The notes under the pieces are model-generated. The model worked only from the letters and a program-made list of their open reading frames with translations. It did no database searches and was not told where the DNA came from. From contig NZ_JACJRC010000028.1 in NCBI RefSeq assembly GCF_014697025.1, positions 1 to 63,458 of the forward strand: a stretch of DNA of 63,458 nt, read 5' to 3'. The position numbers were made by a program, and so were the translations under genes. Of this stretch, positions 1 to 63,458 are shown piece after piece. Source of the stretch: Alkalinema sp. FACHB-956. GTDB lineage: Bacteria; Cyanobacteriota; Cyanobacteriia; Leptolyngbyales; Leptolyngbyaceae. Positions within the stretch are counted from its first letter, which is position 1, and each line of letters begins with the position of its first letter.

Positions 1-82
1 ATCCCCCTAAATCCCCCTTAAAAAGGGGGGCTTTGAAAGAATTTGACTAAATCCCCCCCTTTTTAAGGGGGGCTAGGGGGGA
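1..82. repeat. C/G-run inverted repeat at the left edge
   Basis: Two hairpin-forming palindromes of the type CCCCCTT-loop-AAGGGGG sit side by side (about 11-32 and 53-73), with further C-runs at the start and a G-run near 75-81. Palindromes of this composition are widespread intergenic repeats in cyanobacterial genomes. No ORF is associated. The left flank lies outside the window, so the element may be longer. Confidence 0.6.
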
Positions 83-249
83 TCGGATCTGTAGCATTGA
101 TAAATCAATTTGGTATTAGCTTCAAATTAGCATTGATTTTCTTTTCGAATATACAATATTTATAATCAATTTAATATATAGAGTGTATCAACCAACTTAC
201 AATCACATCATCAATTATTTTTCACATCACTGAATAACCGTCGAAATAT

Positions 250-1053
250 ATGCGTCGTGATGCCATTTTTTATAAGTTGTTTCAGCAAGCTCCCAGCTTG
301 ATCTTCGAGCTATTGGAAGCTACACCAGCAAATACCGATGGTCTTCGACCGACTATGGGCGATCGCTATCGATTTGAGTCAGTGGCAGTTAAGGAAACGA
401 CCTTTACAATTGATGGAGTATTTTTACCACCGGAGGATGAAACAGCGGGTGTTATCTATTTTGCAGAAGTGCAGATGCAGAAGGATGAACGGCTCTACGA
501 ACGAATGTTTACAGAGTCCTTGGCCTACTTTTATCGAAATCGGGATCATTTCTCAGATTGGCAAGCAGTAGCAATTTATCCGTCTCGATCGATGGAGCAG
601 TCCGAATCCTATCCCTATCGAGCCTTGTTGAAGAGTGATCAAGTCCATCGGATTTATTTGAATGAGTTGGGAGCGATTGAGGAGTTACCGTTGGGGGTAG
701 CCGCAATGGTGCTGACGATCGAAGATAAAGCAACTGCACCAGACAAAGCGAGGCTGTTACTCCAGCGGGTAGATCAGGAGCTTACGAACTTGCCTGTAAA
801 GCAAGGCATAATGGAGATGGTAAGCACGATTATTGCTTATATGTTTACAACGTTATCCAGACAGGAGATAGATGAGATGCTAGGAATTAAGATGGAAGAC
901 ATCAGAGTATTTCGGGAAGCCAAGGAAGAAAAAGCCCAAGAGATTGCCCTCAACATGCTGAAGGATAATTTCCCCTTGGAGCAAGTCGCACGTCTTACTG
1001 GATTGACGATCGAGCAAGTCCAATCCCTACAATCTCAGATTAAACAAAATTAG
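250..1053 (+). CDS. Rpn/DUF2887 family PD-(D/E)XK nuclease-like protein
   Basis: A 267-residue protein of the DUF2887 (Rpn/transposase-like) type common in cyanobacteria. The N-terminal half carries a PD-(D/E)XK-like signature: an Asp in TIDGVF (about residue 55), then AEVQMQKDERLYERMF, where the E-x-Q pair resembles the nuclease active site. The C-terminus has a short helical region ending in a helix-turn-helix-like stretch (LEQVARLTGLTIEQVQSL) typical of the family. Related Rpn proteins cut DNA and promote recombination, but activity of this subfamily is inferred only. It stands alone downstream of the palindromic repeat and an AT-rich spacer. The ATG at 250 gives the usual MRRDAIFYKLF start. 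Confidence 0.85.
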   Translation: MRRDAIFYKLFQQAPSLIFELLEATPANTDGLRPTMGDRYRFESVAVKETTFTIDGVFLPPEDETAGVIYFAEVQMQKDERLYERMFTESLAYFYRNRDHFSDWQAVAIYPSRSMEQSESYPYRALLKSDQVHRIYLNELGAIEELPLGVAAMVLTIEDKATAPDKARLLLQRVDQELTNLPVKQGIMEMVSTIIAYMFTTLSRQEIDEMLGIKMEDIRVFREAKEEKAQEIALNMLKDNFPLEQVARLTGLTIEQVQSLQSQIKQN

Positions 1054-1144
1054 GGCACGATTCCCTCGCAAGTGCAAGCCCCCGGTGATTCGACACAGCA
1101 AGATGGTCAGTGCTGCACACCACTCTCCTATCAATATCCGATTG

Positions 1145-1684
1145 CTATCGAATAAATGGAATCGCCAACGGATAGCGCGTTGGTTCCCCTCGCCAAGCCC
1201 GCACCATCCCAATCACACTAAACATCCCATTCCAAATTACCAAAACTCCAACCACTAAAGGAATCAACCAACTTACCCAATCCCGATCGACCGCCCCACC
1301 CCCCGCACGATCGTAGCTTGCCACCAGCACTAGCGCGAACACTAGATAGAGCAAACTTGACAACTGAAAATTAAACGCTGATTGACTACTTTTATGCAGC
1401 AATCCATGGGCCTTCCGACAACCTGAGCAAATCACCAGCGGCATTGACAAACAGAATCCCTGGGATAATACCACCAACACCACCAGCCACACCGTCACCG
1501 CAAAACTGGGGGAATATCCTCCATCCGTCGCCAATGACAAACTCGCCATAAACATAATCTGCGTTAATTGCCATTGCATCCCCATCCCCGCCAACCCGAT
1601 CGCCAACGGCATCCACAGCAGCGTCACCCCATGGCACAACAGGGCACGGAAGCGAATCGATCGATCGGGCATTTCACGCAGCAT
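1145..1684 (-). CDS. DUF4870-type small membrane protein
   Basis: A hydrophobic protein with about four membrane segments. It shows the DUF4870 pattern: a first helix after RALLCHGVTLLWMP, a central HKSSQSAFNFQLS stretch between two helices, and a short C-terminal tail after the last helix. The Ser/Ala-FNFQ motif following a polar loop is characteristic of this Tic20-like family. The frame stays open to 1825, but that start would overlap the divergent helicase start and add a polar extension atypical of the family. I therefore prefer the ATG at 1684 (180 aa) or 1672 (176 aa). Function is unknown; location is probably the plasma membrane. Confidence 0.7.
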   Translation of the reverse strand: MLREMPDRSIRFRALLCHGVTLLWMPLAIGLAGMGMQWQLTQIMFMASLSLATDGGYSPSFAVTVWLVVLVVLSQGFCLSMPLVICSGCRKAHGLLHKSSQSAFNFQLSSLLYLVFALVLVASYDRAGGGAVDRDWVSWLIPLVVGVLVIWNGMFSVIGMVRAWRGEPTRYPLAIPFIR

Positions 1685-1823
1685 TTCAACACCAAACTCC
1701 TCGCAACAATTCCCAGCCCCAATAATCTCCTCCCCAAAACCCGCGCCAGGAATCCAGACCCAGGCAGGTTTGAGAGAATAGGCCAAGCCGCTATAATGCC
1801 AAAGGATGCTCTCTGGCTGCGAC

Positions 1824-3317
1824 ATGCCTCGGATTCCTAATTTAACCTACGATCGCGGAACTTTGATTCTCCATCCCCCCCCTCGGGGCAAAGCCTGGGT
1901 AGAATTTGCCACCTGGGACGATCGCATTGAAAAATTTCGCATTCCGGCCATGCAGTACCGCGACCTCATCCTCGCCCTGCGCCGCGAAGGCACCGAAGTC
2001 AACGACCACGCCCGCGCCTACCAAGAACTCGACCTCCTGCCCAGCTTCCAGCGATCGCCCTATCCCCACCAAACCGAAGCCCTCGAAGCTTGGAAAGCCC
2101 AGGGCAAAGCCGGAGTTGTTGTTCTGCCCACCGCAGCCGGCAAAACCTATTTGGCGCAAATGGCCATGGAAGCCACCCAACGCAGTACGCTGATCATGGT
2201 ACCGACGCTGGATTTGATGCACCAATGGTATGCCCATTTGCTAGCCGCCTTTCCCGACGTAGAAATTGGTCTATTGGGAGGGGGTTCCCGCGATCGCACC
2301 CCCATCCTCGTCTCTACCTACGACAGCGCCGCCATCCACGCAGAAACCTTGGGCAATCAGTACGCCCTGCTGATTTTTGATGAATGCCACCACTTACCGA
2401 CGGATTTCAGCCGAGTTGTGGCCGAATATTCGATCGCGCCCTTTCGGTTGGGACTTTCTGCAACGCCGGAACGCAGCGACGGCAAACACGAAGATTTAAA
2501 AATTCTCGTGGGAGAAGAAGTCTATCGCAAAACCGCCGAGGAACTGTCCGGCACAACGCTGGCGAACTACGAACTGGTGCAAATCCGAGTCACCCTCTCC
2601 CAAAAAGAACGCGATCGCTACGATGAACTCATCCAAATCCGCAACGAATTTCTTCAGCAATCCAAAATTATTCTAGGCAGTTTGCAGGGTTGGCAGCGTT
2701 TTGTCCAAGCCAGTGCCCGATCGAAGGCCGGACGCCGCGCCATGCTCGCCCACCGGGAAGCGAGATCGATCGCCTTTGGCACTGAAGGAAAACTACGGGT
2801 CTTGGGGGATCTCCTAGCCAATCATTCCCCCGATCGCACCTTAATTTTCACCGACGACAATGCAACGGTGTATCGCATTTCCCAGGACTTTTTAATTCCC
2901 GCCATCACCCACCAAACCCCCGTCAAAGAACGCCATGATATTTTGCAGAAATTCAAAGCGGGGGACTACCGCACCTTAGTCGCATCGCGGGTGTTGAATG
3001 AAGGGGTAGACGTACCGGAAGCCAGTGTGGCGATCGTGCTGTCTGGAACCGGATCAACGCGGGAACATATTCAGCGCTTGGGCCGGATTTTGCGCAAGGG
3101 CAACGATCCCAGCAAAATGGCCACGCTGTACGAAGTGATTGCCGAAGATACCAGTGAAGAAGGGGTTTCCAAACGCCGCTATGGGAATCAGGAAACGGTG
3201 AAGAAACCCACCCAGTTAAAAGCCGTCCCCGACCAACCCCTACCGGGTAAATCCAAATATCCCAATGCCCGTCCCCGCGTGCCCAAAGCCGCTGAATCCT
3301 TGGGAGATTGGGAATAG
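1824..3317 (+). CDS. XPB-like DEAD/DEAH-box helicase
   Basis: An SF2 helicase of 497 aa from the ATG at 1824; an in-frame ATG at 1806 adds six residues. It has an N-terminal region before the ATPase core, Walker A PTAAGKT, DECHH as motif II, SATPER as motif III, and a C-terminal RecA domain with SRVLNEGVDVPEA and QRLGRILRKG (motifs V and VI). The layout resembles archaeal/bacterial XPB (RAD25)-type helicases used in nucleotide excision repair. In many bacteria XPB sits next to a Bax1/DUF790 nuclease, which is not seen here. The Lys/Pro-rich C-terminal tail is probably disordered. Confidence 0.88.
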   Translation: MPRIPNLTYDRGTLILHPPPRGKAWVEFATWDDRIEKFRIPAMQYRDLILALRREGTEVNDHARAYQELDLLPSFQRSPYPHQTEALEAWKAQGKAGVVVLPTAAGKTYLAQMAMEATQRSTLIMVPTLDLMHQWYAHLLAAFPDVEIGLLGGGSRDRTPILVSTYDSAAIHAETLGNQYALLIFDECHHLPTDFSRVVAEYSIAPFRLGLSATPERSDGKHEDLKILVGEEVYRKTAEELSGTTLANYELVQIRVTLSQKERDRYDELIQIRNEFLQQSKIILGSLQGWQRFVQASARSKAGRRAMLAHREARSIAFGTEGKLRVLGDLLANHSPDRTLIFTDDNATVYRISQDFLIPAITHQTPVKERHDILQKFKAGDYRTLVASRVLNEGVDVPEASVAIVLSGTGSTREHIQRLGRILRKGNDPSKMATLYEVIAEDTSEEGVSKRRYGNQETVKKPTQLKAVPDQPLPGKSKYPNARPRVPKAAESLGDWE

Positions 3318-3368
3318 GTAAGATGGATCAATCCTACAGAGCCGACGCAATTACAAATCAATGAGGTA

Positions 3369-4151
3369 TTAAGCCTTACTCCTTTTCGGAAAAGCCAGAT
3401 AAGTCCGGAGCAACTGTAAAGCAAACAGGAAGAGAAACGCAGGATTATTAATTAAATAACGCTTCCACAGGCGCTGCGGCTCTGCCCCTAGGCGATAGAG
3501 CCATTCCAAACTCAACGCCATCATCCAGCGGGGCGCTTGCGACACTTCTCCGCTATGGAAACGAAAGGCCGCCCCCACTCCAATCATCACCGCAGGTAGA
3601 CGATCGACCTGACAAGCCATCCATCGTTCCTGCTTCGGACACCCCAGCCCCACAAACACGATCGCGGCTCCCGAAGCTTGAATGCGATCGCAATCGGCCT
3701 GTTCTTCCGCTGCGGTCAACGGGCGAAAAGGCGGTGCATAGGTTCCCGCGATCGGTAGCGTTGGAAATTGTGCCTGCAAGTTCGTGGTTAACTTCTGTAG
3801 AGTCGCTTCCGAACCACCGTAGAAGTAGATCGGAATCTGCTGTTGCGCCGCCCGATCGCACAAAGCCAACATCAAGTCGGGGCCATAGACACGGGTTTGG
3901 CAACGCTGCCCCAGCAACCTTAAGGCCAATACTAGCGGCATTCCATCCGGTGTCACTAAGGCTGCATGATTGACAATCCTTTGATAGGACTTTTGCCAAT
4001 AGGCCGTCATCACCACATGGACATTCGCCGCAATCACATAGCACGATCGCCGATCGCGCGCCCAATCCAGGATGCGATCGCAGGCATCGGGATAACTGGT
4101 GCAATCAATGCGGCTACCTAGAATGGGATGGGAGGCTTTGTTCATGGACAT
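3369..4151 (-). CDS. WecG/TagA/CpsF family glycosyltransferase
   Basis: A 260-residue GT26 family enzyme that transfers a sugar from a nucleotide sugar to a lipid-linked acceptor in exopolysaccharide or teichoic-acid-like synthesis. Family signatures are VTPDGMPLVLALRLLG, then RVYGPDLMLALCD, FYGGSEAT, and VGLGCPKQERWM near the middle. A hydrophobic/amphipathic C-terminus could associate with the membrane. It overlaps the upstream GT2 gene by one base in a TAATG arrangement, so the two are probably co-translated. An alternative in-frame ATG lies two codons downstream. Confidence 0.9.
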   Translation of the reverse strand: MSMNKASHPILGSRIDCTSYPDACDRILDWARDRRSCYVIAANVHVVMTAYWQKSYQRIVNHAALVTPDGMPLVLALRLLGQRCQTRVYGPDLMLALCDRAAQQQIPIYFYGGSEATLQKLTTNLQAQFPTLPIAGTYAPPFRPLTAAEEQADCDRIQASGAAIVFVGLGCPKQERWMACQVDRLPAVMIGVGAAFRFHSGEVSQAPRWMMALSLEWLYRLGAEPQRLWKRYLINNPAFLFLFALQLLRTYLAFPKRSKA

Positions 4152-4942
4152 TAGGATTGGGGCGATCGGGAAGCGTGAGTGGGTGCCACGGATGGAATTT
4201 CAATTTTACGAGCCGCATACTTACGCACCAAACGCCACCCAAAACGCAGGAGATGGAACAGGCCACCATGCTGCCAAACCACCTGAATCATTTCCTGGAG
4301 TCGGCGTTTATTGCCCGTTGTGGTCAGATTATCGCCGGTAATCCGATACCCCGCAAGGACGATCGGAACTCGCACAAAATCGTAGCGTTTGGAAATCCGA
4401 ATCCAATAATCCCAGTCAAACACGTAGCGATACTGGGTGGCTAACAGTCCGGTGCTTTCCACCACTTCCCGCCGCAAAAAGGTGGCAGGTTGGGTAATAA
4501 AGTCGTGGGATAGTAACTGTTTCCGAGAATAGTTACGAATGTTGGTAACAGGTTTTAGCACGCGATCGTTCGCGTCAATGTAAACCGCTTCCCCATAGAT
4601 TGCCATAACCTGGGGATGCTGCTGGAAGTATTCGGCCACCTGCGCTAAGACCTGATCTAAATAAACATCATCCGCATTGAGCCAAGCGTAAATTTCACCC
4701 CTTCCCTTTTGCCAGCCTTGGTTGATGGCATCGGCCTGTCCCCGATCGTGGTAGCGCTGGACTTGGACGTGAGGATGCTGGGCATAGCGATCGAGGATCT
4801 CCGCCGTTCCATCGTCGGAAAAGTTATCCAGCACCAGATACTCCACCTCGATCGCTGGATGTTGTTGAGCCAACACACTTTGAATCGTGCGTTCAAGATA
4901 AGCTCCTTTGTTGTAAGAAGGAGTCACGATCGTAAACTTCAT
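4151..4942 (-). CDS. Family 2 glycosyltransferase
   Basis: A 263-residue GT-A fold transferase. The N-terminus is the standard FTIVTPSYNKGAYLERTI, followed by the nucleotide-sugar region EYLVLDNFSDDGT and the metal-binding motif LNADDVYL near residue 90. The second half holds the acceptor region (FDWDYWIRISKRYDFV). No membrane helices are evident, so it should act at the cytoplasmic face. It overlaps the WecG-type gene by one base and probably forms a two-gene polysaccharide-assembly operon with it. The sugar donor cannot be predicted from sequence. Confidence 0.9.
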   Translation of the reverse strand: MKFTIVTPSYNKGAYLERTIQSVLAQQHPAIEVEYLVLDNFSDDGTAEILDRYAQHPHVQVQRYHDRGQADAINQGWQKGRGEIYAWLNADDVYLDQVLAQVAEYFQQHPQVMAIYGEAVYIDANDRVLKPVTNIRNYSRKQLLSHDFITQPATFLRREVVESTGLLATQYRYVFDWDYWIRISKRYDFVRVPIVLAGYRITGDNLTTTGNKRRLQEMIQVVWQHGGLFHLLRFGWRLVRKYAARKIEIPSVAPTHASRSPQS

Positions 4943-5026
4943 GGCAAAACGCGCCTCGAAGGAACGGGGACTCCCTTATGCTACCCACGATCGTCCAAAT
5001 CGCTCGATCCCGACGTGCAGATGCTG

Positions 5027-5071
5027 AGATTGCAACGCGCAAATACAACACTCAGATTGCAACGCGCAAAT
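5027..5071. repeat. Direct repeat, 18 bp, period 27
   Basis: An 18-bp unit (agattgcaacgcgcaaat) occurs at 5027-5044 and exactly again at 5054-5071. Degenerate pieces continue to about 5100. It lies between the GT2 start and the 3' end of the PBP2 gene. Confidence 0.8.
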
Positions 5072-5109
5072 TACAAGCGCAAATTATAACGCCCAGATTG
5101 CATGTCCCC

Positions 5110-6924
5110 CTAGGATTGCGGTTTCGGCTGAGGTTTGGGTTTCGCAGGCGGACCAAAGTACGCTTTATAGACTTCATGGGCGATCGGAACTGCCGATTCC
5201 GCACCAAAGCCGCCATTTTCCACCACCACCGCTACGGCAATTTGGGGATCATTCAGCGGCCCATAGCCGACATACAACGCATTGTCCGCACCACCGGGAA
5301 CTTCAGCAGTCCCCGTCTTCCCAGCAGTGGGCGGAATCGAGCCGTCACTGAGGCGACGGGCTGTTCCTTCTTTCACCACTGCGACTAAGCCTTCCCGAAT
5401 TGTGTCGATCGTACTTTTCGTCAGCCCCGTTTCCTCCGGTTGCATCTCCGGCGTTCCCGTTTGGCCCATGAGTAAGTGGGGTTTAACCTGCTTGCCCCCA
5501 TTGGCAATACTGCTGATCATCACCGCCATTTCCAACGGCGTCACCTGCACCAGCCCTTGCCCGATCGCCATGGTCACGGTATCACCGGCGTACCAGGGTT
5601 CCTTGTATAGCTTTTCCTTGGTTTCTGGCGTGGGAATGAGTCCCTGAGATCCACCGTCTAAATTAATTTGGGTTTCCCCAATGCCCATGCGATGGCCCCA
5701 TTTGCTAATTTCCTGGGGGCCAACCGCTAGACCAATTTGGTAGAAGAAGGTGTTACTGCTAAAGGCCAGGGCATCCCGGAACCCGATCGCGCCATACCCA
5801 CCACCACCATGCTCATGGAACAGAACGCCGCCAACACTGATGGCTCCCGAAGTCATCACCGTCGAATCTGGGGCAAACTTACCCGATTGTAAAGCTGCCG
5901 CCGTAGACACAATTTTGAACGTACTGGCAGGCGGATAGCCCTGTAAGGCACGATTTAAAAAGGGATTGTCCTGGGATTGCAGTTGATTCCATTCCCGATC
6001 GGTCATTTTGCGGGTGAACAGGTTGGGATCAAAGGTCGGGCCGCTGGCCATGGCCAACACTTCCCCGGTTTTCACGTTGAGCACCACCGCCGCCCCCCGA
6101 CGATTTGCCAAGGTTTTTTCCGCCGCTTGTTGCAGTCGGATATCTAAAGTGAGTTGTAAGGGCTGTCCACCGATCGGTTTCTGGATGCCCAACATTTGCA
6201 ATTCTTTACCTGTTGCATCAACTTCAATTAAGCGACTGCCCCAGCGACCCCGCAACTGTTCATCGGCAATTCGTTCCAGCCCCATCTGTCCCACAATCAT
6301 TCCCATGGGTAGATCGGGATGCCGTTTCAGATCTTCAGCGGTGGCTTCTCCGATATATCCCAGGATGTGAGCCGCCAGGGATCCGTTGGGATATTGCCGA
6401 TTGGATTCCGGTTGAATTTCCAATCCCCGAATGGGATCGCCTTCTGCTAACGCGATAAATGCCTGTGGTGTTAAGTCCCGTGTAATACGCACAGGAATCG
6501 CTGATTGAAATCCTGCTTTCTCTAATTGGTTTAAGATTTGTTGCGGGGGTAGCTTGAGAATCTTGCCCAGCCGTTCAACCGATGCTTTCCACCCCTCCGG
6601 GGACTGCTCCCGAGGATAGAGGTACACTGCCCGCGCCAGTTGGTTCGCCGCTAACGGTTTGCCATTGCGATCGAAGATATTGCCGCGATCGGAAACCAGG
6701 GGAATGGGCCGCACCCGGTTATGGTCTGCCAAGGCACGATTATATTGCCCCTGCACCAGTTGGATTTGGGCCAACCGAAATGCTGGAATACTAAACAAAA
6801 CTGTGACCGCCAGAAAGAGAAAGCCCACTCTCTCTGTGCGGGGCAAACGGCTTTTGATTTGCAGTCGATAATTGGAGAAGCTCTGGTAGATTTTTTTCTG
6901 AGTCGATCGCAGCCCAATGCTCAT
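5110..6924 (-). CDS. mrdA: Penicillin-binding protein 2, elongasome transpeptidase
   Basis: A class B PBP of 604 aa that crosslinks peptidoglycan during cell elongation with RodA and MreB-type partners. It has one N-terminal membrane anchor (about residues 34-53), the PBP dimerisation domain with LVSDRGNIFDRNG, then the transpeptidase domain with STFK (catalytic Ser about 334), SSN (about 389-391) and KTGT (about 536). The Pro/Lys-rich tail is short. I chose the ATG at 6924, preceded by a G-rich GGGGGAAAG, over the one at 6945. The gene is monocistronic here, and no rodA lies adjacent. Confidence 0.93.
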   Translation of the reverse strand: MSIGLRSTQKKIYQSFSNYRLQIKSRLPRTERVGFLFLAVTVLFSIPAFRLAQIQLVQGQYNRALADHNRVRPIPLVSDRGNIFDRNGKPLAANQLARAVYLYPREQSPEGWKASVERLGKILKLPPQQILNQLEKAGFQSAIPVRITRDLTPQAFIALAEGDPIRGLEIQPESNRQYPNGSLAAHILGYIGEATAEDLKRHPDLPMGMIVGQMGLERIADEQLRGRWGSRLIEVDATGKELQMLGIQKPIGGQPLQLTLDIRLQQAAEKTLANRRGAAVVLNVKTGEVLAMASGPTFDPNLFTRKMTDREWNQLQSQDNPFLNRALQGYPPASTFKIVSTAAALQSGKFAPDSTVMTSGAISVGGVLFHEHGGGGYGAIGFRDALAFSSNTFFYQIGLAVGPQEISKWGHRMGIGETQINLDGGSQGLIPTPETKEKLYKEPWYAGDTVTMAIGQGLVQVTPLEMAVMISSIANGGKQVKPHLLMGQTGTPEMQPEETGLTKSTIDTIREGLVAVVKEGTARRLSDGSIPPTAGKTGTAEVPGGADNALYVGYGPLNDPQIAVAVVVENGGFGAESAVPIAHEVYKAYFGPPAKPKPQPKPQS

Positions 6925-7229
6925 CTTTCCCCCGATGATGCTCAAATCCTAGAAAACTGAACGGGATTGTGTCGCCAAGAAAGTTCACAGGCTAAACGTC
7001 GGCTAGACAGGGCTGTCTACCGATCGTTTTTTTCTGTAGGAAGCTGATCCTTAATGCACTGTTCACCCGACGAATTTGGACATCCGGACAGTTGGGAAAG
7101 GGAAGAGATAATCACTCTGGCGTCATGAAGTCTCTGCGGTTCCAGCGTGACTCAAAGGGTGATCCAAAAAATGGGATCTGGTTGTAGGACGGCTAGATTT
7201 TTGCTGACTGGGAACCCCAGGTTTTAATT

Positions 7230-7592
7230 TTACGTCGTTGCTTCTAAAACTTCCTGTACTACAAGCAACGAATTGCTCAATTGAGTTAAAAGAAGGGAAC
7301 CATGGGAGAGATCCTGCTGCCGCGCCTGCCGTTCCAGTTCTGTCGCCGCCTGCCACATTGCCCGCAGCCCAACATTGCCACTTGCCCCTTTGATTTGGTG
7401 GGCCAGGTACTGCAAGGTATGGCAGTCCCGATCGGCTAGCGCAGATTCAGCCAACTGGATACGGGTTTTGGTTTCAACAAAAAAGATCTTCAGGAGTTCT
7501 AATTCAAATTCAGCATTACCATCAGACAGCTTATGCAACTGTTTCCAATCAATGTCCACAGTAGAGACTCGAGATGACAGGGAAGATTTCAT
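7230..7592 (-). CDS. Stand-alone HPt (histidine phosphotransfer) protein
   Basis: A 120-residue single-domain phosphotransfer protein. The HPt signature YLAHQIKGASGNVG places the phosphorylated His at about residue 65, followed by the expected K-G-x-(A/S)-x-x-(V/L)-G. The flanking helices predict a four-helix bundle. Such proteins relay phosphate between hybrid kinases and response regulators. No kinase or receiver gene is adjacent, so partners are unknown. The ATG at 7592 is preferred to an upstream in-frame TTG at 7607. Confidence 0.9.
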   Translation of the reverse strand: MKSSLSSRVSTVDIDWKQLHKLSDGNAEFELELLKIFFVETKTRIQLAESALADRDCHTLQYLAHQIKGASGNVGLRAMWQAATELERQARQQDLSHGSLLLTQLSNSLLVVQEVLEATT

Positions 7593-7689
7593 AGAATGCA
7601 AAAACAAAGGCCAAAACAGATTGGAGAGACGGGATCAGCTCGCAGCCTGAACTAACGATGGCCAAGGCGTCCTCTTCAGTGTGCCCAGG

Positions 7690-7848
7690 CTATCGTCCAA
7701 AACACCAAAGGCCCAGGAGAAGAATGGGCAACCAACCGAATCCACCCAGATTGAGGAGATGGGTAACGCCTTGGAGCGATTGGAGACAGACTAGTTCAAC
7801 CAACTTGCCAAACAGGAGGGCCAGGACAATTAAAACTATCAGGGGCAT
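7690..7848 (-). CDS. Candidate 52-aa small membrane protein
   Basis: Reading the minus strand from the ATG at 7848 to the TAG at 7690 gives 52 codons with two strongly hydrophobic stretches. These are about residues 2-14 (PLIVLIVLALLF) and 38-50 (GWLPILLLGLWCF), joined by a short polar/Gly-rich loop. The protein ends in FGR. There is no clear Shine-Dalgarno sequence and I recognise no family. The hydrophobic, Leu-rich composition argues for a real micro-protein, but an ORF this short can arise by chance. Confidence 0.35.
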   Translation of the reverse strand: MPLIVLIVLALLFGKLVELVCLQSLQGVTHLLNLGGFGWLPILLLGLWCFGR

Positions 7849-7964
7849 GGTGGGGACTCGGTGTAGATATCCTCCGGATGTTCGGAGTTATCGGTTGTTT
7901 AGAATCGATCGTAGAAGAATTGTCAGGAAGACGAGTGCCGATGCATAAGTGATTCTATTGTAGA

Positions 7965-8028
7965 AATAACCCAGTCTAGAAATCACTCAGTCTAGAGATA
8001 ACCCAGTCTAGAAATAACCCAGTCTAGA
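7965..8028. repeat. Tandem repeat, 4 x 16 bp
   Basis: Four consecutive 16-bp units of the form aataacccagtctaga occur at 7965-7980, 7981-7996, 7997-8012 and 8013-8028. Copies 1 and 4 are identical; copy 3 has one change and copy 2 has two. The array lies upstream of the secreted-protein gene at 8230. Confidence 0.92.
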
Positions 8029-8086
8029 GATCCCCAACGTTTGCGTCGTTACCCTTCCAACTCATTCCACTCTCTCAATCAGGGCA

Positions 8087-8143
8087 ACTGAGCTAGGACA
8101 CACAAACTGAGCTAGGACACACAAACTGAGCTAGGACACACAA
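8087..8143. repeat. Tandem repeat, 3 x 19 bp
   Basis: Three exact copies of a 19-bp unit (actgagctaggacacacaa) lie at 8087-8105, 8106-8124 and 8125-8143. They are 59 bases downstream of the 16-bp array but unrelated to it. The array ends about 85 bases before the ATG at 8230, so it may fall in the promoter or leader of that gene. Confidence 0.95.
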
Positions 8144-8229
8144 TCAGTCAGGGCAAAACGGTCAAGATTTTTTCAAGCATTCCATTCTGTCACTTTACTT
8201 TTTCGAAACATCAAGGCACGAGGTTTACC

Positions 8230-8742
8230 ATGGCAGGCGCTCTTAGAGTTCTTTTGAATTCAGTTGTTAGTCTGATTAGCCCAGTCATTGGTTCAGGGAT
8301 TGGATTAATGGGCCTATTGCTCTTGAGTAGCGGGCCAAGTCTGGCGCAATCATCCAATTTTGGCAGTTTTGAATTAACCAGTGGCAGTCAATCTGTCTCT
8401 GTCACGGGTAGCACCGGCGGCACCACCTCCCTCCCGGCCATTACCAGTGATGTCGATCGCGATCGCAACAAGTGTTTAGGGTTTGGCGATCCGAAACCGG
8501 ATCATGTGATGACGTTGAAGCAGGGGTTTTCCCAACTCACCCTCAAGGTGGAGAGTGGTCAGGACACCACCTTAATTATCGTGGGGCCGGGGGGAGTCAC
8601 CCGTTGTGGGGATGATACTGGCAATAAAAAGGATGCCAGCATTACCGATAGTGATTGGGCCGCAGGAACCTATCAAATTTGGGTGGGTTCGATGGAACCG
8701 GGAATGCGCAGTAATTATCGCCTTTCGGTACAAGGGAAATAG
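8230..8742 (+). CDS. Secreted protein of unknown function
   Basis: A 170-residue exported protein. The N-terminus is a signal peptide with a hydrophobic core around residues 20-33 and a likely cleavage after SLAQ (about residue 40). The mature part is Ser/Thr/Gly-rich. It contains two Cys (KCLGFG and RCGDD) that could form a disulfide, and it ends in a beta-sandwich-like pattern (GTYQIWVG, NYRLSVQG) reminiscent of pre-peptidase C-terminal (PPC)-type domains. The pattern match is weak, and I do not recognise a function. It is followed 82 bases later by the methyltransferase gene. Confidence 0.75.
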   Translation: MAGALRVLLNSVVSLISPVIGSGIGLMGLLLLSSGPSLAQSSNFGSFELTSGSQSVSVTGSTGGTTSLPAITSDVDRDRNKCLGFGDPKPDHVMTLKQGFSQLTLKVESGQDTTLIIVGPGGVTRCGDDTGNKKDASITDSDWAAGTYQIWVGSMEPGMRSNYRLSVQGK

Positions 8743-8824
8743 CTGAGGAACATGACCGAGGGCAGTAACCCTTGCGATCTTTGCGATAATGGGGGCGTTA
8801 ATCAAACGTTCTTGAATTCCAACT

Positions 8825-9793
8825 ATGACTGCTGCGATCGATGCAAAGCCTGCTTTTTCCGTGCGGCTGGCCAACTGGGTGCTGGGGATTAAACCGCTGT
8901 TTAAATTTGCCAAGCAGCGGGCGAGGAAGATGATGATCCAACGGGCGGAGACGATCGGGGTGCCGTGGATGGCGGAGTCCCAGCAGTTACAAGCGCGGGA
9001 TTGGACGGCGGATTTCGCAGCAGTGAATAATCCCGATTTGCAATATCCCACCTATTACCTCAAACCGTTCCACGCCTACGAAGAAGGGAACTTGGGTTGG
9101 TTGCCTGCGACGGAGGTGGAGGTGGCGGCCTATTCCGTCCATGCGCGGATTTGGCAGGAGTCCGGATCCAGTGGAGACCCCCACCTGCGGCAGAGCTATC
9201 ACAAGGTCTTGCAGCAGGAATTACCGATCGCCCCCCGCGACATTGTGGATCTGGGCTGTAGTGTGGGCATGAGTACGTTTGCGCTTCAGGAAACGTTCCC
9301 CGGATCCAAGATTACAGGGGTTGACCTCTCGCCGCATTTTTTGGCCGTGGCTCGCTATCGCACGGAACTGCGGCAGGCCGGCAAGGGCAACGGACTGCAA
9401 TTAAAGGGGGAGCACCCCAGTGCTGAAGCGGCACCGACCTGGGTTCATGCCGCTTCGGAACAAACGGGGCTACCTGCTGGATCCTATGATCTGGTGTCGG
9501 CTTGTTTGATGTTCCATGAATTACCCCAGTCGGCATCGATCGAAATTTTCCACGAGGCGCGGCGGCTTCTGAAACCCGGTGGCTATCTCACGATTATGGA
9601 TATGAATCCCCGATCGGCGGTGTTTGTCAAAATGCCACCCTACGTGATGACGCTGCTTAAGAGTACTGAGCCTTATTTGGATGAGTATTTCTCGATGGAC
9701 ATTGCAGCGGAAATCGAAGCAGCTGGGTTTACCCGCCCAACGATGATCGAAAATTCGCCTCGCCACCGGACCATCATCGCTCAAGTGAAGTAG
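8825..9793 (+). CDS. Class I SAM-dependent methyltransferase
   Basis: A 322-residue protein with a distinctive N-terminal extension of about 120 residues and a Rossmann methyltransferase domain. Motif I is VDLGCSVGMSTFAL (around residue 139), followed by ITGVDLSPHF, which holds the acidic residue that binds the SAM ribose. Later motifs are DLVSACLMFHELP and RRLLKPGGYLTIMDMN. The class is clear; the substrate is not. The family resembles ubiquinone/menaquinone or tocopherol-type methyltransferases only at the fold level. There are no transmembrane segments. The gene runs in the same direction as its neighbours but with wide gaps. Confidence 0.88.
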   Translation: MTAAIDAKPAFSVRLANWVLGIKPLFKFAKQRARKMMIQRAETIGVPWMAESQQLQARDWTADFAAVNNPDLQYPTYYLKPFHAYEEGNLGWLPATEVEVAAYSVHARIWQESGSSGDPHLRQSYHKVLQQELPIAPRDIVDLGCSVGMSTFALQETFPGSKITGVDLSPHFLAVARYRTELRQAGKGNGLQLKGEHPSAEAAPTWVHAASEQTGLPAGSYDLVSACLMFHELPQSASIEIFHEARRLLKPGGYLTIMDMNPRSAVFVKMPPYVMTLLKSTEPYLDEYFSMDIAAEIEAAGFTRPTMIENSPRHRTIIAQVK

Positions 9794-9906
9794 TCTCCTA
9801 GGTGATCGGGGTTGAGGTCGAAGAGATTGCCACGACCGATCGCCCCATGCGGTAGGATCATGCTGATTTACTTTGCGGTAATTACCGTTCTCAGGAGGAT
9901 TTCAGC

Positions 9907-11226
9907 GTGACAACCCGCGTCATCATTGTGCGGCATGGCGAGAGTACCTACAACGTCGAGCGGCGCGTCCAAGGCCACTGCGACAAATCAACCCTCACCG
10001 AAAAAGGTCGATCGATGGCCGTTCAAGTAGGGGCTGCGCTGAAGGAACTGACCTTTGATGCCATCTATGCCAGTCCCCTGCAACGGGCCAGCCAAACCGC
10101 TGCACTCATTGCCGAACAACTGCCCAACGCTCCCACCATCACCACCACCGAGCAACTCAAAGAAATTAACCTCCCCTGGTGGGAAGAACTGCTGTTTGAT
10201 GATGTGATCAGCAAATTCCCCGAAGAGTACCGCCAGTGGCGTGATGCTCCCCACCAGTTGAAAATGACGATCGACGATCGCGACTTTTTCCCGGTGGCCG
10301 ACCTCTACGAGCAGGCCAAACGCTTCTGGAACCAGACCCTCCCGCAACATGCCAACCAAACCCTGCTCGTCGTGGCCCACAGTGGCATTAACCGAGCACT
10401 GATCAACACTGCGATCGGGCTGAAGCCGGAAGACTACCAACGGCTGGATCAGTCCAACTGCGGCATTACTGTGCTCAACTTCTCCGGCGGTCTGGGCGAT
10501 CAAGTCCAAATCGAATCCCTCAACCTCACCGCGCACCTGGGCACCCCCATTCCCAAACCGAAAAGTGATGATGTCGTGCGGTTGCTCCTTGTCCGCCATG
10601 GCGAAACCCAATGGAACCGGGAAGGTCGTTTCCAAGGCCAAATCGATGTACCCTTGAACGAAAACGGTCAACGCCAAGGCGATCAAGCCGGAGAATTCCT
10701 CAAATCCGTCAAAATTGACGCCGCTGTCAGTAGCTCCATGGCTCGCCCCAAGGAAACCGCCGAACGGATTTTGCAGCACCACGCTGGCATCAGCCTGCAA
10801 CTGCGGGACGACCTGCGGGAAATCAGCCACGGCACCTGGGAAGGCAAACTGGAAGCGGAAATCCGGGCAGACTATCCAGGCTTATTAGATCAGTGGCAAT
10901 CCCACCCGGAAACGGTGCAAATGCCGGAAGGCGAAAACTTGAATGACGTGTGGACGCGGGCGATCGCCGGTTGGCAAGCGATCGTCGAACAGGCCCAGCC
11001 TGGAACGACCACGCTCGTCGTGGCCCACGATGCCATCAACAAAGCGATTTTGTGCCACGTTGCAGGCTTAGGGCCGGAGTCCTTCTGGAACTTTAAGCAA
11101 GGCAACGGAGCCGTCAGCGTCATCGACTATCCCCAAGGGGCCAAGGCCGATCCGATTCTGCGGGCGGGTAATATCACCGTTCACCTCGGTGGTGTCCTGG
11201 ATAAAACGGCAGCAGGCGCGCTGTAA
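9907..11226 (+). CDS. Tandem-domain histidine phosphatase (phosphoglycerate mutase-like)
   Basis: A 439-residue protein made of two histidine-phosphatase domains. Domain 1 (about 1-205) has IVRHGEST with catalytic His10 and a second His in VVAHSG. Domain 2 (about 220-425) has LVRHGETQ with His231 and a second His in VVAHDA. Both domains keep the nucleophile His, the neighbouring Arg and the acid, so both look active. The family acts on small phosphate esters (phosphoglycerate, alpha-ribazole phosphate, sugar phosphates); the substrate is undetermined. The start is GTG at 9907, supported by AGGAGG at 9893-9898. Confidence 0.9.
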   Translation: MTTRVIIVRHGESTYNVERRVQGHCDKSTLTEKGRSMAVQVGAALKELTFDAIYASPLQRASQTAALIAEQLPNAPTITTTEQLKEINLPWWEELLFDDVISKFPEEYRQWRDAPHQLKMTIDDRDFFPVADLYEQAKRFWNQTLPQHANQTLLVVAHSGINRALINTAIGLKPEDYQRLDQSNCGITVLNFSGGLGDQVQIESLNLTAHLGTPIPKPKSDDVVRLLLVRHGETQWNREGRFQGQIDVPLNENGQRQGDQAGEFLKSVKIDAAVSSSMARPKETAERILQHHAGISLQLRDDLREISHGTWEGKLEAEIRADYPGLLDQWQSHPETVQMPEGENLNDVWTRAIAGWQAIVEQAQPGTTTLVVAHDAINKAILCHVAGLGPESFWNFKQGNGAVSVIDYPQGAKADPILRAGNITVHLGGVLDKTAAGAL

Positions 11227-11281
11227 GCCCGTTTTGGCACAGAGTACTATCGGCAAGACAAGCCCAGTGCTCTTGTTTAGA

Positions 11282-11319
11282 TTTTCTGGGTTGGCTCGAT
11301 CGAACCAATCCAGAGAAAA
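11282..11319 (+). promoter_or_regulatory. Hairpin in the leader of the dihydroorotase-like gene
   Basis: An imperfect palindrome (TTTTCTGGGTTGG, loop of about 10 nt, CCAATCCAGAGAAAA) lies 20 bases upstream of the ATG at 11340. It has no U-tract, so it is not a standard terminator. It could affect translation or simply follow the 3' end of the phosphatase gene. Confidence 0.4.
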
Positions 11320-11339
11320 TTACTGAGTTTGACAAGGTT

Positions 11340-12611
11340 ATGGCGATTGAAGTTTTGCAACAGGTGCGAGTGATCGATGCAGTGGCAGGCACCGATCGTA
11401 CCGCTGATGTCCTCCTAGACGACGGCATGATTCAAGCCATTGAGTCACAAATCACGCCACCGGAGGGCTCCCAAACCCGATCGGGACAGGGCCTGATTCT
11501 GGGGCCGGGACTGGTGGATCTCTACAGTCGATCGGGGGAACCGGGCCACGAAGAACGGGAAACCTTAGATTCCTTTATGGCAGCGGCGATCGCGGGCGGC
11601 TTCACCCAGGTGAACGTCCTGCCCAACACCACCCCAGCGATCGACAATCCCGCCACTATTAGTTGGATTCGGGAACAGGTGCAATCCCGTCTACTCTCCA
11701 GCCTGTCTGCCATGCCCACCTTGCCTCGGTTGCAGTTTTGGGGCGCATTGACCCTGGAAACCGCAGGGCAGCAAATGGTGGAGTTGGGTGATCTGGCTCC
11801 CCACGTCGTTGGATTTGCCGATGGTAAGGCCATCACGAACCTCGCCATGCTGCGACGGATGTTGGAATATCTCCAGCCGTTGCAAAAACCGTTGATGCTA
11901 TGGGCCTCCGATCCCAGTTTGGCGGGTCATGGCATCGCGCGGGAAGGGGTAAATGCCCTGAAGTTTGGCTTGCCAGGGATTGCCGTCATGGCGGAAAGTG
12001 CGCCCCTCGCGGCCATTTTAGAACTGTTGCAAGAGATTCCCGTACCCGTTCATTTCATGCGAATTTCCACAGCGCGGGGCGTGGAACTGCTGCAAACCGC
12101 CAAGGCCCAGGGTTTACCAGTCACCGCCAGTACGACTTGGTTACACCTATTGCTAGATACCAACGACCTAGGCACCTACAATCCCAACCTACGCCTATCG
12201 CCGCCCCTGGGCAATCCCAGCGATCGCCATGCGCTGATACAAGCGGTCAAATCCGGGGTCATTGATGCCATTGCCGTGGATCACCAAGCCTACACCTACG
12301 AGGAAAAAACTGTGGCCTTTGGGGAAGCTCCGACAGGCGCGATCGGGTTAGAGTTGGCATTCCCGACCCTGTGGCATCATCTGGTGGAAGCTGGACAACT
12401 CACTGCGGTGGAACTGTGGCGTGCCCTTAGTTGCCAACCCCTAGCCTGCTTGGGCAAAGCGAATTCGGCTCTGGGAACGGAAACCAGCCGTTGGATTTTG
12501 TTCCAGCCGGATCACACTTGGGCCGTCAATGGACAAACGTTGAAGTCTCGATCGAGCAACACCCACTCTCTAGGTCAAACGATTCACGGACAAATTGTTC
12601 AAGTGGGTTAA
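11340..12611 (+). CDS. pyrC: Dihydroorotase homologue, probably non-catalytic
   Basis: A 423-residue amidohydrolase with the length and motif order of type I dihydroorotase, the third step of pyrimidine synthesis. The canonical metal-binding residues are mostly replaced. The HxH of the PGLVDxHxH strand is Y62-S-R64. The His before (E)DPSL is W188 (LMLWASDPSL). The His before (V/I)ST is R241 (MRISTARG). DHAPH has become D314-H315-Q-A-Y318. D161 in FADGK may remain. Other family blocks (EPG, LPNTTPA, GLPG) are kept. This matches the known pattern of inactive dihydroorotase homologues that act as structural partners of aspartate transcarbamoylase. The functional loss is inferred; the symbol reflects homology only. 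Confidence 0.82.
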   Translation: MAIEVLQQVRVIDAVAGTDRTADVLLDDGMIQAIESQITPPEGSQTRSGQGLILGPGLVDLYSRSGEPGHEERETLDSFMAAAIAGGFTQVNVLPNTTPAIDNPATISWIREQVQSRLLSSLSAMPTLPRLQFWGALTLETAGQQMVELGDLAPHVVGFADGKAITNLAMLRRMLEYLQPLQKPLMLWASDPSLAGHGIAREGVNALKFGLPGIAVMAESAPLAAILELLQEIPVPVHFMRISTARGVELLQTAKAQGLPVTASTTWLHLLLDTNDLGTYNPNLRLSPPLGNPSDRHALIQAVKSGVIDAIAVDHQAYTYEEKTVAFGEAPTGAIGLELAFPTLWHHLVEAGQLTAVELWRALSCQPLACLGKANSALGTETSRWILFQPDHTWAVNGQTLKSRSSNTHSLGQTIHGQIVQVG

Positions 12612-12647
12612 TATCTAGTGGGTTAATATCCAGTAGGGTAATGTCAA
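12603..12647. repeat. Tandem repeat, 3 x 15 bp, over the pyrC stop codon
   Basis: Units of the form gtgggttaatatcta occur at 12603-12617 and 12618-12632 (one difference) and, more diverged, at 12633-12647. The first unit contains the TAA stop of the dihydroorotase-like gene, so the array duplicates the end of the reading frame into the spacer. Confidence 0.85.
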
Positions 12648-12654
12648 GTCAGCA

Positions 12655-12724
12655 ACAAAAAAGTGCTGGGTGACAAGGCGGGGATCCCTCTCTATCGGGT
12701 AACCCGTCAACCGCCATCCAGCAC
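12655..12724 (-). terminator. Large terminator hairpin downstream of lepB
   Basis: Read on the minus strand, GTGCTGG and CCAGCAC form the closing stem around an internally structured loop (GGCGG/CCGCC, then GGGT/ACCC). TTTTTT follows directly. It is correctly placed to terminate lepB transcription 36 bases after its stop codon. The 62-nt stem-loop is unusually long for a simple Rho-independent terminator. Confidence 0.65.
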
Positions 12725-12759
12725 AGGTCAGTAACACTAGCGCACAATCGTAAGCTGAG

Positions 12760-13332
12760 TTAGTTCGATTCCTTTTGTGCGGGTTGGTAGTCTGGTTCCG
12801 GAGAAATGCCACCGACCCGATCGGGGGGCCAAAAACGCACCACCGCCCGACCGATGATTTTTTCCTTCGGCACAAACCCCCAATAATGGCTGTCGTAGCT
12901 GTTATTGCGGTTATCGCCTAGGACAAGGTACTGACCTTCCGGCACGATCGTGGGGGGCAATTCGTACTGGGGATCCTCTTGGATATAGTTTTCCCGCAGA
13001 GCCTGGTCGTTGATGTAAACCCGTCCGCCTTTGACTTCCACCTTATCACCGGGCAATCCAATCACCCGTTTGATAAATGCATCGTGGAAATTCTGCTGTT
13101 CCAACGCCGGGGTGGGATTAAACACCACAATATCGCCCCGTTGCGGCGAATTGAACTTGTAGCTCACCTTATCCACAATCAATCGATCGTTGATCTGAAG
13201 GGTCGGCAGCATGGAGCCGGAAGGGATGTAGCGAGCTTCAGCCACAAACTGTCGAATCCCGATCGCGAGAAAGGCGCTCAGACCAATGGTTTTTAAACCT
13301 TCCAACCAATGATTTTCGTTATTACCGGACAT
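12760..13332 (-). CDS. lepB: Signal peptidase I
   Basis: A type I signal peptidase of 190 aa that removes signal peptides from exported proteins at the outer face of the membrane. One N-terminal membrane anchor (about residues 14-30) precedes the Ser/Lys dyad: Ser40 in [11 protein letters not shown] and Lys88 in KRVIGLPGD. The remaining family boxes RGDIVVF and [16 protein letters not shown] are intact. The ATG at 13332 has GGGAG a few bases upstream and is preferred to 13362. It faces dnaB across a 620-base spacer. Confidence 0.93.
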
Positions 13333-13628
13333 AGGCTCCCAATTTGGCTCAAAAATTATCAAGATTCAGACGATGGGCGCAAAGCATTCTGGGCGAAAGA
13401 TATCACTCGTTAAAAGACATGAATGGGCACAAAACACCCCTTAATGTTCAGGCAACGACATATTCAGGCAACAACCTTTACGCACCCCTACCAAACAATA
13501 CAGATATTCTCCCAACGAATGCCACCAATGGATCAACAAACCAGATCCAGACAAGGATCCCCCTGATCAGACCCTAATTTTAATAGTGACCTGATTAAGA
13601 TACGGACTCTATAAAGATTCATATCTAG

Positions 13629-13658
13629 TTATACACATCCTCGATCGAGTTATGCACA
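13629..13658 (+). promoter_or_regulatory. Two DnaA-box-like 9-mers upstream of dnaB
   Basis: TTATACACA at 13629-13637 and TTATGCACA at 13650-13658 both match the bacterial DnaA-box consensus TTWTNCACA. They are in the same orientation with starts 21 bp apart, two helical turns. The context is an AT-rich spacer next to the replicative helicase gene. Binding is not shown. They could regulate dnaB or mark a DnaA-binding locus. Confidence 0.4.
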
Positions 13659-13675
13659 AGAGTTTACGCCCGACA

Positions 13676-13718
13676 TAGGGGGAAATTACCGTACCATTGA
13701 CCGTGATGATTCCCCCTA
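13676..13718. repeat. 9-bp inverted repeat
   Basis: TAGGGGGAA (13676-13684) and TTCCCCCTA (13710-13718) flank a 25-base loop. The C/G-run arms resemble the palindromes at 1-82. No U-tract follows on either strand. Confidence 0.55.
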
Positions 13719-13951
13719 GAGTTCCCCAGTCAAGACAATTTGCGCCTGCTTGTGCCTTCAGAATTCAAGGGTGATCGTCACGATCGGAGGCGGGTAGGTC
13801 ATCCCCGATCGCGGTACAATTAATACAAATGTACGGCATGGGGGTGAGCTGAGGAAGACGTTAACCTTTCCTGCCTAGTTTTTCCAGCCTTTCCCTTGTA
13901 CGCTGTCCCTTGTAACCTGTATAGTTGCCTCCCTACTAGATTTCTCTCCCC

Positions 13952-15322
13952 ATGGCTCAGGAAGCTCCCAAAGAAGAACTGAATTTTCAGGCCATTAGCG
14001 ATCGTCTGCCCCCCCAGAATTTGGAAGCGGAGGAGGCAATTCTAGGTGGGATTCTAATGGATCCAGAGGCGATCGGGCGCATCACCGATATTTTGACCGT
14101 AGAGGCGTTCTACCTATCAGCCCATCGCAGGATTTATGAAGCAGCATTGGTCTTGCACCAACAGGGCAAGCCGACGGATTTGATGAATGTGGCCACTTGG
14201 CTCCAGGATCACGGCCAACTGGACAAAGTGGGGGGGCAAAGTCGATTGGTGGAACTGTGCGATCGGACCGTTAGCGCGGTGAATATCGACCAGTACGCCC
14301 AACTGGTAATGGATAAGTATCTGCGCCGTCGCTTAATTCGAGTCGGCAACGAAATTTCGGCCCTCGGCCACGACACCACCCAGGATCTGGTGGATGTGTT
14401 GGACAATGCGGAACAAAAAGTCTTCAACGTAACGCAAACCCGGCCCCAGGAAGGGTTAATGTCTACGGCGGATGTTCTGACGCAGACGTTTGCGGAGATC
14501 GAAAGTCGCGCGGTAGGGATGGCATTACCCGGTTTAGCCTGTGGTTTTTACGATCTCGATGCCATGACCCAAGGCTTTCAACGTAGCGATTTAATTATCG
14601 TTGCAGGTCGTCCATCCATGGGCAAAACGAGCTTTGTGTTGAATGTTGCTCGTAATATTGCCTCTTACCATAAGCTGCCCGTTGCCGTTTTCAGTTTGGA
14701 AATGTCACGAGAGCAATTAGTTCAGCGTTTACTATCCAGTGAAGTTCGCATTGAAAGCAGTCGCTTGCGGGCGGGTCGCATTAGTAATCAGGAGTGGGAG
14801 CCATTGGGTCATGCGATTAGTACCCTATCGCAAATGCCGATTTTCATTGACGATAGCCCCAACCTAAGCGTGACGGAGATGCGATCGCGGGCGAGACGGC
14901 TCCAGGCGGAAAATGGTGGGGCGTTAGGGCTGATTCTGATCGACTATTTGCAGCTAATGGGCAGCGGGGGCAATGACAACCGGGTGCAGGCATTGTCGAA
15001 TATTACCCGATCGCTCAAAGCCCTAGCGCGGGAGTTAACAGTCCCTGTAATTGCACTATCACAGCTGAGCCGGAGTGTGGAATCCAGAACCGACAAGCGG
15101 CCTATGATGTCTGACCTGAGAGAATCCGGTGCGATCGAGCAGGATGCAGATTTGATTATGATGTTGTACCGCGATGAGTACTACAACAAAGATACCGTCG
15201 ATCGGGGGGTAGCTGAAGTCATTATCAGTAAACATCGTAATGGCCCCACGGGAACCGTTAAACTGTTGTTTGAACCGCAATATACTCAGTTCAGAAACTT
15301 GGCAGCCCCTAACCGAGAATAG
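13952..15322 (+). CDS. dnaB: Replicative DNA helicase DnaB
   Basis: A 456-residue replicative helicase that unwinds the fork as a hexamer. The N-terminal domain (about 15-120) starts with the usual RLPPQNLEAEEAILGG and is followed by a linker. The RecA-like ATPase has Walker A GRPSMGKTS (Lys225), Walker B LILIDYLQLM, and the later QLSRSVE and LRESGAIEQDAD motifs. The length is that of an intein-free DnaB; several cyanobacteria carry inteins in this gene and this one does not. The start is ATG at 13952. The metalloprotease gene follows on the same strand. Confidence 0.96.
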   Translation: MAQEAPKEELNFQAISDRLPPQNLEAEEAILGGILMDPEAIGRITDILTVEAFYLSAHRRIYEAALVLHQQGKPTDLMNVATWLQDHGQLDKVGGQSRLVELCDRTVSAVNIDQYAQLVMDKYLRRRLIRVGNEISALGHDTTQDLVDVLDNAEQKVFNVTQTRPQEGLMSTADVLTQTFAEIESRAVGMALPGLACGFYDLDAMTQGFQRSDLIIVAGRPSMGKTSFVLNVARNIASYHKLPVAVFSLEMSREQLVQRLLSSEVRIESSRLRAGRISNQEWEPLGHAISTLSQMPIFIDDSPNLSVTEMRSRARRLQAENGGALGLILIDYLQLMGSGGNDNRVQALSNITRSLKALARELTVPVIALSQLSRSVESRTDKRPMMSDLRESGAIEQDADLIMMLYRDEYYNKDTVDRGVAEVIISKHRNGPTGTVKLLFEPQYTQFRNLAAPNRE

Positions 15323-15375
15323 TTACAAAGACTTGATTTGCTGAGAATGATCACAGCAATGGTCGAAAATCTTTG

Positions 15376-15408
15376 CAGGACGTTGATGAATTTCACAGGA
15401 CGTTGATG
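15376..15408 (+). repeat. Duplicated 13-bp segment at a ribosome-binding region
   Basis: CAGGACGTTGATG occurs at 15376-15388 and exactly at 15396-15408 (period 20). The second copy carries the AGGA that serves the start codon at 15410. The first copy carries the same AGGA and an ATG, but the reading does not lead to a gene. Confidence 0.7.
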
Positions 15409-15409
15409 T

Positions 15410-16144
15410 ATGTGGGACGATCGCGATCTTTCACCAACCCTCTCCTACTCCGTCAGAGAAAGCAAAAAAGCCAAACGTGTCAGCTTACGAATGTCCCTTG
15501 ATGGCAATTTAGAAGTCGTGATCCCCATCGGCTTCGACCGTTCCACTGTCCCCGCGATCGTCGCCAAACATCAAACCTGGATTGACAAAACTCAAACCAA
15601 ACTCGCCACCCAAAATCCGCCCTCCAAAAAAGCCCAACGGGAACTCTTACCCAAAGCGATCGACCTACAAGCCACCACCGAATCCTGGCAAGTGGAATAC
15701 ACCCCCGCCAATCTGAAAAGCATTCGGATCTCGGAAATGGAACCCTACGTCATTCTTTGGGGGAATACGCAGAACGATCGCCTTTGCCGCAAAGCCCTAA
15801 AAAGCTGGCTCACCCGCCGTGCCGAAGCCTTTTTGATCCCCTGGATTCAGGCCCTCAGTCAGGACTTGGAGCTGCCCTGCAACCGCATCACCGTGCGCGG
15901 CCAGAAAACCCGCTGGGGCAGTTGTTCCAATGACGGAAACATCAGTTTGAACTACAAACTTCTGTTTCTTCCACCGCAGTTAGTCCGTTACGTCCTCATC
16001 CACGAACTTTGCCACACCATCCATTTCAACCACTCCCCCTCCTATTGGCAACTCGTCGCCGAAAAAGATCCCCACTATAAAAAATCCGACCAAGCGTTGA
16101 AAGCAGCACTCAAGTACGTTCCCCACTGGGTCGATCGGGATTAA
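15410..16144 (+). CDS. YgjP-like M48-clan metallopeptidase
   Basis: A 244-residue protein of the YgjP/WLM (DUF45) type. The C-terminal half has the zinc-peptidase signature HELCHTIHFNHSPSYW, with HExxH and a downstream His, preceded by the family block TRWGSCSNDGNISLNYKL. The N-terminal half (about 1-130) is the beta-rich YgjP domain with SVRESKKAKRVSLRM. No membrane helices are evident, so it is probably cytoplasmic. YgjP homologues are often linked to restriction or DNA-repair loci. Here it lies between dnaB and chlD with no such partner. The cellular substrate is unknown. Confidence 0.88.
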   Translation: MWDDRDLSPTLSYSVRESKKAKRVSLRMSLDGNLEVVIPIGFDRSTVPAIVAKHQTWIDKTQTKLATQNPPSKKAQRELLPKAIDLQATTESWQVEYTPANLKSIRISEMEPYVILWGNTQNDRLCRKALKSWLTRRAEAFLIPWIQALSQDLELPCNRITVRGQKTRWGSCSNDGNISLNYKLLFLPPQLVRYVLIHELCHTIHFNHSPSYWQLVAEKDPHYKKSDQALKAALKYVPHWVDRD

Positions 16145-16269
16145 CCGCCCAGACAACCTCCCTCCCAGCCATCCCTCCCAGAAAGCTTCGGGTAAATGCG
16201 CTACCCGTCCCCATCCCTTGATATGCTTGAGCTTTGATAATAAACTTTGCCGCAAGCAGTCCAGAACCT

Positions 16270-18318
16270 ATGCCTGCCACGTTAGAAACCCCTGTGACAA
16301 CGTTTCCCCTAGCCGCCGTCGTCGGACAGGAAGCCATCAAACTTGCGCTCCTGTTAGCTGCCGTCGATCCCGGCCTCGGAGGCGTCGTAATTTCTGGGCG
16401 ACGGGGTACGGCCAAATCCGTGATGGCACGGGCGATCCATGCGCTACTGCCCCCGATCGAAGTGGTGGAAGAGTCGATCGCCAATTGCGATCCCAACCAT
16501 CCCGAGGAATGGGACGACCTGACCCGCGAACAGTACGCCCAGGTTGCAGAAGTTCCCACGAAAATTATTCCAGCGCCCTTTGTGCAAATTCCCCTTGGCG
16601 TGACGGAAGATCGCTTACTGGGTTCCGTGGACGTGAGCCAGTCGATCAAGCAAGGGGAAACGGTTTTTCAACCGGGCTTGTTGGCGGAAGCCAATCGCGG
16701 CGTGCTTTACATCGACGAAATCAACCTGCTGGATGACCAAACCGCCAACCTGCTGCTGAGTGCCCTGACCGATGGCCGCAACATCATCGAACGGGAAGGT
16801 ATCAGCGTCCAACACCCCTGCAAACCCTTACTGATCGCCACCTACAACCCCGAAGAAGGCGACCTGCGGGAACATTTACTCGATCGCATCGCCATTTCCC
16901 TGTCCGCCGATATGGTGTTGGGACTCGATCAGCGGGTGGATGCGGTCCTGCAAGCCACGGAATACGCCAACAATCCCCGAGCCTTCCTCGACCAGTACGC
17001 TGAAGACATTGACGGGCTGAAAACCCAAATTCTCCTGGCGCGGGAATGGCTGAAGGAAGTCACAATCACGCAGCAGCAGATTGAATATCTCGTCAGTGAA
17101 GCGATTCGGGGCGTGGTTCAGGGCCACCGGGCAGAATTGTTTGCCATTCGGGTCGCCAAGGCCCATGCGGCACTGGATGGACGCAATGCGGTGAATGCGG
17201 AGGATCTGCGCAAGGCTGTGGAGTTGGTGATTGTGCCCCGCGCAACGGTCATTCAAGCGCCACCGCCCGATCAACCGCCGCCCCCACCGCCACCCCCCCC
17301 CCAAGCCCAGGATGATCCTGAGGATTCCTCTGACCAAGAGCAGGACGAGGAAGAAAAGGATAACGAAAACGAGACTCAGGACGAGCAAGAAATGCCGGAC
17401 ATTCCTGAGGAATTCATCTTTGATCCGGAAGGGGTGATCATGGATGACTCGGTACTGTACTTTGCCCAAAAGGCCGCCAAGCAAGGGAAATCCGGTAGCC
17501 GATCGGTGATCTTTACGGAAGATCGGGGTCGCTATGTTAAGCCGATTTTGCCGCGCGGCAAGGTGCGCCGGATTGCGGTGGATGCCACTTTGCGATCGGC
17601 AGCTCCCTACCAGAAATCCCGACGCAGCCGTGCCTTGGAAGCGAATCCCACTAGCCGCAAGCGGGTCTTTGTGGAGCAGTCAGACGTGCGGGCCAAACGG
17701 ATGGCGCGGAAGGCGGGGGCGTTGATTGTCTTTGTGGTGGATGCATCGGGTTCCATGGCGCTGAACCGGATGAATTCCGCGAAGGGGGCTGTGTTGCGCC
17801 TGCTGACCGAAGCCTACCAAAATCGTGACCAGGTGGCGCTGATTCCCTTCCGAGGGGAATCGGCAGAGGTATTGTTGCCGCCGACCCGATCGATCGAAGC
17901 GGCCAAACGTCGCCTCGATCGTCTACCGTGTGGGGGCGGATCACCCTTGGCCCACGGGTTAACCCAAGCGGTACGGGTGGGAATGAATTCCCTGCAATCA
18001 GGTGATATTGGGCAAGTGGTAATTGTGGCGATTACCGATGGACGGGGCAATGTGCCCTTGGCCCGATCGCTGGGTGAGCCGATTCCTGAAGGTGAAAAGC
18101 CGGATATTAAAGCCGAATTGCTGGAGATTGCCACGAAGATCGGCGCAACCCGGATGCAGTTCCTGGTGATTGATACGGAAAATAAATTCGTTTCAACGGG
18201 ACTAGCGAAGGAGTTGGCAGCTAAAGCGGGTGGGAAATATTACCATCTGCCCAAGGCAACGGATCAGGCGATCGCGGGAGTGGCTCGCAATGCCATCAGC
18301 GATATGCGATCGCGGTAG
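16270..18318 (+). CDS. chlD: Magnesium chelatase subunit D
   Basis: The D subunit of magnesium chelatase, which with ChlI and ChlH inserts Mg2+ into protoporphyrin IX for chlorophyll synthesis. Length is 682 aa from the ATG at 16270; an in-frame start at 16234 adds 12 residues. The AAA+ domain (about 10-330) has [18 protein letters not shown] and [14 protein letters not shown] poly-Pro run and a strongly acidic linker (about 340-385) follow. The C-terminal integrin-I (VWA) domain has the MIDAS motif DASGSM and [10 protein letters not shown]. This is the standard ChlD order. chlI and chlH are not in the window. Confidence 0.96.
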
Positions 18319-18373
18319 GTTAACCCAATCAATTAACGTCGCGACAAATTCGTGATGTTGCACGATCGTCGGG

Positions 18374-18446
18374 GCTGCTCCGCAGCGAAGATCGGGGAAC
18401 TTCTCCCCGCCCCCCTGCAATGTCAGGGGACTCTACTCCCCCGACA
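18374..18446. other. Three consecutive hairpins between convergent genes
   Basis: The chlD/acetyltransferase spacer holds GCTGC-tcc-GCAGC (18374-18386), CGGGGA-acttc-TCCCCG (18393-18409) and a 10-bp stem with one mismatch, TGTCAGGGGA/TCCCCCGACA (18421-18446). None has a U-tract. It may be a bidirectional transcription end or a REP-like intergenic element. Confidence 0.5.
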
Positions 18447-18510
18447 CCCCCCGAAAGTGAATTCTGCGTCCAAGGACAGGGAATCTGTGAAGGACATTTG
18501 TTCATCGAAC

Positions 18511-19377
18511 TTATCCCAGTTCAAAGGTGGTGACGCCAAACAGCCGTTCGATCGGTAGGTTTGGCGTTTCGCCTAAGTACATTCGCGCAGTCTCAAAAGA
18601 GATCGTTAGGTTGTGCCGCTGCGCCAGCTCTACGCCTGCCCCATTGGGTTCCGGCACATCTAAAAAAATAGTCGATCCTTCCGGCACCTGAATTTGCAGC
18701 GCAGTAAACAATTGCTCGGCGAATTCTGGCCGATCGGCAAACAGTGGCCCAATCTTATACCCCGACTGGCAAGGCCGCACCACACCATATCCAGCTAACT
18801 GGCCCCCTTGCACAATCCCAATCGCACAACTATCCGGCTGATTGATCCAGCTTTGCAGAAAAGTACGGCGATCGTCGGGAAAAAAGGGTCGATCGTATTG
18901 GTAGACCTGCTCAAATTCGATCGTAGACAACGGCACAATCTCCGCCGGAACATTCCCAGAATGCTCGATCGATCCATGGGAAGCCGTGCCCTGGTAGCGA
19001 ATATTGCGGTAGGCCAAAGTGAATCCAGATTTTTGATAATTGGCCTGTTGCGCCACCACCCCATCTAGGCCAATGGTACGACCCTGGAGGGCATCCAGCG
19101 CCGCATTCCAGATTTTTATCCCATAGCCCTGTCCCCGATATTCCGGCTTAACAATGTAAAACCCCAGAAAGCCAAAGGACGCCCCATATTTCACCGCAGA
19201 AATCGCCGCGATCGGTTCATCTCTCAACCATCCCATCCAAAAGCCTTGGGGATCCGCCGCATAGAAACTGGCAGCATCCTGCAAACCGGGGTTCCAGCCT
19301 TCTGCCGCCGCCCAAGCGATCGCACCCTCCAAATCCCGCCGCGTCATGGTACGAATTTCATAGGTCGCTACAGTCAT
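18511..19377 (-). CDS. GNAT family N-acetyltransferase, two domains
   Basis: An acetyltransferase of 288 aa from the ATG at 19377; a longer frame opens at 19407. The N-terminal GNAT domain (about 1-140) has YIVKPEYRGQGYGIKIW, which contains the acetyl-CoA pyrophosphate-binding RGQGYG. The C-terminal part (about 150-285) is the second, degenerate GNAT-like domain seen in two-domain family members and includes GYGVVRPCQSGYKIGPLFAD. The acceptor substrate cannot be told. It is convergent with chlD and followed upstream by a small cysteine-rich gene on the same strand. Confidence 0.88.
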   Translation of the reverse strand: MTVATYEIRTMTRRDLEGAIAWAAAEGWNPGLQDAASFYAADPQGFWMGWLRDEPIAAISAVKYGASFGFLGFYIVKPEYRGQGYGIKIWNAALDALQGRTIGLDGVVAQQANYQKSGFTLAYRNIRYQGTASHGSIEHSGNVPAEIVPLSTIEFEQVYQYDRPFFPDDRRTFLQSWINQPDSCAIGIVQGGQLAGYGVVRPCQSGYKIGPLFADRPEFAEQLFTALQIQVPEGSTIFLDVPEPNGAGVELAQRHNLTISFETARMYLGETPNLPIERLFGVTTFELG

Positions 19378-19485
19378 AGGAATTACACTTAAAAATCGAT
19401 GACTCAAAATTTATGACGCAAATTGGATCACCAAGGATTTTGCGGCAAAAGATTTAAGGACAGCGACGATCGCCAGTTCAAGCCA

Positions 19486-19686
19486 TTAATCATCGGGAAA
19501 TTGCCAGCAGGGGAGATATTGAATCCGTTGACTGCCACATTCGCAGGTTTCCTCCGTCGTGGAAGCAACCCATTCCCGATCGCATTCACGGCAGTGACAT
19601 AAAATGTTGTTGTAATTCGCCACGGCCAGCGTTTTCCGCCATTGCTCTAAATCATCGGGCCAAAAGGGGGAGGAATTTTGGTTCAT
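19486..19686 (-). CDS. Small cysteine-rich (zinc-ribbon-like) protein
   Basis: A 66-residue protein with a Trp-rich N-terminus (SPFWPDDLEQWRKTL) and a cluster of five Cys (CHCREC, then CECG) spaced like a small zinc ribbon, plus one later Cys. I do not recognise a named family. The compact fold, acidic end and clean start at 19686 suggest a real gene. It lies 109 bases upstream of the acetyltransferase on the same strand, so the two may share a transcript. Confidence 0.65.
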   Translation of the reverse strand: MNQNSSPFWPDDLEQWRKTLAVANYNNILCHCRECDREWVASTTEETCECGSQRIQYLPCWQFPDD

Positions 19687-19886
19687 GGGGAGAATGATGA
19701 ATGATTGACGAGGTCACACGCAATAACGGGAGTCATGCAGCCCCAGCAGCTTCTGGGAACCGCCATCCCAAGCCCGAAAACACCCTTTAAAATAGAAAGG
19801 GCCTCTGGAAACGCAGGCGGAGTTGAGTTTCAACCCATCGCCTGATCCCATTCTAGAGTTGAGTGCCCTTTTACGAGATGTGAGTG

Positions 19887-20588
19887 ATGTCAATCCCCCC
19901 GGAAACCAAAGCCCAACCGACTTCTCAGCCCTTCGGTGCTCCGGGGGAGGAAGCTCCAACGGTCTATCACGATAATTGGTTCGATCGGCTATTCATCTGG
20001 CTCTTTTCCAACAAAATTGCCAAGGCCGTGGGGCAGCCCAGTCCCTACCCTGGCTACGATGGATTTGTGCATCTCTCACAAAAAATTATGCAAGGACGGA
20101 GTGCGGAGGAACAGCAAGCCCTTGTGGGTATTGTGCTGCGATCGCTCATGCCGGCCCCAGTGCTCTGGGCCATCCGCACCTTTTCCCGACCGACGCCCCT
20201 CGTCTGTGAATTAAATGCCTGGTTCGCGACGCAACTGTTTGAATGGTTGGTTGGCCCCTGCGAAGTGCGATCGGTGGAAGTGACATCCCCCACGGGGGAA
20301 ACCCGAATGCAGCGCAGTGGGGTGCATATCCAGAAATGTCGCTACCTAGAGCAAAGTCGCTGCGTGGGCATGTGCGTCAATATGTGTAAAGTACCCACCC
20401 AAGAATTTTTCACTAAGGACTTTGGGATTCCCGTGACCCTGACGCCCAACTTTGAAGACTTCAGTTGCGAGATGGTCTTTGGACAGATTCCTCCCCCGCT
20501 GGAAACGGAACAGGCATCCCAACAGCCCTGCTTGAACCAATGTGTGACCGCTTCTTCCTCGATCGTTTGTCCAAAAGTTCACGGATAA
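19887..20588 (+). CDS. DWARF27-like (DUF4033) protein, putative carotenoid isomerase
   Basis: A 233-residue protein of the D27/DUF4033 family. Plant D27 isomerises beta-carotene at C9 in strigolactone synthesis. The C-terminal half contains the family block CRYLEQSRCVGMCVNMCKVP, then FGIPVTLTPNFEDFSCEMVFG; the many Cys may bind iron. The N-terminal half (about 25-100) has YHDNWFDRLFIWLFSNKIA, typical of cyanobacterial homologues. I chose the ATG at 19887 over a GTG three bases earlier. It is followed 144 bases later by a GT1 glycosyltransferase on the same strand. Activity in cyanobacteria is inferred from the family only. Confidence 0.88.
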   Translation: MSIPPETKAQPTSQPFGAPGEEAPTVYHDNWFDRLFIWLFSNKIAKAVGQPSPYPGYDGFVHLSQKIMQGRSAEEQQALVGIVLRSLMPAPVLWAIRTFSRPTPLVCELNAWFATQLFEWLVGPCEVRSVEVTSPTGETRMQRSGVHIQKCRYLEQSRCVGMCVNMCKVPTQEFFTKDFGIPVTLTPNFEDFSCEMVFGQIPPPLETEQASQQPCLNQCVTASSSIVCPKVHG

Positions 20589-20732
20589 ATTTCCTCGAAC
20601 CCCTGAGGAATCCGCATAGAATAGCGAAATTGCCTCCTATAACCGCCGCTCAGACAATAACTTTGGTGGATCAGGAATCTGCTGAGATTGGAGCTGCGTA
20701 TTCCCTTAGTAACTCCTAGTACAGCAATCACG

Positions 20733-22034
20733 ATGCCCCACTTTGGTATTCTCTGTCCCACCGCCACGGGCCATATTAACCCTCTGGTTCCGGTAGCCCA
20801 CGAACTCAAACGGCGCGGCCATCGAGTAACCTTTTTCGTTTTTGCCGATGCCTTTGAACGCGTCACTGCGGCTGGATGCGATTGTACGATTGTCGCAGAA
20901 GCCGAATTTCCCAAGGGCAGTATTGCTCAGTTTGACGATCGCCTCGGTGAACTCAGCCAACTGAAAGCCCTCAAATTTGGGATGCAGTACCTTGCACAGA
21001 CCTACGATGTCTCCCTACGCCATGCCCCCGCTGCGATTCAACAGGCCGGAGTCGATGCACTGATTGTCGATCAAGTGTCCTTGGAAGGGGGCACGATCGC
21101 GGATATCCTGCAAATTCCTTATATTTCCTTTTGTAGTGCGATCATGTTAAATACTGATCCGCTAGTTCCTCCGATTATCTTTGATTGGTTATACAACCCT
21201 AGTTTCTACGGGCGTATCCGAAATCAGCTAGGTAATCGTATTAGTCAAAAAATTTTTAAGCCACTAACGACAACCATTAATTACCATCGCCAACGGTTTG
21301 GGTTATCGATCTATCAACATAGCGACGATGCCTATTCTTCCCGTCTGCAAATCACTCAACAGCCCGTGGAGTTCGAATTTCCCCGATCGCAATTGCCTGC
21401 GAATTTTCACTTTACTGGCCCACACCATTACACCCTAGCCCGTCCCCCCATCCCCTTTCCCTGGGATCAGATCAATCCACAACAGCCATTAATTTACGCA
21501 TCCCTAGGTACCTTACAAAATCGGCAGCAATGGATGTTTGAAGCGATCGCCCAAGCCTGCCAAGATTTACAAGCCGACCAAGATTTGCCCGTGCAGTTGG
21601 TCATTTCCCTAGGCAACCGCGATCGCGCAATTCCTACCCTACCCGGTCATCCGATCGTCGTCCCCTACGCACCGCAATTGGAACTACTCCAGCAAGCGAG
21701 TTTAGTCATTACCCATGCGGGATTAAACACCACTCTGGAAGCCCTGACCCAAGGGGTGCCCCTGGTAGCCATTCCCATCACCAGCGATCAACCCGGCGTG
21801 GCAGCCCGCATTGTCTGGTCGGGGGCAGGGGTGATGATTCCGCCCCATCGCCTCACCGTCACCAAACTCAAGCAGGCCATCATCCAAGTTCTGCAACAGC
21901 CCTCCTATCGGCACAATGCCCAGCGACTGCAACAGGCGATCGCGCGATCGGGCGGAGTGGTACAAGCCGCAGATTTAATTGAAAATGCTGTGGGACAGCA
22001 GAAAAATCTACGTCACTCTGTTTCTACGCAATAG
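20733..22034 (+). CDS. GT1 (MGT-type) glycosyltransferase
   Basis: A 433-residue GT-B glycosyltransferase from the ATG at 20733; an upstream in-frame start at 20688 adds residues unlike the family. The N-terminus HFGILCPTATGHINPLVPVA is the acceptor-side start seen in macrolide and zeaxanthin glucosyltransferases. The C-terminal nucleotide-sugar site is present as VVPYAPQLELLQQASLVITH, then HAGLNTTLEALTQGVPLVA and SDQPGVAARI. It lacks membrane helices. Its position after the D27-like gene suggests a carotenoid-type or other hydrophobic acceptor, which is inference from context. Confidence 0.87.
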   Translation: MPHFGILCPTATGHINPLVPVAHELKRRGHRVTFFVFADAFERVTAAGCDCTIVAEAEFPKGSIAQFDDRLGELSQLKALKFGMQYLAQTYDVSLRHAPAAIQQAGVDALIVDQVSLEGGTIADILQIPYISFCSAIMLNTDPLVPPIIFDWLYNPSFYGRIRNQLGNRISQKIFKPLTTTINYHRQRFGLSIYQHSDDAYSSRLQITQQPVEFEFPRSQLPANFHFTGPHHYTLARPPIPFPWDQINPQQPLIYASLGTLQNRQQWMFEAIAQACQDLQADQDLPVQLVISLGNRDRAIPTLPGHPIVVPYAPQLELLQQASLVITHAGLNTTLEALTQGVPLVAIPITSDQPGVAARIVWSGAGVMIPPHRLTVTKLKQAIIQVLQQPSYRHNAQRLQQAIARSGGVVQAADLIENAVGQQKNLRHSVSTQ

Positions 22035-22082
22035 CAACTGCGAGAACCTAGCAAAAACTGTAAGCAGTAAAGCTAGAAACAT

Positions 22083-22109
22083 AAAAAAGGACTGCTGATG
22101 AGGCAGTCC
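22083..22109 (-). terminator. Rho-independent terminator downstream of sigF
   Basis: On the minus strand GGACTGC and GCAGTCC form a 7-bp stem with a short loop, followed directly by TTTTTT. It lies about 300 bases beyond the sigF stop codon, so the transcript would have a long 3' region. Confidence 0.75.
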
Positions 22110-22412
22110 AGACAAGGAGCATGAGTATTGTTCAAACTTACAGGGAACTCAAACTTGCGAATGAGTTAACGCTACGAGCCATTGAAGCGAAAGGTGTCCT
22201 AGAGTCGAAACTTGAGTCAAACTTGAATCAAACCTGAATCAAACCTATCAATCAAATCCGCGAGTCAAAACCTCAAAATGGCGAGGGAAAGCAAAGACGA
22301 AGGGAAGCAAAACAGTGTCCTAGAGTCAAAAAGCTAGAGGATGACTGAAGACCATTAGCCGCATTTCCAGGTAGAGACTAACAATCTTCGGCAACATCTT
22401 GCTGGGAAATCC
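22110..22412 (-). other. sigF 3' region without a gene
   Basis: No ORF of note. It contains an 11-bp near-tandem array (cttgaatcaaa-like units at 22211-22243) and a separated direct repeat gtgtcctagagtc (about 22194 and 22314). It is probably transcribed as the sigF 3' untranslated region up to the terminator at 22083. Confidence 0.5.
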
Positions 22413-23198
22413 TTAGGGATCGGTTTGCAGCATTTGGGGCTTCAGCATGGTCACCATTTGCTGCACCCCCCGGTGAATCCGACGGGTCACCGTCATCGGG
22501 CTAACTCCAATCTTTTCAGCCACTTCCTTACGGGAAAGGTCATGCAGAAAGACATACTCGATCGCTTGGCGGGTTTTGTCTTCCAGTTGGTTTAGTGCTT
22601 TTTGCAACTGTTGCCGATCTTCTTCCAAGATTTGCAGGTCTTGGTAGTGGGCATCGGGAATCGTATCGCCTAGGGTCATGGGAGAATCCAACTGCTGGCA
22701 AACCGTAGCATCCAGGCTGAGGGGCAGACGGTTCTTGGCAGCCAATTTGCTGTCCCGCCATTCCACCACCGTCACCCCCAACTCTTGGGCGATTTCATCA
22801 TCCGTGGGTTGACGGTTGAGTTCAGCAGCCAACGCTTCCCGAACTTTTTGACCTTCTTTGTTGAGTTGTTGCCAACGACGGGGAATCTTAACAGTACCGG
22901 AGCGATCGCGCAGGAAGTGCAGCATTTCACCTCGGATGTAGGGCACTGCGAAGGAGCTGAAGGCGCAACCTTGGTTAGGATTAAAGCGCTCGATCGCCCG
23001 AATCAGACCCAGGTAGCCAATCTGTTCGAGATCCTCGTAGGGTTCTGCGCATTGATGGCTGATACGATGAGCAATTTTGCGCACCAGACCTGCGTTCATT
23101 TGCACCAACTGGTTGCGTAACCGCACAGAAGGTTTTGCATGGTATGCAGCCAAGAGTTCCATTCCGCGAGAGCGAACCGTCGTTTGAGTTGCCATCAT
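22413..23198 (-). CDS. sigF: RNA polymerase group 3 sigma factor, SigF type
   Basis: A sigma factor of about 262 aa of the cyanobacterial SigF lineage, which in Synechocystis controls pilus and motility genes. Region 2 is complete: PYEDLEQIGYLGLIRAIERF, FSSFAVPYIRGEM, then HFLRDRSGTVKIPRRW. Region 3 (RQPTDDEIAQELGV) and region 4, with the helix-turn-helix LSRKEVAEKIGVSPMTVTRR, follow. It lacks region 1.1, as expected for group 3. Start candidates are the tandem ATGs at 23198 and 23195; a TTG at 23216 is less likely. No anti-sigma gene is adjacent. Confidence 0.93.
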   Translation of the reverse strand: MMATQTTVRSRGMELLAAYHAKPSVRLRNQLVQMNAGLVRKIAHRISHQCAEPYEDLEQIGYLGLIRAIERFNPNQGCAFSSFAVPYIRGEMLHFLRDRSGTVKIPRRWQQLNKEGQKVREALAAELNRQPTDDEIAQELGVTVVEWRDSKLAAKNRLPLSLDATVCQQLDSPMTLGDTIPDAHYQDLQILEEDRQQLQKALNQLEDKTRQAIEYVFLHDLSRKEVAEKIGVSPMTVTRRIHRGVQQMVTMLKPQMLQTDP

Positions 23199-23345
23199 CT
23201 GTAAGTCATCTCTCAATCACCGTTGTCATCATTTTCGATATCCGACCGGGGTCAAACCATCGTCGATCTACGGGAGTCTCTAGGTAGCTCAATTCGGATC
23301 CTCAGCACATTTACGTAGAAAATTTGGCGGTTTTACCTGCATAAA

Positions 23346-23382
23346 ATGGCTGAAATCTTTAGCCCATAGGCACTTCAGCCAT
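23346..23382 (-). promoter_or_regulatory. Inverted repeat upstream of sigF
   Basis: ATGGCTGAA (23346-23354) and TTCAGCCAT (23374-23382) are perfect 9-bp arms around a 19-base loop. They lie about 150 bases upstream of the sigF start. It could be an operator or a leader hairpin. Confidence 0.45.
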
Positions 23383-23534
23383 TGCAGAAAATTTCTCCGA
23401 CATTCGGCCTAGTGTGACGGATTGTTGCAGCGATCGACCCCAATTTGGGTACCCAGGTTCCCGGTACTGTTTTGGTAGAGGTATCAAAGAGGTATTAATA
23501 CTCATTGGGCTAGGCCACCTCTCCGTATTACTGA

Positions 23535-23671
23535 GAAGGGAGACACCCCTAGAGTGGGTTTCCTCCTGGGACGATGACTGACAGAGGGCCTCAGTCAGAC
23601 TTGCCGAACGACCTTTAGCTAGTGGAAACCATAGAGAGGATCCAAATCCCCTCTACCCAGGCCATCTATGG
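23535..23671 (+). ncRNA. Candidate structured RNA or prfB leader
   Basis: Three hairpins follow each other within 140 bases. One has GGAG/CTCC and ACCC/GGGT (23539-23566). The second has GACTGA/TCAGTC (23576-23596). The third is long, with CCATAGA/TCTATGG closing an inner GAGG/CCTC stem (23629-23671). Such density of stems is above that of neighbouring spacers. I could not match it to tmRNA, RNase P RNA, SRP RNA or a known riboswitch; 6S RNA is not excluded. It may instead be the untranslated leader of prfB. Confidence 0.35.
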
Positions 23672-23811
23672 GGACAGTCTGCCTCCATCAACCCGCGCTA
23701 AAATCATCACAGGAAGGCGGGGGATAACCTTGAGGGAAAGTCGAGATTCCCAAAGATTGCGAGGTTATACCGACGGGATCTTCTCAAAAACGTTTTGATT
23801 GAGAGGTTTGG

Positions 23812-24925
23812 ATGGATACGGTTGAACTGAAACGCAGCATCGAATTGCTCACTGACCGCCTGGGTAAAACCCAGGACTATCTTTGACGTTCCTGCCTTAA
23901 ACGCCAAAATTCATGACCTAGAGCAATTGGCCTCCCAGCAGGATTTTTGGGATGACCAAGCCAAGGCCCAGGCAACTTTGCAGGAATTAAACGAGTACAA
24001 GTCGCACCTGGAAAGCTTCGATCGCTGGAAGTCGAGCCTCTCTGATGCGCAAACGGTCTTGGAGCTGTTGGAACTGGAGTCCGATGAAAGCCTCCTGACC
24101 GAAGCCCAAGAGAAACTGAGCTTTTTGCAGCGGGAGTTGGATCAGTGGGAACTTCAGCAGATGCTGGCTGGCCCCTACGATGCGAAAGGCGCGCGTCTAA
24201 CAATTAATGCGGGGGCGGGCGGCACTGATGCTCAGGACTGGGCGGAAATGCTGCTGCGGATGTATACGCGCTGGGCGGAGTCCCACGGCTATAAGGTCAG
24301 CATGATGGAACTCTCGGAGGGAGATGAGGCTGGCATTAAGTCCGCCACCCTGGAAGTGGAGGGGCGCTATGCCTACGGCTACCTCAAGGTGGAGAAGGGC
24401 ACCCATCGGTTAGTGCGGATTTCGCCGTTTAACGCCAACGGTAAACGCCAAACCAGTTTTGCTGGGGTGGAAGTCATGCCGATGATTGACTATGACGTGA
24501 ATTTGGAGATTCCCGAAAAGGATTTGGAGGTCACCACGTCCCGAGCGGGCGGCAAGGGCGGCCAAAACGTTAACAAAGTGGAGACAGCGGTACGAATTGT
24601 GCACTTACCCACAGGGATTGCAGTGCGCTGTACGGAGGAACGCAGCCAACTCCAAAACAAAGAGAAGGCGTTGGCAATTCTGAAGGCCAAGCTGCTGGTC
24701 GTAGCGCAGGAGCAAAAGGCCAAGGAAATTGCAGAAATCCGAGGCGACATCGTGGAAGCGGCCTGGGGCAACCAGATCCGTAACTATGTGTTCCATCCCT
24801 ACCAACTGGTGAAGGATCTCCGCACCGGGTCGGAAACGACTGCGATTCAAGATGTGATGAATGGGGAGTTGGATTCTTTCATCGAGTCCTGTTTACGTCA
24901 GGAAAATCAGCTCGTGGAAGCCTAA
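23812..24925 (+). CDS. prfB: Peptide chain release factor 2 (programmed +1 frameshift)
   Basis: RF2 releases peptides at UGA and UAA. The frame starts at ATG 23812 (GAGAGG upstream) and runs 24 codons to an in-frame TGA at 23884-23886. Translation continues after a +1 shift from GAC at 23885, giving 370 aa in total. The shift site TAT-CTT-TGA-C is the classic RF2 autoregulatory site, with an SD-like AGGA at 23873-23876. Domain order is normal: N-terminal helices, the codon-recognition motif SPF (about 204-206) and the catalytic GGQ (about 249-251, in [16 protein letters not shown]). High RF2 favours stopping at TGA, so expression is feedback controlled. Confidence 0.95.
23873..23886 (+). promoter_or_regulatory. 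prfB: RF2 programmed +1 frameshift site
   Basis: The slippery sequence CTT TGA C, preceded by TAT and an SD-like AGGA, places a UGA as codon 25 of prfB. Slippage of the CTT-decoding tRNA by one base into TTT restores the long frame. This matches the well-described bacterial RF2 feedback switch. Confidence 0.93.
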
Positions 24926-24983
24926 TTCTCTGGTCAACTTTGCTTATTCCCTGCCCCTGGTCAGTGAGGCCAACGATCGACCT

Positions 24984-25622
24984 ATGATTACCACCATCAT
25001 TTCGACGGAAACGTTGCAATTACCCCAGGGAGCAGTGGTTCGCTTGCCGGGAACCTGGCAGGAGTATCAGCAATTAGCGCAGCAGCGAGGCGATCGATCG
25101 AATCCTCGAATCAAATTTCGGCGTGGAGAAATTTTACTGATGTCCCCTCTCCCCATCCATGGTCGTGATGCAAATATACTCTCAGATGTTGTAAAAGTCT
25201 TACTCGACCATTGCGATCGGGAGTACGACGCCTTCACGCCGATTACGATGGATCTGCCGGAGGAGAGCGGCATTGAACCTGACTTTTGCTTTTACATCGA
25301 CCATTGGCCTGCGATTTCGGGCAAACATCGGATTAATTGGCAACAGGATCCGCCTCCGGATTTGGTGATTGAGGTAGATGTCACGAGTTATTCTGATGTC
25401 AATGATTATTTGCCCTACCGCGTGCCGGAGGTGTGGCTCTGGAAACGGCAAACGCTACAAATTTACCACCTACAAAATCAGCAATATGTCCTGGCAGCGC
25501 AGAGTCAATTTTTGCCAGAGTTTGATCTGCCAAACTTGATTCAAACCTGTTTACAGGACAGTTACGATCGCAACACCAGCACTGCTATCCGCAATCTCCG
25601 TCAGCGGTTGCAGGGGAAGTAA
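24984..25622 (+). CDS. Uma2 family (DUF820) endonuclease-like protein
   Basis: A 212-residue protein of the cyanobacterial Uma2/DUF820 family with a PD-(D/E)XK-like fold. Family blocks are FRRGEILLMSPLPIHGRDA, then SGIEPDFCFYI, PPDLVIEVDVTS, and YRVPEVWLWKR. The Asp and the E-x-D of these blocks form the presumed metal site. The frame is open upstream to 24861 but overlaps prfB there, so the ATG at 24984 is the likely start. The biological role is undetermined. Copies are commonly dispersed through cyanobacterial genomes; another lies at the right edge. Confidence 0.87.
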   Translation: MITTIISTETLQLPQGAVVRLPGTWQEYQQLAQQRGDRSNPRIKFRRGEILLMSPLPIHGRDANILSDVVKVLLDHCDREYDAFTPITMDLPEESGIEPDFCFYIDHWPAISGKHRINWQQDPPPDLVIEVDVTSYSDVNDYLPYRVPEVWLWKRQTLQIYHLQNQQYVLAAQSQFLPEFDLPNLIQTCLQDSYDRNTSTAIRNLRQRLQGK

Positions 25623-25645
25623 AGGCGATCGTGTACGACTCCCCA

Positions 25646-28600
25646 TCAATTGACCTTGGCTCTGAAACGCACAAAGCCATGGGAATTGGCGGGAGTTCCC
25701 GGTGCAGTTGCATTGGGCAATTCATTATCAGGTGCAGCAAAGCTGGAATTGACAATGTTAACGAGAACAGCGCCCGTCGGATTACCACTGGAGGGGCAGT
25801 AGTTCGGAAGTTGGGCTCCCGGATTTAAAAACTCCGCCCGATCGCTATCTGGAACGTTAGTCAGGTTCAAGAGATTGCCGCCCAAAGATAGTTGAATTCC
25901 TTGCCCTGGGCCAAAGCTATTCGGTTGGAACGTCATGTGGGTAGGAACCAAATCGCAGAAATAGACATTGCGAATTGGAACATCCCCGGCAGACAAGAAG
26001 TAGATGGTATATTCCACATCATCCCCTGACTTCACTAAGCCCGCATCAATTTTGCCAGAGAGGAATGTGCTGATACTGGTGCTGCCATAAGCCGGATCGG
26101 AATTCAATGGAGTCGGCCAATTGGGATGATTATCTTCAGTTTGGCCTATGGAAACAATATCATCATCAAAAAATGTGATGGGAACTCCATTAATTGCGGT
26201 AATGCGTTTAACCAGTAAAAGATTTGCTGTACTGGTTCCCGTGAGGTTAAATGGCATTGTAGAAACGGCGGTATTATTCGATGTTTGCCCCACGTTATCG
26301 ATCGCCTGAAAGGAAAGTGAGACATTGACTACACCCTCGATCGGATCAATTTGGAGCGTATTCAGTTGGGCAACGGGGACGGTAATACCACCACTGGGAA
26401 AGGTTGCAGCGGTGTAGGCAGTATTGTCGATCGTGAGACTGGTCGTATTGGTTGGAAATGCTGTAATTTTATACGCGGCAATACTTCCATCGGAGTCGGT
26501 AGAATCTGTAAACAGAGTAGGCGGAATAGCAACGCTATTGGTATCACCGGGATTAATCTGAATCGGCGCTACTTTGCCAACAGCCATAGGGAGTTGCTCA
26601 ATGCCAAAGTTGATTTGATTGACATCACTAGTATTGACATTAACCGTTAGTTTTCCATCAGAAACAAAATCAACGGTGCCGCTGAAGTTTTCACCCATCA
26701 CCACCCAGTTACTTGGCAGTGTCACCGCAGGAGCAGCAGATCCAGGACTAATAGATTCCGTCGTCAATTGAATTGTATAAATAGAATTCGTGATGACATT
26801 ATTAAACGTATAGGTTCCATCCGCAGCAACTATTGTCGTTGCAACCACCGTATTTGCACTATCCAGCAAGACAGCATTCAACCCCCCTGCGTTGGTTCCC
26901 GTTTCGGTTCCATCCTGAAGTTTACTACCGTTAGCATCATTAAACACCGTACCAGACAACGTGACCGGCGTCGGTAGAAAGGGCAGCGTGGATAGAGCGG
27001 TATTACTCGATTCTTGGCCTGCATTATCGATCGCGGTAAAAGAAAATTCTACATTGACAGCACCGTCGATCGGATCAACCTGAACTGTATTGAGTTTATC
27101 GGAGGACACTGTAACCCCACCTACCGGAAAATTTAGGGCGGTGTAGGCTATTCCATCTATTACCAAACTGGTCAAATTCGTTGGAAAAGCGGTCAGACGA
27201 TAGGCTGCGATCGTACCATCGGGATCCGTAGAATTCGTGAATAACGCAGCAGGAACGATGGTCGTATTAGTACCACCAGGGTTAAAGAGGTTAGCAGCAA
27301 TAGTTCCTACAGCAGTGGGGCGTTGTTCAATCCCAAAGTTGCCCCCCGTAACATTACTGGTTGCGACAGCAATACTCAACTTACTATCGACGATCGCATC
27401 AACTGTCCCGTTCAGATTTTCGCCAGTGCTCAGCCAGTTATTCGGCAAGGTAATGGCGGGTGGTGCAGCCCCGATCGTGGCTGTTGTCGTAGTAATCAGA
27501 ACAGAATAGTCGCTATTGGCAGAGACATTGCTGAAACTATAGGTTCCATCAGTTGCCACTATCGTTGTTGCGATAACCTTATTACTACTATCTATTAAAA
27601 CGGCATTTAATCCACCTGCATTTAATCCAATTTCACTTCCGTTTAAGAGCTTATTGCCATCACCATCATTAAATACCTTTCCAGACACTGTTACCGAGCA
27701 ACTAGGATCACTGCCCGAAATACTGGTGGTCAGGCTGCTAGAGGTAATCGTTTGATTAATCCCCGTCATCCCCGCCGTGGCGTCATTGGATGTGTTATTC
27801 CGAACCAAACCATTAACAATCAAGCCCGCTGCACCACCTGCAACATTTACAGCAGCACCGCCCGTGGTATAGACTGAACCACCCCCGCCCCCGGCCCCAG
27901 GGCCATCGGTTTCAGTTGTGCCATTCTCGTTCAAATCGCCACCGATCCCGCCAGTTGCCACGATCGTCAGGCCAGATGCTGTCCCCGTCTGGGTCGTGAC
28001 TAATACAGTTCCTCCAGCGCCACCACCCCCACCAGCATCGGGTAACGAACCTTGGGGGCTGTCAATCCCATCGGCTCCCCGAGCGGTAATGGTGCCTGCG
28101 CCTGTAATGCTGCCTGCGCGAACCAAGACCATACCCCCGCCGCCGCCACCGGCCCCTGCGGGTCGAGTTTGGTTATTAGTATCCCCTGCGCCGCCGCCAC
28201 CGCCAAATACTAAGCGAGTTGGGTCAACGGGCATGGCTGTCCCGCCGAAGCCTCCCACAGCGGCATCATGGCGAGGGGGAGTCCCATTTCCGGTTTGGGC
28301 ATTGGCGTAGGAACGCCCTCCTAAACCGCCTGCGCCTCCGTTAGCACCGCCCCCGCCCCCTGCGTTATGTTCGTTACCGCCGCCCCCTGCGTTGGCGGGT
28401 GCGCCACGTCCTTCATCGCCGTTGGGATAGCCGGAAGTCAGCAAATCATCGGTAGCAGTGGTGCTGCGAACGTTGAAACTCCCGAAGGGTTGTCGTGCCA
28501 CAAACCGGGGGGTTCCCGCAATGCCTTCCCCTTTGGGGGCATCAATTCCGACGAGAGACCCTTGGCTGGTGGTGCGGAAAGTGGAGGTTGCGCCACTGGT

Positions 28601-29431
28601 TGCGGGGTTGGGGTTGGAACCGCCCCCTCGGAAGCCTAAACCATTGACATCGATCGTGCTGCCTGCGGTAAAGTTCAAGGTACTTTTAACATCGATCGCG
28701 ACAATCCCCCCGGAGCCCCCGTTCCATTGGGCAGCGGTGGTCAAGTTTCCGGTAATGGTTGCACTGCTATATTGCGGGACTCGAACGACCTGGAAAGACC
28801 GTCTTCCTGCCGATCCAGCCGCTGCGGCGGTGCGGTAGGAATAAATGGTTCCTTTGGTTAAGGGAATGGTTCCTCCAGACATTGGCCCTGCCGCCACTGC
28901 GTATTCGTATCTACCTGCATTATTGAGATTGGTATAGCCACTGGCACCTAATGGAGGCGGCACGATCGCAGTATTAGCGTTAACATCTCCAGCAATGCCG
29001 TTACCGTAGGCATCAGTATTACTGGAGTCAATATCTGCATCCTGCATTTGAATAATTAACAGCAAGTCTCCCTTTGCGATCGGGGTAGTATTACCATTAG
29101 GGTTAATGCTGCCTACTGTGACTGAAGTAGAACCCACGGCAACTGTTCCGCTGCCTGGATAATAGCTATTGACAATTCCACTAACTGTAGCCGTACCATC
29201 TTTCCCAGGCACCGCACAAATTCCTGTTTGATTCGCTTGAACGGGCGGTAAAATGATGACGCTTTGAGGTAAGAGCAACGTACTCGCTACGATCGCTCCT
29301 ATCCATCGAACTGAGCTTTGAGGCCATTTGGGAGAAGCAATGGGGTTCTGCGCCACCGTAGCATGGGTAAGATTTGCTTGATGATAAGGTAATTGATTAA
29401 TTGTTTTGAGATTGCGCAGAAAAGGTCGCAT
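25646..29431 (-). CDS. Large exported surface protein, Gly-rich head with SdrD_B-like modules
   Basis: A 1261-residue predicted extracellular protein (ATG at 29431; GTG one codon earlier). Order: a long N-terminus with a signal segment near residues 46-65; a beta-rich region; a Gly-rich head with many GGGG runs (about 300-560); two copies of a roughly 240-residue module (about 580-820 and 822-1065), each an SdrD_B-like domain (VSGKVFND) followed by a second beta domain ending in ...IDNAGQESSNTA; and a C-terminal domain of about 195 residues (LLLVKRITAINGVPITFFDD) ending GFVRFRAKVN. The modules and C-terminus closely match those of the gene at 30002. No sortase signal is seen. Function is unknown, probably a fibre or adhesin. 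Confidence 0.82.
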   Translation of the reverse strand: MRPFLRNLKTINQLPYHQANLTHATVAQNPIASPKWPQSSVRWIGAIVASTLLLPQSVIILPPVQANQTGICAVPGKDGTATVSGIVNSYYPGSGTVAVGSTSVTVGSINPNGNTTPIAKGDLLLIIQMQDADIDSSNTDAYGNGIAGDVNANTAIVPPPLGASGYTNLNNAGRYEYAVAAGPMSGGTIPLTKGTIYSYRTAAAAGSAGRRSFQVVRVPQYSSATITGNLTTAAQWNGGSGGIVAIDVKSTLNFTAGSTIDVNGLGFRGGGSNPNPATSGATSTFRTTSQGSLVGIDAPKGEGIAGTPRFVARQPFGSFNVRSTTATDDLLTSGYPNGDEGRGAPANAGGGGNEHNAGGGGGANGGAGGLGGRSYANAQTGNGTPPRHDAAVGGFGGTAMPVDPTRLVFGGGGGAGDTNNQTRPAGAGGGGGGMVLVRAGSITGAGTITARGADGIDSPQGSLPDAGGGGGAGGTVLVTTQTGTASGLTIVATGGIGGDLNENGTTETDGPGAGGGGGSVYTTGGAAVNVAGGAAGLIVNGLVRNNTSNDATAGMTGINQTITSSSLTTSISGSDPSCSVTVSGKVFNDGDGNKLLNGSEIGLNAGGLNAVLIDSSNKVIATTIVATDGTYSFSNVSANSDYSVLITTTTATIGAAPPAITLPNNWLSTGENLNGTVDAIVDSKLSIAVATSNVTGGNFGIEQRPTAVGTIAANLFNPGGTNTTIVPAALFTNSTDPDGTIAAYRLTAFPTNLTSLVIDGIAYTALNFPVGGVTVSSDKLNTVQVDPIDGAVNVEFSFTAIDNAGQESSNTALSTLPFLPTPVTLSGTVFNDANGSKLQDGTETGTNAGGLNAVLLDSANTVVATTIVAADGTYTFNNVITNSIYTIQLTTESISPGSAAPAVTLPSNWVVMGENFSGTVDFVSDGKLTVNVNTSDVNQINFGIEQLPMAVGKVAPIQINPGDTNSVAIPPTLFTDSTDSDGSIAAYKITAFPTNTTSLTIDNTAYTAATFPSGGITVPVAQLNTLQIDPIEGVVNVSLSFQAIDNVGQTSNNTAVSTMPFNLTGTSTANLLLVKRITAINGVPITFFDDDIVSIGQTEDNHPNWPTPLNSDPAYGSTSISTFLSGKIDAGLVKSGDDVEYTIYFLSAGDVPIRNVYFCDLVPTHMTFQPNSFGPGQGIQLSLGGNLLNLTNVPDSDRAEFLNPGAQLPNYCPSSGNPTGAVLVNIVNSSFAAPDNELPNATAPGTPANSHGFVRFRAKVN

Positions 29432-30001
29432 CACAGGTACCCTGAGAAAACAAGACAGACAGATAGATAGATCGACACGCTAATTCAGACCTAGTTTTAG
29501 AACTTCAAGAGTGAAAAATATCAGGAATGATTTTGTAAGAGAAACTAATAATTAAGGAACATTAGTCTTCCATAAAAACTGATGAACATGCCCAATGAGT
29601 ACTCTGCGATCGCAAGTACTGCCATAAATAGCTCAGGGCATTTTTTTGGTAATATTGACAGTTATTTTGGAATTTACCTTGATAGTTGGCGTAAATTACC
29701 TGTTATTCAGAAATGACAACATAGCGTCATCGGAGGTGATCCAATGTTGCGACGACAGATGACGAAAGATCTAAGAAAAAGGAATTGAAAGAAAGCCGGA
29801 AGGACAGTTATTTAATCTTTTCTAAATCTGTGCAGTGAAACCGGACTGTCTTTTTGATTTTTTCTAAATTTTCAATAATCCAATGTCTTTTTGGATTGGG
29901 AATACACTCTTTTGTGGAAATTACGTACAAAAAAAGCGGGAGCAATCAGGCATCCCGCAAAAATTTATGAGACTCAGCGCAAGCTCTCTCTAGGAATCGG
30001 T
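29432..30001. other. Spacer between the two stalk-protein genes
   Basis: About 570 AT-rich bases without a gene. It contains the terminator of the upstream gene (29929-29958) and presumably a promoter for the gene ending at 25646. I see no operator motif that I can name. Confidence 0.5.
29929..29958 (-). terminator. Rho-independent terminator after the stalk-protein gene at 30002
   Basis: On the minus strand GCGGGA and TCCCGC form a stem with an 11-base loop followed by TTTTTTT. It lies 43 bases after the stop codon. It suggests that the last gene of the locus (25646-29431) has its own promoter. Confidence 0.75.
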
Positions 30002-33000
30002 TTAGTTGACTTTGGCCTTGAAGCGTACAAACCCGTAGGAATAGCTGGGGGTGCCGGGAGCTGTTGCGTTGGGCAATTCGTTGTCTGGCGCAGCAAAGCT
30101 GGAATTGACAATGTTGACTAGGACGGCTCCGGTGGGGTTGCTGGCGGAGGGGCAGTAGGTGGGGAGTTTAGCCCCAGGATTGAGAAACTGTGCCCGATCG
30201 CTGTCTGGAACGTTGGTTAGATTCAAGAAACTACCACCTAAGGACAGTTGGATGCCTTGCCCTGGGCCAAAGCTATTGGGTTGGAAGGTGGTATTGGTGG
30301 GGACTAGGTCGCAGAAGTTCACGTTTTTCAGGGGGACATTGCCTGCTGAGAGGAAGTAAATCGTGTATTCCAAGTCGTCCCCAGATTTCACCATACCTGC
30401 ATCAATTTTTCCGGATAGGAAGCTGCTGATGCTGGTACTCCCTAAGCTACCATTGGCATTTAACGGAGTCGGCCAGTAGGGATGATTGTCGTCATCTTTC
30501 TTGGCGGAGGTGGTGTCATCATCAAAGAAGTTGATGGATGTTCCGTTAATTGCGGTAATCCGTTTCACGAGTAGGAGGTTAGGGTTATTAACCACAGCTG
30601 CCGTGAAGGGTAACGTTGCAGTGGCAGTATTGCTGGATTCTTGACCTGCGTTGTCGATCGCTTTAAAGGAAATCCCGACACTCACTGCACCGTCGATCGG
30701 ATCAACTTGAATTGTATTTAACTTCGCAACTGGGACTGTTACTCCACCAGCGGGGAAAGTCCCTGAAGTGTAAGTTACACCGTCGATCGTAATACTGGTG
30801 GTGTTGGTGGGGAATGCTGTGATCTTATAGGACGCAACAGTACCATCAGGATCCGTTGAGCCGGTGAACACTGTACTAGGAACAGACACATTGGTTGTCC
30901 CCCCCGGATTGGTTTGGCTAGCAGCAGTACCACCCACGGCGGTTGGTAGTTGCTCAATCCCAAAGTTCACACCGGTTAGATTACTCGTTGCAACAGTAAT
31001 ACTGAGCTTACTATCTACCGTTCCATCAATCGTTCCACTCAAATTCTCACCAGTACTCACCCAGTTACTAGGTAAAGTGATAGCAGGGGGTGCAGAACCA
31101 ACCGTAGCTGTTGCAGTCGTAATTTGAACCGTATAACTTGCATTTGCAGGGACACTGTTGAAGGTATAGGTACCATTAGCCGCCACAGCCGTTGTTGCAA
31201 CAACTTGATTGCTACCATTAACCAACACTGCATTCAAACCACCGCCATTCGTACCAATCTCAGCCCCATTGAGTAGCTTGCTACCATCCGCATCATCGAA
31301 TACCGTACCAGACACCGTGACATTGCCTGCGGTAAAGGGTAACGTCGAAATCGCAGTATTACTGGATTCTTGACCCGCATTGTCGATCGCTTTAAAGGAA
31401 ATCCCGACACTCACTGCACCATCGATCGGATCAACAACCATCCCGGCTAACTGCGCAGTCGTGACCGTCACCCCCCCAGCAGGGAAAGAGGCAGAGGTGT
31501 AGTTGGTACCGTTAATCGTGATGCTAGTAGCATTGGTGGGGAATGCTGTGATCTTATAGGACGCAACGGTGCCATCGGGATCTGTTGAGCCTGTGAAGAG
31601 GGTACTGGGAACAGAGACACTTGTGGTTCCACCCGGATTGGTTTGGCTAGTCGCTGTAGCACCTACTGCGGTCGGCAGTTGCTCAATCCCGAAGTTGACA
31701 CCAGTTACATCATTTGTTGTCACTGCAACTGCAAGTTTACTATCTACCGTACCGTCAACTGTGCCATTCATGTTTTCACCCGTACTCACCCAGTTACTCG
31801 GTAAAGTAACAACGGGGGGAGCAGATCCAATGGTTGCATTGGCAGTCGTAATTTGAACTGTGTAATTCGCATTGACAGCAACATTACTAAAACTATATGT
31901 TCCATTAGTAGCAACAGCTGTCGTTGCTACAACTTGGTTGTTACTGTTAACTAAGACTGCATTCAGGCCACCAGCATTTGTCCCAGCTTCAGCACCATTT
32001 AGAACCTTACTACCATCTGAGTCATCAAATACATTTCCAGACAGCGTGACGACGGGATAAGTAATTGTTGTAGCATCATTTACAGCAACTGTATTAGGAT
32101 CATCAGAGACAACTCCAGGAACTAAGTTTCCCAAATAAAATACTGTCCCTTGGTTCACAATACTTGCAGGGGGATTAACTGCATTTAAGCTCACCCGATA
32201 TTTGAGTGTTACTTGATAGCCAACACCTATGCCAACAACACCATTTATCAAACCAGGAGAATTAATATTTCTCGCAGTTTGGAAGGGGAAAGTACCACCA
32301 CTACCGTCAGTCACAGCAGTACTATTCATTTGAGTGCTACCAGTCACATAGGTTGCACCTGCTGGAATGGCATCAGAAAAGGTTGCATTCGTAGCAGGCA
32401 CGGTTCCTGTATTGGTAATTGTAACCGTGTACTCAACTACATCACCAGGCAGAATTGTACTTCCTGCACTACCCCCAACTTTAGCATAGCTCTTTAAAAC
32501 TGTTAGGTTTGGTGTAGGTTGAGCACAACTCCCAAAATCACTCCCTACAATACCAGACCCTAAAGATGAACTACCAACCGAAGTTGCAGTACCTGTATTA
32601 GTATTAATCGAAAAAACAGTATTGGTCGAACTACTATATGCAAACAGCTTACCACCAGAGCCAAAAGCAACGCTATTAAAGGTAGCTCCTGTCGTGGTTG
32701 ATAGTAAATATGCTGTTCGGGTATTTATATCAACAGTATATAAGTTAGCATCATTAAATAAGTAAAGAACTCCATTCCCATCAAACGCCATATCACCATT
32801 ACCTGCAAGCGATAACGGTTGATTAGCACTGTCCTTCAGCGTGATCATTGAACCAAGTTGTGAGCCATCAATGGGATTAACTTCATAAATCCCTCCTGCA
32901 TTAGTGGCCACATAAAGTTTCCCATTTGGTGCAAATGCTGCACGGATTGTTACTTCTCCTGCCGGAATTGTAAAACTTCCAGATAGGGTGGTGTTGGTAT

Positions 33001-33379
33001 TTGTGCTTGGATCCCACACATAGGTTTTAATAGTGCCGCTCCTTGACACATAAAACATCTTCCCAGTACTGGGCTGAACAGCATTAGCCGCACTAAGAAT
33101 TCCGCTAGTAACCGTCCCTACTTGAGTATAAGCACCCGTGGTTTGATTTAAAGTATGAATCCTACTAGTGGTATTGCTATCTAATGCGTAAACCGTAGAG
33201 CAATAGGCAGGTTCTGCATGAACTTTTGGAGTTGCAATGATATAGTTTGCTGCAACTACACTCAATACACCTATCGCTCTACATGTGAAAGTACTAAATG
33301 ACCTCAATGATGGAGATAATCCAATCATTGATTGCGGTTTTACTTGTACAGATTGCAAAGAAGGCAACGAAAATTTCAT
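30002..33379 (-). CDS. Large exported surface protein, propeller-like head with DUF11 and SdrD_B-like modules
   Basis: A 1125-residue predicted extracellular protein. Order: signal segment (hydrophobic about 35-48, cleavage near HAEPAYC); a beta-propeller-like head (about 56-285, similar to DUF6923, starting STVYALDSNTTSRIHTL); a DUF11 domain (about 290-430, GDVVEYTVTITNTGTVPATN); two near-identical modules (about 443-683 and 686-925) of SdrD_B-like plus second beta domain; and a C-terminal domain (about 930-1125) ending GFVRFKAKVN. The modules and C-terminus match the protein ending at 25646; the head does not. No cell-wall anchor is seen. Surface location is inferred. Confidence 0.83.
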   Translation of the reverse strand: MKFSLPSLQSVQVKPQSMIGLSPSLRSFSTFTCRAIGVLSVVAANYIIATPKVHAEPAYCSTVYALDSNTTSRIHTLNQTTGAYTQVGTVTSGILSAANAVQPSTGKMFYVSRSGTIKTYVWDPSTNTNTTLSGSFTIPAGEVTIRAAFAPNGKLYVATNAGGIYEVNPIDGSQLGSMITLKDSANQPLSLAGNGDMAFDGNGVLYLFNDANLYTVDINTRTAYLLSTTTGATFNSVAFGSGGKLFAYSSSTNTVFSINTNTGTATSVGSSSLGSGIVGSDFGSCAQPTPNLTVLKSYAKVGGSAGSTILPGDVVEYTVTITNTGTVPATNATFSDAIPAGATYVTGSTQMNSTAVTDGSGGTFPFQTARNINSPGLINGVVGIGVGYQVTLKYRVSLNAVNPPASIVNQGTVFYLGNLVPGVVSDDPNTVAVNDATTITYPVVTLSGNVFDDSDGSKVLNGAEAGTNAGGLNAVLVNSNNQVVATTAVATNGTYSFSNVAVNANYTVQITTANATIGSAPPVVTLPSNWVSTGENMNGTVDGTVDSKLAVAVTTNDVTGVNFGIEQLPTAVGATATSQTNPGGTTSVSVPSTLFTGSTDPDGTVASYKITAFPTNATSITINGTNYTSASFPAGGVTVTTAQLAGMVVDPIDGAVSVGISFKAIDNAGQESSNTAISTLPFTAGNVTVSGTVFDDADGSKLLNGAEIGTNGGGLNAVLVNGSNQVVATTAVAANGTYTFNSVPANASYTVQITTATATVGSAPPAITLPSNWVSTGENLSGTIDGTVDSKLSITVATSNLTGVNFGIEQLPTAVGGTAASQTNPGGTTNVSVPSTVFTGSTDPDGTVASYKITAFPTNTTSITIDGVTYTSGTFPAGGVTVPVAKLNTIQVDPIDGAVSVGISFKAIDNAGQESSNTATATLPFTAAVVNNPNLLLVKRITAINGTSINFFDDDTTSAKKDDDNHPYWPTPLNANGSLGSTSISSFLSGKIDAGMVKSGDDLEYTIYFLSAGNVPLKNVNFCDLVPTNTTFQPNSFGPGQGIQLSLGGSFLNLTNVPDSDRAQFLNPGAKLPTYCPSASNPTGAVLVNIVNSSFAAPDNELPNATAPGTPSYSYGFVRFKAKVN

Positions 33380-33481
33380 AGCTAAAGTCCTGAAGTAAAG
33401 AAGAAAGTCCTGAGGGCTAACGAACTAACAAGGTAAAGTTCCGTGGTATCTCGGAACCCAACACATAGCTAGAAACTACTC

Positions 33482-35041
33482 TTAGTTATCACTACCCATC
33501 GATCGCACCACTGCACTCCGAGATGCCTCCGAGGTACCATAATCCGAATGGGTTGCCACTGCACTCAACCGATCGCCATTTTGCAACTGCTCCAAACGGG
33601 TGACAAACTTGCCACTACCATCCGCTTTAGCTGTCGCCACAACGTCCGTGATGAACTCCCGGCCATCCTCTAGCAACTGCACACGATAAATTTCAATCTC
33701 TGCATTGGGAACTGCACTGCCCACTAATTCTACAGACCCATCCAGCAAACTGATCAAAAATTCTGGACTGATCAACTGCGGTGCATCCATTCCTCGGTTC
33801 GCACTGTGCGATCGACTGGGGTAAGCACTCATGGGCAAATTCCGGCCATCACCATTCTGATAATCCGATGTGCCCGTCCCATAGCGTGTCACCAAATCCA
33901 GACTCAGCCCCTGCAAACTGCCAAACTGGTTATTCACCACCTGATTGCGCACCGTTTCCGGATAGGCCGCCATCACCACCCCTGCGCCCACCTGCTCTAG
34001 GATGCGATTCCCCACAATCCGGTGATCGTTCCCCATCAAATAGATCGCAGCTTGACGAACCTTCCTCCCGTTGCCCTTCAGGGTATTCTCACGAACCTCG
34101 ATCGCGCCTTCAGACTTAAACAAATAAATCCCACTGCCGCCATTGTCCAAAACTTGATTACCAATCACCTGGCTATTAGCAATTTTCCCCTCCAGCCGAA
34201 TTCCATCTGGCATCCCCTGCAATCCATTTTGATTAATCTCATTGTTCTCAATAACGAGATTAATCGCCATCACACCCGTGATAATCCCGCTTCCCTGATT
34301 CTGGAAAATTCGATTATTCTTAACGGTTGTTCCTACACTATTCCAAACGTAAACCCCAAAACTGGACGGCAATGCCCGATCGTCCTTCGCAACCGTCCCC
34401 AACACATTCTGCTCAATCACCACATCCTTGGGAGCCGCATCTCGATCGATCGTCACCTCCGGCACCTGCTCCCGATTCCCGATCGTGATATTGCCCGATG
34501 GCTCAAGGTAATCCTGACGATCGTGCTGCCGAAACCCAGCCATCTGCAAACCGCGCACCGTCACCCCATCCGCCAAAATCGACAATCCACGGGGAATATT
34601 CACCCCTGACGCGGGTTGAATGGCAACAATGGGCGTTCCTGGTTGATACTCCGGTTGACTCGTACCATCGATCGTCATCCCTACAGCCATCAACGACGGT
34701 AAAGGTTGGGTCAGTAAAATTTGGGTCTGATTCTCGGGTAAAGCAAACTGGATGATCGATCGGTTTTGCCCACCATAGGTCTCCCCCGGATTCACCATCA
34801 CCGGACGGCTCACCTGCTTCTTTTCAGCGGGAGTCAACTGGGCCATGGACAATGTTCCATTGACCAACGCGATCGCTTCCCGCAACGTGATAACATCATC
34901 CGGCTGAACGGTATCTTGATTGCTATTCACAACCACCCGAAGCGCACTTCCCGCAAAAGCAGGTGAACTTAAGCTCCCAGCAATTCCTAACATTCCCGCC
35001 GTCAAGAAAGCAGAACGGAGCCAACGATCATTGCGATTCAT
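33482..35041 (-). CDS. Exported right-handed parallel beta-helix protein
   Basis: A 519-residue exported protein. The signal peptide (about 1-30, ending SSPAFAG) is followed by a CSLREA-like start (VVVNSNQDTV...ITLREAIALVNG). A long parallel beta-helix follows (about 150-400), marked by repeated short strands with Asn ladders such as NNRIFQNQGSGI and NNEINQNGLQG. The last 105 residues form a beta domain (ELVGSAVPNAEIEIYRVQ) like the bacterial Ig-like domains of surface proteins. Beta-helix proteins bind or cleave polysaccharides, but no catalytic residues can be assigned. It sits 102 bases upstream of the stalk gene and 100 downstream of the barrel gene in an apparent operon. Confidence 0.85.
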   Translation of the reverse strand: MNRNDRWLRSAFLTAGMLGIAGSLSSPAFAGSALRVVVNSNQDTVQPDDVITLREAIALVNGTLSMAQLTPAEKKQVSRPVMVNPGETYGGQNRSIIQFALPENQTQILLTQPLPSLMAVGMTIDGTSQPEYQPGTPIVAIQPASGVNIPRGLSILADGVTVRGLQMAGFRQHDRQDYLEPSGNITIGNREQVPEVTIDRDAAPKDVVIEQNVLGTVAKDDRALPSSFGVYVWNSVGTTVKNNRIFQNQGSGIITGVMAINLVIENNEINQNGLQGMPDGIRLEGKIANSQVIGNQVLDNGGSGIYLFKSEGAIEVRENTLKGNGRKVRQAAIYLMGNDHRIVGNRILEQVGAGVVMAAYPETVRNQVVNNQFGSLQGLSLDLVTRYGTGTSDYQNGDGRNLPMSAYPSRSHSANRGMDAPQLISPEFLISLLDGSVELVGSAVPNAEIEIYRVQLLEDGREFITDVVATAKADGSGKFVTRLEQLQNGDRLSAVATHSDYGTSEASRSAVVRSMGSDN

Positions 35042-35082
35042 AATAACCTGTGCAGTAGGGGGACTAGGGTGTGCAAAAGATC

Positions 35083-35145
35083 AAGGTTTTGGACAAGGTT
35101 TTGGACAATTGAGCGAACTACTGAGCAAACTACTAAGCAGACTAT
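35083..35145. repeat. Two adjacent 12-bp tandem arrays
   Basis: aaggttttggac is present twice at 35083-35106, followed directly by three 12-bp units of the form tgagcaaactac at 35110-35145. The second array runs onto the stop codon of the barrel gene (35142). Both lie in the 100-base spacer before the beta-helix gene. Confidence 0.85.
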
Positions 35146-38100
35146 TTCAGAACTTCAGGACGAGCGATCGAACGAGACTTAATCGCAGAATGGGTGACAG
35201 CCTTTTTGGCTTCCGTCGGCTTGTCTGCATTTTGCTTGACTGAAGCCGTCGTGGTTGAGGTGGCAGCTGGAGTAGATGGGTTTTCTGCCACCGCTTCCCC
35301 TGTATTCTTCGGCTTCGGTGCCTTTTGTAGCCCAAATCCGTTGAATAGTTCATTCACCTTTACCGTCAGCCCCACGTAAGGCCCACCCGCCGATCGATAC
35401 CCATCAAAGTCGCGATCGTTGGCACTTCCAAAGGCATAGCCCGCAGACAATCGCAGATTCGGCGTGAGGTAATAGCCTGCCTCCAGCGCAAAGCCCGTTT
35501 CGCTATAGCCCGTCGTAGGTTGGCTAATCCAGCGCGCTTCTCCTGAAAGATCCCAGCTATAGTTCAGCCGATAGGTTGCCCGCAGTTGCGCCAAACTGGT
35601 CGTCGTCCTAGCTGTAAAATCATCCGCCAGGAACGTCTTGCTATTGCGTAGGGCAAACTTGCCGTAGAACTCCCAGTTCCAAGCCGGGGCATAGATCGCC
35701 TCCAGGCCAAACAGATGGTCCTCTGAGCCCGTCCCCGAACTGAATAATAAACTATCAGGAATCGTCGAGGGATTACGGCGATACTCATAGCGGAACAGCG
35801 CATTAAACTTATCGCTAGCCAAATCACGATAGGCCAAGCCCATTTTTAAGTTGGACGTGGTACCCAGACCGGAAATCCCCTGGTTGGCCGAGCTAGCCTG
35901 TTGATAGCGCACCAACGCTGTGAGAGAAGGACTCAGCTTACCCGTTGCCCCCGCAGAAATCACCGTATTCGTACCAGTGCTGGAACTGCGGTGATCAACC
36001 CGCGCACTGGCTTGGAAGTTAGGACTATCGTTGTACTCCAGCCCCACGCTGAAGCTGTCTCCCCCCTGCACGCCCAAGGAGGCCGCACTCTGCCCCGGCG
36101 CAAAGGGTTGAATAAACTGGGTACCCGTTGCACTTTGGCCAATGAAGCTACCAAACACGTGCTCGTAGGCCAAGTCCATCCGCAGCCCTGGCGAGAACCG
36201 GATGCCCTGCTTAATCCCGATCGCGCCACTGGTTGTCCAACTGCCCGCATCGCTATAGATTCCCGCCCGCCCGCTAATCGTCGTTTCCGGAAAGAGCTTG
36301 TAATCCCCGGCTAGAGACAGACTCGTGATGGATTTTCCGGCATACTGGCCACTGGTGAAAAACTGCTGGGCTAACTGCATATTGACGCCCTGCATCACCT
36401 GCCAGTTCAACCCCAACAACGTCCGATCAGGGTAATAGGCATCATTTTGCGACGACAGCGTCATTTCATTCTGTGCCAGGAAGGTCAGATTCTTCGCGAT
36501 CGGCATTGTGAACCGAGAGCGAAGTTGATCGGAAACCGTATTGGCACTGGGATTAATCCGATCGCTGCGATCGCGATGAATCCAATCCACCGTCAGATCC
36601 GCTGAACCAAAGCGCTGTTGAATGCCTGCGGTAATGCTCGTGAGGGAGTTATCCACCCGACTGCCGGGAACCGGAGCTTCGCGGGGCGTAAACAGATCAA
36701 ATTCCGTAATTAAGGGCTGTGCCGCAATTCCCTTATTTGTCTCGCGATCGTACTGAACTTTGAGATTGGTCGTCTCTGACACCTTGGCGGTCACCTGAGC
36801 CCCGTAACGGGTTTGTCCCGGCACAAAGCTCACCGTAGCATTATTGGCAAATCCCGAATCCGCCGATCGATAGTAGGCCCGCCCCTGGATACCCTTGGCT
36901 AATTCACCCTGGGCTTCGATGCGGTATGCGTTACCACTGACTTGCCCAAGTTCATTGGATGTGTTCTTAGAATGGGCGTATTCTGCAATCAGCGAACCCT
37001 TGGAACCTAGGCTGATAAAGGCATCCGCACCATAGAGTTCAAAGTCCCGTGCCCCCCGATCTTCCTTCCAGTAGGTCGCACCAAGCCAGCTTTCCCGATT
37101 TTGTTCTCGGGAGAAGTGATAGCGCGCCCGCGCGCCGTAGACCTTATTATCCGAACCGGGCTCATCATACTGATAGGTGGCCACAATCCGACGCACCAAA
37201 GGCGTACCATCAGACGCCACATCCGTGCGCAGAACGGGTTCCCGGAACAAAACCGTCCCGCGATCGTAGTCAATTTCGTAATCGGGGCCGCGCGTCAGTT
37301 TTTTACGTTCCAGCACCGTTCCAGGGCGGTTCAGTTCCTCCATCTCAAGGAAGATATCTTCACTACCTTCCGTCACCAAGCGTCGAGACAGGAAGTAATA
37401 GCCGCTCGTTCCATCGGGCGCGATCGTATCTCGCTGGAAGCCCTCCACATTGTTGGCATAGAGACCCGAAATTTGTAGATCGCCGAAATTATAATTCGCC
37501 TTGAAGCCGTGCAGTTGGCGCGTAAAGCTCGTAAACTCCTGGGACTTAGTGGCAAATTCCTCCGTGTTGTAATCCCCCCACATGGCGTAGTCAATGCCCG
37601 CACCGGGAGTCTTGGAGGTTCTTTCCAACCGCAGGTAAACGTTATCAATGGAAGGCGTCAGGATATCCGACTTAGAACTGTCCCCATAAACGGGGTATTG
37701 GTTTTCACAAAACTGATCCTGCCGGAAGAGGCGCACTGTTCCATCACAGGTTTTATTCAAAGGTCGATCGCTGTTGTAAGCCCCTGTGAATAACCAATCC
37801 CCAATTTTTCCCGTCGCGAACACCGCAGCATTGGCATCCAGTTGCCAGCCATTGTTGCCATCCGGCGGCACAAAGTCCTTCAAACTGCCGAAGAAATCCG
37901 TGCCCCGTCGCCCTAGGCGCACGTTGATCACCCCCGTGGCGATCGAGGGCCGCAGGTTGGTTTCAAAGAGCACCTGGGTAAAGGCTTCCAGTTCCAGGGT
38001 CTGGGCTTTGACGTTAACGGTTTTCGCCTCTAACCCCGCTTTCAACTCAGCACTAAACCGACCATTTTCCGCCTTCACTTGAAATCCCGGTTGGTCGGGG

Positions 38101-38816
38101 CTGGCATCTTTGGTGACCCACTCTCCACCATTACTAGCCAGCGTAATCATGCCATCGCGGTTAGAGCGATTGTTCTGGGCATCCAGCAGTTGCCCCTGAA
38201 TCGTTACTAAGGTTTTGCCATCGGCAGGCACACGGGTTGCACTGGGTTCGATTTGAATCCGCACGATCGCTCCTCGGGTTTGAACCGTGGTGCTAGCGGT
38301 CGCCATCGTCTTACCGTTGCTAATCACGTTCGCTTTAATGATGTTCGTCCCTTCTTTCAGGGCAACCCCATACCAAGTTTGTGTGATTAATCCCGCCCGA
38401 TCGTTCTGCTCCGTCCGACCAATCAACTTGTCATCCACCGGAACATCGCCCACCCGCAGATCCAGTTGACTTCCGATCGGATACTGCACCACGATCGTTG
38501 CCGCAGACGTATCCAGCACCGTATTCGGCGTAGGTGCCAGGATTTTCACCTGATCTACCGTAGCTGCAACTGACTTGGCGCTCTCTGGGGCTTGGGTCAT
38601 CAAACTAGGTTTGCTGATGCCCTGAATTTCTGCCTTCGGCAGGCTTGTCGCTTTCGTTGTCTTTTGGGCGGTTGTCGCTGGATTCGCAGACTTCGCCGTA
38701 GATTCATTGGAGGGGTTGGCAGTGGCCAAGTTAGGCACTAAGGCGATCGCAGCCACATCACTGGCTAAAAGGATCCCCAGGAGGTAAACATTTTTGGAAC
38801 ACTTTTGGGATTTCAT
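35142..38816 (-). CDS. Very large outer-membrane beta-barrel protein with Ig-like domains
   Basis: A 1224-residue predicted outer-membrane protein. Order: signal peptide (about 1-33, ending NLATANP); a Ser/Thr/Lys-rich linker; a first Ig-like domain (about 90-180, VKILAPTPNTVLDTS); a second, invasin-type Ig-like domain (about 183-285, RIQIEPSATRVPADGKT); a long run of alternating amphipathic strands with aromatic girdles (about 290-1165); and a 60-residue Lys/Pro/Thr-rich tail. The barrel region is about 870 residues, enough for well over 30 strands at ordinary strand length. No TonB box or plug is evident. Its ATG overlaps the stop of the upstream DUF11/SdrD_B gene (ATGA), implying coupled translation. 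It could be an exporter or anchor; neither is shown. Confidence 0.8.
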   Translation of the reverse strand: MKSQKCSKNVYLLGILLASDVAAIALVPNLATANPSNESTAKSANPATTAQKTTKATSLPKAEIQGISKPSLMTQAPESAKSVAATVDQVKILAPTPNTVLDTSAATIVVQYPIGSQLDLRVGDVPVDDKLIGRTEQNDRAGLITQTWYGVALKEGTNIIKANVISNGKTMATASTTVQTRGAIVRIQIEPSATRVPADGKTLVTIQGQLLDAQNNRSNRDGMITLASNGGEWVTKDASPDQPGFQVKAENGRFSAELKAGLEAKTVNVKAQTLELEAFTQVLFETNLRPSIATGVINVRLGRRGTDFFGSLKDFVPPDGNNGWQLDANAAVFATGKIGDWLFTGAYNSDRPLNKTCDGTVRLFRQDQFCENQYPVYGDSSKSDILTPSIDNVYLRLERTSKTPGAGIDYAMWGDYNTEEFATKSQEFTSFTRQLHGFKANYNFGDLQISGLYANNVEGFQRDTIAPDGTSGYYFLSRRLVTEGSEDIFLEMEELNRPGTVLERKKLTRGPDYEIDYDRGTVLFREPVLRTDVASDGTPLVRRIVATYQYDEPGSDNKVYGARARYHFSREQNRESWLGATYWKEDRGARDFELYGADAFISLGSKGSLIAEYAHSKNTSNELGQVSGNAYRIEAQGELAKGIQGRAYYRSADSGFANNATVSFVPGQTRYGAQVTAKVSETTNLKVQYDRETNKGIAAQPLITEFDLFTPREAPVPGSRVDNSLTSITAGIQQRFGSADLTVDWIHRDRSDRINPSANTVSDQLRSRFTMPIAKNLTFLAQNEMTLSSQNDAYYPDRTLLGLNWQVMQGVNMQLAQQFFTSGQYAGKSITSLSLAGDYKLFPETTISGRAGIYSDAGSWTTSGAIGIKQGIRFSPGLRMDLAYEHVFGSFIGQSATGTQFIQPFAPGQSAASLGVQGGDSFSVGLEYNDSPNFQASARVDHRSSSTGTNTVISAGATGKLSPSLTALVRYQQASSANQGISGLGTTSNLKMGLAYRDLASDKFNALFRYEYRRNPSTIPDSLLFSSGTGSEDHLFGLEAIYAPAWNWEFYGKFALRNSKTFLADDFTARTTTSLAQLRATYRLNYSWDLSGEARWISQPTTGYSETGFALEAGYYLTPNLRLSAGYAFGSANDRDFDGYRSAGGPYVGLTVKVNELFNGFGLQKAPKPKNTGEAVAENPSTPAATSTTTASVKQNADKPTEAKKAVTHSAIKSRSIARPEVLK

Positions 38817-40387
38817 TTAGCAACCTCCTGGGCTGCGGGCGTCACAGCGAAATTCATACGAACCAAACCACCGGGGGATAAATGCACCAATCGAGATTGA
38901 CTATTCCGTTCTTTAAACTTGCGATTGGGTGCGAAGGTGTAACCTGGAATGCTGCTGAGATCCAAAACCCCCGTGCGATACCCCGAGATCACATTCGCTA
39001 CGGAGAACAGGCCATTGGCATCAGTTGTAATGCGATTACCATCATCTAAAATCACAACGGCATTGGGAATTCCAGGTTCACCGGGCTGTTGTTCACCATC
39101 AAAGTTTTTATCCTCAAACACGCGGCCTATCAGGGTACCGCAATCCGAGAGTAATCCAGGGCGAATCCGAAGCTGGTGGGAGGCGGGGCCGTCTTTGACG
39201 GTTTGCTGGTTATCCGCACGGCGACCTTGAACGGAGGCTAGATTTTTACCATTGCCTCGAATGGCGTCGGGGGTGAGGGTCGCGGCGTAGGCGATGTTGA
39301 TAATTTGAACTTGGTCGATCGTTTGAATGCCGGGTAAATTGACCCCATTCAGGTTGAACACTAAGCTTCTACCGTTGGCCGTTGCTTGAATAGGTAGGGA
39401 TTGTTTTTGGTACTCTGCCTTAGCTGAACCTTCACGGTATCGGAAGCCAAAGGGTAATTCATCCGTTACCTGCAAGTTGTTCACTACGGAGCTAGAGAGG
39501 TTACGGAGGGTCAGTCGGTAGACCACCGTGTCCCCCGGTTGCGCCGCTGCCCGATCCGCCGTTTTCACAATTTGCACTTCCTGGGCTTGGCACACACTTG
39601 CATTCAGATCCAACGCTGCCAAAATTAGGGAAGTTGTTGCAGCGTTAGACACCTGTATACTGCCAGTCATGGAACTTTGGTTACCATTAGACGTAACGGG
39701 TCTCCCGTCCAAGGATGTGGCAGTGTAGGCCACGACATCCCCATTTCTAGAATCAATCCGAATTTGAATCCGCCGTTGACTATAGATTGAATTCGGTGGA
39801 GTATTAATGACCAAAATATAGGTTCGCCCAATATCCAACTGGCCACGATTGGGATCTAAGAGAAAGTTATAGGTTCCGTCACTACTGGGGGGCAAAAAGT
39901 AAGGATTACTATTTTCAGTATTCGGCGCAAGTCCTTGCAATACCCCATTATTAGGAACATCCGGGAGTTCCGTTCGCGTTAGGGAGACAAGCTGCCCTAA
40001 ACTCGTTCCCGTCGGATCGTTGGGATTCGCCTCATACAAAGCCGTACTAAATCCAGCATAGTTGGGCAATACTTCACCGGCACAACCCACAATACGGCCT
40101 AAGGGGTCAATCAATTGAGCGGTTACTTGACTTTGGATCTGCCCGGTCACGCCTTGAAACTGCTGGACTTGGGGATATTTAGCCTGCGATACGGTGCTGT
40201 AACCATAGGCAGCTTGGTTCACAAGTGGATAGGTTTCTGTGGGTTGGGATACTTGCTGGGCTTGCGCAGCCGATGCCCAGGGATTCGCAACGCCATTGGC
40301 CACAACCAGAAGTGCTAACCAAAAGGTTGATTTTTGAGGAGCGATTTTCTGAAAAACGCGACGGGAAGAACAAAATCGTGGCGGCAT
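38813..40387 (-). CDS. Exported DUF11 and SdrD_B domain protein
   Basis: A 524-residue exported protein from the ATG at 40387; a TTG at 40420 lies upstream in frame. Signal peptide ends near ASAAQAQ (about 44). The N-terminal region (about 45-270) is beta-rich and unassigned. A DUF11 domain follows (about 280-400, AAQPGDTVVYRLTLRNLSSS), then an SdrD_B-like domain (about 430-500, GRVFEDKNFDGEQQPGEPGI). SdrD_B domains usually bind Ca2+ through such Asp-rich loops. The stop codon overlaps the ATG of the barrel gene by four bases, so the two proteins are probably made in a fixed ratio and work together. Confidence 0.85.
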   Translation of the reverse strand: MPPRFCSSRRVFQKIAPQKSTFWLALLVVANGVANPWASAAQAQQVSQPTETYPLVNQAAYGYSTVSQAKYPQVQQFQGVTGQIQSQVTAQLIDPLGRIVGCAGEVLPNYAGFSTALYEANPNDPTGTSLGQLVSLTRTELPDVPNNGVLQGLAPNTENSNPYFLPPSSDGTYNFLLDPNRGQLDIGRTYILVINTPPNSIYSQRRIQIRIDSRNGDVVAYTATSLDGRPVTSNGNQSSMTGSIQVSNAATTSLILAALDLNASVCQAQEVQIVKTADRAAAQPGDTVVYRLTLRNLSSSVVNNLQVTDELPFGFRYREGSAKAEYQKQSLPIQATANGRSLVFNLNGVNLPGIQTIDQVQIINIAYAATLTPDAIRGNGKNLASVQGRRADNQQTVKDGPASHQLRIRPGLLSDCGTLIGRVFEDKNFDGEQQPGEPGIPNAVVILDDGNRITTDANGLFSVANVISGYRTGVLDLSSIPGYTFAPNRKFKERNSQSRLVHLSPGGLVRMNFAVTPAAQEVAK

Positions 40388-40583
40388 GGTGAGAGCAGAG
40401 TAAAGTCTAGCAATTCGCAAGTTCGTTAACAGGTTTGTTTGTTAACAGGCTGATTCAATCAGTTAGTCAACCAGGTGAATCAATCTAGTTATGCTGTGAG
40501 CAGAAATTTGAGGGAGGTAGATGATTACAGGGATTAGTTGATTAATGGGGGTGAGTGAACCAGCGATCGTGGGATTTGCTCTA

Positions 40584-40611
40584 GACTGCAAACACTTGAC
40601 TGCAAACACTT
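40584..40611. repeat. Tandem repeat, 2 x 14 bp
   Basis: gactgcaaacactt occurs exactly twice in tandem (40584-40597, 40598-40611) in the 295-base spacer downstream of the short DUF11-like gene. Confidence 0.85.
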
Positions 40612-40682
40612 TCCCGCCGACAGATATTCTCAAGGGGAAATTCATGGTGCTGTTTAATCGCCATGCACTTCCCCACTCACCC

Positions 40683-41243
40683 TTAGCGCACTCTAACTTG
40701 GTAAGCAATGTTGACATTTCCACCAGGAGCCAGTTCTCCGCCCCACTGCCAACGAATGTGGGTATAGCTTTCTGCGGGGGCAGGGCGATTTTCCACCTTG
40801 CCATTAGCCGTCCGGACAGGAACGGTCGGATTGGCTACAAAGCTCTTACCGCCATCAATGCTATAAATCACATCCGCACCTTTGCCCTTAGCAGCGGAAT
40901 TCATCACATAGGTGGTGCCTTTGGGAACCGGCTGAGTGAGGGCGAATTTTCGAGCAGCCCGATTCCCTTGATTCTTGCCCGTTAAGGAGTATCGCAAAAT
41001 ATCCCCAGGACGGGCAGAATTTTGGCCCCCGATCGCTTGCCAGGTGACTTGTTCTTGTCCCTGGGAGTTGCGAGCGACAAGACGTTTTTCAGCGACTAAT
41101 TGCAGGCGCACATCCGGTCGTTGGGCATTTTGCGCGATCGCAGACCCACCGAAAAAGCCCTGGGAAAAGAAGGCAGCATGGCCGATCGGCGCTGCTAACA
41201 CCAGCGCTAAGGTAGAAAAACCGAGAATCAATGAACGTTTCAT
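40683..41243 (-). CDS. Short exported DUF11-like protein
   Basis: A 186-residue protein from the ATG at 41243; the frame stays open to 41303. The signal peptide (about 1-40, ending SAIAQ) precedes a single DUF11-like domain (about 45-186). It has the typical GDILRYSLTGKNQGNRAARKF opening, VPKGTTYVMNSA in the middle, and a final strand GGNVNIAYQVRVR. DUF11 domains are beta-sandwich repeats of surface proteins. As a one-domain member it may be a subunit or cap for the larger proteins of this locus, which is inference. It lies between the 835-aa protein and the DUF11/SdrD_B-barrel pair on the same strand. Confidence 0.82.
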   Translation of the reverse strand: MKRSLILGFSTLALVLAAPIGHAAFFSQGFFGGSAIAQNAQRPDVRLQLVAEKRLVARNSQGQEQVTWQAIGGQNSARPGDILRYSLTGKNQGNRAARKFALTQPVPKGTTYVMNSAAKGKGADVIYSIDGGKSFVANPTVPVRTANGKVENRPAPAESYTHIRWQWGGELAPGGNVNIAYQVRVR

Positions 41244-41282
41244 AGGAATGAGAAAATCTGGGGGTGACAAAATGACTGGAAA

Positions 41283-41312
41283 GTTCAAAACCAGTGAGTT
41301 CAAAACCAGTGA
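41283..41312. repeat. Tandem repeat, 2 x 15 bp
   Basis: gttcaaaaccagtga occurs twice exactly (41283-41297, 41298-41312), about 40 bases upstream of the short DUF11-like gene on the minus strand, in its likely leader. Confidence 0.85.
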
Positions 41313-41440
41313 GATTGAGTCGGTGGGATTGAAGCGGTCTATCGATCGTGACTTCAGTCCTTGAGCGCCTAGACCGCACCAATCTTCGCTACACCGTGGA
41401 GTATTCGCTAAACCATGGTGTGTAATGAGACACTAGTTCA

Positions 41441-43948
41441 CTAGTTGATTTTGCGCTTGAAGGTGAAGGAACCACTCGCGCCCGGTTGAATCACCACACC
41501 CGGCCTGTGAACATACTCCACAACGTCAGCGGCCTTCGTTGTGCCCGTTTGCTCACCTGAAGGATTGTAGGTCGTCGTTCCGTAGGTCACTACTACTGAG
41601 CCAGTGACATGGCTGGTAATAATTTCCCCGTTGAGTTCCTGTGCCCAAGTGTTAGTACCGTTGTCACCATTCTCAGTAATCGTGATGTTTTGAGCATCCA
41701 GAATGATGTTGCCAGTGCCAACTGGTGCAATGGAGATGTTTTCGTAGGTAATCCGATACTCGATCGTCCGACCCGGTGCAGCCTTAGAAGCCAACAAAGC
41801 ATTGTTATCGGTATACGCTTGCAGCACAGTCGTGCCATCAGTATCCAGGATTTGCGCCTGTTTACGTAGCTTCAGATAACCGACGTAGACCCGATCGATC
41901 GTCCGGTTTTGGGTCGTTTCAGCGGGATCAGGACGAGAGTCCCCATCAACATCCTTGAAGGCATAGATGGGAATCGAGTAACCAACGCCAGTATCCGTAG
42001 ACTGCGGCGTTGCACCAGGTAAATCTACTGAAACGCCATAGTTGATGGTTTGTCCCGGAGCCAGTGTGGGAATCAGAATCGCTGTTCCTGACTCAAACAC
42101 AAAGTTGCCAACCCCTGCATCATAGCGATACACCGCACTCTGTCCACCATAGGTAATCGTCACTTTGGTGCCATCGGGAGGCAGGATTTCTTGGGAACTC
42201 GGTGTGAAACCCAAAGTATCCGGCACCAGCAAGATATTGGTCAGTGGGTTAATGGTGTCGGGGTTGCTGATCGAGTTTTGGAAGGTGGCATCGATGGTAG
42301 TAGCCGTGAAGTCTACCGTTTGACCCGGTGCAATATTAGCAGGCACATTCGTGCTGCGGTTAGTGAAGTCATCGTTGTTATTGGTTGGGCCAACGGCACC
42401 AGGCACACCTGCGGGGCCATTCAGCACCGTTCCCGGCAGCGCTACGGTGTAGACGTTATCTTCCCCACCAGGGCCAACGCCGCTGTTGTCGTTATTGTTG
42501 TCTACGCCATCGTTGGTTGGATTGGCTTGCCCCGTGGGAACGTTGTTAGAGCCTGGGGTCAGGATTGTACCACCAGGCGGAACAAAGGGGGAACCATTGT
42601 CGTTAAAGTTCGAGGGATTTTGGTCACCGGATTCGTCATAGACCAGAGGAGCCGTCGGGCCTGTATTGCCTTGAGTTTGCCCCATCACTTGAGCAATGTT
42701 GGCAATGTTGACAGGGGTAGTGGAACCTACAGGAATGCCACTGGTAATCACCTTAAATTCAAACCCTGTGACTGTGGTGCCTTCGTTAATGGGGCCATTC
42801 ACGCCAGTGTCGTAGACGAAACCAATCCGGGTAGCCGCTGCACTGAACGTGGTAGACCAGTTCGCTTGGGTTGCTGGAACACTCAGGGCATCAGTGGTGT
42901 AGACCGCAGTCCAGTTAGCGGGTGCTTTTACGTCAGCAGCACTGGTCAGTGCCGTACTAGTGGGAACGGCATCAGAAACCAAAACACGGTTTGCGCCAAC
43001 GCCATTTACCGTAATCCCTACCAACTTACCAGGAGTAATTCCGACGCTACCTGCAGGAGCCGTAGATTCTACCTCTAGACCCAGTCCATAGGTGATGATG
43101 TCATCCTCTAACTTCGCTGGGTCTTGCGCATTCACCGCGAGGCGATTCTTCAGAATTGTCGCCAAGGCTTGGGCTTGGGAACCAACGGTTACCGTTTGTA
43201 CTGCACTGGCTTCCCGTTCTGCCGAGGCCGGTAATACTGCAGAGGCAGGCCCCGTTTCGCCAGCATAGTCCACCGTTCTGACTTCGGTGTTCAGGGCATT
43301 ATCAGGAGCATCGGGTTGGTTCTGGGTCGCGGTGGTGTTATCGTTCGGGCCAGTGTCCCCCAATCGCACGACAATGTTTGCACCGGAAGCAGCCAAGTTA
43401 CTAACCGTGACAGGAACGCTGACCACATAGGAAAATCCAGCGGGGAGAACACCAGCGGGGTTAGCACCGATCGCGGGGAGACCTGCAATACTACCAGTAG
43501 GATTCGCAGTCACGGCTACGGGTGCGAAGTTCGTCCGATTGCCATTAGCATCGATGTAGCCCGTAATGAAGGTTTGGGTTGCGCTTCCAGGCCCGGTGAC
43601 TGACGGTGTGGGCGGAATAAATAATTGAGTGGTATCATTCCCCGCGTTCTCAACCTTAAATTCGTAGTTGATGACATCGTTGGGTAAGACACTGCCGCCG
43701 TTCTGGTCGATCGTTGCCAAAGGTGTAACAAAGACACCCGCCACTTCCGCGATCGTGACTGTTACGGTATTAGAAGTCGCGTTAAACGTGGTTCCATTAG
43801 GATCTTCATAGGTCGCTGTTGCAGTGTTGCTAATGGGCGTCCCCACTGGAGTTTCAGCAAGCAGAGGTAAGGCCAAAGGAAGTGTGCTACCCACCATTAA
43901 AGTAGCAGCTAGCAAACGGCGATAAGCCGCACGATTTTTAACTTGCAT
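41441..43948 (-). CDS. Large exported DUF11-type surface protein
   Basis: An 835-residue exported protein and the first gene of the surface locus. Signal peptide about 1-32 (ending LPLLAETPVG). The rest is a chain of DUF11-like beta-sandwich domains: GTPISNTATATYEDPNG (about 36), VLPNDVINYEFKVENAGND (about 90), further units around 390-440 and 545-680, and a last one with APGRTIEYRITYENIS (about 735). Asp/Asn-rich loops (NNNDNSGVGPGGEDN; FKDVDGDSRPDPAE) resemble Ca2+-binding loops. It ends GSFTFKRKIN, similar to the ends of the two stalk proteins. No anchor signal is visible. The composition (Thr, Asn, Gly, Pro-rich, nearly Cys-free) fits an extracellular fibre or coat. Confidence 0.85.
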   Translation of the reverse strand: MQVKNRAAYRRLLAATLMVGSTLPLALPLLAETPVGTPISNTATATYEDPNGTTFNATSNTVTVTIAEVAGVFVTPLATIDQNGGSVLPNDVINYEFKVENAGNDTTQLFIPPTPSVTGPGSATQTFITGYIDANGNRTNFAPVAVTANPTGSIAGLPAIGANPAGVLPAGFSYVVSVPVTVSNLAASGANIVVRLGDTGPNDNTTATQNQPDAPDNALNTEVRTVDYAGETGPASAVLPASAEREASAVQTVTVGSQAQALATILKNRLAVNAQDPAKLEDDIITYGLGLEVESTAPAGSVGITPGKLVGITVNGVGANRVLVSDAVPTSTALTSAADVKAPANWTAVYTTDALSVPATQANWSTTFSAAATRIGFVYDTGVNGPINEGTTVTGFEFKVITSGIPVGSTTPVNIANIAQVMGQTQGNTGPTAPLVYDESGDQNPSNFNDNGSPFVPPGGTILTPGSNNVPTGQANPTNDGVDNNNDNSGVGPGGEDNVYTVALPGTVLNGPAGVPGAVGPTNNNDDFTNRSTNVPANIAPGQTVDFTATTIDATFQNSISNPDTINPLTNILLVPDTLGFTPSSQEILPPDGTKVTITYGGQSAVYRYDAGVGNFVFESGTAILIPTLAPGQTINYGVSVDLPGATPQSTDTGVGYSIPIYAFKDVDGDSRPDPAETTQNRTIDRVYVGYLKLRKQAQILDTDGTTVLQAYTDNNALLASKAAPGRTIEYRITYENISIAPVGTGNIILDAQNITITENGDNGTNTWAQELNGEIITSHVTGSVVVTYGTTTYNPSGEQTGTTKAADVVEYVHRPGVVIQPGASGSFTFKRKIN

Positions 43949-44963
43949 AGATTTCGTCAGAAAGATACAGATATGTCTCAGGTGCAGAAGACTTCGGGCA
44001 GATCAAGACTAGTGTTGCTAGCCACTGATGCTGAGACCCAGGGAGATGCTGACACTTCAGCGATCCAACACGGTAAGCAATCCAAAGCATTGACAAGATT
44101 ACCAACCTTTAAGAAGCGTTGATGAATCAAAAATGCTCGCTTATTCTATTGCTGGAAACACACAAGAATCAACCACGTTGACTCATTAAAACTACATTTT
44201 CAAAGAACATTTTGCCTTCTGAATGGTTAGCTTTTGTCATCCGCTATTGATTTATTCCTAATCTACCCTTAGTAACAGGAATGAAACGCAACATTCCCAA
44301 AAGTTAGTTGTAACCACTAGGGTTTCACAAAAAATAGCTTAGTCAAAAGCTATGAAATTAGGGATTTCACTGAAGCTAAAAATCCTAATTTCATGTAGAG
44401 CTAGAACTGATTCTACACATTGATTACTATAGCTATCTAATACGCTTTTAGACGGTACTGAATCAATACAACAGTTAGAAACAGAAGGTTGATAAGTGAT
44501 CGCATGAACCTATTCTAGTTGCATATTCAGGTTATCTGTCATTCACACTAGATAATCCTTGCCAAGCCAGTCAAATCACTCATCTTGCTTGGCTAATTGG
44601 AAAAAGTGAAGAACCAGGGAAGGTTTCAATCAACTATCTTACATCGTTCTCCAAAAATCTTCCAATTAATTTTTCCAATGAAAGTTTGAGCCAAACCTTT
44701 ACCACGCTAATTGAATCATTGAAAAGTGGACAAGTGGAGTACTGAGAGAACGATCGCTGATTAAAGTCGTTCGGGTTCAGCAGAAATTACAGATTATAAA
44801 TTCTTGTTTTGTAAATCTCATTCTCACCAATCAACGGCAAGATTAATCCGATCGATCAAGCCATCGATTACAGCAGATTACGTAACGATAAAAACAGATA
44901 CAACGCCTGAAGCCTGTTCTACTCTGGGCTGATGTATCGATCAGTCAAAGCAAAGAGCTGTAA
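43949..44963. other. 1-kb gene-free region upstream of the surface locus
   Basis: About 1015 AT-rich bases between the histidine kinase and the surface locus. No ORF with family features was found on either strand. It holds a long hairpin (44352-44394) and a 7-bp inverted repeat GCCAAGC/GCTTGGC (44561-44593). It should contain the promoter of the surface operon. Its length would allow complex regulation or an unrecognised RNA. Confidence 0.6.
44352..44394. repeat. Long near-perfect hairpin
   Basis: ATGAAATTAGGGATTT (44352-44367) pairs with AAATCCTAATTTCAT (44380-44394) over about 15 bp with a single bulged G and a 12-base loop. It lies about 400 bases upstream of the surface operon. No U-tract follows on the plus strand and only a weak one on the minus strand. 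Confidence 0.65.
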
Positions 44964-47900
44964 TTAATGACTGCTGTTCGATTTTGCATCAGCTTGTTGG
45001 ATGGGAATTTGGATAATAAATTCAGTTCCTTTATGAGGCATAGAATTACAGAGTAATTTCCCACTATGTTTTTCAGTCACAATTTGATAGCTAATGGACA
45101 TTCCCATACCCGTCCCTTTACCGATCGGTTTCGTGGTAAAGAATGGATCAAATAAGCGCTTTTGAATAGACTCAGGAATACCCAGACCATTATCTAGAAA
45201 ACTAATGTTGACATAATTTGGATTGACTCGTTCAGTTTTGATGCGAATCGTACTGGGGAACTGCTCTTGTTCCTCTAGCGATCGCCCAGTATCTCGTTCT
45301 TCCAAAGCATCGATCGCATTCACCAAGATATTCATAAACACTTGGTTAAGCTGACCGGCAAAACACTCCACTTCTGGTAAATCACCATAATCTTTGATCA
45401 CCTGAATTTCACCGCGATTTGTTTTTGCTTTCAGGCGATTTTGCAGAATCATTAACGTACTATCAATTCCATCATGAATATTCACCGCTTTGTATTCTGC
45501 TTCGTCAAGCCGAGAAAAGAGTCGGAGGGATTTCACAATTTCTCGAATTCGTTCTGTGCCTACTTTCATTGATCCAATAACCTTCGGTAGGTCTTGGCAG
45601 AGAAAGTCGATATCAATTTCCTCAATTTTTTCTGAAATCGCTGGAGTCGGCTGGGGATAATAATCTTGATAGAGCTGAATCAGCTCTAATAAATCTTGAA
45701 TATAATCTTCAGCATAGCTCACATTGCCATGGATAAAATTGACTGGATTATTAATTTCATGGGCAATTCCAGCCACAAGTTGCCCTAAACTGGACATTTT
45801 TTCACTTTGCAGCATCTGCGTTTGAGTGCGTTGCAGTTCTTGCAAAGTTTGCTGTAGTTCTTGGCTTTTAGCTCGACTCTCCGCATAGAGATCAGCTTGA
45901 TCGATCGCGATCGCCAATTGATCTCGGACTGCTAGTAAAAGCTCTACCTCACTTTCTGCCCAAGGTCGCACAGATGCATGATTGACACAGATAATCACCC
46001 CAGTCCGTTGGCTATTCGTTCGAAGCGGTAACAATATTTCCGACTGCGCCCGAATAGATTGTAAGAAAGCGCGGTGAATTGGCTCTTCATACTGACTGGC
46101 ATCATCAATGCATAAAATTGTCTGTTGATCCAAAATGGATTCCACAGGCCCAACCAGCGATGCAGCATACATCCCTAAACCGCTAGACACTCCGTCTAGT
46201 TTGGCTTCTTGCACCATAATCCAATAGGGAATCCCTTGATGCACTTCATACCATGCAAAGGCGCAGTGATCGATCCCCAAGACTTCTCGAATCGATTGAA
46301 TCGTGGTCGCAATCACGGTATCTAGATCGAGGGAGTTCCGGACTTGATTCGTCAGTTGATTGAATAACGTTTGTCGATCGGCATAGTCTTGCAGCGCTGC
46401 TTCTGCTAACTTTATTTCCGTAATATCAAACGTCGTCCCAATAAATCGATGAATGTTCCCATGACTATCTCGCACTGGATTATGGGTTGTGACCCACCAG
46501 GAATACTCTCCGTCAAGGCTGACGCATTCTTCATAGCTGCCCGAAGTCCCTGACTTCAAGTATTCCCGTAATCGTTGGCGCTCTAATGCTCCGATCTCCT
46601 CTCCATAGACTTCTTCGGGTGTTTTTCCAGCAATTTCTTGGCTCGATCGGCCCGCTGCGATTTCGGCCGCCGTATTCCACCCGCTATACCGAAAATCACC
46701 ATCTGGCAGGACATCCACCACAAAAATCGGCTGCACGGCCCCTTCATAGACCGTCCGCAAAAAATTTTCTTGCTCTTGTAATTTACGTTCAGCAATCTTA
46801 CGTTCTAATTCTGCCCCCACTCGAGTTGCAAAAATTTGCAGGATAAACTTGGCAGTTTCAAGATTATCAGTCAGTGGCCTAATATCTAAAATGCCAATAT
46901 TCCCAATTTTTTTACCTTGAGAATCAACAATGACTGTTCCCAGGTAGCTTTCAGCATTCAGTATAGCTAAGCTAGAAGCCTCAGGAAAGCGAGATTGGAG
47001 CGAGTGTGGAAAAATCCCCCAGTTCTCTTGGAACACGCAATTGCATGGGGTTCCAGCAAGCTCGAACTCATAGGGTTCAATAAAGTTTTCCCCATTCCAA
47101 AGGGTCAACATTCTGGTGGTCTGATAGCTATCATCCACTGATTCCGTAATAAATGCATATTTAACTTGGACAATTTCCGCCAAATGCTGCACACAGGCCC
47201 GCAGAAATTCGTCTCCCGTCTTCGCGAGAGTGCCTTCCACAATGAATCGCAACGCTGTTTCCTGTTGCTTGCGATCGTTTATGTCGCGCAAAACCCCTTG
47301 CAGGGCGATGACTTGACCTTGAGCATCCTTGACTGGCGCAATGTTAACCGATAACCAAATCCAGCGGCCATCCTGATGGGTATTACGAAATTCTAGACCC
47401 GAAATACTTTCTCCAGTGTGTATAACCTTCTGATTGGCCTCTAAACACTGTGGTAAATCCTCCGGATGCACCATGGGAACGAAGGATTTGCCCACCCAAT
47501 CCTCTGGCCGATAACCCAGTAATGCCTGCACACCCGGTGCAAGATAGGTCAACGTTCCATCTAGAGTCCAAATACCGATGATATCGTGAGCATTTTCCAC
47601 CAAGCGGCGGAACTTAGCTTCACTTTCAGCCAGAGCCACCTCTGCCGCTTTACGCTCCGCTTCTAACTGAGCTCGTTCGGTAATATCAACCAGCGTGACC
47701 AAAAGCTGTTCTACTCGATCGTGGTTGAGCAGGGGACTCACGGTCAGCATCCACCAAGTTTCCTGGCCATCACGGGTTAAACATTCTTCAAAGACTTGGG
47801 ACTGCTGGGACTGCACACAACTCTGATAGTGCTGACGGTAGCGTGCAGCTGTCTCCAAAGGAAAAGCTTCCGTCAGAGTCTTTCCCAACAGTTGATCAAC

Positions 47901-48137
47901 GGGCACCAAGCACGTCCGTGCAATAAACGGATTAAACGCTTTAAAACGAAAGTCCTGCCCCTCCTCCAACACATCCAACACGTAAATCCCATAACTCACC
48001 CCTTCCCATAGACTCTGTAAAAACTGCAATTGATGGCGAGACACCTCTAACCAAGAGTCCTGTAGAGATTTTTGCAGTGAGGCTTCTAGGGAAGTTTGAA
48101 CAATGTTAGAGCCAAGCTTTACATCTGGATCGACCAT
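44964..48137 (-). CDS. Multi-PAS/GAF sensor histidine kinase
   Basis: A 1057-residue soluble kinase. Order by motif: PAS (about 30-140), PAS with PAC (about 165-290, FRRLVENAHDIIGIWTLDG), GAF (about 295-445), PAS with PAC (about 450-575), GAF (about 590-745), a Gln-rich coiled coil (about 750-785), then the kinase core. His793 in LVAGIAHEINNPVNF is the phosphorylation site. The ATPase domain has NILVNAIDAL (N box), DNGLGIP (G1) and GKGTGMGMSI (G2). No membrane segment or receiver is fused. The phosphate acceptor is not encoded nearby. The signal is unknown; the first GAF lacks an obvious bilin-binding Cys motif that I can assign with confidence. Confidence 0.92.
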   Translation of the reverse strand: MVDPDVKLGSNIVQTSLEASLQKSLQDSWLEVSRHQLQFLQSLWEGVSYGIYVLDVLEEGQDFRFKAFNPFIARTCLVPVDQLLGKTLTEAFPLETAARYRQHYQSCVQSQQSQVFEECLTRDGQETWWMLTVSPLLNHDRVEQLLVTLVDITERAQLEAERKAAEVALAESEAKFRRLVENAHDIIGIWTLDGTLTYLAPGVQALLGYRPEDWVGKSFVPMVHPEDLPQCLEANQKVIHTGESISGLEFRNTHQDGRWIWLSVNIAPVKDAQGQVIALQGVLRDINDRKQQETALRFIVEGTLAKTGDEFLRACVQHLAEIVQVKYAFITESVDDSYQTTRMLTLWNGENFIEPYEFELAGTPCNCVFQENWGIFPHSLQSRFPEASSLAILNAESYLGTVIVDSQGKKIGNIGILDIRPLTDNLETAKFILQIFATRVGAELERKIAERKLQEQENFLRTVYEGAVQPIFVVDVLPDGDFRYSGWNTAAEIAAGRSSQEIAGKTPEEVYGEEIGALERQRLREYLKSGTSGSYEECVSLDGEYSWWVTTHNPVRDSHGNIHRFIGTTFDITEIKLAEAALQDYADRQTLFNQLTNQVRNSLDLDTVIATTIQSIREVLGIDHCAFAWYEVHQGIPYWIMVQEAKLDGVSSGLGMYAASLVGPVESILDQQTILCIDDASQYEEPIHRAFLQSIRAQSEILLPLRTNSQRTGVIICVNHASVRPWAESEVELLLAVRDQLAIAIDQADLYAESRAKSQELQQTLQELQRTQTQMLQSEKMSSLGQLVAGIAHEINNPVNFIHGNVSYAEDYIQDLLELIQLYQDYYPQPTPAISEKIEEIDIDFLCQDLPKVIGSMKVGTERIREIVKSLRLFSRLDEAEYKAVNIHDGIDSTLMILQNRLKAKTNRGEIQVIKDYGDLPEVECFAGQLNQVFMNILVNAIDALEERDTGRSLEEQEQFPSTIRIKTERVNPNYVNISFLDNGLGIPESIQKRLFDPFFTTKPIGKGTGMGMSISYQIVTEKHSGKLLCNSMPHKGTEFIIQIPIQQADAKSNSSH

Positions 48138-48356
48138 GAGTCTTCACTGGTTTGGAAAAGGGCTGAGGGCTGGGATCTTAGGAAGCCATTTGGATAAACA
48201 GGATGGACATAGTAGCCGATCAACGCCGATCAGCGCAGCAGCAATCAACGGAGTCTACCGAATAGAACGCCGATCACACCTGTTTAGCATGCCCGATCCT
48301 GAGTAAAACTTAACATCTATTCCCTAGGATTTTGGAGGGTTCATTCCTAAATTGGG

Positions 48357-49712
48357 TCAAACCTCTGGATTTCGTCCAACTAAATGCCACACTTCCATAG
48401 GTCCTTTCCCTTTGACTACGATCGACCCCTGGGATTGACAGATAAAGTGGGATGCAAGGTATTCATAGGTCGTTTGACTAATTTGCACACAACCCGGTTC
48501 ACCGTGGGATTCCATGCGGCTAGCCGTATTCACCGTGTCACCCCAAAGATCATAGAGAAATTTTTTGCGGCCAATCACCCCGGCGACCACAGAGCCCGTA
48601 TGAATGCCGATGCGCAAATTGACGGGATAGCCGGTTTGCTGGGCAAAGCTTTTTAAATAGTGCAACATATCCAAGGCTAAGTGGGCCAGGGCCTCCGCAT
48701 GATCTTCCCGTGGCGTGGGCACACCAGACGCCACCATGTAGCAATCCCCAATAGTTTTAATTTTTTCCAACCCATACTGTTCTACAAGCTGGTCAAAGTG
48801 GGAAAACATTTCATCTAATAAATTCACCAATTCCGTTGGTGATAGTTGGGAAGACAAGGGCGTAAAGTTGACAATATCCGCAAATAAGATACTTGCGATC
48901 GCGTATTCCTGGGCGATCGTGCTGGGATCTTGCTTCAGTCGCGCCGCGATCGATTGGGGCAGAATATTCAGCAGCAGGCTTTCCGATTTACGCTTTTCGT
49001 AGGCAAGGGCGCGGCGTTGCAGGAAATCGATGCGGGCGGAAACTTCTAACAAATAACCGACCAACATGCCTGCAAAATTAATCATTCCTAGGTAGAACAA
49101 ATTCCCCAGAACAAAGATTAGCCCCGATTCCGACTGAAGCATTTGCTGACTAAACAACGCAATAAATGCATAGGTTAACCAGATAATCCAGCCGATCGTA
49201 CTGGCATAGATAAACCGAATCCGACAAAAATGAATGCCTAGGATAATAAAGACAAAGCCCATAAAATACAGTCGGTATCCGGGCTCCTCTGGCTGGGCAA
49301 TTGCAGCAATCATCACAATGCCTAAACCACCCACCAATTGCACCGTGGTGATTGCAACTTGCATCACCCGCTGAAAATTTCGAGAAAAGCTAAAAATAAT
49401 AATTGCTGTGAAGGCTGGACAAATAAAACCATAGCGAATTAGCCACGCAAAATGACGGGTAATAGGCAAATTGAAAAAATCAGCCACTCCAAATGCCCCG
49501 TAGCCAATTAGAAAAGCGATTAAGACAATTCGAATGAAAAATATAGAATTTTGATAATAAAAACTTTGAAAACGTCTTTCTAGCTCCTTTGGAAATTTCA
49601 GCTGATAGGCTAACGGCAATAACGCTGATAAATCCTGTTCTGAGAGTTCATCTTCGGTATGAGCCGTGGGAAAAATAGGAAATTTAGGAAATTGACGAGA
49701 CTCCGATTCCAT
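48357..49712 (-). CDS. Membrane-bound class III adenylate/guanylate cyclase
   Basis: A 451-residue protein with about six N-terminal membrane helices (about 55-230), a short coiled linker (RALAYEKRKSESLLLNILP) and a class III cyclase domain (about 255-445). The catalytic residues are intact: metal-binding Asp in FADIVNFT and in KTIGDCYM, and the Asn and Arg of WGDTVNTASRMES. The Lys of EKIKT is in keeping with ATP as substrate, though specificity is not proven by sequence. It would make cyclic nucleotide in the cytoplasm in response to a membrane or upstream cue. It contrasts with the degenerate cyclase at 57674. Confidence 0.9.
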   Translation of the reverse strand: MESESRQFPKFPIFPTAHTEDELSEQDLSALLPLAYQLKFPKELERRFQSFYYQNSIFFIRIVLIAFLIGYGAFGVADFFNLPITRHFAWLIRYGFICPAFTAIIIFSFSRNFQRVMQVAITTVQLVGGLGIVMIAAIAQPEEPGYRLYFMGFVFIILGIHFCRIRFIYASTIGWIIWLTYAFIALFSQQMLQSESGLIFVLGNLFYLGMINFAGMLVGYLLEVSARIDFLQRRALAYEKRKSESLLLNILPQSIAARLKQDPSTIAQEYAIASILFADIVNFTPLSSQLSPTELVNLLDEMFSHFDQLVEQYGLEKIKTIGDCYMVASGVPTPREDHAEALAHLALDMLHYLKSFAQQTGYPVNLRIGIHTGSVVAGVIGRKKFLYDLWGDTVNTASRMESHGEPGCVQISQTTYEYLASHFICQSQGSIVVKGKGPMEVWHLVGRNPEV

Positions 49713-49723
49713 GAAATGCCTTC

Positions 49724-49771
49724 TCTGACTGTAGTTCTGACTGTAGTTCTGACTGTAGTTCTGACTGTAGT
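49724..49771. repeat. Tandem repeat, 4 x 12 bp, in the cyclase leader
   Basis: Four exact copies of tctgactgtagt lie at 49724-49771, starting 12 bases upstream of the cyclase ATG on the minus strand. They occupy its ribosome-binding region or leader. Confidence 0.93.
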
Positions 49772-49854
49772 ATTGGTCGATCGCACTATCCTGAGGTCAC
49801 AGGCGAACCGGAATCCAGCAGAATTCCCCGCCCAATTCTCGCTCAAGGTCTGAC

Positions 49855-50649
49855 TTAGCCCAAGAGCAGCGAATCATCCGCGAGGTCGGCCCCTTGCAAT
49901 TGCTCAAACTGCTGAAGTAAGTCGGTGACTGTTAGCCGCGATCGTTCTGGCCCCGCAATATCGAAAATGATTTTGCCACCATGGAGCATGATGGTGCGAT
50001 CGCCCAAGGACAGAGCTTGTTTCATGCTATGGGTCACCATGAGGGTGGTGAGTTGGCGTTCAGCGACGATCGTGCGAGTCAAATCCAGGACGTATTCTGC
50101 GGTTTTGGGATCTAAGGCCGCCGTGTGCTCATCCAAGAGCAGGATTTGGTTCGGCGCAAGAGTGGACATCAACAGGCTAATGGCCTGACGCTGACCGCCG
50201 GACAGTAACCCCATGCGATCGCCCAAGCGTTTTTCCAGTCCTAAGCCTAGTCGCGCTAGTTGATCACGAAATTCCGATCGTAGTTTGGGTGAAAGGGCCA
50301 GCCCTAAGCGACGAGATTTGCCCCGGCGATAGGCCAAGGCCATGTTCTCTTCCACGGTGAGGTGCGGGCAGGAACCGGCTAGGGGATTTTGGAAAACCCG
50401 CGCCACGAGCTGAGCCCGCTGATGGGTTGACCAACGGGTTACGGCTTGGCCTTCAATGATGACTTGCCCCCGATCGGGCTTGACTTCACCGCTGATCACA
50501 TTCAGTAGGGTTGATTTACCCGCACCATTACTGCCAATCACCGTAATAAATTGTCCCGTCGGAATCGTTAAACTCAATCCCCGCATCACCGGATTCTCCA
50601 AGGGCGTGCCGGGACTAAACGTAACCTCGATCGCTTCTAGCTGAATCAT
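49855..50649 (-). CDS. ABC transporter ATP-binding protein, TrpZ type
   Basis: A 264-residue ABC ATPase with Walker A VIGSNGAGKSTLLN, a Q-loop in RVFQNPLAG, signature LLSGGQRQAISLLM, Walker B QILLLDEHTAAL and the switch His in VTHSMKQAL. The DEHTAALDP variant, with His in place of Pro, is typical of the family that includes the TrpXYZ-type importers. It is the last gene of an operon of binding protein, permease and ATPase. The spacer to the permease gene is 133 bases, longer than usual. Confidence 0.9.
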   Translation of the reverse strand: MIQLEAIEVTFSPGTPLENPVMRGLSLTIPTGQFITVIGSNGAGKSTLLNVISGEVKPDRGQVIIEGQAVTRWSTHQRAQLVARVFQNPLAGSCPHLTVEENMALAYRRGKSRRLGLALSPKLRSEFRDQLARLGLGLEKRLGDRMGLLSGGQRQAISLLMSTLAPNQILLLDEHTAALDPKTAEYVLDLTRTIVAERQLTTLMVTHSMKQALSLGDRTIMLHGGKIIFDIAGPERSRLTVTDLLQQFEQLQGADLADDSLLLG

Positions 50650-50782
50650 AGGAGTTTATATGAAATCAATAGCAACGAACAAACGACAAAATTAGACAAA
50701 AATATACGTTTAAGAAAGCAAAAATCAAACAAGGAACACATCGAGAGTACAAATCACCACTATCACATCTTCCATCGCAAGA

Positions 50783-51730
50783 TTAGCGAAATCTCCACTT
50801 GATTCGTTTATACTGCGGTAAGACTAAAGCCAATGCAACGAGAATTGCCGTCACCAAGTTGAGATCCTGCGTTTCCAAACCTAAAAAATCGGTATTTAAG
50901 GCCATCGTCACAGCGATGCGATAGAGGATTGATCCCACGATCGCGCCCAGGGTCGCCCAGAAAATCGTCGTGCCGGAAACTACCGTTTCTCCAATAATCA
51001 CAGCGGCAAGGCCAAACACGATCGTCCCCACCCCTAAGGTCACATCCGCAAAACCATTGACCTGGGCAAATAGTGCCCCTGCCAACGCCACCAAACCGTT
51101 ACTCAGCGCCATCCCCAGCAGCACTATGTGATGGGTCGCAATGCCCTGGGCCCGCGCCATATCAGAATTTTCCCCAGTAGCCCGCATCGCCAGCCCCAGT
51201 TCCGATCGGAAAAAGCGATCGCCCCCCAGCTTGACCAGCACGACGATCGCCAGCAAGACCAAACTGGTGCCAAAGGGAGATAACACCGAGGGCAATTGTT
51301 TAAGCCCACCCTCCAGCAACGTCATAACCGTTGTTTGTCCCAACAGGGGCACATTGGGCTGACCCATGATGCGTAGGTTAATGGAATACAAGGCAATCAT
51401 GGTCAGGATGCTGGCCAGCAGATTTAAAATTTTGAGTTGGACATTGAGCCAAGCCGTACAGAGCCCCGCGATCGCCCCCGCCAGCATTGCAACAACCGTT
51501 GCGGCGATCGGGTTCACCCCTTTGACAATCAACGTCGCCGCCACCGCTGCCCCTAGGGGAAAACTACCATCTACGGTGAGGTCGGGAAAATTCAGCACCC
51601 GAAAGGATACATACACCCCGATCGCCACCAGGCCATAGAGTAAGCCCAACTCCAGCGCACCGGAGAGCGGCACAATCAAGCGATCGAGGGCATCGGGAGC
51701 AATCAAACTGGACAATACCAGAGTCGTCAT
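50783..51730 (-). CDS. ABC transporter permease, TrpY type
   Basis: A 315-residue permease of the BPD_transp_2 (LivH-like) family with about nine hydrophobic segments. Family landmarks are YGLVAIGVYVSFRVLNFPDLTVDGSF near the N-terminus, a conserved Gly-rich central helix, and ALSNGLVALAGALFAQVNGFADV. The N-F-x-D-L-T-V-D-G-S motif separates this TrpY-like group from branched-chain amino-acid permeases. It pairs with the flanking ATPase and binding-protein genes. The transported solute (tryptophan or tyrosine in characterised relatives) is inferred. Confidence 0.9.
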   Translation of the reverse strand: MTTLVLSSLIAPDALDRLIVPLSGALELGLLYGLVAIGVYVSFRVLNFPDLTVDGSFPLGAAVAATLIVKGVNPIAATVVAMLAGAIAGLCTAWLNVQLKILNLLASILTMIALYSINLRIMGQPNVPLLGQTTVMTLLEGGLKQLPSVLSPFGTSLVLLAIVVLVKLGGDRFFRSELGLAMRATGENSDMARAQGIATHHIVLLGMALSNGLVALAGALFAQVNGFADVTLGVGTIVFGLAAVIIGETVVSGTTIFWATLGAIVGSILYRIAVTMALNTDFLGLETQDLNLVTAILVALALVLPQYKRIKWRFR

Positions 51731-51758
51731 AGCAAGCCTACCAGGGCGGTCTTGCGTT

Positions 51759-52802
51759 TTATTTAATCACCTTCGCCGCTTGGGAGAGTACTTTTTCTGG
51801 CACCGTCACCCCCATTTGCTGGGCGGATTTGGCATTAATCGTCAAATTCAACTTTGTCGGAGTTTCCACGGCAATCTCGCCCGGTTTTTCGCCCCGCAGC
51901 ACCCGTACCACCAGTTTGCCCGTCTGCCGCCCCACATCGTAATAGTCAAAGCCCAGGCTGGCGATCGCCCCCCGCTCCACGGAGTCATTATCTCCGGCAT
52001 ACACGGGCAATTTGTTCTGCACCCCCACCTGGATCACCGACTCCAGTGCTGACACAGCGGTGTTGTCTGTGGGAATGTAAATGGCATCGGTGCGACCAAT
52101 TAAACTCTTCGCCGCATTGGCCACTTCGCTGGTGTTGGCCACCGTAGCTTCTACCACTTCCAGCTTTTGATTGGCCGCCGCCGCCTTCAGCAATTTAACG
52201 AGGGAAACCGAATTAGATTCGCCCGCGTTGTAAAGCACACCAATCCGCTTTACCTTGGGCGTAATTTGCGTGATTAGTTGCAGGTGCTTGTCCACCGGAG
52301 TCAGGTCACTCACACCGGTAATTAATCCACCGGGTTTTTGCAAGTTACTCACCAACTTAGCGCCTAGGGGATCGGTCACCGTTGAGAATACCAGCGGCAA
52401 CTTGGGGGCAGCCGCAGCCACGGCCTGAGCCGAGGGGGTGGAAATGGCCACCACGACATTGGGATTATCCCCGGCAAACTTCTTGGCAATCTGGGCCGCC
52501 AAACTCGGGTTGCCCTGGGCGCTTTCCCACTGCCATTTCAGGGTTTGATCGGGCTGATAACCCGCCTGGATCAGTTCTGCCTTGAGGCCATCGCGCACGG
52601 CATTGAGGGAGGGATGTTCCACAATTTGGGTGACGGCGATCGCAGGGGCCTTCGCTTGTCCCGGCGTTGTCGCAGTTTGGCCACAGCCGTAGGTGAACAG
52701 TCCGGTGAGCGTTGTTGCTGCGATCGTCGATCGCCCCAGGAATAAGGGCCATCTAACGGGGCGATCGGACTGCGGCTGGATCAATCCCAATGGTTTCATC
52801 AT
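51759..52802 (-). CDS. ABC transporter substrate-binding lipoprotein, TrpX type
   Basis: A periplasmic binding protein of the ABC_sub_bind (TrpX) family, 347 aa from the ATG at 52802, which follows GAGGAAGG; a second ATG lies at 52799. The N-terminus ends in a lipobox (TGLFTYGC). The mature part has AITQIVEHPSLNAVRDGLKA-like family start, PLVFSTVTDPLGAKLV, KRIGVLYNAGESNS and DAIYIPTDNTAVSALE, all characteristic of the family. It probably binds an aromatic amino acid and delivers it to the permease 28 bases downstream. Confidence 0.92.
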   Translation of the reverse strand: MMKPLGLIQPQSDRPVRWPLFLGRSTIAATTLTGLFTYGCGQTATTPGQAKAPAIAVTQIVEHPSLNAVRDGLKAELIQAGYQPDQTLKWQWESAQGNPSLAAQIAKKFAGDNPNVVVAISTPSAQAVAAAAPKLPLVFSTVTDPLGAKLVSNLQKPGGLITGVSDLTPVDKHLQLITQITPKVKRIGVLYNAGESNSVSLVKLLKAAAANQKLEVVEATVANTSEVANAAKSLIGRTDAIYIPTDNTAVSALESVIQVGVQNKLPVYAGDNDSVERGAIASLGFDYYDVGRQTGKLVVRVLRGEKPGEIAVETPTKLNLTINAKSAQQMGVTVPEKVLSQAAKVIK

Positions 52803-52850
52803 CCTTCCTCTCAATGGCGTAGGGGTCGATCGGGGAGGCGGGTTTGGCAA

Positions 52851-52882
52851 CTAGGTGTTCACAGATCTAGGTATTCACAGAT
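52851..52882. repeat. Tandem repeat, 2 x 16 bp
   Basis: ctaggtgttcacagat (52851-52866) is followed by ctaggtattcacagat (52867-52882), differing by one base. It lies between chlM and the ABC binding-protein gene, which are on the same strand. Confidence 0.85.
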
Positions 52883-52900
52883 CACCTGAAGATTCGGTTC

Positions 52901-53593
52901 CTAGGCTCGCACAGCTTCCAACAAACGGGAGAAGTAGAACCGAGTTTTGGTCATCTCATTGCGATCAATCTTCCAGCCCTGCTCTTCCAAAATCTTAACC
53001 ACATAGGATTCCGGATGGAGGTAAGCGCGGGTGGCTTTGCTGGGCCCTGGGAAAAAGTCACCAATCCGTTTTAGCAGCGAATAACAGAGCGTCTTGGGCG
53101 CAAAGCTGAGAATTAAGCGCGATTCTGCTAAGGAACTGAGGTGGGCAATCATTTCCCCCGCCTTGTCCGGTGGATAGTGGATCAGCACATCTAGACAAAT
53201 CACCGTGTGGTATTTGCCGTCTAGGGTTTCCAAATCCTGGGCATGGAAGCTGACATTGGATTGGGCTTCCCCCAGTTCTTGGGCAGCCCGTTCCTGGGCC
53301 TCACCGACCATTTTTTCGGAAATGTCGCTAGCAAACACCTTTGCGCCGGCCTTGGCCAGGGGAATGCTGAGGCTTCCCACGCCACATCCTGCATCACAAA
53401 TGGTGAGATCGCTCACATTGCCATCTTCTTCAATCCAACGCAGTACATGGTCGATCGTTTGCTGGTGACCTTCGCGAATGTCCCGTTGGACTTTGTTGAC
53501 TTCGTCGGTTTCGCCATAGATTCGTCGCCAGCGATCGAACCCTTTAGAGTTGAAATAGTCTCGAACAACGGTTTTATCGTCAGCTACGTTCAT
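52901..53593 (-). CDS. chlM: Magnesium-protoporphyrin IX methyltransferase
   Basis: A 230-residue SAM-dependent methyltransferase that methylates the C13 propionate of Mg-protoporphyrin IX, the step after magnesium chelatase. It shows the family N-terminus DKTVVRDYFNSKGFDRWRRI, then motif I CDAGCGVGSLSIPLAKAG, VFASDISEKMV, and CLDVLIHYPPDKAGEM, with SFAPKTLCYSLLKRIG as a ChlM landmark. The frame runs upstream to 53710 in a spurious Arg-rich extension encoded by a 15-bp repeat; the ATG at 53593 is the correct start. chlD lies 35 kb away in this window, so the pathway genes are dispersed. Confidence 0.95.
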   Translation of the reverse strand: MNVADDKTVVRDYFNSKGFDRWRRIYGETDEVNKVQRDIREGHQQTIDHVLRWIEEDGNVSDLTICDAGCGVGSLSIPLAKAGAKVFASDISEKMVGEAQERAAQELGEAQSNVSFHAQDLETLDGKYHTVICLDVLIHYPPDKAGEMIAHLSSLAESRLILSFAPKTLCYSLLKRIGDFFPGPSKATRAYLHPESYVVKILEEQGWKIDRNEMTKTRFYFSRLLEAVRA

Positions 53594-53823
53594 ATATCCT
53601 GCTTGTGGTCTGATCCTCTCAATCAGATAAATCCTATCAGGAACCGACCAGCCCAACCGCCATAAATCTCTTCTCCACCGCTCTCTTCTCCGCCGCTCTC
53701 TTCTGGCCATCGCTGACCAACCTTAAATTGATCCGCAACTTATACAGCCGCACATAAACTTACACCACAACTTACGCCGCCCCACATCCCAGACGTAAGG
53801 GTACCGCCCCATTACCAGACCCA

Positions 53824-53858
53824 TTTTTTGAGAAATTTTTTTGAGAAATTTTTTTGAG
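53824..53858. repeat. T-rich tandem repeat, about 13 bp
   Basis: A run of seven or six T followed by gagaaa is repeated (53824-53835, 53836-53848), then begins a third time (53849-53858, ending gag). Confidence 0.75.
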
Positions 53859-54354
53859 CACACTGATGCCCTAGCTTTTGAGCAAACTGGTCGCCCGATC
53901 GTCACAGCTAATTTCAGGCAGAGTACTGTATACCCATGAATGCCCAGCGATGGATACCCATAGACATTACTCAATGTCAAGACTATCACACCCCTCTCAT
54001 ACAAACTTTAAAAACAAATAGACTACGGACTCAAACTATTCGAATAATTTTCATCCTCTTCCATCCACTGAAAACCCAGTCATCAAAGGGATTAGGAAAA
54101 GTCAGAAAAAAATCCAAAGGTGAAAAAACTGCTATTTCCTAGAAAAATCCCCGCAATTTGGTGGAAAGAGCCTTATATGTTCTGAAAATACCAATTATTC
54201 AGTGGAAATTGGTAACACGATCGGTATAAATACTCCTTTAAACAGGTTAAGTTTTCATATAGAGATTGTATTGATCCCGTTTTTTCATCTATCTTGAAGA
54301 ATAAGCAAGAATTTCCCCAGGTAAAACTTGAGGCAACATAAATGTTTAGTGTTG

Positions 54355-54380
54355 CCATAAGTCATTTATGGTGTTTTTTT
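54355..54380 (+). terminator. Plus-strand terminator hairpin, upstream copy
   Basis: CCATAA (54355-54360) and TTATGG (54366-54371) form a stem with a 5-base loop. A run of seven T follows three bases later. There is no annotated plus-strand gene upstream. Confidence 0.5.
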
Positions 54381-54409
54381 GCTGTGACAAACTGATCTGA
54401 GTATCTGTG

Positions 54410-54434
54410 GGGCACTGAGTGGGTGCCCTTTTTA
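54410..54434 (+). terminator. Plus-strand terminator hairpin, downstream copy
   Basis: GGGCAC (54410-54415) and GTGCCC (54423-54428) form a 6-bp GC-rich stem with a 7-base loop. TTTTTATTTT follows directly. It is 30 bases after the first hairpin and in the same direction. Confidence 0.6.
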
Positions 54435-54498
54435 TTTTGCCTCTCTTTCCCCCATGCTGTAGAGTCCAGTGATACAATTTTATATTTTCTGTAGAAAA

Positions 54499-55491
54499 TC
54501 ACCCTCCAATTTGGGACATGGTTCGGGTATACAGTCCTGTCGTTCCCGATTCCCGTAGCTTGTAGTTAATTTCTGGCTTGAGATCAAGCAAGGCTTTAAC
54601 CTGTTCTCGCAGGTGCTCGATTTCAATCCCTTGGCGCAGTTGACTCCGCAAATCAATCTGCCCCATTTCATTCAGCAAGCAAGGACGCAGCCACCCATCC
54701 GCCGAGAGGCGCATCCGGTTACACCGATCGCAAAAGCATTCGGACATCTGACTGATAAAACCTACAGTTCCCTTGGCTCCGGGAATTTGGAAGATGTCGG
54801 CGGGGCCATTACCGCGCACCTGGCCCGTGGCTAATCCCCAACGATCGCGAATCCGTTGCCGCAAGTCCTCAGAGTTGATCCAGCCCCGATCGTGGAACAA
54901 ATCATGGTTACCGATCGGCATAAATTCAATAAACCGCACATGCCAGTCCCGATCGATCGTTAAGGCGGCCAAATCTAGAATTTCGTGATCATTCACACCG
55001 GGTATCACCACCACATTGAGCTTGAGGGGATTAAAGCCCACACGATAGGCGGCTTGGATGCCATCCCAGACCGCAGACCAGCGCGATGGCCCCCGGTTGC
55101 CAATAATGCGATCGAAAATGTCCGGCTCCAAGGAATCCAGACTGATATTGAGCCGTCGCAATCCAGCATCATATAAATCCTGGGCTTTTGCCGCCAGGAG
55201 AAACCCATTGGTGGTCATGGACAAGTCCTGGGTTTCCGGCCATTGGGCGATCGATCGGACTAGCTCCACGACCTGTGGATGAATCAGCGGCTCACCCCCC
55301 GTCAAGCGAAACCGCGTAAACCCTAGGGGGAGAAAAACCCCGCGCAACAGGATGAGCAATTCCGCTGGAGTGAGGAGCTGAGGTGAGGGCGCGTACTGAA
55401 TATCTGCGTCCTCTGGCATACAGTAGGTACAGCGAAAGTTGCACCGATCGACAAGACTAATCCGCAGATAATCGATCCGATTCATAACCAT
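54499..55491 (-). CDS. moaA: GTP 3',8-cyclase MoaA
   Basis: A 330-residue radical-SAM enzyme that starts molybdenum cofactor synthesis from GTP. The N-terminal SAM cluster is [21 protein letters not shown] follows. The second 4Fe-4S cluster that binds GTP is in [15 protein letters not shown] plus a later Cys (LRPCLLNE). The C-terminus ends in the functionally required Gly-Gly (SQIGG). It is divergent from the amidase gene with a 118-base spacer. No other moa gene is present in the window. Confidence 0.95.
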
Positions 55492-55609
55492 CCCAGGCCA
55501 AGCGACTCTGTGCCAATTGTTAAACTTGATCTCACCTTAACGCTAAGCTGTGGCATCTTGCTTAGATTAAACATCAACCTCGTTCTCCCTTGGCTGCTCG
55601 ATCGCGTCT

Positions 55610-57022
55610 ATGAATCCTACTGACTTAGCCTTCACTTCTGCGCTGGAACAAGCTCGGTTAATTCGAGAAAAGGTCATCTCCCCCCTGGAACTGACCCAAC
55701 TCTATCTCGATCGCATTGAACGGTTAGATCCCCAACTGGGGGCTTTTTTCCATGTAGCGGCGGAACAAGCCTTGCAGGATGCCCAGGCCAAAACCGAACA
55801 GATCACCCAGTGCAGCGCCGATTTACCGCCCTTTTTCGGCGTCCCCACCGGCATTAAGGATCTCAATTCCGTGAAAGATATGCCCTGTTGCTACGGCGTC
55901 AGACTGTTGCGCAACCGCATCGCCGCCCAGGATGATTTGGTGACGACCAAGATGAAGCAAGCCGGGTTTGTGATTCTGGGGAAAACCTCCACATCCCAAC
56001 TGGGTGCACTGCCCTACGTGGAACCGCCGGGTTTCGCACCCACCCGTACCCCCTGGAATTTGGCTTACTCCGCCGGGGGATCGAGTGGGGGCGCGGGGGC
56101 AGCCGTAGCAGCGGGGCTCTGTGCCGTGGCACCGGGAACCGATGGCGGGGGATCAGTGCGAATTCCAGCGGCCTGTTGCGGATTAGTGGGCCTCAAGCCG
56201 TCGCGGGGGCGCGTCTCCTGTGCGCCGGTGGATGAGTATTTTAGTGGTTGCGTGGTCAGTGGCACCCTGGCCCGATCGGTGGCGGATGCAGCCGCATTAC
56301 TAGACGTGTTGGCAGGCTATGAAGTCGGCGATCCCTATTGGTTGCCCAATCCCAACACCAGTTTTCTGGAAGCGACCCAGCACGACCCCGGAAAACTGCG
56401 CATTGGCTTTGCCACCCAGATCCCCCCCCTGGGAGACGCCTCAGCGGATTGCCGAGAGGCGGTGTTAAAAACTGCCCATCTGTTGGAGTCGATCGGCCAT
56501 ACTGTCGAACCGATGGAGTTCGGAGCGTTTGAATTTGGTGAGATGATTGAGCCCTTTCGTTTGGTGTGGCAAATCCATAGCGATGTGGGCATTCCAGGCA
56601 TTTTTCTGGAAAAGGTGAACCGAGATCTTTGGTTCAAAGCTCAATTCTTCCGGGCAGGCAAGTATATTCAAGTGCGGCAACGGTTGTATGCGTTTGCACG
56701 GCGAGTCGTCCAGGTCTGTCAACCCTATGATCTGGTGGTGTTACCAACATTGATGTATCCCGACTTACAGGTAGGGGCTTGGAAACGACTGAGTGCCCAG
56801 CAAATCCTGCAAAAGGTGATCCATTGGATTGCCCCTTGTCCAGCCTTTAATGTCAGTGGGCAACCCGCGATCGCGCTACCCATGGGATTTACTCCAGCGG
56901 GAATTCCGGTGAGTGTACAACTCGTCGGTCGCCCAGCGGCTGAATCTAGCTTAATTGCCGTAGCAAGACAACTAGAAGCGATCGTAGATTGGCAACAACA
57001 GCGTCCAACGATCGCACTCTAA
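55610..57022 (+). CDS. Amidase-signature family hydrolase
   Basis: A 470-residue amidase with the Ser-cisSer-Lys triad: Lys83 in GIKDLNS, Ser158 in AGGSSGGAGAAVAAG and Ser182 in DGGGSVRIPAACCG. The Gly/Ser-rich signature (about 155-190) is complete. The C-terminal part has PAFNVSGQPAIALPMGFTPAGIPVSVQLVG, as in GatA-like and bacterial amidases. It lacks the features needed to call GatA, and gatB/gatC are absent. The substrate is unknown. It faces moaA across a short spacer, and a 20-bp duplication starts at its last codons. Confidence 0.92.
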   Translation: MNPTDLAFTSALEQARLIREKVISPLELTQLYLDRIERLDPQLGAFFHVAAEQALQDAQAKTEQITQCSADLPPFFGVPTGIKDLNSVKDMPCCYGVRLLRNRIAAQDDLVTTKMKQAGFVILGKTSTSQLGALPYVEPPGFAPTRTPWNLAYSAGGSSGGAGAAVAAGLCAVAPGTDGGGSVRIPAACCGLVGLKPSRGRVSCAPVDEYFSGCVVSGTLARSVADAAALLDVLAGYEVGDPYWLPNPNTSFLEATQHDPGKLRIGFATQIPPLGDASADCREAVLKTAHLLESIGHTVEPMEFGAFEFGEMIEPFRLVWQIHSDVGIPGIFLEKVNRDLWFKAQFFRAGKYIQVRQRLYAFARRVVQVCQPYDLVVLPTLMYPDLQVGAWKRLSAQQILQKVIHWIAPCPAFNVSGQPAIALPMGFTPAGIPVSVQLVGRPAAESSLIAVARQLEAIVDWQQQRPTIAL

Positions 57023-57055
57023 AGGTTCCAGTCAAACTCTAAAGGTTCCAGTCAA
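57016..57055. repeat. Tandem repeat, 2 x 20 bp, over the amidase stop codon
   Basis: actctaaaggttccagtcaa is repeated exactly at 57016-57035 and 57036-57055. The first copy contains the last sense codons and the TAA stop (57020-57022) of the amidase gene; the second lies in the spacer. Confidence 0.92.
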
Positions 57056-57673
57056 TAGGACCTAGACCCATTTGAAAAAGGTTCTATGAATACGAGATCG
57101 CAACAGTGGATGACTCAGAATCTTAAGATTGCTTATTTTTAGAACTGAAGTCGATTCAAGGATGTCCGTTATATTTTTAAAAACGCATCTACTTCCTTTT
57201 GAAGGACGCATCTACGATCGCATGAGAGCAATTAATTCTGTAGAAGCACAGGGACTTGATCATCAGACTCAACTCCAAGCGTGTCTCAATTCATCCAGTG
57301 GAAACGGCCAATGAGGAATCCAGCAACATAAAGCATGGATTGCCACACTGACCCCAAAGATTCACGAATGAACCATAGATAAGAAAACTTGAATTCAACA
57401 CCACCTGAATGAAGGAGGAATTAAAGAACTAAATGGTAATTAACGATCGATAAAACTGTCCGTATCAAAAGCTTCAATACACCCAAAATTCAATCCACAG
57501 AAGCCCCAAACATCTCTCCGAAGACAGAAAGAATTCCACCAATTAGCAGTCGTTAGTGATGAATTTGCCTAGGGTTATAGTGTAGAAGCGATAGGGGCTT
57601 TTATACTAGGCAAACAGATTAACCAGCAATCAACTGGTGATCAGTTGCTTCGTGATAGGCTAGGGTATTGATT
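57056..57673. other. Spacer upstream of the pseudo-cyclase gene
   Basis: About 620 bases with no convincing gene. A 61-codon ORF (57129-57314) needs a TTG start and has no family features. A short inverted repeat (GCAATCAACTG...ATCAGTTGC) near 57630-57652 lies just upstream of the next gene and may be regulatory. Confidence 0.45.
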
Positions 57674-59917
57674 ATGGTATTAGCGACAATATTGCTAATT
57701 GGTTCATCAATGAAATTTTTCCGCGCTCTCAGTATCAAATCCAAGCTCATTGTAATGTTACTGATTGTCAGCGGGTGTTCCATTGGAATTACTGCATTTC
57801 TAGGATATCAAAGTGGTCGCGTCAATCTAACCAATCGTATCTTCAACCAACTCACTAGCCTCCGCGCATCCAAAGGCTATCAGATTGAGTCCTACCTCAG
57901 AACCCTGCGCTCCCATACCCAAGCCCTCAGTGCCGACTTAACTGTGATTGAAGCCCTGCAGCAATTCGATCGCGCCTACCAACAACTGGAACAAGCCCCC
58001 ATCAGCCCAAAGGCACAACAGGAATTACGCCAATACTACAGCCGGGAATTCCTCCCCCGCCTCGCCAAAACGGAGCAAGGCACCCCCGTTCTCTCCGCCT
58101 ACCTGCCGCCCAATCCCGCCGCCCAATATTTGCAGTATCACTACATTGCTAGCAATCGCAATCCCGTTGGCCAAAAACATCGTCTCGATACAGCCCCCGA
58201 TGGCAGTGAATACAGCCGACTCCATAGCAAATATCACCCAATGTTTCGAGAAATTATTGAAAAATTTGGTTATTACGATCTATTTTTAATTAACCCATCG
58301 GGCAAAATTGTCTACACCGTTTACAAAGAAACCGACTTTAGCAGTGACCTAACCCAAGGAGCCTACAGCGAAACTAATTTGGCGCGGTTAGTCGCCACGG
58401 TGCGACAGGCCAAACAGAAAAACTACGCCCACATTATTGATTTTGCGGCCTATGCACCATCCTACGGAGCTGCTGCCGCCTTCATTGCCGTTCCCATCTT
58501 CAAGACAACCCAGCACAGTAGCGATCGGGATAGTGGCACTAGCAACAATGTGAATCCGGAAGGCTCCAATCAAGACATCAGCCAGTTATTTGCCGCAGAA
58601 TTTCTGGGGGTCTTAGCCGTACAAATTCCCGTCAACGAAATCAACAGCGTCATGACCGGCAATCACAACTGGCAGCAGGATGGCCTAGGAAAAACTGGAG
58701 AGACCTATTTAGTCGGGGCCGATCGATTGATGCGATCACAGTCTCGCTTTCTCGTCGAAGATAGTGCCGGATACCTCAAGAAGCTTCAGGAGCTAGGTGC
58801 TTCTCCCACAACGCTCAAACGGATTGAAGCCTATAAAAGCACAATTCTAGAGCAAAGGGTCGATACCCGAGCCGTGAACGCAGCGCTGTATGGTAAGCAG
58901 GGTACAGAAATCATTCAAGATTACCGCGATGTTGCAGTGCTGAGTTCCTATGCTCCTTTGCGAATTGAAGGCTTGAATTGGGTCATTCTTTCGGAAATGG
59001 ATTTAACAGAAGCCTATGAACCCATTTCTTCCTTTGCCTATCAAGTCCTCATTTCAGCAACTTTATTAATGTTGCTACTAACGTTATTAGCAATGGCGAT
59101 CGCTAATTGGTTTATTCGTCCAATTCAGCGATTGATTAACTATGCCGCTACGATCGAATCCGGTGAGATTGACGCCGTGGCGGAGATTCATTCCCGGGAT
59201 GAGTTTGGTCATTTAGCCCAGTCATTTAATGCAATGGTGCACAGTCTACGGGTGCAAACCCAATTAGTAGCGCAAAAAAGTCAAGAAAATGAACAACTGC
59301 TTCTCAGTCTGTTTCCCGATGCGATCGCGCGGCGACTCAAAAAGGGAGAGAAAGACATTGCAGAACAAATTCCCAATGTTGTTGTTGTTTTTGCAGAATT
59401 GACCGGGTTTGTGCAACTCACCGCCAATCTCACCACCCAAGAAAGCGTGACCTTGTTAAACGAGTTGGTCGAAGCTTTTGATAATGTTGGCGATCGCTAT
59501 GGCATGGAAAAAATAAAAACCATGGGATATAGTTATCTCTCCGTCTGTGGCCTGTCCAATGCCTACCTAGATCACGATAAACGGGCGATTGACTTTGCCT
59601 TAGAAATGTTGACGATCCTAAGACGAGCCCAGGTAGACCATGGACTCATGCTGAATGTACGCATTGGGATTAATGCGGGGGATGTGGTGGCAGGAATTGT
59701 GGGTAAACATCGCTTCATCTACGACGTTTGGGGCGACACAATTAATATTGCCAGTACCTTGCGATCGGCCTGTCCCGCTGGGGCAATGCTCGTGGCTCCC
59801 GCGATTTACGAGCGACTCAAAGATCTCTACGCCTTTGAACCCGCAGAACTCGTCGAACTGGCCCACAATCAACACTTAGTGGCGTGGCGACTCAAACATC
59901 CCGCCGCCGTCGGATAA
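57674..59917 (+). CDS. Membrane receptor with a degenerate class III cyclase domain
   Basis: A 747-residue protein from the ATG at 57674; TTG 57668 and ATG 57713 are alternatives, the last giving a typical MKFFRALSIKSKL start. Order: TM helix (about 30-50); a long extracytoplasmic Cache-like sensor (about 55-450); TM helix (about 460-482); HAMP (about 483-540, RPIQRLINYAATIESGEID); a cyclase-like domain (about 555-740). Key residues are lost: FAD is FAE (Glu575), KxxGD is KTMGY (Tyr619), and the transition-state Arg is Thr695 after NIAS. Lys of EKIKT and Asn691 remain. Cyclisation is therefore unlikely; it may bind nucleotide or dimerise with another cyclase. The next gene encodes a channel with a CNB domain. 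Confidence 0.88.
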   Translation: MVLATILLIGSSMKFFRALSIKSKLIVMLLIVSGCSIGITAFLGYQSGRVNLTNRIFNQLTSLRASKGYQIESYLRTLRSHTQALSADLTVIEALQQFDRAYQQLEQAPISPKAQQELRQYYSREFLPRLAKTEQGTPVLSAYLPPNPAAQYLQYHYIASNRNPVGQKHRLDTAPDGSEYSRLHSKYHPMFREIIEKFGYYDLFLINPSGKIVYTVYKETDFSSDLTQGAYSETNLARLVATVRQAKQKNYAHIIDFAAYAPSYGAAAAFIAVPIFKTTQHSSDRDSGTSNNVNPEGSNQDISQLFAAEFLGVLAVQIPVNEINSVMTGNHNWQQDGLGKTGETYLVGADRLMRSQSRFLVEDSAGYLKKLQELGASPTTLKRIEAYKSTILEQRVDTRAVNAALYGKQGTEIIQDYRDVAVLSSYAPLRIEGLNWVILSEMDLTEAYEPISSFAYQVLISATLLMLLLTLLAMAIANWFIRPIQRLINYAATIESGEIDAVAEIHSRDEFGHLAQSFNAMVHSLRVQTQLVAQKSQENEQLLLSLFPDAIARRLKKGEKDIAEQIPNVVVVFAELTGFVQLTANLTTQESVTLLNELVEAFDNVGDRYGMEKIKTMGYSYLSVCGLSNAYLDHDKRAIDFALEMLTILRRAQVDHGLMLNVRIGINAGDVVAGIVGKHRFIYDVWGDTINIASTLRSACPAGAMLVAPAIYERLKDLYAFEPAELVELAHNQHLVAWRLKHPAAVG

Positions 59918-59966
59918 TTCCACTACGATCGCGCAGCCTCCAGATCTGATTCACGCTTGCTTGTTG

Positions 59967-60002
59967 ACCCAATTACTCGACTTAACCCAATTACTCGACG
60001 AC
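59967..60002. repeat. Tandem repeat, 2 x 18 bp
   Basis: acccaattactcgactta (59967-59984) is followed by acccaattactcgacgac (59985-60002). It lies in the spacer between the pseudo-cyclase and the channel genes. Confidence 0.88.
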
Positions 60003-60071
60003 AACACTGATTGATCACGTTCTCTTACACAGACTCACCTTCCCGGTTTTCTTTTGTCCTCAAGAATCAAT

Positions 60072-61511
60072 ATGCAATTCGTTCCTGATTCGGTTTTGCT
60101 TTGGTCGTTAGCCTTGGTCATCGGCTTTCCTTGCTTAGTGATTCTGCTGGGGGAAGCAATCCAGCGCCAATCGCGACGCCGCCCCGAATTAACCAAAACC
60201 TTGGAAATTTTCCGTAATATTGTTTTACCCATCCTCGCAGGACTGTTATTTACCGAGCATGTTTTGCGGTGGAATCCGGACGATCGTCACTTTAAGATTT
60301 TAGCGACCTTGTTCTGGATTGCAATATTACATGGTTCCTTGTCGTTACTGAACGCGCTGTTGTTTGAAAAGGCCAGCGAAAATACTTGGCGATCGCGGGT
60401 TCCCAAGCTTCTGATCGACCTCTCCCGCTTGGTGTTAATTGTGGTAGGGGCTGCCTTTGTATCAGCAGTCGTGTGGAATGCTGATTTGGCCGGGGTCGCA
60501 ACGGCGCTGGGGGTCAGTTCGATCGTCCTAGGCTTGGCGTTGCAGGATACCTTAGGCAGCATCATGTCTGGAATTGCCCTGCTCTTTGAACGGCCCTTTG
60601 CCGTGGGCAATTGGTTGCGGGTGGGCGATGTGGTTGGTCAGGTGTTGGATATGAATTGGCGATCGGTGCGGTTGTTGACGCTGGAGGGGCATTTGATTGT
60701 CATTCCCCATCGCTTGATTAGCAATGAAGTCATCCGCAACTACAGCCAGCCTCAAGAACTCCATGCCGAACGGATACAAATTGGCTTTTCCTATAACGAT
60801 CCGCCCAATCAAGTCATTCAAGCCCTCCAGGAACTTGCGATTTCCACCCCCGGCATCTTGAGCCACCCTGCACCCCAAGTCTTTACGCTCCAGTACGCAG
60901 ACTCCGCAATTACCTATGAAATTAAGTTCTACATTGCAGACTATGGAGCAGTGGAAAGCATTCGCAGTCAATTAATGACCCGTCTTTGGTACATTGCCCA
61001 ACGTAATCAGTTTTCCATTCCCTTTCCCATTCGCACACTGTATCACTACCATGGCCCCACAACGACTCAGCAGGCCGATCGACGTAAATTGGACGATCGC
61101 TTACAAAAGATTCCACCCTATATTCCCCTAGAACGCCCCGCAACGGGCCTCGAGGCCGGAATACGATTGCAACATTTTGGCCGAGGTGAACGAGTGATTG
61201 TCCAAGGGAAAATGAGTGATCACTTGTACATCATTGTCTCTGGTCAAAGCTGCATGACTTATACCGATGGTCAAGGACAGGAGCATGAGGTGATGTTGCT
61301 GCACCCTGGGGACTTTTTTGGGGTGATGGCATTGTTTTCAGATGAGATGAGTCCAGTCACGATCGCGGCGTTAAGTGATTTGGAGGTGATGGCTTTGACA
61401 TTGGCCATGGTGAATCAGATGATCGATCGGCAGCCCAGTTTTGCCCGAGAAATTGCCCAAGTCCAAGATATTCAGCAACGAGCCTTAGATGCCATGCGAC
61501 GAGAACGATAG
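60072..61511 (+). CDS. MscS-type channel with C-terminal cyclic-nucleotide-binding-like domain
   Basis: A 479-residue membrane protein from the ATG at 60072; a TTG at 60054 is less likely. It has about four N-terminal helices, the MscS pore helix and beta domain (ALGVSSIVLGLALQDTLGSIMSGIALLFERPFA in part, then GNWLRVGDVVGQV), and a C-terminal CNB-fold domain (about 365-465). This is the layout of the bacterial cyclic-nucleotide-gated (bCNG) group. The phosphate-binding cassette reads PGDFFGVMALFSDEMSPVTI. The Glu of FGE is Val, and the Arg-Ser/Thr pair is Ser-Pro. Canonical cyclic-nucleotide binding is therefore doubtful. It follows the pseudo-cyclase in the same direction by 154 bases. Confidence 0.9.
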   Translation: MQFVPDSVLLWSLALVIGFPCLVILLGEAIQRQSRRRPELTKTLEIFRNIVLPILAGLLFTEHVLRWNPDDRHFKILATLFWIAILHGSLSLLNALLFEKASENTWRSRVPKLLIDLSRLVLIVVGAAFVSAVVWNADLAGVATALGVSSIVLGLALQDTLGSIMSGIALLFERPFAVGNWLRVGDVVGQVLDMNWRSVRLLTLEGHLIVIPHRLISNEVIRNYSQPQELHAERIQIGFSYNDPPNQVIQALQELAISTPGILSHPAPQVFTLQYADSAITYEIKFYIADYGAVESIRSQLMTRLWYIAQRNQFSIPFPIRTLYHYHGPTTTQQADRRKLDDRLQKIPPYIPLERPATGLEAGIRLQHFGRGERVIVQGKMSDHLYIIVSGQSCMTYTDGQGQEHEVMLLHPGDFFGVMALFSDEMSPVTIAALSDLEVMALTLAMVNQMIDRQPSFAREIAQVQDIQQRALDAMRRER

Positions 61512-61560
61512 ATCTCCCTGAGCCACAGATCTCCCTGGGCCACAGATCTCCCCAGGCCAC
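61510..61560. repeat. Tandem repeat, 3 x 17 bp, starting at the channel stop codon
   Basis: Units of agatctccctgggccac lie at 61510-61526, 61527-61543 and 61544-61560, with one to three differences. The first unit starts inside the TAG stop codon (61509-61511) of the channel gene. Confidence 0.9.
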
Positions 61561-61671
61561 TACGGTAGATTCCCTGGAATCGATGCCCTCTAAGCCAAAG
61601 ATTCGCCTAAGATAGGAACGATCGCCCCTCCGCGATCGACCTGTTCCTTTGCGCTAGAGTACCGATCTGCC

Positions 61672-63087
61672 GTGGTTTCTCCGTCCTCCCGCCCTAATCC
61701 CCAAGACACCCACCTCAACCGTGCCCGTGCTAGTCTCCGGCAAACCGTTGTCACCTATTCCCAGCATCTGCGATCGGCCAAAAAGCGCATTCCTAATCCG
61801 GGACTGGAAGTGCAGTTGGAAAAAGAACTGGCCCAACTGACTACCACGCTCAACAAGATTGACAATTACGTCGTGCGGATTGCGGTCTTTGGCCTAGTTA
61901 GTCGCGGCAAGTCAGCGGTCCTCAATGCACTCCTCGGCGAAAAAGTCCTGGAAACCGGGCCGATTAATGGCGTGACCCAAAAGCCTCGGGTGATTGAATG
62001 GACGCCCAAAGGTGGCTTTGTGCCCACGGAAAGTGCCTTGACCGCCCAGAATACCAGCAAGGTGCAAATTGAACTGATCGATACGCCTGGGTTAGATGAG
62101 GTGGATGGTCAAACCCGCGCAGAGATGGCTCGGGATGTATCCCAACAGGTGGATTTAATTCTTTTTATCATTGCTGGAGATATTACCCGCACCGAATTCA
62201 AAGCACTCTGCGATTTGCGCAAGGCTCAAAAACCGTTGCTGTTAGTGTTTAACAAAATTGATCTCTACCCCGATCGTCACCGTGAGGAAATCTATGAAAG
62301 CTTGTTAAGCATGGAGGGGTATGTGGGGGAGAGCCAACCATTGCGGCAGTTGCTATCTCAAGATGAAATTGTTCTGATTGCCGCCGATCCGGCTCCCATG
62401 CAAGTTCGGGTTGAGCACACCGACGGTAGCGTGAGCTATGAATGGGAAAAGTTGCCACCCCAAATTGATGAATTGAAAATCAAAATTCTGACCCTGCTCA
62501 ATCGCGAGGGGCGATCGCTCTTGGCGTTGAATGCCCTCACCCAAGCACGGGATGCCGAACTCCGCATGGCCGAACGAATTGTCAGCGCCCGCAATGCCGA
62601 AGCGGAGTCATTAATTTGGAAATTTACAAGGTATAAGGCGATCGCGGTGGCAGCTAACCCAGTTCCACTGCTGGACTGGTTGGGTGGCACGGTTGCAGAT
62701 TTGATGTTGATCCGGGAATTAGCCAACCTATATGGGTTTCCCCTCACCCGCTATGAAGCAGGCAAATTATTGACGACGATCGTGGCAAGTTCCGGCGGTA
62801 TGTTGTTGAGTGAAATTTGCAGTGGCATTTTTCTGGGTGCGGGTAAAACGGTCAGTGCCATCACTGCTGCTGAAAACCCGCCGGGACTCGGAGCCTATGC
62901 GGGGGTTGCCGTTGCCCAAGCAGGGATTGCAGGCTACGGAGCCTACGCCGTTGGACGGGCAGCCCAAGCCTATTTAGAACGGGGTTGTACTTGGGGCGAT
63001 CGGGGAGCCAGTACGGTGATTCAAGAAATTCTCAATCAGGTGGAACCCAATACGATTATTTGGCGTATTCGCCAGGAATTAATGTAG
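61672..63087 (+). CDS. Era-like GTPase with DUF697 domain
   Basis: A 471-residue GTPase. After a helical N-terminus (about 1-65) the G domain has G1 GLVSRGKS (74-81), switch Thr around TQKPRV, G3 DTPGLDE and G4 NKIDLYP. The C-terminal DUF697 domain (about 310-460) has a run of hydrophobic helices beginning AVAANPVPLLDWLGGTVADL and containing Gly/Ala-rich segments that could insert in or lie on the membrane. This fusion is common in cyanobacteria and in YcjF-like proteins of unknown function. The start is GTG at 61672; no ATG fits upstream. It stands alone after the channel gene. Confidence 0.88.
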   Translation: MVSPSSRPNPQDTHLNRARASLRQTVVTYSQHLRSAKKRIPNPGLEVQLEKELAQLTTTLNKIDNYVVRIAVFGLVSRGKSAVLNALLGEKVLETGPINGVTQKPRVIEWTPKGGFVPTESALTAQNTSKVQIELIDTPGLDEVDGQTRAEMARDVSQQVDLILFIIAGDITRTEFKALCDLRKAQKPLLLVFNKIDLYPDRHREEIYESLLSMEGYVGESQPLRQLLSQDEIVLIAADPAPMQVRVEHTDGSVSYEWEKLPPQIDELKIKILTLLNREGRSLLALNALTQARDAELRMAERIVSARNAEAESLIWKFTRYKAIAVAANPVPLLDWLGGTVADLMLIRELANLYGFPLTRYEAGKLLTTIVASSGGMLLSEICSGIFLGAGKTVSAITAAENPPGLGAYAGVAVAQAGIAGYGAYAVGRAAQAYLERGCTWGDRGASTVIQEILNQVEPNTIIWRIRQELM

Positions 63088-63165
63088 ATATACTCGATAG
63101 CAATCCAAAACACAGCTTCTAGAGCATTTGATACTGTATACAGAACAATGATCGATTACTCGATT

Positions 63166-63458
63166 TTATGATTCCGGAAGATTATCTGGATCAATACCCT
63201 GCGATCGCAAATAGGCTTCGAGGCGCGATCGGGCTTGACGTTCCGTTTCAGCTTCAGTCAGTAACCAATTGCCATCAGCATCACACCAGCGTAACCATTC
63301 CTGGGGAATGCCACGAAAAATCCCAGTCCATAGTCCCAGTCCTAGCTTAATTTCAGGTATCCAAATCAGCGGATTTTGAGGCGCGATCGCTTGTTCGGCA
63401 TAACGTCCATCAACTAATCGGAAATACCGTAATCGTCGATCGGTTTCGTTAAACACCA
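63166..63458 (-). CDS. Uma2 family protein, C-terminal part (cut by window edge)
   Basis: Ninety-seven codons of a minus-strand gene that continues past the right edge. The visible part is the Uma2 C-terminus: RRLRYFRLVDGRYAEQ, then WIPEIKLGLGLWTGIFRGI, WLRWCDADGNWLLTEAE, and a short helix of Arg/Ala/Glu ending SQGIDPDNLPES. This tail is characteristic of the longer Uma2 subgroup, which often carries a coiled-coil extension. The nuclease core is outside the window. It is a separate gene from the Uma2 protein at 24984, which lacks this tail. Confidence 0.8.
   Translation of the reverse strand, partial: VFNETDRRLRYFRLVDGRYAEQAIAPQNPLIWIPEIKLGLGLWTGIFRGIPQEWLRWCDADGNWLLTEAETERQARSRLEAYLRSQGIDPDNLPES

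Follow-up and report, generated by a model that had tools for sequence, protein, structure and literature searches.

Receptor cyclases and cyclic-nucleotide-gated channels are the textbook halves of one messenger circuit. Loss of the transition-state arginine from a cyclase is expected to cause a strong drop in catalysis, and HAMP receptors are normally homodimers. The CNBD-homology domains of EAG and hERG, which are potassium channels with six transmembrane segments, have retained the CNBD fold and are not known to bind cyclic nucleotides. The bCNG channels, which belong to the MscS superfamily, combine an MscS pore with a C-terminal CNBD fold. Arginine-less cyclase domains kept for regulation or as a half-site are found in the NeoR/RGC rhodopsin cyclases and in the mammalian C1 domain (PMC12264004). 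In that paper, NeoR is described as lacking the N/R motif, being inactive alone and donating a metal-binding aspartate to RGC1, and Yan 1997 is cited for the role of the transition-state arginine.

Here we describe a receptor gene and its neighbour, a receptor-channel pair that may have evolved from a circuit based on a chemical messenger and may now work without one. The window analysed is the whole stretch of 63,458 nucleotides from Alkalinema sp. FACHB-956, and the receptor in it has the following features:

57674..59917, + strand: receptor gene with dCache-like sensor, transmembrane part, HAMP and degenerate class III cyclase domain (747 amino acids, AlphaFold2 mean pLDDT 82.9)
57734..59098, + strand: N-terminal transmembrane helix, dCache-like periplasmic sensor and second transmembrane segment (residues 21-475)
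59099..59251, + strand: HAMP domain (residues 476-526, Pfam E 1.7e-14)
59363..59872, + strand: class III cyclase-like domain (residues 564-733, Pfam Guanylate_cyc PF00211, E 1.1e-38)
59396..59398, + strand: Glu575 replacing the first metal Asp (alignment, M1 at 57674)
59516..59518, + strand: Lys615, adenine-contacting, kept (in all 46 rows of the clade that includes the window)
59528..59530, + strand: Tyr619 replacing the second metal Asp (among 78 rows only in the window and L077)
59723..59725, + strand: Asp684, adenine-contacting, kept (in all 46 rows of the same clade)
59744..59746, + strand: Asn691, the Asn of the transition state, kept (in 35 of the 46 rows of this clade)
59756..59758, + strand: Thr695 replacing the transition-state Arg (68 of the 78 family rows have no Arg here)

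The open reading frame covers 57668-59917 on the forward strand from a TTG start and has no internal stop; the ATG at 57674 gives the protein of 747 amino acids. The initial annotation, made from the sequence alone, had called the frame intact and had stated that fold motifs, sensor, HAMP and membrane parts remain. Both statements agree with the open frame, with the Pfam matches and with an AlphaFold2 model built from 50 family sequences, in which the cyclase fold is intact; dCache_1 is below the Pfam cut-off in the window protein (20.2 bits vs 45) and above it in the relatives L099 and L137. The top PDB matches of the model are solved cyclases, and isolated cyclase domains gave TM-scores by target of about 0.8-0.9. 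Sequence family (PF00211) and fold are those of a class III adenylyl cyclase.

The protein resembles the Cache-HAMP-cyclase receptors in its fold and the order of its domains, in its conserved glycines and in having the Lys and Asp that contact adenine; it differs from them in having other residues in place of the transition-state Arg and of both metal Asp. In the alignment, the six active-site positions (D1 K D2 Ds N R) are EKYDNT in the window receptor and DKDDNR in the cyclase at 48357, so that the residues Glu575, Tyr619 and Thr695, as named in the initial annotation, do stand in the places of the two metal Asp and the Arg which an active class III adenylyl cyclase has. Lys615 and Asp684 occupy the adenine-contacting positions of class III cyclases. 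A sequencing error is unlikely, because EKYDNT is also found in the nearest relative, L018, which is 75% identical to the window protein, comes from a separate genome and lies on the same contig as L077. The basic residue that follows the lost Arg at a distance of two positions was considered as a substitute and rejected, as 7 of 10 relatives that do have the Arg also have Lys at that site.

Relatives were collected in two ways. When the 388 genomes of the class were searched with a sensor profile, 86 had the receptor at E 1e-20. Additionally, a named genome collection was scanned and the best 80 of 414 candidate loci were taken; these were mostly from Cyanobacteria, together with two Poribacteria loci and one Myxococcota locus. 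The active-site count comprised 78 rows, namely the window, L027 and 76 of the 80 loci. Left out of it were L147 and L156, which have an MCP-type output, L097, which is cut, and L149, which is cut and also masked. A tree of 77 rows was built from the sensor and HAMP columns alone, leaving out the same four loci and L152, and a cyclase tree with an outgroup left out the four and 11 near-duplicates, one of which was an outgroup row. In L147 the same sensor is joined to an MCP signalling domain according to Pfam, and L156 is similar by alignment.

Among the 78 receptor rows the Arg is absent in 68, the first Asp is kept in 51 (Glu in 11), the second Asp in 71, the Lys in 70 and the specificity Asp in 71. 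The complete DKDDNR set is found in seven rows, which may be active cyclases by this count, and 39 rows have kept both metal Asp, the Lys and the specificity Asp (DKDD) without the Arg. The family offers a graded series, leading from full active-site sets over Arg-less domains to the triple loss in the window. Arg loss is spread across the family, different lineages have lost different active-site residues in the alignment, and on the sensor and HAMP tree the minimum number of state changes is 3 for presence of the Arg, 7 for the first Asp and 4 for the second. With 20 canonical cyclases as outgroup, 68 family rows form one clade; branches are long and the internal root is unsure.

In the 77-row tree the window falls in a clade of 46 rows (SH-aLRT 99), none of which has the Arg. 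Lys and specificity Asp are kept in all 46 and the second metal Asp in 43, and Ala stands at the Arg position in 32. Since the two adenine-contacting residues are kept throughout, nucleotide sensing may be a role of the cyclase-like domain in this clade, and the Arg-less relatives with DKDD may bind ATP; metal binding should be poor in the window protein. A different reading would make the domain not a dead one but an ATP-gated switch or a slow enzyme of altered chemistry. The uniformity of the clade looks like a set state rather than random decay, as such a reading would have it, but Glu at the first and Tyr at the second metal position of the window protein lead one to expect weak magnesium-nucleotide binding, and loss of the Arg is expected to cut catalysis strongly, so that we regard this reading as unlikely.

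Constraint was evaluated by NG86 dN/dS of the cyclase part in pairs of rows that we selected for their closeness in the tree. Of 17 Arg-less pairs one was saturated, and the other 16 gave a dN/dS of 0.012-0.180; the Poribacteria pair gave 0.169, and the window and L077 gave 0.069 at a dS of 1.92, which is near saturation. Three DKDDNR pairs gave 0.22-0.27. Between window and L077, identity amounts to 78% for the cyclase part and 74% for the sensor, and the stem leading to these two is 0.64 in the cyclase tree vs 0.37 for sensor and HAMP. Judged by these comparisons, the cyclase-like domain is under purifying selection, i.e. held and not decaying, despite the long stem. The initial annotation had proposed that the domain is kept for something other than catalysis; that proposal is supported by constraint acting without the catalytic residues, and the phylogeny suggested there gives Arg loss as common to most of the family together with purifying selection on the domain in close pairs.

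The contrary case named there, relaxed selection with frame disruptions, did not turn up, the frames being intact in both the window and L077. It is very improbable that the domain is decaying towards a pseudogene: the long stem and the differences between lineages in the residues lost are what such a course would leave behind, but since the split of the two genomes the cyclase part has been conserved at least as well as the sensor, and dN/dS is lower in the Arg-less pairs than in the three DKDDNR pairs. One damaged locus was seen, L087 of Chroococcus sp. CMT-3BRIN-NPC107, where the receptor sensor has one stop and the channel is split into two frames in the same assembly; this double damage may be joint decay or sequencing error.

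The initial annotation overlooked the spread of Arg loss through the family, and also the adjoining MscS-CNBD channel, which accompanies the receptor family far more widely than any other neighbour. The features of the channel in the window are:

60072..61511, + strand: partner gene, MscS-type channel with C-terminal CNBD-like domain (the frame opens with TTG at 60054, ATG at 60072; PF00924, PF21082, PF00027)
61170..61430, + strand: CNBD-like domain of the channel (PF00027, E 3.5e-19)
61323..61325, + strand: Val at the ribose-binding Glu position of the phosphate-binding cassette (FGV instead of FGE; alignment)
61350..61352, + strand: Ser at the phosphate-binding Arg position of the cassette (68 Ser and 1 Asn among the 69 family rows)

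The partner shares with the bCNG channels the MscS channel domain and the C-terminal CNBD, as seen by Pfam and by fold comparison, and has Ser in place of the Arg which binds the cyclic phosphate. Its frame, like that of the receptor, is intact. The channel family comprised 72 rows including second channels of a locus, of which 3 were cut, leaving 69 with letters. The cassette Arg is replaced in every one of these 69; the ribose Glu is kept in 63, with Val in five (the window included) and Ala in one. As controls, 36 MscS-CNBD channels below the family cut-off were hand-picked from the channel match list, and 33 of them have the cassette Arg. The family therefore differs from bCNG channels in lacking the phosphate-binding Arg (69/69 vs 3/36 controls), and also in being inherited with a receptor. 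In having a CNBD fold that probably does not bind cyclic nucleotides, as judged from the residues, the partner channel is like EAG and hERG, which unlike the window system are not known to have a receptor partner.

The three controls without the phosphate-binding Arg (L206, L232, L235) have a PTTM-like motif and no cyclase in the fetched stretch of about 3 kb each side; their Arg loss is apparently an independent event. A class III cyclase was found within about 3 kb either side of the channel in 14 of the 36 control loci (L202-L217, L222-L241), in 10 of them on the same strand. All 14 cyclases have kept both Asp and the Arg, and all 14 channels have the cassette Arg; these cases include near relatives and amount to fewer than 14 independent ones. 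Such control loci are likely cAMP writer-reader pairs. On residues, the contrast is plain: an intact writer stands near an intact reader in the controls, and a broken writer stands beside a changed reader in the family.

The control loci also bear on the possibility that the pair is still driven by cyclic nucleotides, made by other cyclases and bound by the CNBD-like domain in a non-canonical way, with the receptor merely scaffolding or tuning the channel. Intact cyclases near 14 of the 36 control channels, the ribose Glu kept by most of the family and the fact that bCNG channels are a described family (referenced in PMC4560390) would all suit such an arrangement. It is nevertheless unlikely, as the Arg is replaced throughout the family and the Glu is replaced too in the window. 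We also considered, and rejected, a link by which channels would lose the ribose Glu where their receptors have Glu in place of the first metal Asp: all five Val channels have Glu receptors, and there are four counterexamples in which a Glu receptor stands with a channel that has kept the ribose Glu (L084, L088, L090, L095), with too few lineages.

The channel lies downstream of the receptor on the same strand in 68 of the 80 loci, at an approximate median gap of 6 bp; the gap of 154 bp in the window is wider than usual. Of the 12 loci without a downstream channel, 6 have less than 800 bp of contig left (L142 among these still has a channel fragment), 2 have the MCP-type output and 4 (L085, L091, L093, L154) have about 5 kb of sequence without the channel. 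Clustering of the neighbouring frames gave the channel in 69 loci; two further clusters, of 47 and 29 loci, consist of frames on the opposite strand of the channel gene. No third conserved gene was found by this clustering, the next families being present in 9, 8 and 7 loci. The pair is also present in the Poribacteria loci (L137, L139) and in the Myxococcota locus (L148). Two Symploca loci, L145 and L149, have two tandem channel genes behind the receptor, and L149 has a further cyclase-like frame upstream.

Co-inheritance was evaluated on the 388 genomes of the class, requiring a best receptor match of E 1e-100 or better and a channel match of E 1e-80 or better. These cut-offs were chosen after the lists had been seen and fall in gaps of the scores, from 6e-89 to 2e-76 for the channel and from 3e-108 to 9e-38 for the best receptor. 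Receptor and channel were both present in 76 genomes, the receptor only in 5, the channel only in 3 and neither in 304. Matches below the family channel cut-off are other MscS-CNBD channels; at E 1e-30 some match is found in 256 of the 388 genomes. Among 58 relatives the channel was found in 11 of 12 receptor genomes vs one weak match (G045) in the 46 others. Three of the receptor-only genomes (G001, G275, G293) have the receptor at or near contig ends, the others being G224 and G346. The channel-only genomes G092 and G364 have a piece of cyclase just upstream of the channel at the contig end, and G316 has a weak, interrupted receptor piece ahead of it.

For linkage in whole genomes we used 96 of 104 receptor rows, omitting the 8 weakest and partial ones, and 92 channel rows at E 1e-80 or better. 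The channel lies directly downstream of 76 of these 96 receptor matches. Several genomes, e.g. G190, G207, G219, G255 and G301, hold both genes unlinked, so that co-inheritance does not depend solely on linkage. Genome G330, which has a complete pair elsewhere, carries a second family-like channel, L219 (G330:C150), without the cassette Arg; no receptor or cyclase was found beside it in the fetched stretch.

Among 65 paired loci both Arg are absent in 57, the receptor Arg is present beside an Arg-less channel in 8, and the channel Arg is present in none. This pattern fits reading having been lost before writing, and the 8 loci mean that the two losses are not tightly tied within the family; the order of the losses is not firm, because the root of the family tree is unsure. 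In a crude partial-distance test, for which 64 pairs were used, cyclase and CNBD were not correlated beyond the background (r 0.023, as high in 192 of 500 permutations), which leaves contact through the CNBD unsupported. Weak residual links were obtained in the same test between the cyclase and the channel transmembrane part (0.23, 2 of 500) and between the sensor and the MscS core (0.21, 0 of 500).

We lean modestly towards the following explanation: the receptor is one half of a conserved two-gene receptor-channel system that arose from a cAMP writer-reader pair and that in this lineage now signals without cAMP. The ancestor would have been a cAMP-writing receptor with a cAMP-reading channel. 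The channel would have lost reading at or before the origin of the family, after which the receptor would have lost writing piecemeal in several lineages, that of the window being further along this loss than most. From the sequence comparisons we infer direct coupling of receptor and channel. Binding of a ligand to the dCache sensor would shift the HAMP domain together with the cyclase-like dimer. This movement, which a bound adenine nucleotide may tune, would then open or close the MscS channel by protein contact, without cAMP. The most specific form of the proposal is a two-protein ligand-gated channel, in which the former cyclase dimer of a Cache-HAMP receptor acts, mechanically or tuned by ATP, as the actuator of an MscS channel that carries a CNBD-like ring, with first reading and then writing lost; we offer this form tentatively, as possible rather than probable.

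In this family the two halves of the circuit have remained together while residues for writing and reading the messenger are gone. If the proposal is true, it gives a route from a second-messenger pathway to direct receptor-channel coupling and a ligand-gated MscS channel under the control of an outside chemical, and the retention of inactive enzyme domains becomes a testable question. Among the titles and abstract openings listed by our searches of the open-licence literature, there was no report of a receptor cyclase paired with an MscS-CNBD channel.

The initial annotation had suggested pairing of the receptor with the active cyclase at 48357. Using a threshold of E 1e-10 or better, the membrane part of that cyclase has orthologues in 3 of 12 receptor genomes and in 1 of 46 others, and its relatives are not conserved neighbours, so a special bond with the 48357 cyclase is poorly supported. 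Furthermore, no cyclase is among the widespread neighbours that could serve as a dedicated active partner. One of the 3 genomes, G024, is the one other genome seen to have the EKYDNT state, and a lineage-specific link of the window receptor with the 48357 cyclase may exist.

A related possibility is that the Arg-less domain gives its metal Asp to a canonical, Arg-bearing cyclase, forming a heterodimer which makes cAMP in the manner of C1 or NeoR. The precedent is NeoR as metal Asp donor to RGC1 (PMC12264004), the C1 domains of adenylyl cyclases 5, 8 and 9 can be aligned and have His, Lys and Leu in the Arg column, and both the 39 family rows with DKDD and no Arg and the presence of the 48357 orthologue in G024 would be in line with it. 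NeoR and C1 have kept the metal Asp and have an active cyclase partner, whereas the window receptor (EKYDNT) has neither metal Asp and its conserved partner is a channel. With metal Asp and Arg both missing, pairing with a canonical cyclase would leave neither of the two composite sites complete. HAMP receptors, moreover, normally homodimerise. We consider a half-cyclase role of the window protein improbable; judged by its residues, such a role would suit those relatives that have kept the metal Asp.

The genome of the window has 16 matches to PF00211, comprising the window protein, 14 in which both Asp and the Arg are kept and one partial match (L016). In two cyclases of this genome, L009 (G000:C1) and L012 (G000:C13), Asp or Glu stands in the Lys column and both metal Asp and the Arg are kept, hinting at a different substrate preference.
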